DNA of 34,641 nucleotides from a virus. The stretch lies in the IMG/VR virus record IMGVR_UViG_3300032242_001991, positions 1 to 34,641 of that record; one strand, written 5' to 3'. The notes under the pieces are model-generated. The model searched no databases and was not told the DNA's origin. It saw nothing but the letters and a program-made list of their open reading frames with translations. Shown here piece by piece: positions 1 through 34,641 of this stretch. How positions within the stretch are numbered: the first letter of the stretch is position 1; each line of letters starts with the position of its first letter. The translations under genes and the position numbers were made by a program.

Positions 1-804
1 AACATGAGTTGGGGTTATGCTTGGTTCTATACTGGCGATCCTAATCGTTCAGCTCTTAAATGTATTACAGCCGTCAACTATAGAGGCAAGCTAACTAGCT
101 ATGCCAGCAAACCGACTGCTACATTAAGAACAGCAGGTATGGTAGGTCCGGAACACGGATTCCGTGTGCCTAGCATTGATGCACAAGTAACTGATGGTGA
201 GGCCGCAGGCATCATCTATTGTGCTGCCGCAGGTAACTATGGACATAAAGTAGATGTACCAGGCGGAGCTGACTACAACAACTATTACAAACTACCGTTT
301 GAAAACATTGAACCAGCTAATACTCCTGTTTACTATCATAGAGGATCTAGTCCACGTGGTACAATACAAGTATCGTCAGCTGATGTAACTGTTGCCAAGA
401 CCGGCAATACTCTAAACGAACAGTTGGCTTATTATAGTGAACGTGGTCCTGGCTGTGATGTAGTTGCTCCTGGGACAAACATTGCTAGCTCAACTAGTCT
501 ACAAAGTAGCTTTGGTCCGTATGCATATCAGTTTGGTACACAAGCACAGACCAGCAGTAAGGCAGTCTCTATCAGCGGTACTAGTATGGCAACTCCACAG
601 GTGACAGGTGTATGTGCTCTATACCTACAGCGCAATCCAACCAAGACACCTGCACAGGTTAAAGCATGGTTAATAGCCCAGAGCAAAACTAACCAAGTTA
701 AGACTAGTGTTAAAACAGACGATTGGACTAATGCACAAGCATTATTAGGCGGGCCAAACCGTTACTTGTTCAATCCATATCGTGGCGGTTATACTGACCG
801 ATAA
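1..804 (+). CDS. Subtilisin-like serine protease, 3' part (cut by window start)
   Basis: Subtilase (S8 family) fragment. The frame is open from base 1 (codon AAC, then ATG at 4). The first residues, N-M-S-W-G, look like the conserved core strand of subtilases (VINMSWG-like), so the gene very probably starts upstream and the catalytic Asp and His lie outside the window. Numbering from the ATG at 4, the oxyanion-hole Asn is about residue 78 (AAAGNYG) and the nucleophile is Ser194 in GTSMATPQVTG. The C-terminal region after about 240 is short and ends in a Gly/Tyr-rich tail. It could process virion proteins or act on the host; the sequence does not decide. Its stop codon is built into a TAAATA late-promoter box for the next gene. 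The family call is firm; the role is inference. Confidence 0.88.
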   Translation, partial: NMSWGYAWFYTGDPNRSALKCITAVNYRGKLTSYASKPTATLRTAGMVGPEHGFRVPSIDAQVTDGEAAGIIYCAAAGNYGHKVDVPGGADYNNYYKLPFENIEPANTPVYYHRGSSPRGTIQVSSADVTVAKTGNTLNEQLAYYSERGPGCDVVAPGTNIASSTSLQSSFGPYAYQFGTQAQTSSKAVSISGTSMATPQVTGVCALYLQRNPTKTPAQVKAWLIAQSKTNQVKTSVKTDDWTNAQALLGGPNRYLFNPYRGGYTDR

Positions 805-807
805 ATA
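802..807 (+). promoter_or_regulatory. T4-type late promoter box, leaderless geometry
   Basis: TAAATA in context GATAAATA. It overlaps the TAA stop of the subtilase. By T4 geometry the start site is six bases past the box, at 813, exactly the A of the next ATG. Confidence 0.5.
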
Positions 808-812
808 AGGGT

Positions 813-1595
813 ATGTTTACATCATACCAACTACGTCAAGACTGGACACAGGACTTACCCAAGTACTGGTGCGACAACAGTCCCTTCAAAACCCACTTCA
901 TGAACTCAATGAGTGCTGTCTTTCCTAATGGTGAAAGATTCTTTATTGACTCTGTCAAAAACTATAGAGACACAATCACTGATCCTAAGTTGCTGGCAGA
1001 AGTAAATGAGTTTATCAAGCAAGAAGTCTGGCACGGACATGCTCATCAAAAATACAATGATTGGTTGGAACAACAGGGCTTGCCAGTTAAGCAAGCGGCA
1101 CAGGCAAACTTTGATCGACTAGAGAAGGTCAAAAACAAATACGGTCCGAAAGGACAGTTAGCAGTTACAGTTGGACTAGAACATATAACTGCTATCACTA
1201 GCTCAGTGTCTCTACGCAATAGAACATTCTATAGAAGTATGCACAAACATTTTGAACAGATTTGGTTTTGGCATGCGGTAGAAGAAGTAGAACATAAAGC
1301 AGTCACTATGGATGTATGGCTCACCCTAAATGGTAATGAAAAGTCTTTACATCGTGCTCTGTTTATTGCTACAATACTATACTGGTACACATTACTATCA
1401 ACAACTGTCAAGTTTTTATATGTGGACAAACAGTTATGGAAGTGGCGTAATATTAAAGATGCATGGGAGATATTGTTTGCCAAGGATACCGGCATGATCA
1501 GTGCAGGATATGGTCTTTGGAAAGATTTCTTCAAGCAGGGATTTCATCCAAATGATCACGACGACACAGTATTATTAAAATATAGAAAAAGTTAA
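813..1595 (+). CDS. PF10118-like metal-dependent hydrolase / ferritin-like diiron protein
   Basis: 260 residues resembling the predicted metal-dependent hydrolase family (PF10118, COG3687). Two metal-binding-type helices are visible: EVWHGHAHQKYN near residues 71-82 and HAVEEVEHKAV near 153-163. Both carry the Glu/His spacing expected of a ferritin-like diiron site, and the N-terminal FPNGERFFIDSV segment is also typical. A hydrophobic stretch near 185-205 may be a membrane-contacting helix. The exact reaction of the family is poorly defined. The gene is followed after one base by an acyl carrier protein gene, which suggests a carrier-bound or fatty-acyl substrate (inference). The start at 813 keeps the N-terminal segment preceding the conserved region. 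It has no properly spaced Shine-Dalgarno, fitting a leaderless transcript. Confidence 0.75.
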   Translation: MFTSYQLRQDWTQDLPKYWCDNSPFKTHFMNSMSAVFPNGERFFIDSVKNYRDTITDPKLLAEVNEFIKQEVWHGHAHQKYNDWLEQQGLPVKQAAQANFDRLEKVKNKYGPKGQLAVTVGLEHITAITSSVSLRNRTFYRSMHKHFEQIWFWHAVEEVEHKAVTMDVWLTLNGNEKSLHRALFIATILYWYTLLSTTVKFLYVDKQLWKWRNIKDAWEILFAKDTGMISAGYGLWKDFFKQGFHPNDHDDTVLLKYRKS

Positions 1596-1596
1596 C

Positions 1597-1830
1597 ATGT
1601 CAATAGAACAAAGAGTTATAGCAATACTAGAAGACGACCTACGCCTACAACCAGGTGCTGTTAAACCAGAGTTGTTCCTAGTAGATGATCTTGCAGTGTC
1701 TAGCCTTGACGTTGTTTATTCTCTAATGAGCCTAGAAGATGAGTTTAAGATTGTGTTTGATGAGAAAGCTCACGAAGGTATTAAGACTGTACAAGATGTC
1801 ATTGACCTTGTGGCGAGTCTTGTTAAATAA
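1597..1830 (+). CDS. Acyl carrier protein
   Basis: 77 residues, the usual length of acyl carrier proteins, with the four-helix ACP pattern. Ser36 in DLAVSSLDVV sits at the position where 4'-phosphopantetheine is attached. The usual DSL motif is SSL here, so the preceding Asp is replaced by Ser. Helix II continues as VVYSLMSLEDEFKI, very similar to the acidic recognition helix of bacterial AcpP. The start is one base after the stop of the diiron-protein gene, so the two are probably translated together. A phage ACP could carry acyl groups for lipid or lipid A changes, or supply the neighbouring diiron protein. The family is clear; the purpose is inference. Whether host phosphopantetheinyl transferase accepts the SSL variant is unknown. 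Confidence 0.9.
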   Translation: MSIEQRVIAILEDDLRLQPGAVKPELFLVDDLAVSSLDVVYSLMSLEDEFKIVFDEKAHEGIKTVQDVIDLVASLVK

Positions 1831-1833
1831 TCA

Positions 1834-2250
1834 ATGCAGAGATTTAAAGTACTCACCTTACTAGACATTACAGAAACACAACAGCACAGAAAAGAAGCTG
1901 GGCGCGAGCTTGAATGGCAACAGCAACAAAACTTTCAGATGTTGTTGCAGGTAATAGGTCTACGTGTAAACCCCTTGTATAGAACGGGCCCAACAGTTGA
2001 AGAAGTCAACCTAAAAGACTATCAGTTTGGCAGTGAATACAAGGGTAAACATCTAGTATGGGATTTTACCTTTGAAATAGAGTACGATGGTGGCTTTACA
2101 GACGCACTAGGACGTGAAGAAGGCCTGCTAGTAGACCTACTGCACTTTGTACCCATGATTACAGGGCTTACAGAAACCGCAGATCTGGCTATCCCCATGT
2201 TTGACACACAAGCCGGTCAGTACCGAAACACCATAGTTTACCTGGACTGA
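1834..2250 (+). CDS. Conserved phage-type protein of unknown function
   Basis: 138 residues, not recognised with confidence. It has an N-terminal helical Gln/His-rich segment (residues 12-35), then a beta-rich region with many aromatic and acidic residues (LVWDFTFEIEY near 74-84) and a C-terminal half ending in IVYLD. No signal peptide or membrane helix is visible. It starts three bases after the ACP stop and closes the first transcription block. The small soluble mixed alpha/beta character and block position would suit a virion accessory protein, but no function can be assigned. Confidence 0.7.
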   Translation: MQRFKVLTLLDITETQQHRKEAGRELEWQQQQNFQMLLQVIGLRVNPLYRTGPTVEEVNLKDYQFGSEYKGKHLVWDFTFEIEYDGGFTDALGREEGLLVDLLHFVPMITGLTETADLAIPMFDTQAGQYRNTIVYLD

Positions 2251-2252
2251 CA

Positions 2253-2258
2253 TAAATA
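2253..2258 (+). promoter_or_regulatory. T4-type late promoter box
   Basis: CATAAATACT directly after the stop at 2250. The predicted start site is near 2264, giving an 85-base leader for the gene at 2349. Confidence 0.6.
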
Positions 2259-2303
2259 CTACTGTAAGGCACACTTAGGCAATCAATCATACAATAGGCA
2301 CAT

Positions 2304-2318
2304 GACTCGGAGCGAGTC
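2304..2318 (+). other. Leader hairpin
   Basis: Perfect six-base stem GACTCG / CGAGTC with loop GAG, in the leader of the gene at 2349. There is no U tract after it, so it is not a terminator. It may protect the transcript or control initiation. Confidence 0.4.
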
Positions 2319-2348
2319 CCTGACTTATAACATTGGAGACGCCTAAAA

Positions 2349-2696
2349 ATGGCCACGAAAGAAGCAGTAGCACAACTAGCAACACTACCTGAGCGAGTAA
2401 GTGTACTAGAAACAAAAGTTGAAAACGTTAACGAAAAGCTAGTTGACCTTAAAAGTGATGTCAAAGAAATGCACGACTGTCTAGACAACACTCGTGATTT
2501 GCTAACAGATAAACTCAAAGAAATGAGTGAAGAGTCTACTAAACAGCACAACGAGCTAGCCGGAAAGATTAAAGAACTACAGACAATCAAAAGCAAGTTT
2601 ACCATGTATGCTATGGTAGGTCTAGCATTTGCCGCTGGTACAGGTTGGATCAACGCAGTCAACCTTCCACATGTCCTAAAGTTCCTAGGTTTATAA
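2349..2696 (+). CDS. Coiled-coil protein with C-terminal membrane anchor
   Basis: 115 residues. Residues 10-80 are a heptad-rich, charged coiled coil (LETKVENVNEKLVDLKSDVK and onward). This is followed by one hydrophobic segment near 87-103 (MYAMVGLAFAAGTGWI) and a short C-terminal tail. The layout resembles XhlA/hemolysin-type phage membrane proteins and some holin or spanin partners, but no diagnostic motif is present. It sits alone behind a late promoter with an unusually long, structured leader. A role in lysis or envelope contact is inference only; the clear lysis pair lies at 17759-18627. Confidence 0.7.
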   Translation: MATKEAVAQLATLPERVSVLETKVENVNEKLVDLKSDVKEMHDCLDNTRDLLTDKLKEMSEESTKQHNELAGKIKELQTIKSKFTMYAMVGLAFAAGTGWINAVNLPHVLKFLGL

Positions 2697-2721
2697 AAAC
2701 TCCACAAGATTTTTAACACGC

Positions 2722-2727
2722 TAAATA
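2722..2727 (+). promoter_or_regulatory. T4-type late promoter box, leaderless geometry
   Basis: CTAAATACAG. The predicted start site is at about 2733 and the next ATG is at 2732, with no Shine-Dalgarno between. Confidence 0.5.
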
Positions 2728-2731
2728 CAGT

Positions 2732-3454
2732 ATGCTTATTAAAGAGTTTACTGATATTGTACGCGAGTTCAGCATTGATAGTGCTGTCCAGTTTCACGAC
2801 GAACTAAATCCCAAACTATTTGCCAATGATCAACTGATACCCGAAGTCAAAGAAGGCCTGCTTAAAATAGCCCAGCACTTTGAAGAGTTTATCGGTGTTG
2901 AACTAGATGTAGTTGACATCACTATCAGTGGCAGTAACGCGGCTTATAGTTATACTAGCCATAGTGACGTTGATCTACACATTGTAGTTCAAGTTCCTGA
3001 TACTGAAGAATACAAGCAGTTACTTGATGCTAAGAAAAATGACTATAATGCTCGCCATGACATTACTGTTAGAGGCATTCCTGTAGAACTGTATGCACAA
3101 GACGTAGGACAAGATCATCACAGCGTGGGCATCTATAGTGTGTTAAATGACGAGTGGGTATCACAAGCAGAACGCACTGAAGTAGATATTGACAGTGAAG
3201 ATGTACAGCGTAAATACACTAACTATAGAGATAGAGTTAAATTAATTTTAAAACAAGATGACTACGATATTGCCCAACACATGTGGGACGATATCAAGCG
3301 TATGCGTAAGGCAGGGTTGGAAAGTGCGGCTAGTGAGTTCAGCACAGAAAACCTAGTTTACAAAATGCTACGCAACAAGAAGTGGATTGAAAGACTACAG
3401 GACCATATGAACACAGTTGTAGATAAAGATTTAAGTATAGAGGGCAGACAATGA
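2732..3454 (+). CDS. Nucleotidyltransferase-fold phage protein
   Basis: 240 residues. The motif GSNAAYSYTSHSDVDLHIVV at about 67-86 is the GS...DxD signature of the polymerase-beta-type nucleotidyltransferase fold: Gly67, Ser68, with Asp79 and Asp81 as metal-binding candidates. The N-terminal LNPKLF segment and the later GIPVELYAQD segment (about 115-125) match a family that recurs in T4-like marine phages (recalled, not searched). The C-terminal third is helical and charged. The substrate is unknown; it may modify a protein or RNA, or be structural. It has no Shine-Dalgarno and its predicted promoter start falls on the ATG. It overlaps the next gene by four bases (ATGA). Confidence 0.8.
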   Translation: MLIKEFTDIVREFSIDSAVQFHDELNPKLFANDQLIPEVKEGLLKIAQHFEEFIGVELDVVDITISGSNAAYSYTSHSDVDLHIVVQVPDTEEYKQLLDAKKNDYNARHDITVRGIPVELYAQDVGQDHHSVGIYSVLNDEWVSQAERTEVDIDSEDVQRKYTNYRDRVKLILKQDDYDIAQHMWDDIKRMRKAGLESAASEFSTENLVYKMLRNKKWIERLQDHMNTVVDKDLSIEGRQ

Positions 3455-3735
3455 GATTACAAGACATGTTACAAGAAAGTGACCTAGTGGAGTTTATGGG
3501 GCCAGGTGGCGATCCGTCAACTGCCGCGTCAGCACCTCCAACAACTGCACCTGTGGCTGCACCTGCACCAGGCGGAGCAATGCCAGCTACATCCAATGAT
3601 CCTGCTATACAAAGTGCCATGTTGGCACAACAACAAAAACAAAAGCAACAACAGCGTAAGGCTATTCAAGATCAAATCACTGCCATTACCAAACAGTTGA
3701 GCGATCTACGCAGACAACTAACACAAATACAATGA
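3451..3735 (+). CDS. Small Ala/Pro-rich and Gln-rich phage protein
   Basis: 94 residues, not recognised. The start MRLQDMLQESDLVEF resembles short helical N-termini seen on several phage proteins in this window. Residues 18-50 are low-complexity Ala/Pro/Thr. Residues 58-94 are a Gln/Lys-rich helix ending in ITKQLSDLRRQLTQIQ, a likely coiled coil. The start overlaps the previous stop and the end overlaps the next start (both ATGA), so translation is coupled on both sides. Probably a virion or assembly accessory protein (inference). Confidence 0.6.
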   Translation: MRLQDMLQESDLVEFMGPGGDPSTAASAPPTTAPVAAPAPGGAMPATSNDPAIQSAMLAQQQKQKQQQRKAIQDQITAITKQLSDLRRQLTQIQ

Positions 3736-3935
3736 AACTAAACGAACTTGTTAGAAGCCTAGACACTTGGACTAGCCGTGAAGAACGTGCTATGCTAGAA
3801 GGTCTTAAAGGTTTGGTTTCTATGAAAACATTTGCAGAACACGAGCGTTTCATAATTGAAGGCTTGATCAGGAAAAGTCTTGTAATTAAAGTACAGGGCA
3901 ACAATAATGAAACTTACATCTACCCAAATACCTAA
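3732..3935 (+). CDS. Small phage protein of unknown function
   Basis: 67 residues. It has mostly helical charged sequence (LVRSLDTWTSREERAMLEGL) and a C-terminal segment GLIRKSLVIKVQ followed by NNNETYIYPNT that may be a beta hairpin, resembling a small winged-helix-like domain. The start overlaps the previous gene by four bases. No function recognised. Confidence 0.6.
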   Translation: MKLNELVRSLDTWTSREERAMLEGLKGLVSMKTFAEHERFIIEGLIRKSLVIKVQGNNNETYIYPNT

Positions 3936-4362
3936 TATGGATTCGGAAAAGCTAGAAGCACAGATATACGACATGGCCGTAAGAAGCGGCATGTTTGTGC
4001 CTATCAATGCTAGATCTACCAAATACAAAAACTACATGATCGTCCGAGGACCTGATGACATGTGGAATGTGTTCCTAATGCCTAAAAAAATACTAGTAGC
4101 TACAACTTATCTAAAAGTATCAGCGTTTGCCATAGCAAAACTGCATGATAAGAAGGCAGTTACACGCATTGATGAGATTGAAAAAGAAGACAAGCGTTTT
4201 CAAAAAAACTATACAGATTCTGTATTTTACAAAAATACCATGAAAGTAGCCAAAGATTACGTTACTAAAGACACAGCACTTTGGCGCTGGGAACTAGTAA
4301 CCGAACAGGTCAAAGATGCTAAGAGCCGAATAGACGGCATCTTCTATGCATCGCTGAGATAA
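3907..4362 (+). CDS. Conserved phage-type protein of unknown function
   Basis: Up to 151 residues. Two starts are possible. ATG 3907 overlaps the previous gene by 29 bases and has an AGGG 8-12 bases upstream. ATG 3937 starts one base after the previous stop and gives 141 residues but has no visible Shine-Dalgarno. The protein has a central beta-type stretch (YMIVRGPDDMWNVFLMP, about 46-62) and a C-terminal helical, Lys-rich half with FYKNTMKVAKDYVTKDTALWRWEL. No enzyme motif is visible. Its stop is part of a late-promoter box. The family is probably shared among T4-like aquatic phages (recollection). Confidence 0.65.
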   Translation: MKLTSTQIPNMDSEKLEAQIYDMAVRSGMFVPINARSTKYKNYMIVRGPDDMWNVFLMPKKILVATTYLKVSAFAIAKLHDKKAVTRIDEIEKEDKRFQKNYTDSVFYKNTMKVAKDYVTKDTALWRWELVTEQVKDAKSRIDGIFYASLR

Positions 4363-4365
4363 ATA
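4360..4365 (+). promoter_or_regulatory. T4-type late promoter box
   Basis: GATAAATAAAC; its first TAA is the stop of the previous gene. Predicted start near 4371, 26-base leader, Shine-Dalgarno GGAAG before ATG 4397. Confidence 0.55.
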
Positions 4366-4396
4366 AACTTAACAACACCATTTAGGAAGAACTAAT

Positions 4397-5281
4397 ATGC
4401 GAATCACAGAATTTCACCAAAAACCTACAGCAAAGGCTTTGAATGAAAGCGCGGCACAGATGTTTGGCCAGAAGCTAAACTTAGATAGCTTTACGCTAGA
4501 GCAAATGCTTGACGCTCGTAACAAGCTACGAACAAAGGTTAGCCAGTTTGAAAGTGCATCAAACTATGATGCAGTTATCAATAACGAAAACTTCACCAAG
4601 AACAAAATGTTCCTAGATGTACTAAATGTAGCCATTGAAGAACGTGAAGCAGCCGCTCCACAACTAACACAAATGGAATCAATGGTACTTGCTAAGGTAG
4701 CTGAAGGCGTATTAGCTTTTGAAGATCTTCCTCAAGAACTTCAAGAGAAAGCAGAGCTACGTGCCAAAATGGCAGGCTTAAAAGAAAGTATTATTAACGA
4801 AGGCGAAGAAGAAAAAGCCGAATTGATCATGGCCGCTCGCGACATGGTTGACCGCATCACAGGCTGGATGGAAGATACAGCAAACATGCAGGCCGAATCA
4901 ATGTTAGAACTAGTAGACTCTATAAGAGACGAAATGGGCTCAGATTTAGCTATGGAATTTGAATCAATGGTTAAGCCATCTCTAGCTACAATCTATACAG
5001 CATTAGAATCAAGCAGACAACAACTAACGCAAAGCGTAGGCCTACTAACAGGTGAGAATGGTGGTGACATGATGGGTGCAGAACCTGACATGGGCGGCGA
5101 AGAAGATATGGCTAGTCCAGATGACGCGATGCCAGGTGAAGGTACAGGCGAAGAGCCAACAGACGAGTTTGCCGCTGACGCAACATCAGCAGGCGGCGAA
5201 GAAGCCGCAGGACGTATGACACGTGAAAGCGTAGAATACGGTCGTAAACTAGCAACTTTACTAGCACCAAAAAAAAAGTAA
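4397..5281 (+). CDS. Acidic scaffold-like phage structural protein, zero-frame product
   Basis: 294 residues. The N-terminus MRITEFHQK is followed by a long helical region (about 20-215) and then a strongly acidic low-complexity stretch (about 218-270, rich in Gly, Asp, Glu, Met). It ends RESVEYGRKLATLLAPKKK. Long helices plus an acidic tail resemble prohead scaffold or core proteins of T4-like phages, but homology is not certain. The last codons lie in a run of nine A (5269-5277): CCA AAA AAA AAG TAA. The A AAA AAG heptamer allows a -1 shift into the open frame continuing to 5604, which would add about 108 residues. Behind a late promoter with a good Shine-Dalgarno, as expected for a virion gene. 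Confidence 0.75.
   Translation: MRITEFHQKPTAKALNESAAQMFGQKLNLDSFTLEQMLDARNKLRTKVSQFESASNYDAVINNENFTKNKMFLDVLNVAIEEREAAAPQLTQMESMVLAKVAEGVLAFEDLPQELQEKAELRAKMAGLKESIINEGEEEKAELIMAARDMVDRITGWMEDTANMQAESMLELVDSIRDEMGSDLAMEFESMVKPSLATIYTALESSRQQLTQSVGLLTGENGGDMMGAEPDMGGEEDMASPDDAMPGEGTGEEPTDEFAADATSAGGEEAAGRMTRESVEYGRKLATLLAPKKK
5272..5278 (+). other. Candidate -1 ribosomal frameshift slippery site
   Basis: Heptamer A AAA AAG in the zero frame of the preceding gene, the same heptamer as E. coli dnaX, immediately before the UAA stop at 5279. It lies in a run of nine A, so transcript slippage or a homopolymer read error would have the same effect. Confidence 0.6.
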
Positions 5282-5385
5282 CAGAAGACGTTAATCAACT
5301 TAATCTAGTATTAAAGCAACTTATCGGCAGGGCAGATCAAAAAGGTCGTCCTGCCGTTCTTACCTGGGATGAGATAAACGGCTAT

Positions 5386-5604
5386 ATGCAGAATGTGGGC
5401 GATGAAGAGTTCACATACGATTCATTCAAACAGGCCTATGATAGCGATCCATTAACACAAGGTCTAGTACAACGTTTTGATCAAAACGGTGTAGAACTAA
5501 AAACCAAAGTGTCTAATACTGACGTTGCTCCAAGCGATGCCAAATTAGATGGTTCGGGTGTCAAATCAATGGCCAAACACGCTTTGAACAAAGCCAGGGG
5601 TTGA
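5386..5604 (+). CDS. Downstream frame, probably the frameshift extension of the scaffold-like gene
   Basis: A conventional call gives 72 residues from ATG 5386, but the same frame is open from 5248 and reads as natural protein directly after the A tract: VTEDVNQLNLVLKQLIG, then DQKGRPAVLTWDEINGYM, into the annotated part. No ATG, GTG or TTG occurs in this frame between 5248 and 5386, and no Shine-Dalgarno precedes ATG 5386. The simplest reading is that 5278-5604 is the C-terminal part of a fused protein of about 400 residues. The C-terminus is basic (KSMAKHALNKARG). An independent short product from 5386 is the alternative. The inverted repeat CGGCAGG / CCTGCCG at 5325-5331 and 5350-5356 lies within it. 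Confidence 0.65.
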   Translation: MQNVGDEEFTYDSFKQAYDSDPLTQGLVQRFDQNGVELKTKVSNTDVAPSDAKLDGSGVKSMAKHALNKARG

Positions 5605-5632
5605 CACGCATAGTTCTAGATGTTATTATAAT
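5601..5632 (+). promoter_or_regulatory. Sigma70-type promoter, leaderless geometry
   Basis: TTGACA at 5601-5606. With a 17-base spacer the -10 is TATTAT (5624-5629); TATAAT (5627-5632) has a 20-base spacer. The predicted start is at about 5636, on the ATG at 5635. No Shine-Dalgarno is present. Confidence 0.7.
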
Positions 5633-5634
5633 AT

Positions 5635-6351
5635 ATGACATTATTACAAGAACGATATACTTACTCCAAACTGACTAGAGACGAATCATCGGGCAAGCGT
5701 TTATATGCAACGCCCGATGGACACAAGGTTCCGTCAGTGACCACAATCCTAGACAAAACCAAACCAGCTGAAAGCCGTATTGCTCTTGCAAACTGGCGCA
5801 AGGCTGTAGGTGAGGCCAAAGCACAACAGATAACCACTGAAGCTGCCAATCGCGGTACTAGGATGCACACTTACTTAGAAAACTACATTAAGGGTGAAAC
5901 TTTAAAAGAAACAGTGAGTAATCCCTACGCACAACAAAGTCTAGTAATGGCCAAAAAAGTCATTGCAGAAGGCATGTGTCACGTAGACGAAGTATGGGGC
6001 AGTGAAGTACCTCTTTACTTTCCCGAACTATATGCAGGCACTACAGACTGTGTGGGCATACATAAAGGTGATCAAAGTATCCTAGACTTTAAGCAGACAA
6101 ATAAGCCTAAAAAACGCGAATACATTGATGACTACTTTATACAGCTAACAGCCTATGCTATGGCACATAATGAAGTACACGGAACTAACATTCGTAAAGG
6201 TGTTATTCTAATGTGTGTTAAACCAGAAGAAATCACGCCAGGAGTATGGGCAGAACCGCAGTATCAAGAGTTTATTTTAGAATCTAAAGATTTTGACTAT
6301 TGGCAAGAACGCTGGTGCCAAAGAGTATCGGAGTACTATCGCCTGGCATAA
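5635..6351 (+). CDS. PD-(D/E)XK nuclease, RecB/Cas4-like
   Basis: 238 residues with the PD-(D/E)XK exonuclease core. Asp138 in YAGTTDCVG, then Asp151-Phe-Lys153 in SILDFKQTNK, form the D-(X)n-DxK signature. The downstream helix DYFIQLTAYAMAH carries the QxxxY motif (Gln and Tyr) of RecB/Cas4-type nucleases. The upstream helix RGTRMHTYLENYIKGE supplies the expected His. Such single-domain phage nucleases act in recombination, replication or host-DNA degradation. The gene has its own early-type sigma70 promoter, fitting DNA metabolism rather than virion assembly. Fold and catalytic residues are firm; the precise role is not. Confidence 0.87.
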   Translation: MTLLQERYTYSKLTRDESSGKRLYATPDGHKVPSVTTILDKTKPAESRIALANWRKAVGEAKAQQITTEAANRGTRMHTYLENYIKGETLKETVSNPYAQQSLVMAKKVIAEGMCHVDEVWGSEVPLYFPELYAGTTDCVGIHKGDQSILDFKQTNKPKKREYIDDYFIQLTAYAMAHNEVHGTNIRKGVILMCVKPEEITPGVWAEPQYQEFILESKDFDYWQERWCQRVSEYYRLA

Positions 6352-6357
6352 ATGTCA

Positions 6358-6363
6358 TAAATA
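6358..6363 (+). promoter_or_regulatory. T4-type late promoter box
   Basis: CATAAATACT. Predicted start near 6369, 16-base leader, GGAG at 6373-6376 before ATG 6385. A TATAAT at 6367-6372 has no matching -35. Confidence 0.6.
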
Positions 6364-6384
6364 CTCTATAATGGAGTGTTTACA

Positions 6385-8073
6385 ATGGCTGTAGTCCAAA
6401 TATCACGAGTACAAGTACGCAGAGGGCGTAAAAATGCAGGAACAAGTGTTCCTCAGCTGGCCAGCGGAGAAATAGGCTGGGCTATAGATAGTCAAGAGTT
6501 GTTTATCGGTAATGGCAGTATTCAAGAAGGTGCTCCTTACGTGGGTAACACTAAGATTCTTACTGAACATGACAACATTCTTGATCTAGCACTACAGTAT
6601 GAATACAAGCGTACACTAGGCACTATTCAAACAGGGCCAACTGCCGGTACTCCAATTCAGCGCACATTCCAACAACGTCTTGATGATACAGTCAGCACTA
6701 GAAGTTTTGGTACAGTAGGAGATGGTTCTTACAATGTATCTACTGATGCTTATACATTCACTACAGATGATACTGCGGCACTACAACGAGCAATTGATCA
6801 ATTGTATCTAAACGGTGTACCTGCAGGTGAACATGTTTCTGAATCAAATAGAATTGTTTTAAACATTGAGCCCGGAATCTATAAGATCAGTGCTAGTATC
6901 AAAGTCCCACCTTATGCAGTTCTTAAAGGTGCAGGCAAAGACAAAACAATCATTGTACAAACTGCTGATGCTCCTGTGTTCCAAACTGTTGGAAGTCCAA
7001 CATTGGGTGTTGCAGGATATGTTTCACTGATCAACATGACCACTTCTAATCAGCCGCAGTTTATAGATGTCAGCGGTATGACACTAAGAACCACTACTTC
7101 GATGGCTCCTGTAATGATTTTAGATTCTACAGTAAACTCTAATTTCAGCAATATTAAGTTTCAAAGCTCATTTGACCTAATAGCAAGTACTAAACATGAA
7201 TATGACTCGTGCGTACAATTACGTGCGACCAGCGGAGTAATCACTAGTAAAGATAATGTGTTTACTGAATGTGATTTTGTCAATGCCAGCTATGCTATCA
7301 ACAGCACCTATGACATAGTATCAAATACTTTTGATAATTGTTTATTTTATAATCTAGGTGAAGGTGTATTATTTGGTCAAGCTACTGATCCCTACATACC
7401 TGGACAACAAGAAGGACCACGCAATAATTCATTTTTAAACTCACGTTTTGATCTAATCAATGAACACGGAATCAATATTATTGCAGGTAGAAATAATTTA
7501 TCACAGGGTAACAAATATCTTAAAGTGGGCAACGACGGTGGTAACAGTTCTACTGCCGCGTATAGCGTAATAAACTTTGGACAAGGTAGTAATCTTAGTG
7601 ATAATGACTATTTCCAACGTGCAGAAGAATTGACCAATAAAGCAGGATTCCAAGACTATCAATATATCAGCGAAGTTAGTGGTGTTGCCCACAGCAATCA
7701 CAAGTATAATTTGCAAGTGGCTATCCAGGCTAGTGCAATTAACAGCACATTTGCTCGTTTACCAGGCAATGCAAGTTCAAGAATTAATTTGCACTATATC
7801 TATAGCAGTCAAAGTACTATGGTAGTACGTCATGGAACTTTATACATCACTGTTGACAAATTTAATAATGCTGTTAAATTGACTGATGAATATGATGTCA
7901 CAGGTAATCCGGCAAGATTTGAAAGTTTATCATTTACTGCAACACTACAAGATCAACCAGTACCGCCTGCTATTGTTGGAGACGGCAATGCAGAAACTGT
8001 GTATGTAAAGTATACAAACTCCACTGGCATCGAATCTGGTTACATTAATTATTGGTACGAAATATTAAGTTAA
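6385..8073 (+). CDS. Tail spike / fibre with Mtd-like N-terminus and pectate-lyase-type beta helix
   Basis: 562 residues from ATG 6385. An upstream in-frame GTG at 6376 is rejected because GGAG at 6373-6376 is correctly spaced for 6385. Residues 1-65 (AVVQISRVQVRRG, LASGEIGWAIDSQELFIGNGS) match the virion-attachment N-domain common to aquatic phage fibres (Mtd_N-like). From about 105 the sequence SFGTVGDG followed by DDTAALQRAID is the entry to a pectate-lyase-3 right-handed beta helix, which fills most of the protein with short repeated Asn-rich turns. Residues 470-562 are a beta-rich tip that probably contacts the host. Likely receptor binding or capsule degradation. A typical late gene. 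Confidence 0.88.
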   Translation: MAVVQISRVQVRRGRKNAGTSVPQLASGEIGWAIDSQELFIGNGSIQEGAPYVGNTKILTEHDNILDLALQYEYKRTLGTIQTGPTAGTPIQRTFQQRLDDTVSTRSFGTVGDGSYNVSTDAYTFTTDDTAALQRAIDQLYLNGVPAGEHVSESNRIVLNIEPGIYKISASIKVPPYAVLKGAGKDKTIIVQTADAPVFQTVGSPTLGVAGYVSLINMTTSNQPQFIDVSGMTLRTTTSMAPVMILDSTVNSNFSNIKFQSSFDLIASTKHEYDSCVQLRATSGVITSKDNVFTECDFVNASYAINSTYDIVSNTFDNCLFYNLGEGVLFGQATDPYIPGQQEGPRNNSFLNSRFDLINEHGINIIAGRNNLSQGNKYLKVGNDGGNSSTAAYSVINFGQGSNLSDNDYFQRAEELTNKAGFQDYQYISEVSGVAHSNHKYNLQVAIQASAINSTFARLPGNASSRINLHYIYSSQSTMVVRHGTLYITVDKFNNAVKLTDEYDVTGNPARFESLSFTATLQDQPVPPAIVGDGNAETVYVKYTNSTGIESGYINYWYEILS

Positions 8074-8076
8074 CTA

Positions 8077-8502
8077 ATGTTTGATAAAAAGTTTGAAGAT
8101 CGTCTCAGAGCATGGCACGACTTTAGAGTAACACTGTCTAACGACCCTAATCCAATACAGTCCACTATCGACTTTTGGAATCAAGCACCCGAAACTACTC
8201 GCAATATAGATCCTTATGATCTTGCCACCTGGCCCGATCCATGGCAAATGATTGAAGAAAATTCTTATTGTGAGTTTACTCGAACACTGGCCATTGTCTA
8301 TACGTTGAAGTTAACTGATCGGTTTATGGATTGGCAACCAGTATTCAAAGTGGGCATTGACAAAAGTGAGTCAAGACTGTATTATATGTGTAATATCAAT
8401 GATAGTGTGCTAGGTGTTGACTTAGAAAAAAGTGTGCATATTAACCAGGTTCCAAAAGGTATACATATACAAAAGATAATCGAGCTTCCGACAACACACT
8501 AA
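8077..8502 (+). CDS. Conserved phage protein following the tail spike
   Basis: 141 residues, starting three bases after the tail-spike stop. It has an N-terminal helical region with DPNPIQSTIDFWNQAP, a Trp/Pro-rich centre (YDLATWPDPWQMIEENSYCEF) and a beta-rich C-terminus. From memory the NPIQ...DFWNQAP and TWPDPW motifs recur in a family of uncharacterised proteins of T4-like aquatic phages. No enzyme motif or membrane segment is visible. Position suggests a tail-fibre or virion accessory role (inference). Its stop is part of the late-promoter box for nrdA. Confidence 0.75.
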   Translation: MFDKKFEDRLRAWHDFRVTLSNDPNPIQSTIDFWNQAPETTRNIDPYDLATWPDPWQMIEENSYCEFTRTLAIVYTLKLTDRFMDWQPVFKVGIDKSESRLYYMCNINDSVLGVDLEKSVHINQVPKGIHIQKIIELPTTH

Positions 8503-8505
8503 ATA
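8500..8505 (+). promoter_or_regulatory. T4-type late promoter box
   Basis: CTAAATATTC; the TAA is the stop of the preceding gene. Predicted start near 8511, giving a 19-base leader for nrdA. Confidence 0.55.
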
Positions 8506-8529
8506 TTCAACACTTTGCAAGAGAGACTA

Positions 8530-10857
8530 ATGACAACAATAACAGTAACAAAAAGAAGTGGTTTAAAAGAGCCACTAACAATCGACAAATGGCAGACACA
8601 GATTGCAAAGGTTTGTAGCGGTATAGCTGACGTAAGTCAGAGTATGATCGAAATCAAAGCACAGCCACACTTTTACGACGGTATCACAACACAAGAAATT
8701 GACGAAATAACTCTACGTGCTATCGTGGACCTAATCGATGTAGAATCAAATCCCGACATTGGACACACCAACTATCAATATGTAGCAGGCAAGCAACGTC
8801 TTAGTATGCTACGCAAAGATGTATATGGCTCCTACGAGCCTCCCCACCTTTATGAAATAGTTAAGAAGAATGTCTCAACCGGGTTGTATACACAAGAATT
8901 ACTAAACTGGTATACAGAAGAAGATTGGAATAAGATGAATGACATGCTGGATCATGAAAAAGATGAAGAGTATGGATACGCAAGCATCGAACAACTAATC
9001 GAAAAATACCTAGTGCGTAATCGCGCCACAAAGGAAATTTATGAAACCCCTCAAGTACGTTACATGGTCGCAGCCGCAACAGTCTTCCACAAAGAAGAAC
9101 CTAACACAGCTCGTATGCGATTTATCAAAGAATATTACCAGGCAGCTAGCGACGGCTTATTCACTTTGGCTACTCCTGTTCTTGCTGGTCTGGGGACTCC
9201 TACCAAGCAGTTCAGCAGTTGCGTCCTCATCAGATCAGACGACGACCTAGATAGTATCTTTGCCTCTGGCGAGATGATGGCCAAGTATGCTAGTAAACGT
9301 GCCGGCATTGGTTTGGAGATAGGACGTCTACGTCCATTAGGTAGTCCCATTAGAGGTGGAGAAATCATGCACACCGGTATGATCCCATTCTTGAAAAAGT
9401 GGTTCGGTGATCTACGCTCATGTTCACAAGGAGGCATTCGTAATGCTAGTGCTACAGTATTTTATCCCATTTGGCACCATCAGTTTGATGACCTTATTGT
9501 GCTTAAAAACAATCAGGGTACAGAAGAAACACGGGTTAGACACATGGACTATGGTGTTGTGTTATCCGCCTTTTTCTGGAGACGATTTAAAAACAAAGAA
9601 GATATAACATTCTTTGATCCCAATGAAGTACCAGACTTGTATGAAGCATTCTACAAAAATACAGAACTATTTGAAGAGCTGTATGTAAAGTATGAAAAGC
9701 GTAAAGACCTACGCAAGAAAACCATGTCCGCAGAAGAAGTATTCAAGTCGGGCATACTGAAAGAGCGCACTGATACAGGGCGTATCTATCTAGTGTTCAT
9801 TGACAACGTCATGAACCAGGGTCCGTTTGACCCAGAGTATCACACTATCTATCAGAGTAACCTATGCTGTGAAATCCTATTACCTACTAAATCTTTCAAG
9901 CGGCTTGATGATGCTGATGGCCGCATTGCTCTTTGCACACTCGGCTCGATCAACTGGGGAGCATTCCGTAATCCAGAAGACATGCGCCGTGCTTGCCGCA
10001 TTTTACAGCGCAGTCTATGCAACATACTTGATTACCAGGATTTCCTAAGTATTCAAAGTAAACTAAGCAATGACGAAATACAGCCATTAGGTATTGGTGT
10101 TACTAATCTTGCCTATTGGCATGCCAAGCGTGGTTTCAAGTATGGTGAAAAAGACGCCCTACAAGATGTTAAGGCATGGATGGAACACCAAGCGTACTAT
10201 TTGACAGAAGCCACAGTTGAACTGGCCAAAGAACGTGGCGCCTGCTTACACAGTGAAAAGACACGCTACGGACAAGGCATATTCCCCTGGGAGACACGTG
10301 CCAAAGGTTCAAATGAACTAGCAGACTTTACTCCTGAACTAGATTGGGAAACGCTACGTGGTAATATGAAGCAGTATGGTGTACGTAATGCTACACTAAT
10401 GGCCATTGCTCCAGTTGAAAGCTCAAGTGTTGTTATAAACAGTACCAACGGCATAGAAATGCCTATGAGCTTGATTAGTGTTAAGGAATCAAAAGCAGGA
10501 TCATTTGTACAAGTTGTTCCCGAGTATCATAAACTTAAGAGCAAGTATCAAATGATGTGGGATCAGAAAGACTGCGATGGCTATTTGAAAACTGCGGCTG
10601 TACTAGCGGCCTATGTTGATCAATCAATTAGCACAAACACATTTTACAATCCAGCACACTTTGCGGATCGTAAAGTGCCAACTACATTGATCGCTAAAAA
10701 TCTAATGCAAGCCCATGCATGGGGATTGAAAACATTCTACTACAGTTTGATTAACAAGCAAGGTAGTAAGGCCAAAGAAGAACTTGTACAAAGTGTTGCA
10801 CAGACTTATGTAGAAGTTGACTTTGACGAAGAAGACTGCGAGGCATGTAAACTATAA
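8530..10857 (+). CDS. nrdA: Ribonucleoside-diphosphate reductase alpha subunit, class Ia
   Basis: 775 residues from ATG 8530 (an in-frame TTG at 8515 is less likely). It reduces ribonucleoside diphosphates to deoxyribonucleotides for phage DNA synthesis. The N-terminal ATP cone is present (ITVTKRSGLKEPLTIDKW). Active-site residues are all visible: Cys231 in FSSCVLI, and Asn444, Cys446, Glu448 in SNLCCEI. The radical-transfer Tyr pair is in GLKTFYYS, and the C-terminal cysteine pair is in CEACKL, shorter than the CESGACKI of E. coli. Length and motif order match E. coli NrdA throughout. It is followed with a one-base overlap (TAATG) by an aldolase gene, then nrdB and glutaredoxin, a probable single operon. 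Confidence 0.97.
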   Translation: MTTITVTKRSGLKEPLTIDKWQTQIAKVCSGIADVSQSMIEIKAQPHFYDGITTQEIDEITLRAIVDLIDVESNPDIGHTNYQYVAGKQRLSMLRKDVYGSYEPPHLYEIVKKNVSTGLYTQELLNWYTEEDWNKMNDMLDHEKDEEYGYASIEQLIEKYLVRNRATKEIYETPQVRYMVAAATVFHKEEPNTARMRFIKEYYQAASDGLFTLATPVLAGLGTPTKQFSSCVLIRSDDDLDSIFASGEMMAKYASKRAGIGLEIGRLRPLGSPIRGGEIMHTGMIPFLKKWFGDLRSCSQGGIRNASATVFYPIWHHQFDDLIVLKNNQGTEETRVRHMDYGVVLSAFFWRRFKNKEDITFFDPNEVPDLYEAFYKNTELFEELYVKYEKRKDLRKKTMSAEEVFKSGILKERTDTGRIYLVFIDNVMNQGPFDPEYHTIYQSNLCCEILLPTKSFKRLDDADGRIALCTLGSINWGAFRNPEDMRRACRILQRSLCNILDYQDFLSIQSKLSNDEIQPLGIGVTNLAYWHAKRGFKYGEKDALQDVKAWMEHQAYYLTEATVELAKERGACLHSEKTRYGQGIFPWETRAKGSNELADFTPELDWETLRGNMKQYGVRNATLMAIAPVESSSVVINSTNGIEMPMSLISVKESKAGSFVQVVPEYHKLKSKYQMMWDQKDCDGYLKTAAVLAAYVDQSISTNTFYNPAHFADRKVPTTLIAKNLMQAHAWGLKTFYYSLINKQGSKAKEELVQSVAQTYVEVDFDEEDCEACKL

Positions 10858-11513
10858 TGCTAGAAACAATCTGTGACATAATGGTAGACGCTTATAAGCG
10901 TAATTGGATTACTAGTCGTGATGGCAATGTAAGTATTCGTCACCACGACCGTGATCACTTTTATATTACACCCAGCGGTGTACGTAAGCAGACACTACAA
11001 CCTGATCAGTTTAAAAAGATTAAAATTTGGAGAACGATTAATAGTGGCGTAGGCACGGGTGCTTTTAATTATAATTATGAAGAATTAGAGTATACTGACA
11101 TAAGCGCCAATTTAAAACCTAGTGGAGAGATTCCCCTACACTTTGGATTGCAAAAAGAAATGGGACAGCACAGTGGAGAAGTTCGTGTTGTAGTACACGT
11201 ACATCCAACTTACTGTATTGCCGCTATGCATGCCGGTATTGACCTTAGTAAGATCAGCGATGCGTTTCCAGAACTAAATCGTTATACTAAGGTAGCACCT
11301 AACGTACCAGACGTACCCCCGATTAGTCAAGAGCTAGCTGACCAGTGTCATAAAAATTTGCGGTTAGATCGAGATGGTAACATTGCCTATGATATAGTAG
11401 GCATCAAAGGACACGGTGTAGTTGCTATTGATACAAGCCCGTGGCGTGCCTATGAGCACATAGAAAGATTAGAACACATTTGCAAGATAGTACTTGCTTC
11501 AGGAAAATATTAA
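10857..11513 (+). CDS. Class II aldolase/adducin-family protein
   Basis: 218 residues with the class II aldolase fold: WITSRDGNVSIR at about 17-28, ITPSGVRK near 37-44, SGEIPLHFGL near 88-97, VVHVHPTYC near 110-118, and IKGHGVVAID near 181-190. The metal-binding histidines (HVH, and His in GHG) and the catalytic Glu of SGE are all retained, so it is probably an active zinc enzyme such as a sugar-phosphate aldolase or epimerase. The substrate cannot be read from sequence. It starts on the last base of nrdA and ends just before nrdB, so it is co-translated with ribonucleotide reductase; a link to sugar or deoxysugar supply is inference. A Tyr/Asn insert near 63-72 lies between core segments. 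Confidence 0.88.
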   Translation: MLETICDIMVDAYKRNWITSRDGNVSIRHHDRDHFYITPSGVRKQTLQPDQFKKIKIWRTINSGVGTGAFNYNYEELEYTDISANLKPSGEIPLHFGLQKEMGQHSGEVRVVVHVHPTYCIAAMHAGIDLSKISDAFPELNRYTKVAPNVPDVPPISQELADQCHKNLRLDRDGNIAYDIVGIKGHGVVAIDTSPWRAYEHIERLEHICKIVLASGKY

Positions 11514-11514
11514 A

Positions 11515-12615
11515 ATGAGTAAACAACAATACAACTTACACATAAAGACAGACTATCTTAATCGCAAGATGTTCTTAGATCCAGCAGGACCTGTTACTAT
11601 TCAACGCTTCGAAGAAGTTAAGTATAAAAAGATTGCAGACTTTGAGGCAACAGCACGTGGCTTCTTTTGGCAACCAGAAGAGATCAGTTTGACTAAAGAC
11701 AGTAATGACTTTAAAGATGCTAGCGATGCAGTCAAGCACATCTTTACTAGTAATCTGTTACGTCAAACAGCATTAGATAGTTTACAAGGTCGTGGACCAA
11801 GCCAAATCTTCATGCCGGTGATCAGTTTACCTGAATTAGAAGCACTAGTCTACAACTGGACATTCTTTGAAACTAACATTCACTCAAAGAGTTATAGTCA
11901 CATTATCCGCAATATCTATAACGTGCCTAAAGATGTGTTCAACACCATTCACGACACTAAAGAGATCGTAGACATGGCATCAAGCGTGGGCAACTATTAC
12001 GATGCATTGCATCAAATAAACTGCCGTAAACAATTAGGTGAGGACATTCCGGAGAAAGAACATATCCGTGCTATCTACATGGCACTTCATGCAAGTTACG
12101 CATTAGAAGCGTTCCGCTTTATGGTATCATTCGCTACAAGTTTAGCCATGGTTGAGAACAAGATCTTTATTGGTAATGGTAACATTATTAGTTTGATTCT
12201 ACAAGACGAATTGTTACACAAAGGATGGACTGCCTATTTGATCAATCAAGTGGTTAAGGAAGACACACGTTTTGCTGAAGCTAAACAAGAATGTGAAGCC
12301 GAAGTATATGCACTATATATGGATGTGATCCGAGAAGAAAAAGATTGGGCAAGTTATTTGTTTAAGAAAGGTCCAGTAATTGGATTAAACGCAAATATTC
12401 TACGTGACTTTGTAGACTACACGGCAGTAAGCGCCTTAAAAGAAATTGGCATCAAGTACCAAACTAGTGCTCCTAAGTCAACACCTATTCCTTGGTTTAA
12501 CAAACACGTTGATACAAGCAAGAAACAAACGGCCCTACAAGAATCAGAATCAACAAACTATGTCATTGGTGTAATGAGCGAAACATTAGACTATGACGCA
12601 CTACCAGCACTATAA
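11515..12615 (+). CDS. nrdB: Ribonucleoside-diphosphate reductase beta subunit, class Ia
   Basis: 366 residues from ATG 11515, one base after the aldolase stop; a TTG at 11494 is rejected. It houses the diiron-tyrosyl radical cofactor for NrdA. Ligand motifs are visible: Asp in TALDSLQGR, Glu in ALEAFRF, Glu and His in QDELLHKGW, and the radical Tyr127 in NIHSKSY. One oddity: the helix carrying Glu119 and His123 reads FETNIHSKSY, that is E-x3-H, where E. coli has ETIHSRSY (E-x2-H), so one residue is inserted between the two ligands. The C-terminus YDALPAL is an R1-binding tail. The class is clear. Confidence 0.96.
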   Translation: MSKQQYNLHIKTDYLNRKMFLDPAGPVTIQRFEEVKYKKIADFEATARGFFWQPEEISLTKDSNDFKDASDAVKHIFTSNLLRQTALDSLQGRGPSQIFMPVISLPELEALVYNWTFFETNIHSKSYSHIIRNIYNVPKDVFNTIHDTKEIVDMASSVGNYYDALHQINCRKQLGEDIPEKEHIRAIYMALHASYALEAFRFMVSFATSLAMVENKIFIGNGNIISLILQDELLHKGWTAYLINQVVKEDTRFAEAKQECEAEVYALYMDVIREEKDWASYLFKKGPVIGLNANILRDFVDYTAVSALKEIGIKYQTSAPKSTPIPWFNKHVDTSKKQTALQESESTNYVIGVMSETLDYDALPAL

Positions 12616-12624
12616 GAGAAAATT

Positions 12625-12867
12625 ATGATTACAGTATATTCAAAAAACAACTGTCCATTTTGTGACAGAGCAAAAGCACTATTAGAAAGCAAAAACATTC
12701 CATTCGAAGTAATCAAAATGGAAGATCAACCTGAAGCACGTGAGTTCCTTATGGAACAAGGCCTGCGTAGCGTACCACAAATTTTTAAAGATGGTACACT
12801 ACTACCTGGCGGATATCAAGGGCTTGCAAGCAAAGATGAAGAATTTTTTAACACACTAAAGGGATAA
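12625..12867 (+). CDS. Glutaredoxin
   Basis: 80 residues, typical bacterial or phage glutaredoxin length. The dithiol active site CPFC is at residues 10-13. The cis-Pro motif RSVPQIF is near 48-54 and the glutathione-binding GGYQGL near 63-68. It probably recycles NrdA disulfides, since it follows nrdB by nine bases in the same operon. A Fe-S role is possible given the IscU/IscA block downstream, but a CPFC dithiol site fits electron donation to the reductase better. Confidence 0.95.
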   Translation: MITVYSKNNCPFCDRAKALLESKNIPFEVIKMEDQPEAREFLMEQGLRSVPQIFKDGTLLPGGYQGLASKDEEFFNTLKG

Positions 12868-12868
12868 T

Positions 12869-13159
12869 ATGTTAATTGACAAAGGCGTAAGTGAAGGCGA
12901 AGTAGTTACATTTAAATTAACCAGCGGAGAAGAGATCGTTGCTAAGTTAATAGAAAACGGAGCAGTTTATTATAAACTAAGTCGCCCAATGGTTATTGGT
13001 ATGGGACAACAAGGTCCAGGTCTAATGCCTTACTTGTTTACAGTACACCCAGACAAAGAAGTCAAGTTAGCCAAAGCCACTGTTACTGTAGCAGAAGCTA
13101 CTGATACTGTGTTTGCCAAGCAGTTCTTAGAACAAACTTCAGGCATAAAACTAGCATAA
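12869..13159 (+). CDS. Small phage beta-barrel-like protein (possible Sm-like fold)
   Basis: 96 residues. The N-terminal half, EGEVVTFKLTSGEEIVAKLIENGAVYYKLSRP, has the strand spacing of an Sm/LSm-like small barrel. The second half contains GPGLMPYLFTVHPDKEVKL and an Ala/Thr-rich helix ending TSGIKLA. From memory this family occurs in many T4-like phages and is usually unannotated. It starts one base after the glutaredoxin stop and ends the nrd operon. An RNA-binding role is speculative. Confidence 0.7.
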   Translation: MLIDKGVSEGEVVTFKLTSGEEIVAKLIENGAVYYKLSRPMVIGMGQQGPGLMPYLFTVHPDKEVKLAKATVTVAEATDTVFAKQFLEQTSGIKLA

Positions 13160-13162
13160 ATA
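13157..13162 (+). promoter_or_regulatory. T4-type late promoter box
   Basis: CATAAATATT; overlaps the stop of the preceding gene. Predicted start near 13168, 14-base leader, AGGAG before ATG 13182. Confidence 0.6.
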
Positions 13163-13181
13163 TTGTTATTAGGAGAAAATA

Positions 13182-13916
13182 ATGACAACTATTGTAACTC
13201 AAGGCGGACCAGGAACTTGGACTATTACCGACGATACTTCAGCCGCCATCGCGGCACAAACCTTAGTATTACAAACTAGTCTTGATGCTATTATTTTACA
13301 AATTGGAAGTCCAGAAGTCCCGGAAACTATGCTTGCAATTATGAGCGGAACACAAGGCACGTTGTCAATTATGTCAAACAAACTACAACAAATTGACGAT
13401 AATTTAAAAAAAGTAAACATACAGCTTACTACCCTAAACGGAAAGTTGGAACAAAATAAAACTGGCCTGGCTGAAATATCAACTCACATGAGTCAACAGG
13501 CTACTATACAAAAAATGTCTTACTTAGATAATGCTAAACATATTGAATTCCAACAACAAACTACAAATAACAGTTTAAAAGATGCTGGCAAACCACCTAC
13601 AGTAGTAACACCGGCTGCATTTGTAGCAAAAGTTGAAAGTAATTTAAAAGATCTAACAACAATAAATGCTCAAACATCAGTAGTAAGCACCATCACGGAC
13701 TACTCTACATCAGCAGTTACTACAGCCTATACCAAGGCTCTTGACTGGGCGGCAAAAACTGAAATTGGTCAATGGATTACAACTACATACGCTGATTTAA
13801 AATTAAAAGTTACAGCACTGTTTAGTACTGAAATAATAAAAGAAACTGCTGACGGTGTTAAGCAAGCAGCCAACGACATTAAAAGCGGCAACGCTCCTAC
13901 TCTCGGTCCTAAATAA
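13182..13916 (+). CDS. Coiled-coil phage protein of unknown function
   Basis: 244 residues. The start TTIVTQGGPGTWTITDD is a short beta-type head. Residues 60-110 are a heptad-patterned coiled coil (MSNKLQQIDDNLKKVNIQLTTLNGKL). The rest is Thr/Ala/Ser-rich helical sequence with ALDWAAKTEIGQWI near 185-198 and an end rich in Gly/Pro. No enzyme motif. It lies two bases before the PAAR tip gene and shares its late promoter, so it is probably a baseplate or tail-associated virion protein (inference). Confidence 0.65.
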   Translation: MTTIVTQGGPGTWTITDDTSAAIAAQTLVLQTSLDAIILQIGSPEVPETMLAIMSGTQGTLSIMSNKLQQIDDNLKKVNIQLTTLNGKLEQNKTGLAEISTHMSQQATIQKMSYLDNAKHIEFQQQTTNNSLKDAGKPPTVVTPAAFVAKVESNLKDLTTINAQTSVVSTITDYSTSAVTTAYTKALDWAAKTEIGQWITTTYADLKLKVTALFSTEIIKETADGVKQAANDIKSGNAPTLGPK

Positions 13917-13918
13917 TA

Positions 13919-14902
13919 ATGCCAAGCGTAGCTAGACAAGACGTTGATGTCGCAGGCAACGAAAAATTAGTCGAAGGAGCACAGTCAGTATTAGTCAACG
14001 ATCATCCAATGGTATTGATTGGTTCAGCTAATGCATCTGGCGCCACTGTTGTTCGTGGATCGACTGTGATAGAAGCAGAGTATCGACAAATTGCTCGAGT
14101 TGGCGATTCAATGTCAGACGGTAGTAATATTACCACTGGCAGTCTAAATGTGTTTGCCTATAGCGGAGACTATTCACATGAAGCAGTACAACGCACACTA
14201 ACCTTACCTGAAGTACGAGGTCTTGCCGCTAGCACAACTACAGCTAAAAGTGATAGTGCCGCGGCCGCAGTGGGACTATCAAACAAAGGTGATGTACCAG
14301 TCGAAGCATCAGTTGGGCTACCAACCGCACCCGCTACAACTCCACTAACAGACTGTGCCGAAGATAATCTAAGTCCCACAGATAAATTTTTAAAGCTAAG
14401 TCGAACACTCGATCAATTAGCTTATGAATCAAGTAGTGGACGTTGGAAAGAAACCGGTAGCAATCCTAAAATTATCAACTGCTTTAAGAGTGTAGGATTT
14501 AATATTAACAACGACACTACTACTCCTTGGTGTGCGGCATTCGCAGGCTGGGTATTAAAAATGTGTTGCCTACCTTCACTAAAAACTCTAAGTAGTACAG
14601 CCTATAAAGGCTACGGCACATCAGTTCCATTAGGTGACCCATCTAAATGGAGATTAAATGATGTTGTGGTATTTGTAAGACCGGGCGGCGGCCATATTGG
14701 ATTTTTCAGAGGCTATAATCCCAAAACTGGTGCAGTTAAGATATTGGGCGGGAATCAAGCAGATAATTTAACCGAAGTAAATTTTGGAGGATCTTGGCCA
14801 AGTCAGATTGTTTACATTGGAAGAAGCTGGCAATTACCCACAGAATATAATGTGGCTGTTACTACTTCGGGCACAGGCGGCGCAAATATTAAGGTTGTAT
14901 AG
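13919..14902 (+). CDS. PAAR-like tail-spike tip fused to a peptidoglycan hydrolase
   Basis: 327 residues. Residues 1-85 have the repeated pattern of PAAR cone proteins (DVDVAGNEKLVEGAQSVLVN, then VVRGSTVIEAEYRQIARVGD and ITTGSLNVFA), the sharp tip of contractile tails. An Ala/Ser/Thr linker spans about 95-150. The C-terminal domain (about 155-310) resembles the TIGR02594/CHAP cysteine peptidase group: candidate catalytic Cys205 in TPWCAAFAGW, His259 in GGGHIGFF, Asn279 in GGNQ. This would place a cell-wall cutting domain on the puncturing tip. The parts are recognisable; the fusion as a working unit is inference. Confidence 0.82.
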   Translation: MPSVARQDVDVAGNEKLVEGAQSVLVNDHPMVLIGSANASGATVVRGSTVIEAEYRQIARVGDSMSDGSNITTGSLNVFAYSGDYSHEAVQRTLTLPEVRGLAASTTTAKSDSAAAAVGLSNKGDVPVEASVGLPTAPATTPLTDCAEDNLSPTDKFLKLSRTLDQLAYESSSGRWKETGSNPKIINCFKSVGFNINNDTTTPWCAAFAGWVLKMCCLPSLKTLSSTAYKGYGTSVPLGDPSKWRLNDVVVFVRPGGGHIGFFRGYNPKTGAVKILGGNQADNLTEVNFGGSWPSQIVYIGRSWQLPTEYNVAVTTSGTGGANIKVV

Positions 14903-14931
14903 TTGACATCTAAAAATATAGACTGTATAAT
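14903..14931 (+). promoter_or_regulatory. Consensus sigma70 promoter, leaderless geometry
   Basis: TTGACA (14903-14908), 17-base spacer, TATAAT (14926-14931): a perfect consensus. The predicted start, seven bases past the -10, is 14938, exactly the A of the next ATG. No Shine-Dalgarno. Confidence 0.85.
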
Positions 14932-14937
14932 ACACAC

Positions 14938-15450
14938 ATGAACATATATTTAGACATGGATGACGTAGTAGCTGATTGGCTAGTTTACGCACAAGACGCA
15001 CTTAAAATGCGGTGGGATGACAAAAAAGGTGAGCGTATTCCTCAACAAGATTGGGATAGGCTAAAGGAAGACTTTCGTTTTTATAGTAAACTTCCAATTA
15101 AACCTGGAGCACACGAACTAGTTGATTTCTGCAAAGATGCAGTATCAAAAGGGCTAGCCGGCCGTGTTGCATTCTTAACAGCATTACCGCATGATTATAG
15201 TGGGCAGTATGCCAGTTGGGACAAGTGTTGGTGGGCCAACAGTCACTTCCCAGGTGTGCCTGTATTCTTTGGACCGTTCAGCCATGACAAATGGCGTCAC
15301 TGCAAACCGGGTGATATCCTCATTGATGACAGAGCTAGTAACTGTAGTGAATGGATTTCCGCAGGTGGCAAAGCTCACATTTATCGTACATGGGAGGCGT
15401 GTAAGCCATGGTTGGAAGAAACACTTGGCGTCTCTGGGCAAAAAGCCTAG
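14938..15450 (+). CDS. HAD-family 5'(3')-deoxyribonucleotidase-like phosphatase
   Basis: 170 residues resembling the 5'(3')-deoxyribonucleotidase family (NT5C, PF06941). The HAD motif I is YLDMDDVVADW, with Asp6 as nucleophile and Asp8 as acid/base. Motif II is FLTALPH near 80. The C-terminal acidic motif is GDILIDDRASNCSEW near 121-135, followed by GGKAHIYRTW. It probably dephosphorylates deoxynucleoside monophosphates to balance pools during phage replication. Driven by its own consensus promoter with a start at the ATG. The next small gene begins inside its 3' end. Confidence 0.86.
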   Translation: MNIYLDMDDVVADWLVYAQDALKMRWDDKKGERIPQQDWDRLKEDFRFYSKLPIKPGAHELVDFCKDAVSKGLAGRVAFLTALPHDYSGQYASWDKCWWANSHFPGVPVFFGPFSHDKWRHCKPGDILIDDRASNCSEWISAGGKAHIYRTWEACKPWLEETLGVSGQKA

Positions 15451-15572
15451 GTGAAAAATCAGGCACAACAGATGCCGAGGCAGATCGTATAGCAGTTATT
15501 AGAACTGTTATCGTTCTCTGCTACGTTATTACCAACTTGTTTATTATTGCAGGTGTGGTTCGACACTGGTAA
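15408..15572 (+). CDS. Small single-pass membrane protein overlapping the nucleotidase
   Basis: 54 residues in another frame, overlapping the end of the preceding gene by 43 bases. Start ATG 15408 has GGGAGG at 15392-15397, about ten bases upstream. The protein begins MVGRNTWRLWAKSLGEK, has an acidic patch (TTDAEADR), then one hydrophobic helix of about 22 residues (IRTVIVLCYVITNLFIIAGV) and ends RHW. From memory small proteins with a GRNTWRLWAK start occur in other T4-like phages. Its TAA stop forms part of the TAAATACT late-promoter box. Possibly an envelope or lysis-control peptide; function unknown. Confidence 0.72.
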   Translation: MVGRNTWRLWAKSLGEKSGTTDAEADRIAVIRTVIVLCYVITNLFIIAGVVRHW

Positions 15573-15575
15573 ATA
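15570..15575 (+). promoter_or_regulatory. T4-type late promoter box
   Basis: GTAAATACT; its first TAA is the stop of the small membrane protein. Predicted start near 15581, 13-base leader, GGAG before ATG 15594. It would drive the Fe-S block. Confidence 0.55.
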
Positions 15576-15593
15576 CTAATACGGAGACTTATT

Positions 15594-15899
15594 ATGATTA
15601 CAATTACAGAAAATGCAAACGCAGAAATTGAAAAACTACTAGTAGAAAATGAGGAACCATTTTTACGCATAGCGATTCAAGGCGGTGGTTGTAGCGGGTT
15701 CAGCTATGCCTTTGATTTTGATCAAACTAAAAATGAAGATGATTTTGAGTTTGGCAAGGTACTAGTAGACTCTATGAGCGCACAGTATCTACAGGGAGCC
15801 ACGTTAGATTTTACTGAAGATCTAATGGGCACCAACTTTAGCATTGATAATCCAAACGCACAGACCAAGTGTGGATGTGGAAGTAGCTTCTCAGTATGA
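15594..15899 (+). CDS. A-type iron-sulfur carrier (ErpA/SufA/IscA family)
   Basis: 101 residues. The three conserved cysteines of A-type carriers are Cys33 (GGGCSGF), Cys93 and Cys95 (KCGCGSSF). These proteins accept and deliver Fe-S clusters or iron. It differs enough from the second A-type protein at 16834 to be a separate lineage rather than a recent duplicate; it has LRIAIQGGGCSGF where the other has [13 protein letters not shown]. It is the first gene of the Fe-S block and overlaps the dismutase start by four bases. ErpA-like or SufA-like cannot be separated here. Confidence 0.92.
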   Translation: MITITENANAEIEKLLVENEEPFLRIAIQGGGCSGFSYAFDFDQTKNEDDFEFGKVLVDSMSAQYLQGATLDFTEDLMGTNFSIDNPNAQTKCGCGSSFSV

Positions 15900-16456
15900 C
15901 CATGCACTTTATCAAGTATCTTAAAGAAGATGCCGATGGCAGAGAACTAGTTCAGAGCAAACTAAAGTTTGACAAGACTGAACTAGAGCCTGTTATGAGT
16001 AAAGCTACTCTTGACTATCACTTTGACGGATTAGCCGCAAAGTATTTTGAAAGATACAATAAAGGCGAAGGTGATCCAAAGTTTAACTACGGTGGCGCGA
16101 CATTGCATAATTTGTTTTTTGCCGGACTAACTCCTGCAAGAGCCGCTAATAAACCTACAGGAGATAGTGCCGAACTTATTGACGCTGTCTATGGTAGTTT
16201 TGACAAGTTTAAAGAAGCATTTGAAAAAGAATTTATGGCCGCACAAGGATCAAATTGGATTTACATGGATCCAGGCGGCAAGTTACATACAATACATAAT
16301 CACGAATACACAAAGGGCATGAGTATTGCTCTATTGGTAGATGCATGGGAACATGCGTGGGCCCTAGACTATCAACAAAATAAAGTCAAGTATTTAGAAA
16401 ATATTTGGCGCATAATCGACTGGTCAGTCGTAAATGACCGATTACAAGGAAAGTAA
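15896..16456 (+). CDS. Fe/Mn superoxide dismutase, divergent
   Basis: 186 residues (or 184 from ATG 15902). It has the Fe/Mn SOD layout: first metal His in TLDYHFDGLA (about residue 42), second His in GATLHNLFF, and Asp and His in LLVDAWEHAWALDY. The C-terminal KYLENIWRIIDWSVV is typical. It departs from common SODs in lacking the KHH that follows the first ligand, and in having His in NHEY near the position where MnSODs carry an outer-sphere Gln. Placed between Fe-S carrier genes, with ATGA overlap upstream and one base before iscU, it probably protects clusters from superoxide (inference). Metal preference cannot be decided. Confidence 0.9.
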   Translation: MTMHFIKYLKEDADGRELVQSKLKFDKTELEPVMSKATLDYHFDGLAAKYFERYNKGEGDPKFNYGGATLHNLFFAGLTPARAANKPTGDSAELIDAVYGSFDKFKEAFEKEFMAAQGSNWIYMDPGGKLHTIHNHEYTKGMSIALLVDAWEHAWALDYQQNKVKYLENIWRIIDWSVVNDRLQGK

Positions 16457-16457
16457 A

Positions 16458-16850
16458 ATGGCATATAGCAATAAAGTAATAGACCACTATGAGAATCCTC
16501 GTAATGTGGGATCATTTGGTAAAGATGAAGAAGGTATCGGCACTGGTATGGTAGGAGCACCTGCTTGCGGTGACGTAATGAAATTACAAATAAAGGTAGA
16601 TGAAGATGGTATTATTAGAGATGCTCGTTTCAAGACATATGGATGCGGTTCAGCGATCGCCTCTAGCTCACTCGTCACAGAATGGGTCAAAGGCATGCAC
16701 ATTGACCAGGCGTCAGCTCTTAAAAACAGCGACATCGCCGAAGAGTTGGCTCTTCCACCTGTTAAAATTCACTGCTCAATCCTTGCAGAAGACGCCATCA
16801 AAGCCGCAGTAGCAGACTACAAATCTAAACAAAATGATCACGTTAACTGA
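16458..16850 (+). CDS. iscU: Iron-sulfur cluster scaffold IscU
   Basis: 130 residues from ATG 16458. Numbering coincides with E. coli IscU: Cys37 and Asp39 in GAPACGDV, Cys63 in YGCGSA, Cys106 in KIHCS. The LPPVK motif recognised by the HscA-type Hsp70 chaperone is intact at 99-103. The N-terminus [18 protein letters not shown] is also classical. It assembles [2Fe-2S] clusters on sulfur from a cysteine desulfurase, which is absent from this window, so a host IscS is presumably used. It follows the dismutase after one base and overlaps iscA by 17 bases. Confidence 0.97.
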
Positions 16851-17154
16851 TCAAGCGGCAGTAAAAGTACAACGCCAATTAGATCGCAGAGGCAAAGGCG
16901 TTGGACTCAGAGTTGGTGTAAGGACCACTGGATGTAGCGGATTGGCCTACATACTTGAGTATGTTGACCAAGTAAATCCAGAAGATCAATGTTTTGAATC
17001 AAAAGGTTGCAAATTATTCGTTGATCCAAAAAGTCTTGCCTATGTAGCAGGCTTAGAAGTAGATTGGGTCCGCAATGGACTCAACGAGGGTTTTGAATTT
17101 GCCAATCCAAACGAGCGTGATCGTTGCGGCTGTGGCGAATCATTTCGAGTCTAA
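16834..17154 (+). CDS. iscA: Iron-sulfur carrier IscA
   Basis: 106 residues, very close in pattern to E. coli IscA ([42 protein letters not shown]). The cluster cysteines are Cys34, Cys98 and Cys100. It probably receives clusters or iron and passes them to apoproteins. It overlaps the 3' end of iscU by 17 bases in another frame, so both are translated together as in bacterial isc operons, from which this pair was probably acquired. No hscB, hscA, fdx or iscS follows; the next element is a new consensus promoter. Confidence 0.96.
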
Positions 17155-17165
17155 ACCAAAATAAC

Positions 17166-17194
17166 TTGACAAGTTAGCAAGAAGACTATATAAT
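17166..17194 (+). promoter_or_regulatory. Consensus sigma70 promoter
   Basis: TTGACA (17166-17171), 17-base spacer, TATAAT (17189-17194). Predicted start at 17201, one base before ATG 17202 of a seven-codon ORF and 33 bases before the main gene start. Confidence 0.85.
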
Positions 17195-17201
17195 AGTGCT
17201 T

Positions 17202-17225
17202 ATGTGTTTAACTTTTGGAGAATGA
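17202..17225 (+). CDS. Seven-codon leaderless mini-ORF (possible leader peptide)
   Basis: ATG 17202 lies at the predicted transcription start and encodes MCLTFGE, ending at TGA 17223-17225. The stop overlaps an in-frame ATG (17222) of the next gene as ATGA. It may be a leader peptide that couples initiation of the main gene. Such short frames also arise by chance. Confidence 0.3.
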   Translation: MCLTFGE

Positions 17226-17233
17226 TTTTGAGT

Positions 17234-17629
17234 ATGCATCTCGAAGGTCCGTGGCTCAGCACTACAGGCAAAAAGAAAGGCAAAAAGAAGTTTGCTTCAG
17301 CTGAAGCAAAACGAAAGGCAGAACAATTGGACGAAAGTTGGAAAGACCTGCTCAAAAGGCAAGGCATCGAGCTAGAGGAAAAGAAGCGTAAACGTGCAAT
17401 GGCATCAACAGAGCTATTGAGTACCAAATACACGTTGGGCATTCCTCAAGGGCGTAATACTACTGCCCATATTAAGAGTTTAAACAGTGGTTTAGGTGTA
17501 GCAACACTAGCACCAGCCAAAGTTTATACTGGTACCAAAGTAAAAGGTATTGCAACCATGCATAAGAGCAATGCAGTGCCTGTTTTCTCAGACGAGGAAG
17601 CCGTTGATATCAGCAAAATGCGTAGATAA
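17234..17629 (+). CDS. Conserved basic phage protein of unknown function
   Basis: 131 residues from ATG 17234; alternatives are ATG 17222 (Shine-Dalgarno too close), TTG 17228 (GGAG at 17217-17220, best spacing) and GTG 17204. ATG 17234 is preferred because MHLEGPWLSTTGKKKGKKKF looks like the conserved N-terminus of a T4-like phage family (recollection). The first 60 residues are Lys/Glu-rich and helical. The C-terminal half has SLNSGLGVATLAPAKVYTGTK and ends DISKMRR. The sigma70 promoter suggests expression before the late phase. The basic character suggests nucleic-acid binding (inference). Confidence 0.72.
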   Translation: MHLEGPWLSTTGKKKGKKKFASAEAKRKAEQLDESWKDLLKRQGIELEEKKRKRAMASTELLSTKYTLGIPQGRNTTAHIKSLNSGLGVATLAPAKVYTGTKVKGIATMHKSNAVPVFSDEEAVDISKMRR

Positions 17630-17716
17630 CTCAGTGGGATTCTGAGCTAACTACTTAACCCGCCCAAGAATTATGAGTTTTTGGGAACAGGAAGTTTTAT
17701 AGTTTTTTAACTTCCT
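17630..17716 (+). other. Tandem hairpins between two transcription units
   Basis: Three consecutive inverted repeats follow the stop at 17629: CTCAG/CTGAG (17630-17634, 17642-17646), CCCAA/TTGGG (17663-17667, 17681-17685) and AGGAAGTT/AACTTCCT (17689-17696, 17709-17716). No clean U tract follows the last stem. They may stabilise the upstream RNA end, terminate weakly, or be processing sites. Confidence 0.45.
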
Positions 17717-17758
17717 ATGTGCTATTGCTTTTGGCGCATTAACTAAAAGGAGAAACTT

Positions 17759-18301
17759 ATGGAAAAATCCATACGTATGTTTGTATTAGGTTTGAGTTTG
17801 CTATTGACTGCAATGTTCGTGCAAACCGTGACACAAACCAAGTTGGCTAAGCTAGATCAAAGTGCCTTGTTCACTACTGGCGATGTCATTACTATTAAAG
17901 AGCGAGAGCGTCAGTTAGATTGCCTTGCTCGAAATATATACCATGAAGCCGGTTATGAGCCCTTCGAAGGTAAAGTAGCTGTAGCACAGGTCACAATGAA
18001 CCGTGCCAGCGATTCAAGATTTCCAAATGATGTTTGCGGAGTTGTATTCCAAAAAAATATTATTATGGAAAGAGTAGTTTGTCAGTTTAGTTGGTATTGC
18101 GATAGCGCATCCAAAACCAAACCAATGAACGGACCAGCTTATAAAGAGAGCTATGAAGTAGCCAAAAAAGTTCTGCTAGAGGGATTTAGACTTGACATCC
18201 TAAAAGATGCCATGTACTATCATGCAGATTATGTTAACCCAAGATGGGGTAAGCCAAAAATTGGACAAATCGGGCACCACATCTTTTACAAGGACATTTA
18301 A
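17759..18301 (+). CDS. SleB/CwlJ-type cell-wall hydrolase, probable signal-anchored endolysin
   Basis: 180 residues. A hydrophobic N-terminal segment (about 7-24) acts as signal anchor or SAR-type sequence. From residue 55 the Hydrolase_2 (PF07486) domain is clear: CLARNIYHEAGYEPFEGK with the catalytic Glu63, VAVAQVTMNR, DVCGVVFQ, and CQFSWYCD. These enzymes cut the glycan strand of peptidoglycan. A start AAAGGAG precedes the ATG. It is followed after two bases by a three-helix membrane protein, the usual lysis-cassette order. A SAR endolysin that uses host Sec export is likely but not proven. Confidence 0.9.
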   Translation: MEKSIRMFVLGLSLLLTAMFVQTVTQTKLAKLDQSALFTTGDVITIKERERQLDCLARNIYHEAGYEPFEGKVAVAQVTMNRASDSRFPNDVCGVVFQKNIIMERVVCQFSWYCDSASKTKPMNGPAYKESYEVAKKVLLEGFRLDILKDAMYYHADYVNPRWGKPKIGQIGHHIFYKDI

Positions 18302-18303
18302 TA

Positions 18304-18627
18304 ATGGAACAATTTTTGGAACGTTTTGACAAGTTTGTAACAGGAATGAAAACATTCTTTGCAGAAAAGTTTAGCCATATCAGTGCAGAAGCGATCGGTT
18401 GGGTAGCCGTGCTAGTTTTGCATTGTGCAACACTACCAACTTGGGTAGCTGTAATGAAAGGCCTAACTGATAAACTGCCAGGCGTAGATATCATTCTTAT
18501 GGTTTGGACAGCTCTAGTATTACTGTTCATCAAAGCCATTTTGAACAAAGACATGCTCAATATCATTACTATTGGTTTGGGCTTTGCGCTACAGGCCACT
18601 TTAATGGCGCTGATCTTTATCAAATAA
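18304..18627 (+). CDS. Three-helix membrane protein, probable holin
   Basis: 107 residues. A charged N-terminal helix (about 1-28) is followed by three hydrophobic helices: about 31-52, 62-80 and 85-106. Small size, three membrane spans and position two bases after the endolysin fit a class I-type holin. No family motif is visible, so the call rests on topology and context. The transcript probably ends at the hairpin at 18651-18670, which also forms the spacer of the next promoter. Confidence 0.7.
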   Translation: MEQFLERFDKFVTGMKTFFAEKFSHISAEAIGWVAVLVLHCATLPTWVAVMKGLTDKLPGVDIILMVWTALVLLFIKAILNKDMLNIITIGLGFALQATLMALIFIK

Positions 18628-18647
18628 ATTTGAATAGCCAAAAGCAC

Positions 18648-18676
18648 TTGACACCTCCTTCGGGAGGTGTTATAAT
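18648..18676 (+). promoter_or_regulatory. Consensus sigma70 promoter with a terminator-like hairpin as spacer
   Basis: TTGACA (18648-18653), 17-base spacer, TATAAT (18671-18676). The predicted start is 18683. The perfect eight-base stem ACACCTCC/GGAGGTGT with a TTCG loop (18651-18670) fills the spacer completely and begins inside the -35. Confidence 0.85.
18651..18676 (+). terminator. UUCG-loop hairpin with short AU-rich tail, likely terminator of the lysis unit
   Basis: GC-rich eight-base stem with the stable UUCG tetraloop, followed by TTATAATTT. It lies 23 bases after the holin stop. The tail is not a pure U tract, so efficiency is uncertain. Confidence 0.55.
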
Positions 18677-18728
18677 TTATACATAGCGAAAAATGCTATA
18701 CTTTTAATACACACAGAAAGGCACTATT

Positions 18729-19208
18729 ATGCAAGGCACATTTACTAAGGCACTTTTGGTAGCATCCGTAGTTGGATTAACTGCCTGCGGCTCGATGAAA
18801 GAAATCGAAGACCGAAAAACATTTGCACAACCTGGTTGGTATCAGGACTGTGCTCAAGCTGGAACTGAAGGTTGGTTCTGGTGGGAAAAAGAATATGCGT
18901 ATGCTTGTGGCGCAGGCGAGTCAGCTTACCTACAGGCCGCTGAAGAACAGATGTATGCGATTGCTATGAATAACTTTGCCAAACGTATTAACGGCAAGGT
19001 AAACTCAGAAACTGAAATTGCTATTATTAACGATAAGAAGACAACCAAAACTATTATCAGTTACAAGGTTTCAGATACTGCTATTCGTAGACACCTACAA
19101 CGTGATATGGGTCAGTTCACAATGGGCGGGAAGCATTACACTTTTGTACGTTTAAAGATCCAAAAGAATGACTTTGATCAATTGATTGCAGAAGCCAAAG
19201 GTAACTAA
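18729..19208 (+). CDS. LPP20-like outer-membrane lipoprotein
   Basis: 159 residues. The signal peptide ends in the lipobox LTAC with Cys20 as lipidation site. The mature part begins with FAQPGWYQDCAQAG, then GWFWWEKEYAYACGAGESAYLQAAEEQMYAIAMNNFAKRI. This pattern, a Gly-rich strand followed by a long Ala-rich helix, matches the LPP20/FlgP-type domain. A beta-rich C-terminal half follows (YTFVRLKIQKNDFDQLIAEAK). LPP20-type proteins often accompany outer-membrane secretion or flagellar-type assemblies. First gene of an operon of three exported proteins under its own promoter. Distant homology, so the fold call is moderate; the lipoprotein call is strong. Confidence 0.8.
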   Translation: MQGTFTKALLVASVVGLTACGSMKEIEDRKTFAQPGWYQDCAQAGTEGWFWWEKEYAYACGAGESAYLQAAEEQMYAIAMNNFAKRINGKVNSETEIAIINDKKTTKTIISYKVSDTAIRRHLQRDMGQFTMGGKHYTFVRLKIQKNDFDQLIAEAKGN

Positions 19209-19209
19209 T

Positions 19210-19572
19210 ATGCATCCATATCGTGTTAAGGAGTACATGTGGTTACTCATTATTGCGATGTTCATTGCAATTGGGTTACTGTCAGGGTGCTCGAGTGTGC
19301 CACAGTCTACTAAGATTGGCAGTAATCAATACTGCTATACTAGTCAGACTGTGCAGACTGTAAACAAAGAATCAGTTACTAGTACTACTACAGTAAAATG
19401 TTCAGACGATCCGGTAGAACAATATGTACCGGCAAAGATGGGCATTGCTAAAGACTGTACTGAAAGCTATATTACAATGAATTTAGGTGGACAAACTGTT
19501 CGGGAGAAACTATATGTTTGTAAGAAACACAATGGCACGTTTACTGTTGTTGACTCTAATACTTTCCGCTAG
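19210..19572 (+). CDS. Small lipoprotein
   Basis: 120 residues from ATG 19210 (a TTG at 19186 lies inside the previous gene). The N-terminus has a long hydrophobic segment ending in the lipobox LLSGC, Cys27. The mature part is Ser/Thr-rich with paired cysteines (YCYTSQ, VKCSDD, AKDCTES, YVCKKH) that may form disulfides in the periplasm. No family recognised. It starts one base after the LPP20-like gene and overlaps the next gene by 59 bases. Confidence 0.72.
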   Translation: MHPYRVKEYMWLLIIAMFIAIGLLSGCSSVPQSTKIGSNQYCYTSQTVQTVNKESVTSTTTVKCSDDPVEQYVPAKMGIAKDCTESYITMNLGGQTVREKLYVCKKHNGTFTVVDSNTFR

Positions 19573-19954
19573 TGCGGCTCATGCGGTTACAACAATTCCG
19601 TTGAGTGCAACTGCTGGTGTTAGAACTGACTATACAGAACCCAATAGCATCATCGCAGTATTTGGTAATATATACAAACAAGCCACTGGCACACTGTCTA
19701 GCGAAGACCAAAAACAACATATTAAAACTGTTATTTTTGCGGCAAGTAGTTTAGAAACCGGATCGGTAGCAGAATGGACTAATCCAGCTAATAGTACAGC
19801 AGGTCGTGTAAAAGTGGTAATGACTAAACCTGTACAAGGCGGATACTGCCGTATGCTGTTTACACAAGTTGAAAAAGACAATACAATAAGGGACTATACT
19901 GAATGGGCTTGCAAAACAATAGATAGTAAGTTTTGGACCTTCAGTGAGCGATAA
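19514..19954 (+). CDS. Exported 17-kDa-surface-antigen-like protein
   Basis: 146 residues from ATG 19514 (GGGAG seven bases upstream); ATG 19532 is an alternative. Signal peptide MARLLLLTLILSASAAHA with cleavage after AHA. The mature part resembles the 17-kDa surface antigen family (PF16998): an SLETGSVAEWTNPAN segment, then GRVKVVMTKP, GGYCRMLFTQV and ACKTIDSKFWTF, with the two conserved cysteines. These are small periplasmic or surface beta proteins of unknown role. It begins 59 bases inside the lipoprotein gene, so the two are coupled. Together with the two lipoproteins it forms an envelope-modifying set. Confidence 0.78.
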   Translation: MFVRNTMARLLLLTLILSASAAHAVTTIPLSATAGVRTDYTEPNSIIAVFGNIYKQATGTLSSEDQKQHIKTVIFAASSLETGSVAEWTNPANSTAGRVKVVMTKPVQGGYCRMLFTQVEKDNTIRDYTEWACKTIDSKFWTFSER

Positions 19955-19957
19955 ATA
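19952..19957 (+). promoter_or_regulatory. T4-type late promoter box, leaderless geometry
   Basis: GATAAATACTAG; predicted start at 19963, one base before ATG 19964. No Shine-Dalgarno. Confidence 0.5.
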
Positions 19958-19963
19958 CTAGTT

Positions 19964-21337
19964 ATGATATTTTCAATTTTACTAGCTCTCTCAGGATTAA
20001 CATTAAGTGCTGTAGCAATCTATTATTCAGTAATAGGATTAACATCAATATTTGCGGCCGCATATTGGCCTATTGTTGTTATGGGTGCAACACTAGAAAT
20101 ATCTAAACTAGTCGCCGCAAGTTGGTTAAAAGCACACTGGACCCGTATCCCTAAACTGATGAAAGCCTACATGAGTATAGCTGTCATTGTGCTAATGATT
20201 ATCACAAGCATGGGTATTTTTGGATTCCTATCAAAAGCCCACTTAGATCAAAATATTGTCAGTGGAGATGTCACTAGTAAGATTGCTATCTACGACGAAA
20301 AGATCAAAACAGAAAGAGAGAACATAGATGCTAATCGCAAAGCACTCAAACAGCTTGATGAGGCAGTGGACCAAGTTATGGGTCGAAGTCAGGACGAAAA
20401 GGGCGCAGAAAAAGCCGTTGCCATTCGAAGAGCCCAGCAGAAGGAACGTGGTCGCCTCGCTCAGGATATTACAGACGCTCAGAAAAGAATCGCAACACTT
20501 AACGAAGAACGTGCGCCAATTGCGGCTGAAGTCCGCAAAGTCGAAGCGGAAGTAGGCCCTATAAAATATATTGCCAAGTTAATCTATGGTGATAATCCAG
20601 ATCAAAATATTTTAGAAAAAGCAGTCACATGGGTCATTATGATCATTGTGTTTGTTTTTGATCCGTTGGCTGTGCTAATGTTATTAGCAAGTCAAATGAC
20701 ATGGGCATGGCGCAAAGAAGAAAATGATGGACTACTGCATGATACAGTAGAACACCATTGGCTAGATGAGCAAGTTGACGATCTTAATAATTCTGCATTT
20801 GTAGAAACAGAGTCAGTTAATGATCCTGCATACGAACAAGATGATGGTCCTCTAACTGAAGATCAAATCGAACAAATAAAAGAATCTGCCAAACCAGAAC
20901 CGTTCTATGGTACTCCTTCAGATTCTTGGCCATTCCCTGGTTTCCATACACCTCCTGCAGAAGATAAACCAAAAGAAGAACCTATTGAAACTGTAGACAG
21001 CACAATGCCTGTTGCTGACATTGATGCATGGAACAAGATGATTGAAGCCGCAGAAGCTGAAGTGGCCAAAGAAAAAGAATCTACACTACAGGAACGTTTG
21101 GCCACAGGCGAAACATACATAGACGGCGATGGTGCAGAAATTAGTCTAACTGAAGGTACTGAGTTTCCAACAAACCCAACCAAGGGTATGAAATTTACTC
21201 GAACAGACTTCAATCCGCCAAGGGACTGTATGTTTGACGGTGCTCAGTGGATTGACTATATCGAACCCGACGAATCTAAAAAAAAGACCTACATAGTCAA
21301 GGAAGACAATCAACAGGTCAAGAAGATAGTGGAATAA
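19964..21337 (+). CDS. Membrane protein with cytoplasmic coiled coil
   Basis: 457 residues. Three N-terminal hydrophobic segments (about 2-24, 29-50, 67-90) carry the motif VVMGATLEISKLVAASWL. A long charged coiled coil follows (about 105-200), then a fourth membrane segment (about 222-245, IIVFVFDPLAVLMLLASQ), and an acidic Pro/Glu-rich tail. The last 60 residues (FPTNPTKGMKF...RDCMFDGAQWI) look like a small beta module seen at the ends of phage proteins. From memory this is a widespread uncharacterised family in T4-like aquatic phages. Function unknown; an envelope or host-takeover role is inference. Confidence 0.75.
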   Translation: MIFSILLALSGLTLSAVAIYYSVIGLTSIFAAAYWPIVVMGATLEISKLVAASWLKAHWTRIPKLMKAYMSIAVIVLMIITSMGIFGFLSKAHLDQNIVSGDVTSKIAIYDEKIKTERENIDANRKALKQLDEAVDQVMGRSQDEKGAEKAVAIRRAQQKERGRLAQDITDAQKRIATLNEERAPIAAEVRKVEAEVGPIKYIAKLIYGDNPDQNILEKAVTWVIMIIVFVFDPLAVLMLLASQMTWAWRKEENDGLLHDTVEHHWLDEQVDDLNNSAFVETESVNDPAYEQDDGPLTEDQIEQIKESAKPEPFYGTPSDSWPFPGFHTPPAEDKPKEEPIETVDSTMPVADIDAWNKMIEAAEAEVAKEKESTLQERLATGETYIDGDGAEISLTEGTEFPTNPTKGMKFTRTDFNPPRDCMFDGAQWIDYIEPDESKKKTYIVKEDNQQVKKIVE

Positions 21338-21340
21338 ACT

Positions 21341-21403
21341 ATGTTCAAAATAGTGAGCAAAGTGAACGCACACTTTGGCAACGTATCCAAGATAAAAAAT
21401 TAA
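21341..21403 (+). CDS. Possible 20-residue peptide before the next gene
   Basis: ATG 21341 to TAA 21401-21403 encodes MFKIVSKVNAHFGNVSKIKN. The stop abuts the next ATG (TAAATG) and the frame fills the only gap between two genes. It may be a coupled leader peptide or the remnant of a longer gene. No clear Shine-Dalgarno. Confidence 0.3.
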   Translation: MFKIVSKVNAHFGNVSKIKN

Positions 21404-21793
21404 ATGCAGAATAGCATCAAAATAATCACACCTCCTGATTTAATATTTGACCAAGCAGAATCAATTTTAATAGTATGTCCTAGTACAGAACTAAAAAAAT
21501 CTCTAGAAGAATATTTGGTAAATCACGAAGATGCAGTTAATATCTATTTGTTCAATAACGAAACAAATATCAAGTGGTTATTAATTACAGCAAAAATGTC
21601 AGACATTATTATAATAGACATTGATAACTGTGACGAAAATGTTAGCCACTTTCTAGGCTACCTTTTGACTCTACCTAATACATATTATAAGTGTGAACAC
21701 AAAAAAGTAGAATGGGAATTGATAAATCAAAATAGATTCTTTGATTTTCCAAATATATTAAAGGACTCAGATGAGAGACAATCAGTACAATAA
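21404..21793 (+). CDS. Conserved phage protein of unknown function
   Basis: 129 residues with an alternating strand-helix pattern: IKIITPPDLIFDQAESILIVCPS (strand), LKKSLEEYLVNH (helix), VNIYLFN (strand), DIIIIDIDNCDE (strand with acidic end), HFLGYLLTLPNTYY (helix). This suggests a small Rossmann-like or receiver-like fold; the IIIDIDNCDE acidic cluster is conserved-looking. From memory the TPPDLIFDQ and LPNTYY motifs occur in other T4-like phages. Overlaps the bS21 gene by 23 bases. Function unknown. Confidence 0.68.
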   Translation: MQNSIKIITPPDLIFDQAESILIVCPSTELKKSLEEYLVNHEDAVNIYLFNNETNIKWLLITAKMSDIIIIDIDNCDENVSHFLGYLLTLPNTYYKCEHKKVEWELINQNRFFDFPNILKDSDERQSVQ

Positions 21794-22013
21794 GTTTACG
21801 GGCAATACCGTATTTGTTAAAGACGGTGAACCTGTTGAACGAGCATTGCGTAAGTTTAAAAAGAAAGTTCAAGACAGCGGACTATTGAATGATTTACGTG
21901 CTAAAGAGTTTTACGAAAAACCTACTACTAAACGTAAACGTAAAAAATCTGCCGCAAAGAATCGTTGGCAAAAAGAATTGGCAAAACAAGCTCTACCTAA
22001 GAAAATGTATTAA
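21771..22013 (+). CDS. rpsU: Ribosomal protein bS21
   Basis: 80 residues with a complete bS21 pattern: VFVKDGEPVERALRKFKKKV, a central helix SGLLNDLRAKEFYEKPT, and the basic tail KRKRKKSAAKNRWQKEL. bS21 sits on the 30S platform next to the anti-Shine-Dalgarno and affects initiation. Phage copies are known from large aquatic phages and may replace the host protein on ribosomes. Here it is a middle gene of a small block, overlapping the preceding gene by 23 bases, with a MazG-like gene one base after it. The leaderless promoter geometry elsewhere in the window makes a link to selective translation worth testing (inference). Confidence 0.95.
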   Translation: MRDNQYNKFTGNTVFVKDGEPVERALRKFKKKVQDSGLLNDLRAKEFYEKPTTKRKRKKSAAKNRWQKELAKQALPKKMY

Positions 22014-22014
22014 T

Positions 22015-22299
22015 ATGAATCATCAAGAAAAAGAAGTACTAGACATCCTCCAAGAGGAATGTGCAGAAGTTATCCAGGCAGTTAGCAAGATCAGCCGTTT
22101 CGGCATTGATAACTATAAGCCAGGAAAACCAAAGACTAACAGACAGCACTTAGAAGAAGAACTAGGTGATGTAATGGCAATGATCGATATCCTACAACGT
22201 ATGGATATTGTAAGCTGGACAAATATTGAAGCCGCACAAATAGCCAAAATTGAAAAGCTAAAATTGTGGTCCAATATTGAAAATCTCGAGACACACTGA
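22015..22299 (+). CDS. MazG-like nucleotide pyrophosphohydrolase
   Basis: 94 residues, all helical. EECAEVIQAVSKISRFG (about 14-30) and EEELGDVMAMIDILQRM (about 48-64) give the ExxE...ExxD metal-binding pattern of the all-alpha NTP pyrophosphohydrolase (MazG/HisE/dUTPase-like) superfamily. Such phage enzymes hydrolyse NTPs or dNTPs and may alter nucleotide pools. The single short domain makes it closer to phage MazG-like proteins than to full MazG. It starts one base after bS21. Substrate not predictable. Confidence 0.85.
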   Translation: MNHQEKEVLDILQEECAEVIQAVSKISRFGIDNYKPGKPKTNRQHLEEELGDVMAMIDILQRMDIVSWTNIEAAQIAKIEKLKLWSNIENLETH

Positions 22300-22301
22300 G
22301 A

Positions 22302-22307
22302 TAAATA
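22302..22307 (+). promoter_or_regulatory. T4-type late promoter box
   Basis: GATAAATAAAT just after the stop at 22299. Predicted start near 22313, giving dnaK a 72-base structured leader. Confidence 0.55.
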
Positions 22308-22340
22308 AATTTGTAGAATGCCGTAAGGGTTTTACAAAAC

Positions 22341-22380
22341 GGGCATGGTGCCCAACTATTCTTGCTTAATTTAAGGAGAC
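22341..22380 (+). promoter_or_regulatory. dnaK leader: hairpin plus sequence shared with hsp20
   Basis: Hairpin GGGC/GCCC with loop ATGGT (22341-22353) is followed by ATTCTTGCTTAA and TTTAAGGAGA (22358-22379), nearly identical to the leader of hsp20 at 24299-24319. The Shine-Dalgarno AAGGAG is part of the shared element. Confidence 0.5.
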
Positions 22381-22384
22381 TATT

Positions 22385-24256
22385 ATGAGCAAAGTCATCG
22401 GTATCGATTTAGGTACAACAAATTCATGCGTATCCATTATTGAAAATGGAGTTTCAAAAGTAATCGAAAATAGCGAAGGCGCACGTACTACACCAAGTAT
22501 TGTTGCATACGCTAATAACGAAATCCTAGTAGGCGCAAGCGCAAAGCGTCAAGCAGTAACAAACCCAAAAAACACAATCTATGCGGCAAAGCGTTTGATC
22601 GGACGTAAGTTCGAAGAACAGGCTGTGCAAAAAGACATTGACTTGATGCCTTATTCTATTGTCAAAGCAGACAATGGTGATGCATGGGTTGAAGTTAATG
22701 GCGACAAACTAGCACCTCCACAAATTAGTGCAGAAGTGTTACGTAAAATGAAAAAGACAGCGGAGGATTATCTTGGTACAACAGTTACACAAGCGGTTAT
22801 CACAGTTCCTGCGTACTTTAACGACAGCCAAAGACAGGCAACTAAAGACGCTGGTAAAATCGCCGGCTTGGAAGTACTCCGTATTATTAACGAGCCTACT
22901 GCGGCAGCTCTTGCTTATGGCGTTGATAAAGCTGATAAAAGAGATAGGAAAGTTGCTGTTTACGACCTTGGTGGTGGTACATTCGACGTATCAATCATTG
23001 AAATTGCGAATGTCGAAGGCGATAAGCAAATCGAAGTACTAAGCACTAACGGAGATACATTCCTAGGTGGTGAAGATTTTGACCAACGCATCATGGACTA
23101 TCTAGTTGACGAGTTCAAGAAAGAAAGCGGAGTTGATCTAAAGAACGATATCCTTTCCCTACAGCGTTTGAAAGAAGCCGCTGAAAAGGCCAAGATTGAA
23201 TTGTCAAGTTCTGCAAGTACAAGCGTTAACTTGCCATACATCACAGCAGACGCAAGTGGTCCTAAGCACATGAACATTACTATTAGCCGTAGCAAGTTAG
23301 AACAACTTGTTGACGAACTAATCACTCGTTCAATCGAGCCATGTAAGACTGCTATGAAAGACGCAGGCGTTACAGCCGCTGACATCGACGAAGTTATCCT
23401 TGTTGGTGGTATGACTCGTATGCCAAAGGTACAGGAAACTGTAGAGAAGTTGTTTGGCAAGGCACCACGTAAGGATGTTAACCCAGACGAAGCAGTTGCG
23501 GCGGGTGCGGCTATCCAAGGTGCTGTTCTAGCAGGTGATCGTAATGACGTTCTATTGCTTGACGTCACACCACTATCATTGGGTATTGAAACAATGGGCG
23601 GTGTAATGACTAAGTTGATTCAAAAGAATACAACTATCCCAACTAAGCACTCACAAGTGTTCTCAACAGCAGAAGACAATCAGCCTGCGGTAACAATCAA
23701 AGTATTCCAAGGTGAACGTGAACTAGCACAGTACAACAAGGCTCTGGGCGAGTTTAACCTAGAAGGTATTCCTCCGGCACGTCGTGGTATGCCACAAATT
23801 GAAGTTACACTAGACATCGATGCTAACGGTATCTTGAATGTAAGTGCCAAGGATAAGAACACTGGCAAAGAAAACAAGATCACTATCAAGGCAAACTCAG
23901 GTCTAAGCGATGCAGAGATACAACAAATGATCCGTGACGCAGAAGCCAATGCTGAAGAAGATAAAAAGACAGTAGAACTAGTAACTGCACGTAACACCGC
24001 AGAAGCACAAGTACACTCAATCCGTAAGGATCTAGAAGAAGTAAAAGACAAGTTAACAGCTGAACAGGTAACCAAGATTGAGGAAGCCGCTACAGCAGTT
24101 GACGAAGCAATCAAAGGCACAGACAAAGAAGCTATGACGCAGAAGGTCAGTGACTTGTATGCCGCGGCACAGCCTTTAATGGAAGCCAAAGCACAACCTC
24201 AGCCGCAAACAGGTGAACCAGAAACTGTTAACGCTGAGTTTACAGAAACTGTCTAA
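22385..24256 (+). CDS. dnaK: Hsp70 chaperone DnaK, full length
   Basis: 623 residues. The nucleotide-binding domain has all signatures: [11 protein letters not shown] at 6-16, [14 protein letters not shown] near 190, [12 protein letters not shown] near 337. The substrate-binding domain contains [20 protein letters not shown] and [17 protein letters not shown]-type sequence, followed by a complete helical lid ([11 protein letters not shown] onward). The C-terminus is Gln/Pro-rich and ends NAEFTETV, without the EEVKDKK tail of E. coli. Overall wording resembles betaproteobacterial DnaK, suggesting host origin. No dnaJ or grpE is in the window, so host co-chaperones are presumably used. It may fold virion proteins, serve IscU through LPPVK, or both. 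Confidence 0.97.
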
Positions 24257-24268
24257 TAGACAGTAATA

Positions 24269-24295
24269 TGTAGGGCGCTCGGGTGAGGCCCTACA
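24269..24295 (+). other. Hairpin between dnaK and hsp20
   Basis: Stem TGTAGGGC/GCCCTACA (24269-24276, 24288-24295), extended by CTC/GAG inside the loop. No U tract follows, so it more likely protects or processes the shared transcript than ends it. Confidence 0.5.
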
Positions 24296-24298
24296 GTC

Positions 24299-24320
24299 AT
24301 TCTTGCTTAACTAAGGAGAA
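24299..24320 (+). promoter_or_regulatory. hsp20 leader element shared with dnaK
   Basis: ATTCTTGCTTAA then CTAAGGAGA, matching 22358-22379 with one base fewer between the halves and a C for T. It includes the Shine-Dalgarno for ATG 24326. Confidence 0.5.
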
Positions 24321-24325
24321 AACAA

Positions 24326-24754
24326 ATGACACAACTAAGAACTATGGACGCGGCCGCTCTTGCCCATCTAAGTAGAGCACTAATCGGTTTTGATCGCATT
24401 TTTAATGAAGTTGAAAATCGAACACAAACCAACAACTATCCTCCATTTAATATCATCAAACGCAGTGATAGTCTTTTTGAGATAGAACTTGCTGTTGCAG
24501 GTTTTAACAAAGAAGAGCTTACTGTAGAGATTGATCAGGATCAGTTGATCATTCGTGGCCAAAAAGCCTATTCAGAAGCTGAACCAGAATACCTACATCG
24601 TGGGTTAGCGGCTCGCGACTTTGAAAGAACATGGACGCTAGCTGATCATATGGAAGTGGACGAAGTGGAGTTGACTAACGGTATATTAAGTGTTAAAATA
24701 ACACGTATGATACCTGAAGCACTTAAACCACGTTTGATTGCCATTAAGGGTTAA
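24326..24754 (+). CDS. Small heat-shock protein, Hsp20/IbpA-like
   Basis: 142 residues. The N-terminal region contains LIGFDRIFNEVENR, as in IbpA-type proteins. The alpha-crystallin domain runs from YPPFNIIKRSDSLFEIELAVAGFNKEEL (about 38-65) through LIIRGQKA to a C-terminal GILSVKITRMIPEALKP. It holds aggregating proteins for DnaK-assisted refolding. It follows dnaK behind a hairpin and a copy of the dnaK leader, suggesting common control of the two chaperones. Phage Hsp20 proteins are known in T4-like aquatic phages; the pairing with full-length DnaK is less usual. Confidence 0.94.
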   Translation: MTQLRTMDAAALAHLSRALIGFDRIFNEVENRTQTNNYPPFNIIKRSDSLFEIELAVAGFNKEELTVEIDQDQLIIRGQKAYSEAEPEYLHRGLAARDFERTWTLADHMEVDEVELTNGILSVKITRMIPEALKPRLIAIKG

Positions 24755-24764
24755 TCGTTAACCG

Positions 24765-24784
24765 GGGAGGAGTAACATCCTCCC
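24765..24784 (+). other. Hairpin after hsp20
   Basis: Six-base stem GGGAGG/CCTCCC with loop AGTAACAT, ten bases past the hsp20 stop and just before a late-promoter box. Weak terminator or RNA-end stabiliser. Confidence 0.45.
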
Positions 24785-24787
24785 TAC

Positions 24788-24793
24788 TAAATA
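24788..24793 (+). promoter_or_regulatory. T4-type late promoter box
   Basis: CTAAATATTC. Predicted start near 24799, 15-base leader, AGAGGA before ATG 24814. It would drive clpS, heme oxygenase and the bilin reductase. Confidence 0.6.
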
Positions 24794-24813
24794 TTCAATA
24801 AGAGGAACGAAAA

Positions 24814-25122
24814 ATGGCGCATACAGATCTTGATGTAAAAATTGACGAAAAAGTCAAAACCGTAATAACTGAACCTAAGCGTTACAAAGTTATTTTTCTA
24901 AATGATGACAAAACCCCAATTGAGTTTGTCATTGAATTACTGATGACTGTGTTTAGGCACACTGACGAAACTGCCAAAGATATTACACTCAAAGTACATA
25001 ACGAAGGCTCTGCGGTTGTAGGAATTTACAGTTTCGAAATAGCAGAACAAAAAGGTGTCGAAGCTACACATCTAGCCAGACAAGCTGGCTTTCCACTTCA
25101 AATAAAGATTGATCCAGAATGA
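24814..25122 (+). CDS. clpS: ClpS, N-degron adaptor for ClpAP/ClpCP
   Basis: 102 residues. The ClpS core is clear: YKVIFLNDDKTPIEFVIELLMTVF with the Asp pair of the N-degron pocket, LKVHNEGSAVVGIYSFEIAE with the pocket His, and a C-terminal basic-hydrophobic strand. The flexible N-terminal tail (about 1-23) needed to act on the ClpA unfoldase is present. It would redirect host Clp proteolysis towards selected substrates. Phage ClpS could remove host proteins or damaged proteins in concert with DnaK/Hsp20 (inference). Its stop overlaps the heme oxygenase start (ATGA). Confidence 0.93.
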   Translation: MAHTDLDVKIDEKVKTVITEPKRYKVIFLNDDKTPIEFVIELLMTVFRHTDETAKDITLKVHNEGSAVVGIYSFEIAEQKGVEATHLARQAGFPLQIKIDPE

Positions 25123-25676
25123 GCCTAAAAGAACTAACGCACGAAGCACATCGTAATGCTGAAACACAACCTTTTGTTAAGGTTTTATTCTCAGGTAAAA
25201 TTAGTCCTAAGTTATATGCAACATACTTGAAGAATCAACACCCCTGTTATGAGATTCTTGAAGTGTGTGCTATGCCTCATGGATTATTGAATGATTATCC
25301 AGAAGTTCGTAGAGCACCACTGATATTATCAGACTTCCAAGAACTGTGGAATGAAGAAGATAGTACTCCGCCAATCTGCGAAGCTACTAATAGATACATC
25401 AAATACATTCTTAGTATTAAAGACGATCCTAAGAAACTTCTTGCACATTTGTATGTTAGACACTTTGGAGACTTATCTGGTGGACAAATGATTGCTAAAC
25501 GTGTTCCCGGACAAGGCCGCATGTACCAGTTTGGTGATGATCCAGAAACTATTAAAAATATCCTACGTGCTAAACTAGACGACAGCCTAGCAGAAGAAGC
25601 AAAAGTATGTTTTCAATATGCCGCTGACTTATTTGCAGATATGATGCAGTTTGTGGAGCCGGCTAATGAGCAGTAA
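25119..25676 (+). CDS. Heme oxygenase
   Basis: 185 residues, a short HO-1-type heme oxygenase. The proximal heme ligand is His11 in EAHRNAE. The distal-helix signature HLYVRHFGDLSGGQMIAKRV near residues 107-126 matches the YxGDLSGGQ motif of the family. It would open heme to biliverdin, releasing iron and CO, with electrons from ferredoxin or another donor. Overlapping clpS by four bases and followed by an overlapping bilin reductase, it forms a two-step bilin pathway. The released iron may also feed the Fe-S assembly genes (inference). Confidence 0.95.
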   Translation: MSLKELTHEAHRNAETQPFVKVLFSGKISPKLYATYLKNQHPCYEILEVCAMPHGLLNDYPEVRRAPLILSDFQELWNEEDSTPPICEATNRYIKYILSIKDDPKKLLAHLYVRHFGDLSGGQMIAKRVPGQGRMYQFGDDPETIKNILRAKLDDSLAEEAKVCFQYAADLFADMMQFVEPANEQ

Positions 25677-26349
25677 CGTATGGGATACGCTAATTAAAAT
25701 TCAAGAATATCTTGAGTCAAAATTTTACGCAACAGGCAGTATTATACACGAACCAGGAATGGATCGTTTTAATCAGCCTGGATGGGTAAACAAAGTATGG
25801 ATGAGCAGTCGTTATCGTCGTGCTCACATTGACGTAGTAGATGCCCGTGAAACAAAAGGACTATGGATGATGCATTGTTGCATCTTCCCACATACTCATA
25901 ACCCTGCTCCTATTTTTGGGTTTGATGTTATAGCTGGCAAAAATAAGATCACTGGCTGTTTTATTGACTACAGTCCTGCTGGTGACAAAGAACATCCTAT
26001 GATCGAATACTTTGGGGAAGAAGTAGGTCGTTATGAGTGGAATAAAAAGCGTAAACTTCCTGAGTGGGCAGAGCGTATTTTTAGTGAGCATATGGTTGCC
26101 GCAGGTAATGTCAGTGACGAAAACGAATTAAAACAACTCACAAGTCTAGCACACATTCTAATTAATCATTATCTAGAGTGTGTAGATGAGACTAACAAAA
26201 CAGCCAATGATACTTCAGAATCGCAGAATTATTACTGCGAAAATCAGAAACAAAATCCGCATACACCTAAAGTTATGGTTAGTTTAGGGCTAAGTGAGGA
26301 TGATGTACAGGTGTTTATACACGATTGTTTGTTCCCTGAAATCCGCTAA
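25666..26349 (+). CDS. Ferredoxin-dependent bilin reductase (PcyA/PebS/PcyX-like)
   Basis: 227 residues from ATG 25666, with GGAG eight bases upstream; an in-frame TTG at 25651 is rejected. The core LWMMHCCIFPHTHNPAPIFGFDVIAG matches the FDBR family (PF05996). Asp87 in FGFDVIAG corresponds to the catalytic Asp of PcyA/PebS. FIDYSPAG and the C-terminal half (EWAERIFSEHMVA; LINHYLECV) also fit. It reduces biliverdin from the adjacent heme oxygenase to a phytobilin. Length is close to that of the short phage-type enzymes (PcyX, PebS). Product and electron count cannot be read from sequence. No phycobiliprotein or lyase gene is seen. Confidence 0.9.
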   Translation: MSSNVWDTLIKIQEYLESKFYATGSIIHEPGMDRFNQPGWVNKVWMSSRYRRAHIDVVDARETKGLWMMHCCIFPHTHNPAPIFGFDVIAGKNKITGCFIDYSPAGDKEHPMIEYFGEEVGRYEWNKKRKLPEWAERIFSEHMVAAGNVSDENELKQLTSLAHILINHYLECVDETNKTANDTSESQNYYCENQKQNPHTPKVMVSLGLSEDDVQVFIHDCLFPEIR

Positions 26350-26352
26350 ATA
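26347..26352 (+). promoter_or_regulatory. T4-type late promoter box
   Basis: CTAAATACTC; the TAA is the stop of the bilin reductase. Predicted start near 26358, 13-base leader. Confidence 0.6.
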
Positions 26353-26370
26353 CTCAATAACGGATTTATT

Positions 26371-27807
26371 ATGAGAGCAAAAGAATTTATAGTCGAAGGC
26401 AGTGGATTAAAAGCAGCCAAATCAGGCGAAGTCTACGCCGATGATCAAGGGACTGAATTTAAATTCCAAAGTTGGAATTGGCAGTTTCCTGCTGATGCAC
26501 AAATATATACAACTCCCATAGAGCTAGAACAAGGGGTGTTAGATGCAGTCAACGGCGATCAGAATAAAATAGTCTGGGCAAACAGCCCTAAAGGCAATAA
26601 AAGTTTTGCCTATGCAATATTTGCCTCAGATAGTGGCGAAGAAAAATGGATTGGCAAGTTTTATAGAGCAAAAAATCCTAACAATACTATTGCTGACTGG
26701 GAAGTTAAACAATTTCTAGGACTGAGCGCAGGCGGAAAAGATAAAAAATCAAGCTCTGCTATCAAATCAGAATCAGCATTAAAGCCAGGTCAGTTAGGAT
26801 TAGCTGACAACCGTTCTCGTACTACAGGGTCAGTTATTAAATTAGTAAGCAGTCACGCACACGGGCCAATGTTAGTTGATGCACTAAATCAAGCAGCCTC
26901 TGGCGATAATATTGTTTTTGTAGGTGGTGCTAGTATGGTGTCTGCTTTGCAAGACGATTTCTGCGAAACTCTTGCACCTGTAGCAATGATAGCAGGGCAT
27001 CAACAAGTAGTCGGACAATTACAACAAGCAATTGTAGACGTATTTAAAGGTGGTGATTTAGGTGGTGCATCCATTAGTTTTCCGGTAGAACAAAATAGTC
27101 CGCTAATTGACAGCTATATTATTAAGGATGGAATTTCTTTAGGTGTTAGCTCCAAGGGTAAACAAGGGGCAAAAGCAACCATTACTAATATATGGAAAGC
27201 CAAAGAAGAAGCCGCACAAAATACAACTGGTCAAGCATATATTAAAAAGTTTCCCGAAGCAGTTTATATTCTTGACACTTGTAAAGTCGAAGTAGGTCTT
27301 AAACAACCGCTTATACTGGCAACACGATACAAATTAATTAGTGAGGAAGAAGCTGCCGCAATGGAGGAAGTTATCATATCTCCAAGGGATCCAAAATATA
27401 AATTATCTGGCGATCCAAGCATAAACCCTAATGCAGTTAATAAAAGAGTAACTCCTGAAGATGCTAAAAAAGTACCTCCTGTACTTAGAAGACTATTCAA
27501 TATGGGCGGTTATAAATCTGGTAGTTATGTAAGTTTCTTATGTTTAGCTAGAATTGCACACCTTGTTGCTGAACATATTAACACGGATCCAAAAATTGAC
27601 TTTGGTGAAGCGATCCGTAGTTTCTTAAATAGTTCAGCTATGGTACAAGCCAAGAGTATTGTTAGTGCCAAAGGGAGTGATGCTATGCTTAAAAGTATTA
27701 ATGTTGTATATCCGCCTAACTTCCAAGAAAAGGCTCGAATTGAATCTAATGGTTATAGCGGTACCCAAGTTAAAGGAAAATTTAGTTTTAGCTTACCGTC
27801 AACTTAA
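26371..27807 (+). CDS. Large phage protein of unknown function
   Basis: 478 residues, not recognised. The start MRAKEFIVEG is of the type seen on virion proteins in T4-like phages. Residues 10-115 are a mixed domain with Trp-rich strands (FQSWNWQFPADAQIY; EEKWIGKFYRAKN), then a Ser/Lys linker. The middle (about 150-330) contains DSYIIKDGISLGVSSKGKQGA, which weakly recalls the core of PD-(D/E)XK restriction-type nucleases (D...SxKGK) but lacks a convincing full motif set. The C-terminal third is helical and then beta-rich (GYSGTQVKGKFSFSLPS). Monocistronic: late promoter in front, clean terminator behind. Confidence 0.7.
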   Translation: MRAKEFIVEGSGLKAAKSGEVYADDQGTEFKFQSWNWQFPADAQIYTTPIELEQGVLDAVNGDQNKIVWANSPKGNKSFAYAIFASDSGEEKWIGKFYRAKNPNNTIADWEVKQFLGLSAGGKDKKSSSAIKSESALKPGQLGLADNRSRTTGSVIKLVSSHAHGPMLVDALNQAASGDNIVFVGGASMVSALQDDFCETLAPVAMIAGHQQVVGQLQQAIVDVFKGGDLGGASISFPVEQNSPLIDSYIIKDGISLGVSSKGKQGAKATITNIWKAKEEAAQNTTGQAYIKKFPEAVYILDTCKVEVGLKQPLILATRYKLISEEEAAAMEEVIISPRDPKYKLSGDPSINPNAVNKRVTPEDAKKVPPVLRRLFNMGGYKSGSYVSFLCLARIAHLVAEHINTDPKIDFGEAIRSFLNSSAMVQAKSIVSAKGSDAMLKSINVVYPPNFQEKARIESNGYSGTQVKGKFSFSLPST

Positions 27808-27829
27808 AAATGTATACTTACTAATTAAT

Positions 27830-27855
27830 AAAAAGACACTTAGGTGTCTTTTTTT
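27830..27855 (+). terminator. Rho-independent terminator
   Basis: Stem AAAAAGACAC / GTGTCTTTTT around loop TTAG, followed by a T run to 27855. It lies 22 bases after the preceding stop and separates it from the curli-like block. Confidence 0.88.
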
Positions 27856-27887
27856 ATGTGCTAATGTTATATTTGTTTACTCTAGAT

Positions 27888-27893
27888 TAAATA
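27888..27893 (+). promoter_or_regulatory. T4-type late promoter box for the curli-like block
   Basis: TTAAATACTATTA. Predicted start near 27899, 23-base leader, GGGAG before ATG 27922. Confidence 0.6.
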
Positions 27894-27921
27894 CTATTAC
27901 GGAGTACCGGGAGCGAATTAA

Positions 27922-28461
27922 ATGAAAAAAATATTATCAACAGTGGGATTCTTGTTGGCCGTGACAGCCACCGCAGCCCCATTGGGGGATTATCAGTTTA
28001 AAAGTCCATCATTTAATGGTGTTGGTTACAGTAGTCATGTTTTAACTATTGAAAATCAAGAGGCAACTAGACAAAAAGCAAGAGATGACAAAATACAATC
28101 AGCACTAGATAAAGCAGCCGCAGATGCAAAGAACACAAACTTAGCTAAGTTTTTAAACAACTTAGAATCGCGTATCTATGCACAGATTAGTCAGAACGTA
28201 GCAACAGCTATGTTTGCCAATAACAGTTGTAATGTATCTACAGATTCCAACTGTTCTGGAGCAATATCATTCCAAGGTAGCAATATTGCTTGGTCAAGAG
28301 TTAATGATGCTACCAACTGCGTTGGGTCTTCAAACGGAACTTGTATTGTTTTGAGAGTCTCGGACCCAACAGTTAAAGATCCAAAGAACGCATTATGTAG
28401 TGACCCGGGAATGAGTTGTATATACGTTCCATTAGAATCATTTAACATGCCAGGGAACTAA
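27922..28461 (+). CDS. csgF: CsgF-like curli assembly factor
   Basis: 179 residues. A signal peptide (MKKILSTVGFLLAVTATAA) is followed at once by LGDYQFKSPSFNGVGYSSHVL, the CsgF signature (YxFxNPSFGG in classical members) that plugs into the CsgG pore. A helical stretch (IENQEATRQKARDDKIQSAL) and FLNNLESRIYAQISQNV follow, then a beta domain with three Cys-containing turns. Known CsgF lies at the mouth of CsgG and links it to the nucleator subunit. It precedes csgG by two bases. The cysteine-containing C-terminal domain differs from E. coli CsgF. Confidence 0.83.
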   Translation: MKKILSTVGFLLAVTATAAPLGDYQFKSPSFNGVGYSSHVLTIENQEATRQKARDDKIQSALDKAAADAKNTNLAKFLNNLESRIYAQISQNVATAMFANNSCNVSTDSNCSGAISFQGSNIAWSRVNDATNCVGSSNGTCIVLRVSDPTVKDPKNALCSDPGMSCIYVPLESFNMPGN

Positions 28462-28463
28462 TA

Positions 28464-29765
28464 ATGAAAAAAGTATTACTATCCCTATCAGTAGTAGCAA
28501 TGTTAAGCGGATGTGCTGTGATACAAAGCACCGGGTTGTCTGAAGCTGATCCTACAGTAACAACACAGCGTGATAATGTAAAAAAAGAATTTGATACATT
28601 ACCAGCGCCTGCAACAGGTCGTCCAGTTAGTGTGGCAGTTTATAGTTTTGCAGATAAAACAGGCCAAAGACGTCCACAGGCTAACGTGGCCAGTTTGAGT
28701 TCAGCAGTAACACAGGGTGCTGAAACATTCCTGATACAGGCATTACAAGGTGTTGGACAAGGACATTGGTTTGAAGTTGTTGAGCGTGTGGGTATCGATA
28801 ACTTGACTAAAGAACGCTTAATCATTCGTCAAATGCGTGAAGCATACGAAGGAAACAATGCTAAACCTCTAATGCCCATGCAGTTTGCTGGCATGATCAT
28901 CGAAGGTGGTATTGTAGGCTACGATACTACTGTTAACAGTGGTGGCGCTGGTATGCGTATTTTTGGTATTGGCAAACAAACACAATGGAGCCAAGATACT
29001 GTAACTGTTAGTGTTAGAGCAGTTAGTGTAAACACAGGTAAAGTTCTAGCAGTAGTAACAGTACAAAAGACTATTTTATCAACAGCAGATTCAGCAACAG
29101 CATTAAAGTTCTTTGATGCTGGCACACAGGCATTTGAAGCAGAAGCAGGTTTAACTATTAACGAACCGGGTACTTATGCAGTTAAGGCAGCGATTGAAAT
29201 GGCAGTAGTAGAGCTAATCAAAGAAGGGCAACGTAAATCTATTTGGGATTTTAAACCAACTCCGCCTATTCCGGTTGTTGACATGTCAATCCCAACAAAA
29301 CCTATTGTACAACCTATAGTGATATCGTCAGAAATAAGAAAACCTGAGGAGAAAAAAGATGAGTTGGTTCAAACGCAAACCCCCAAAACACCCGCCCCTG
29401 CAGAAGACACACCCGCAGTCGCACCACAGCAGTCCGATGGCGGAAAAGTACCTGCAGGAGTCGAAGGAAAAAGTGAAACCCCTAAAGAAGAAAAACTAGT
29501 AGTAACAGAAATGCAAACAGGTTTAAAACCAAATGAAAATAAAATGGCACAAGATGCTTCTAAAGCATTGTATGACAAAGTAAAACTAAAAGAAAATGCA
29601 TTTTTATATTCTGAACCAAAAGATACTAGCATTAAAAAGTGGTGGTATTCTAAAGGAACAGAACTAAGTCTTAGACAACCGGGAACAGATGGTTGGTGGA
29701 GAGCAATAGTAACAGATGGTACTGATCGAGGCGGTTGGATACAATCTGAAAAGTTAGAAAAATAA
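28464..29765 (+). CDS. csgG: CsgG-like outer-membrane secretion pore with C-terminal SH3-like extension
   Basis: 433 residues; E. coli CsgG has 277. Lipobox LSGC with Cys17. Core about 50-265: VSVAVYSFADKTGQRRP, EVVERVGIDNLTKERLIIR, IIEGGIVGYDTTVNSGGAGMRIFGIG, VSVRAVSVNTGKVL, and WDFK at the end, all matching the nonameric curli pore. After the core come a Pro/Glu/Thr linker (about 270-355) and a beta-rich domain (about 365-433, LKENAFLYSEP, KGTELSLRQPG, WWRAIV, GGWIQSEKL) resembling bacterial SH3, which often binds cell wall. A separate ORF with a strong Shine-Dalgarno is nested in the linker at 29359-29499. It secretes curlin-type subunits, presumably the two encoded downstream. Confidence 0.92.
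   Translation: MKKVLLSLSVVAMLSGCAVIQSTGLSEADPTVTTQRDNVKKEFDTLPAPATGRPVSVAVYSFADKTGQRRPQANVASLSSAVTQGAETFLIQALQGVGQGHWFEVVERVGIDNLTKERLIIRQMREAYEGNNAKPLMPMQFAGMIIEGGIVGYDTTVNSGGAGMRIFGIGKQTQWSQDTVTVSVRAVSVNTGKVLAVVTVQKTILSTADSATALKFFDAGTQAFEAEAGLTINEPGTYAVKAAIEMAVVELIKEGQRKSIWDFKPTPPIPVVDMSIPTKPIVQPIVISSEIRKPEEKKDELVQTQTPKTPAPAEDTPAVAPQQSDGGKVPAGVEGKSETPKEEKLVVTEMQTGLKPNENKMAQDASKALYDKVKLKENAFLYSEPKDTSIKKWWYSKGTELSLRQPGTDGWWRAIVTDGTDRGGWIQSEKLEK
29359..29499 (+). CDS. 46-residue ORF nested in the csgG linker in another frame
   Basis: ATG 29359 is preceded by GAGGAG (29346-29351) seven bases upstream, one of the strongest Shine-Dalgarno matches in the window. It ends at TAG 29497-29499. The product begins MSWFKRKPPKH, is rich in Lys, His and Pro, and contains SSPMAEKYLQESKEK, a helix-like end followed by KPLKKKN. 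The basic, compact sequence looks like a real small phage protein. Proteins starting MSWFKRKP with an SPxxEK helix are recalled from other T4-like phages (not verified). CsgG in the overlapped region is low complexity, suggesting that one frame was overprinted on the other. Confidence 0.55.
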   Translation: MSWFKRKPPKHPPLQKTHPQSHHSSPMAEKYLQESKEKVKPLKKKN

Positions 29766-29767
29766 GT

Positions 29768-29830
29768 GGTGTTGTTTTTTTAACAGTGTAAATTTTTTAA
29801 CACCTAGAGGTAACGATATTTTAACAGCGG
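29768..29830 (+). promoter_or_regulatory. Upstream region of the first curlin gene with three TTTTAACA repeats
   Basis: The octamer TTTTAACA occurs at 29778-29785, 29795-29802 and 29819-29826 between csgG and the curlin gene. GGTGTT (29768-29773) and AACACC (29799-29804) could pair across the first two copies. Possible regulator-binding or RNA element. Confidence 0.35.
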
Positions 29831-29855
29831 CATATAATTTCTGAAAGGGCCGGCT

Positions 29856-29861
29856 TAAATA
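29856..29861 (+). promoter_or_regulatory. T4-type late promoter box
   Basis: TTAAATATTTTA. Predicted start near 29867, 31-base leader with AAAGGAG before ATG 29898. Confidence 0.55.
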
Positions 29862-29897
29862 TTTTAAAGGGAATAACAAATCCCAAAGGAGCGTACT

Positions 29898-30887
29898 ATG
29901 TTAAACTATCATAGTATGATGAAGAAGATGAAGAAAAGAATGACAGGCGTTGGTGGGTTGTCGAGAAAATTACTCACCGTAATGTTATTGAGTGCCTCAG
30001 CCATAAGTTGGGCCGCAGACAATAGCGTATACATCGACCAAGCGGGCGATAACAGTACTATCACAGTAACACAAGATGGAGCAGGTAACAAGGTTAATGG
30101 TATCCTAAACAACGGACAGCCAAGCACTAACCCACAAGACCCTGCTAAACTTGTAGGCAGTATCCAAACAGTTACTATTGATCAAGCTGGCCCAAACAAC
30201 AAGCTATCAATAGGTTTAAACACTACAGTTGGAACTAATGGTAAAGGTATTGATGTTAACTACAAAGTTGATGTAGGCGGAAATATAGCATATATCAACA
30301 GCAATAATAACGGCATTGGTGTTAGTTCTAGTAACTTGATTGATATTATTCAATTAGGTGGCAATGCAGTTACCAATGTGAATATGTTAGGAAACACTAA
30401 TAGTTTAACAGTTAGATCTAGTGGTGGCGGCGGTAACAAAATTGATGCTACTATAGAAGCAAACAATGTTGTTGCTGTCGTAAATCAAACACTAGGTGGT
30501 GGTAACGAAACTACTCTTAATCTAACAGGTGATAAGGGATATGTAAATGTTACCAGCACTGGTGCAACTAACTTGACTAATGTAACTCAAAGCGGCGGAT
30601 CAACTAATGGCAGTAGTGTTAACATTGTATTAGACGGACAAGGGAATCAAACTACTGTTAGTCAAAGCGGTGTTAATGATAACACAGTTGATTACAAAGT
30701 ATTTGGATCAAATAACATTGCTAGTATTACACAAAGCGGCGGTCTAACTATTGGACAGTATGCCAAAGCTGATATTGCTGGATCTAATAACGATATTGGT
30801 ATAACACAGCAAGGCAGTGTAGACAACGCGGCCAATATTAAAATAACCGGAAGTTACAACACATACAGAATCTTACAGAAGAACTAA
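29898..30887 (+). CDS. Curlin-repeat amyloid-type subunit (CsgA/CsgB-like)
   Basis: 329 residues. A basic N-terminal extension rich in Met/Lys precedes a signal peptide ending in ISWA, with cleavage before ADNSVY. The mature part is made of Asn/Gln/Gly/Ser-rich repeats of the curlin type: NSVYIDQAGDNSTITVTQDGAGN near 44-66, TVTIDQAGPNNKLSI, TNVTQSGGSTNGSS, TTVSQSGVNDN, ASITQSGG, IGITQQGS. The xxxQxGxxN spacing would build a beta-solenoid amyloid. It is longer than E. coli CsgA (151) and has a long central insert (about 105-170) with few Gln. Own late promoter, so strong late expression is likely. Probably secreted by CsgG. Confidence 0.88.
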   Translation: MLNYHSMMKKMKKRMTGVGGLSRKLLTVMLLSASAISWAADNSVYIDQAGDNSTITVTQDGAGNKVNGILNNGQPSTNPQDPAKLVGSIQTVTIDQAGPNNKLSIGLNTTVGTNGKGIDVNYKVDVGGNIAYINSNNNGIGVSSSNLIDIIQLGGNAVTNVNMLGNTNSLTVRSSGGGGNKIDATIEANNVVAVVNQTLGGGNETTLNLTGDKGYVNVTSTGATNLTNVTQSGGSTNGSSVNIVLDGQGNQTTVSQSGVNDNTVDYKVFGSNNIASITQSGGLTIGQYAKADIAGSNNDIGITQQGSVDNAANIKITGSYNTYRILQKN

Positions 30888-30888
30888 T

Positions 30889-31062
30889 ATGTTTGAAAGC
30901 GAACTACAAAGGATGTACCAACAATGGATGCAAGGCAACGAAAACTACATCCGTGATTGGGCAACCTTTGTAGAGCAAGCCGCTAGATGGCAAAACACTA
31001 CCGGCGATGTTATCATGAGAGAGTTACAAAAATATACTTGGTTCGAATGGGGGGACAGATGA
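30889..31062 (+). CDS. 57-residue protein between curlin and FecR-domain genes
   Basis: ATG 30889 lies one base after the curlin stop; TGA 31060-31062 overlaps the next start (ATGA). The product begins MFESELQRMYQQWMQGNENY and is helical and aromatic-rich (RDWATFVEQAAR; QKYTWFEWGDR), with no signal peptide. The tight coupling on both sides argues that it is real. Function unknown; a cytoplasmic partner for the curli-like proteins is one possibility. Confidence 0.7.
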   Translation: MFESELQRMYQQWMQGNENYIRDWATFVEQAARWQNTTGDVIMRELQKYTWFEWGDR

Positions 31063-32171
31063 AAATATGGACAGCCGCACTATGCTTACTGTTGCTAGGT
31101 ACCTCGCCGAGTCACGCCGTAATAGGCAAGGTAACAGAACAGATCAACACCCCTCCCAGCATACAGAGGGACAAACAAACACTAACGGGCTCCAAGGGCA
31201 CGGGAGTGGAAATGAACGATGCGATCAAGACACAACAAGGCAAGGTAGGGATAACATTTGAGGATGATACTCGTGTGCAGGTTAACGAGAACTCAAAGCT
31301 AGTCATTGACGATTTTGTTTACGATCCTAAATCAAAAGCTGGCAAGCTGGGTGCTAAGATTGCGCTTGGTACTGTTCGATATGCCTCAGGACAGATTGCT
31401 AAGAATAGCCCGCAGAATGTTGCTCTTAATACGCCTACTGCTACAATCAGCGTTCGTGGTACTGACTTTACAGCTAGTGTGGACGAATTGGGGCAAAGTA
31501 CTGTAATTTTATTACCTAGTTGTCCCGATGATCGCAACAAGAGCAGAACCAAAAACGATATAGAAAAAAACTGTAAGGTCGGAGAAATATCAGTTGAAAC
31601 AGATGCTGGTATTGTGATCCTTAATCAAGCCTTCCAAGCTACGCAAGTGAACAGTCGTAGCATGCCTCCAACAAAGCCAGTGATACTAAACTTGTCAGAA
31701 GATGCTATTGGCAATATGCTGTTGTTAAGTCCTCCTAAAGAACTTAAAGAATCAGGCAAGGGTGAGAAGATGGGAAGTAAGAGTTTCCTCGATGTTGACT
31801 TCTTGAAAGAAAAAGGTTTAGAAAATGCGCTTGAAGCACAGTTGGCCAACATGTATGTTGATCGTTTGGCACAAAACTTTTTAGATAATCAGTTTCTTGC
31901 TAATATATTTGATATGATTGGCAACGGCTTAAATGAAAACTTGCTAGCAGAAGTAGACAGCGTGTTACCCGACTATAAAAAATCCAGCGGTATTATTGCT
32001 GTTAAAGATGATATATCAGTCAGCTTATGCAGAGATAACGGCAGTGATCAACAATGCATAACAACGCCACTAACACAAAACAGTTTAATCTACCAAACAC
32101 AGGGAAGTTTAGAGTTTAAGAATCGTGTTAATCAGGGCGGTAATACAATCATTACTATTGTACAAAAATGA
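31059..32171 (+). CDS. Exported FecR-domain protein
   Basis: 370 residues from ATG 31059 (four-base overlap with the preceding gene; an upstream in-frame start at 30987 lies inside that gene and is rejected). Signal peptide MKIWTAALCLLLLGTSPSHA. Residues about 40-160 form a FecR-type beta domain: GVEMNDAIKTQQGKVGITFEDDTRVQVNENSKLVID, GTVRYASGQ, and TPTATISVRGTDFTASV. The C-terminal half is helical (about 240-310) and then ends in beta sequence. The classical FecR anti-sigma helix is missing, so this is a periplasmic or surface FecR domain, not a sigma regulator. Its position suggests a role with the fibres. It overlaps the next gene by four bases. Confidence 0.85.
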   Translation: MKIWTAALCLLLLGTSPSHAVIGKVTEQINTPPSIQRDKQTLTGSKGTGVEMNDAIKTQQGKVGITFEDDTRVQVNENSKLVIDDFVYDPKSKAGKLGAKIALGTVRYASGQIAKNSPQNVALNTPTATISVRGTDFTASVDELGQSTVILLPSCPDDRNKSRTKNDIEKNCKVGEISVETDAGIVILNQAFQATQVNSRSMPPTKPVILNLSEDAIGNMLLLSPPKELKESGKGEKMGSKSFLDVDFLKEKGLENALEAQLANMYVDRLAQNFLDNQFLANIFDMIGNGLNENLLAEVDSVLPDYKKSSGIIAVKDDISVSLCRDNGSDQQCITTPLTQNSLIYQTQGSLEFKNRVNQGGNTIITIVQK

Positions 32172-33505
32172 TAAGAATGAATTCAACCCAAGCAATAGTT
32201 GAAGCCGCTCGACGCAGACAACAACTAAAAGAACAACAAGAGCGAAGTAGATTCCATAAGGGGTTATTAATGCTTGTTTCATTTTGGTTATTTTTATTTT
32301 TACCAATGATATTATTTTCAGGTAAGGCTCGCGCCACTGGGCTAGCAGATTTGAAGTTTGGTCAGTATCAAGTAGCTGACAGCCAATGGAATACTGGCGC
32401 TTGCTTATACACATCAACTTGCGAAATATACAGTAAGAATCCTGGAACAGCATACAAAGTACCTTGGTGGAGTGGGCAAGTAAACTGGGCCGCCGGAGAC
32501 TATATTGCTTTCACTGCTACAGGCAATGCAACAAATCCGTGGAACGCTATTCAGTATACCGCTAACGGTACAATGAAAGATACTATAGGAACAGGACACA
32601 TTATCAATATGGGTCCAAATTATTTTTTCTTTGTTGGAAATGATAACGACACAGGTCAGCTGTTTAGTATGACTAAGGGCTTCTCTGATTCAAGTGGGGT
32701 TACTTGGACGGGTACATTAAATCCGTCAACTCAACAGGTTAATGATTATGCAGCCAATGGTAGTACAACACCACTAGCAGCCGGACAATCGGCTAGTGCA
32801 GGACCGCCACCTCCACCTCCTCCACCACCTTTTGACGGAACTATCACTCAATCTAATGCTCCAAGTAATCAAGTTATCGGCACTGGATCATCTTATATTG
32901 CACCTTCAGATGCTAGCAGTAAACAAGATAGAGTAAACACTTGGAAAAATAGTACACAACCATACAACAATATGTTATACATTGATCAAGTGGGGCAGGG
33001 CCATACAGTGAATGTAACACAATCTGGGACTAAGAATAAAATAGACATGACTATTAACGGTAACGGCGATAATATCACTGATACACAAACTGGGTCTAAC
33101 TACTTAAAGATAGATGTACCAGGTTGGGGCAATGTTATAACAACTACACAGACTAGTAATACTGGCTCTAACTATGCCGAAACAAAAATACAAAGTAATG
33201 GAAATACTGTTAATCATACGCAGACTGGCAATCAAGTTTTGTTTAGTAAAATAAATGGAGACATTAATACTCTTAATACTTCGCAAACTGGCACAGGCAA
33301 TCATGTAGCAGATGTTACTCTTACAGGCAGCGGAAATAATGCTACAATTGGTCAAACTGGTAACGTTGGAAATAAAGCCAATATTGATTTAACCAATGCC
33401 GGTGGTCCTGCCATACTAGATATACAACAAAGTGGTGGCAAATCATTTACCATTATACAAGGCTGTGCAAATCCAGCAGGATGCAATACTGTAGTACGAC
33501 AGTGA
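32168..33505 (+). CDS. Second curlin-repeat protein with N-terminal domain and polyproline linker
   Basis: 445 residues. A charged helix ([20 protein letters not shown]) precedes a long hydrophobic signal or anchor (about 33-51) ending near ARATG. Residues 57-215 form a Trp/Thr/Gly-rich beta domain. A run of nine Pro (about 216-224) separates it from the C-terminal curlin repeats (about 265-435): [60 protein letters not shown]. The first repeat strongly resembles that of the curlin at 29898 (YIDQ.G followed by VTQ.G..NK). It could be a nucleator or anchored minor subunit, as CsgB is for CsgA (inference). Confidence 0.85.
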
Positions 33506-33511
33506 TAAATA
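33506..33511 (+). promoter_or_regulatory. T4-type late promoter box
   Basis: GATAAATATTAG right after the stop at 33505. Predicted start near 33517, 15-base leader, CAGGAGGA before ATG 33532. Confidence 0.6.
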
Positions 33512-33531
33512 TTAGTCAGGAGGACACAACC

Positions 33532-33690
33532 ATGAAGCAGAAAAAGTTAATAACTAAACTGTACAGGGCTTGCGTCGACCACGATGCCGAGAAACAGTTT
33601 GAACTTCGCAAGAAGGAATTCGCCAAAATCTTGAAACACAAGGCCGAAGGCAAACCATTCACACACAAATGGACTGTAGTACAAGTGTAA
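33532..33690 (+). CDS. Small basic phage protein of unknown function
   Basis: 52 residues from ATG 33532 (AGGAGG nine bases upstream; an in-frame ATG at 33481 lies inside the preceding gene). Highly charged and helical: [19 protein letters not shown], then [28 protein letters not shown]. From memory small proteins with a KLY.AC..HD start and a GKPFT.KWTVV end are common in T4-like aquatic phages. Function unknown. Confidence 0.72.
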
Positions 33691-33723
33691 CGTTCTTGTA
33701 ATATCAGCAACACAATACTGCGA

Positions 33724-33729
33724 TAAATA
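33724..33729 (+). promoter_or_regulatory. T4-type late promoter box, leaderless geometry
   Basis: GATAAATAATGG. The predicted start, 33735, is exactly the A of the next ATG. No Shine-Dalgarno. Confidence 0.5.
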
Positions 33730-33734
33730 ATGGT

Positions 33735-34511
33735 ATGACGCCAAAAACTTATCGCAGTATTTTTATTTCTGACGTACACTTGGGTACTAGAGATTGTCAA
33801 GCAGACAAGCTCAACAACTTCCTCAAACACAATACCTGCGACACACTATATCTTGTAGGAGATATCATTGATGCGTGGAAAATCCAACAAAACAAATGGC
33901 GCTGGAAACAAAGCCACACCAACGTTGTCCGTAGAGTTCTGGGTCACGCTAAACGTGGCACTAGGGTTGTATACGTGGCTGGAAATCATGACGAATTCCT
34001 GCGTCCGATGATACCATATGGTTTCAGCTTTGGATCAATCGAAATTCAAAATCAAACAGAACACATTGGCGCAGACGGCAAACACTATCTGGTTACACAC
34101 GGAGACTTGTTTGATGGCATCACTCGTCTTGCCCCATGGCTTGCTTTCTTAGGTGATAAGTTATATGATTTAGTATTAGATTGGAATAGCCGTTTTAATT
34201 GGATACGCCATAAACTAGGCTTTGGTTATTGGAGCCTAAGTAAATATCTCAAGCATAAAGTTAAGAAGGCCAGCGACTTTATGTTTCAGTTCGAACGTAA
34301 TCTAGCGGCATATTGTAAAAAACGCGGCTTCGATGGTGTAATATGTGGACATATACACCACGCTGAAATTAAAGAGATTGACGGTGTCATTTATATGAAT
34401 GATGGAGACTGGGTTGAAAGCTGTACCGCCCTAGTTGAACATCACGATGGTCAATGGGAAATTGTTACATGGACAAGAGAGAATGACAAAAACAATATTA
34501 ATAATAACTGA
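33735..34511 (+). CDS. PlcP/LpxH-like metallophosphoesterase
   Basis: 258 residues with a complete calcineurin-type metallophosphoesterase site: FISDVHLGTRDCQ (about 10-22), YLVGDIIDAW (about 39-48), VAGNHDEF (about 76-83), LVTHGDLFDG (about 113-122), GHIHHAEI (about 207-214). The C-terminal MNDGDWVESCTALVEHHDGQWEI is typical of the COG2908 subgroup that includes the phospholipase C-like enzyme PlcP rather than classical LpxH. PlcP removes phospholipid head groups to give diacylglycerol, which a glycosyltransferase converts to glycolipid. The next gene is such a glycosyltransferase and overlaps by 29 bases. The enzyme class is firm; PlcP over LpxH is likely but not proven. Confidence 0.87.
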   Translation: MTPKTYRSIFISDVHLGTRDCQADKLNNFLKHNTCDTLYLVGDIIDAWKIQQNKWRWKQSHTNVVRRVLGHAKRGTRVVYVAGNHDEFLRPMIPYGFSFGSIEIQNQTEHIGADGKHYLVTHGDLFDGITRLAPWLAFLGDKLYDLVLDWNSRFNWIRHKLGFGYWSLSKYLKHKVKKASDFMFQFERNLAAYCKKRGFDGVICGHIHHAEIKEIDGVIYMNDGDWVESCTALVEHHDGQWEIVTWTRENDKNNINNN

Positions 34512-34641
34512 TAATCTCAAGGATCAAATAAACGGTGTTGTTACGACCTACAAAAATATTGAGATTTGTGCTGTTCGTGACGGTTATAACATTGTGGTGT
34601 TGGATCCCGGGTGGTTCAGCTACATTGATTGCCCTGGCTAC
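34483..34641 (+). CDS. Glycosyltransferase N-terminus (cut by window end)
   Basis: The first 53 codons of a frame open to the window end. It begins MTKTILIITDNLKDQINGVV, followed by TTYKNIEICAVRDGY and VVLDPGWFSYIDCPGY. The start with a nucleotide-fold strand and the NGVVTTYKN loop is characteristic of GT4-family (GT-B) glycosyltransferases such as Agt/SQD2-like lipid glycosyltransferases. AGAGAG lies just upstream of the ATG. The overlap with the PlcP-like gene suggests coupled synthesis. Acceptor and sugar cannot be judged from the fragment. Confidence 0.78.
   Translation, partial: MTKTILIITDNLKDQINGVVTTYKNIEICAVRDGYNIVVLDPGWFSYIDCPGY

Follow-up and report, generated by a model that had tools for sequence, protein, structure and literature searches.

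The block at positions 27922-33505 of a T4-like phage record was almost certainly a curli-type operon carried by the phage. The best reading of it, for which we see equal chances of being right and wrong, is that it would specify an adhesive surface fibre with exchangeable heads that is expressed late in infection. The record (IMG/VR IMGVR_UViG_3300032242_001991; 34,641 bp, analyzed as a whole and referred to below as the window) is probably a fragment.

Gene order of the block and comparison with known modules

The block contained, in tight packing, csgF, csgG, curlin gene 1, a 57-aa gene, fecR, and curlin gene 2 (Table 1). The open reading frames of an earlier sequence-only reading were confirmed at the positions it had assigned, and profile matches above the curated Pfam cut-offs were obtained for CsgF, CsgG, curlin protein 1, and FecR. 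The 57-aa frame was regarded as a real gene because it recurred at the same place in five relatives (L003, L009, L012, L014, and L022; 6/29 loci counting the window). The frames, the Pfam matches, and this recurrence bore out the contiguity of csgF, csgG, two repeat-protein genes, fecR, and the 57-residue gene claimed in that reading. From curlin gene 1 through curlin gene 2, the frames abutted or overlapped, suggesting that their translation is probably coupled.

Table 1. Features in and around the curli-type block of the window.
Feature	Positions	Strand	Evidence or remark
Terminator-like hairpin with T-run, dividing the block from the preceding gene	27830..27853	+	-11.1 kcal/mol, z -4.5 (folding)
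TAAATA promoter-like element ATTAAATA	27886..27893	+	36 nt upstream of csgF
csgF, predicted pore-capping factor	27922..28461	+	PF10614, E=1.3e-7
csgG, predicted outer-membrane lipoprotein pore	28464..29765	+	PF03783, 4.5e-47
C-terminal SH3-like extension of CsgG (tentative)	29580..29762	+	SH3_4, E=0.013, below cut-off
Shine-Dalgarno and immediate 9-bp hairpin, ahead of the curlin gene 1 start	29887..29918	+	18/29 loci
Curlin gene 1, candidate fibre body	29898..30887	+	Curlin_rpt PF07012, 1.4e-6, over cut-off
57-aa protein	30889..31062	+	No family match in Pfam; no signal peptide seen
FecR-domain protein, apparently exported	31059..32171	+	PF04773, 5.6e-10
Curlin gene 2, putative head-bearing subunit	32168..33505	+	18/26 orthologues match Curlin_rpt
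Variable N-terminal head of curlin gene 2, LKFGQ-type domain	32342..32788	+	Replaced or absent in some relatives
Constant C-terminal repeats of curlin gene 2 (predicted beta-solenoid)	32960..33502	+	pLDDT mostly 74-88
Next promoter-like element at the block end, GATAAATA	33504..33511	+	

When phage records were searched with the block at the DNA level, no match was returned, and protein searches were therefore used; a scan of viral contigs in this way gave 29 relatives. The locus set included several fragments or near-duplicates. All 29 loci extending beyond fecR, among which were the window, the cultured phages HTVC008M and Melnitz, and a few near-duplicates, had csgF or csgG upstream, fecR, and a gene at the position of curlin gene 2, so that the gene order proposed for comparison in the sequence-only reading was the same throughout. 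A CHASE2 adenylate cyclase gene was located 0-3.5 kb downstream of curlin gene 2 in 21 loci, and the length of this interval differed among the phages. The absence of the cyclase from the window carries no meaning, because the window stops 1.1 kb past curlin gene 2. Its last part (33505-34641) encoded a small protein and a metallophosphoesterase, likewise found in L008, L014, L015, and L019. The relatives were not firmly placed by a Gp23 search, which gave a match in 1/10 records, and a DnaK search aimed at the host gave a mixture of records with poor attribution.

The genes csgF and csgG have been reported in pelagimyophages (PMC7029224), and the order CsgF-CsgG-curlin-FecR-curlin-adenylate cyclase was described in pelagiphages in 2022, with an alphaproteobacterial origin (PMC9599517). 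The same gene order as in the window was found in HTVC008M and Melnitz. Therefore, the complete set, including FecR and both repeat proteins, which had been taken to be new, was already known. Although csgA/B were reported to be missing and CsgF to be diverged in Melnitz (PMC9004378), curlin-repeat products are annotated for two of its genes, and its CsgF retained the conserved N-terminal segment. The window resembled these modules (PMC7029224, PMC9004378, PMC9599517; NC_020484, MZ577097) in having csgF-csgG-curlin-FecR-curlin, with adenylate cyclase downstream in the relatives, but its CsgG was 42-44% identical to theirs. The clade of the window further differed in the 57-aa gene present in some members, in the CsgG extension found in approximately half of the relatives and absent from HTVC008M and Melnitz, in a larger number of head types, and in up to 3.4 kb of exchangeable genes ahead of the cyclase.

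A scan of genome contigs yielded 80 loci, mostly from Alphaproteobacteria and usually comprising csgF-csgG and several curlin genes. The phage block was similar to these operons (Sphingomonas, Erythrobacter, and others) in that csgF-csgG was followed by curlin-repeat genes, whereas most of the bacterial operons had two to four curlin genes and neither FecR nor cyclase nearby. In Hyphomonas sp. TMED17 (L037), csgF-csgG-curlin-FecR-cyclase was encoded on a 705-kb, apparently chromosomal contig. Six short contigs assigned to bacterial MAGs (L033, L034, L035, L036, L039, and L047; Rhodobacteraceae, Flavobacteriaceae, Pirellulales, and Pelagibacter) had a set like that of the phages; their length and similarity make it probable that they are misbinned phage DNA. 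The block shared the CsgG pore, the CsgF cap, and curlin repeats with the curli system of E. coli (csgBAC, csgDEFG); unlike that system, it had a second subunit with a head, different constriction residues, and no detected CsgE.

Predicted pore, apparently exported proteins, and exchangeable heads

CsgF matched PF10614 with 32.3 bits, above the Pfam cut-off of 25.8, and its N-terminal F..P.F.G.G.S.H.L..E was invariant among 25 phage sequences. We take this segment to resemble the part of E. coli CsgF that docks in CsgG. The sole PDB match of the CsgF profile was to a repeat protein and was spurious. The CsgG profile matched the solved chains of E. coli CsgG (1e-66), and its lipobox G16-C17 was invariant. 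In E. coli CsgG, the constriction residues are Tyr51/Asn55/Phe56; in the alignment with the phage profile, Gln/Ser/Leu corresponded to Tyr/Asn/Phe, and the E. coli-type residues did not occur. CsgG relatives without pore residues had been named in the sequence-only reading as evidence against it: the fold and the lipobox were kept, as was the location of the constriction loop, and the constriction residues themselves were not. The pore is therefore present, but with residues unlike those of E. coli its gating may differ; it is doubtful that the Tyr/Asn/Phe constriction of the E. coli protein defines the family.

CsgE was found in none of 12 related records by a search that was positive for the E. 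coli control, in agreement with the absence of csgE noted earlier. This absence counts against the E. coli type only, because alphaproteobacterial modules also lack CsgE (PMC9599517). With the order conserved, the core features of CsgG and CsgF kept, and both candidate substrates present, the claim of a complete phage-borne curli-type system is supported.

In curlin protein 1, the motif G-x(1,3)-N-x(4,6)-Q occurred eight times against a shuffle mean of 2.5 (p=0.006), and an apparent signal peptide was noted by eye, as were hydrophobic N-termini with AxA-like sites in the subunits. The true start of curlin gene 1 is probably at 29919 or 29928, past the hairpin in its leader. For fecR, which was conserved across all loci, the start at 31059, which overlaps the stop codon of the 57-aa gene in an ATGA, is more likely than the mechanical start at 30987. 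In the FecR protein, as read from its sequence, the FecR domain came directly after an N-terminal stretch resembling a signal peptide, and a cytoplasmic anti-sigma part ahead of a membrane helix was not encountered. The confident part of its model matched periplasmic anti-sigma domains (4m0h, 1.6e-4; PupR 6ovk, 3.6e-4). We infer that it is an exported partner of the fibre system and not an iron regulator.

Curlin protein 2 had a constant tail and an exchangeable head. Taken alone, the window protein remained below the cut-off for Curlin_rpt (0.0054); its orthologues matched at E<=0.05 in 18 of 26 cases (best 1.6e-13), and the repeat motif occurred nine times in its C-terminal part against a shuffle mean of 2.2 (p=0.0005). 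An alternative start at 32270 would give a plain signal peptide. In the model of the window protein, a linker of low confidence connected a beta domain at the N-terminus to a beta-solenoid, in which the pLDDT dropped to 61-69 at the extreme C-terminus.

The orthologues ranged from 191 to 844 aa in length, sharing the C-terminal repeats and differing in their N-terminal heads. These were of the LKFGQ type, a second unnamed domain, F5/8C, PA14, or combinations thereof (LKFGQ and F5/8C in L011, LKFGQ and PA14-like in L003, and the second unnamed domain and F5/8C in L023), or the head was missing, as in Melnitz. The PA14 and F5/8C heads exceeded the Pfam cut-off, including the PA14 match in curlin protein 2 of HTVC008M, which is annotated as hypothetical. 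The head of the window had no family match in Pfam; its LKFGQ type was also present in L003, L004, L008, L011, L014, L024, and L025. The DNA of L024 and L026 was ~90% identical to the end of fecR and again from just past curlin gene 2, and curlin gene 2 between them was replaced (35% identity at 43% coverage). The phage heads were absent from the 80 fetched bacterial loci and from other ORFs of the viral loci. Earlier reports of this modularity with head swapping are apparently lacking.

A Foldseek search with the model of curlin protein 2 gave no significant match. By VIA-align, the model was aligned with SufB-SufD (Z 16.9, rmsd 3.0, 187 aligned residues) and with tailspikes and pectate lyases (Z about 10), the head being barely covered. 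These matches concern the beta-solenoid part and imply none of the corresponding functions, and the absence of curli among the VIA-align rows excludes nothing.

Promoter-like elements and a hairpin in the curlin gene 1 leader

A consensus scan missed the terminator in front of csgF, and the hairpin was revealed by folding; similar hairpins with altered stems were located upstream of csgF in L002, L004, and L011. In 28/31 loci, the 100 nt upstream of csgF contained TAAATA, as opposed to 0/32 for csgG. Exact TATAAATA occupied the position of the csgF element in HTVC008M and L030, and AATAAATA in L019; exact TATAAATA was absent from the window. In the window, TAAATA showed a strand bias (21 versus 3), and 111 of its 268 occurrences in relatives fell in the 60 nt before gene starts (7% expected). 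In HTVC008M, for which a late sigma factor is annotated, NATAAATA preceded 11/35 structural and 0/25 replication genes (p=0.0016), with gene classes assigned from the product names of the record, and it also preceded csgF. The distribution of the motif points to late expression of the csgF block. Earlier reports of a T4-late-type TAAATA element ahead of csgF are apparently lacking, and a pelagiphage transcriptome paper (PMC12753301) makes no mention of HTVC008M. Just downstream of curlin gene 2, NATAAATA was found in many relatives. Across the window, it occurred nine times on the + strand (800, 2251, 4358, 6356, 13155, 19950, 22300, 33504, and 33722) and never on the - strand, nearly always right before a gene start.

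The leader of curlin gene 1 in 18/29 loci consisted of a Shine-Dalgarno sequence, 0-4 nt, a hairpin of 6-9 bp, usually 5-16 nt, and ATG; L007, L008, and L014 had a longer branched form. In the window, a start codon (29898) also lay inside the hairpin. There were at least nine unrelated stem sequences, with pairing kept as the stems changed: arms swapped between loci paired at 37% on average, where a locus's own arms pair fully by construction. A first per-locus shuffle test of the hairpin was too permissive (significant in 2/20) and was replaced by a constrained scan with counts on the minus strand and elsewhere in the loci. In the remainder of the 520 kb, the latter detected 26 occurrences of the Shine-Dalgarno-hairpin-ATG pattern on the + strand compared with nine on the - strand, which suggests that other genes of these phages also use the split layout. 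The same layout was seen at 3870-3909 of the window, upstream of the ORF at 3907-4362.

In T4 genes 25 and 38, a hairpin is located between the Shine-Dalgarno sequence and AUG (PMC3014915). The hairpin found here is comparable, and would likewise restore a working spacing; unlike in T4, it precedes a curlin gene and its stems vary between phages. A pairing-conserved hairpin before curlin gene 1 has apparently not been reported earlier.

Possible role of the fibre

Proposals made since 2020 for the role of curli in phages are nutrient uptake, sibling capture (PMC7029224), a block of superinfection, and the timing of lysis. The exchangeable heads and the promoter motif of the late class shift the balance toward an adhesive that faces outward and is made late. 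In the adhesive reading, the block would be an alphaproteobacterial-type curli (type VIII secretion) operon, which the phage would transcribe from csgF to the second curlin gene late in infection. In the outer membrane of the host, CsgG would form a lipoprotein pore with CsgF as its cap; the curlin and FecR proteins would reach the periplasm via Sec, and at least the curlin proteins would exit through the CsgG pore and stack as fibres. Curlin protein 1, with repeats only, would provide the fibre body. The solenoid tail of curlin protein 2 would fit the fibre, with its swappable head (PA14, F5/8C-like, or other) facing outward and binding sugars or cell surfaces. Neighbouring cells or particles would then be held near the burst by the infected cell or its debris, acting as an adhesive.

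Judged from sequence and models, late export of a fibre through CsgG is likely, and the arguments for adhesion or capture by the exchangeable heads as its purpose are evenly balanced. More tentatively, T4-like lytic phages might make a late host-surface amyloid whose second subunit has interchangeable heads, as an extracellular capture net outside the virion, with a target specificity that would evolve by gene and domain swapping like that of tail-fibre tips. Against the adhesive reading, large folded heads would have to cross a narrow pore unfolded, the usual gate CsgE is absent, and the CsgG constriction residues differ. The csgF element of the window is ATTAAATA and not the exact late promoter. 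Binding by the heads is suggested by family resemblance, and the window head had no family match. Further, no clumping was observed in Melnitz cultures (PMC9004378), although curlin protein 2 of this phage is headless.

The strongest rival, itself unlikely, is superinfection exclusion (PMC9599517), in which a fibre coat on the infected cell would mask receptors from competing phages, by the layer itself or by its heads. Surface export and swappable heads would suit such an arms race, but a coating would need no sugar-binding-like heads. The late-type promoter motif comes late for exclusion, and a superinfection block is therefore less natural than a surface role before lysis.

Uptake of nutrients or cofactors, as proposed previously (PMC7029224, PMC9599517), is improbable. 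CsgG would act as an open outer-membrane pore, in accordance with the lack of a CsgE gate, and the FecR protein would provide a link to iron; this leaves the two conserved repeat proteins, CsgF, and the head swapping unexplained, and a late-type promoter would give little time for uptake.

Still less probable is a function in lysis timing, which was proposed for Melnitz from models and synteny (PMC9004378) and would agree with the late-type promoter. CsgG/CsgF would form a pinholin- or secretin-like pore, and the remaining genes would be incidental. However, the premise of missing csgA/B fails with the two curlin proteins encoded by Melnitz, that of a diverged CsgF with its conserved N-terminus, and the lipobox indicates the outer and not the inner membrane.

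Least probable was a virion-linked fibre, also raised in the sequence-only reading, in which the repeat proteins would be part of the particle and the head-bearing one its receptor-binding fibre: the late-type motif is shared with structural genes, and the heads and their swapping recall receptor-binding proteins. This reading is disfavoured by what appear to be Sec signal peptides of the curlin and FecR proteins, by the invariant linkage to the outer-membrane export pore, and by a csgF-csgG-curlin core that bacterial operons have as well.

Elsewhere in the record, genes encoding ribonucleotide reductase, a baseplate-hub/lysozyme-like protein, endolysin, and further phage proteins were identified. 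A class II aldolase/adducin-like gene (10857-11513) was located between two ribonucleotide reductase subunit genes, and a ferredoxin-dependent bilin reductase (PF05996, 1.5e-18) was encoded at 25651-26349. A probable tail fibre or spike was encoded at 6376-8073; it combined a pectate-lyase-like domain with an N-terminal domain of the major-tropism-determinant type (PF18454, below cut-off). The record also contained a full-length DnaK gene (22385-24256; PF00012, 4.4e-259) and an adjoining Hsp20 gene (24326-24754), which are phage-borne chaperone genes near the secretion operon.
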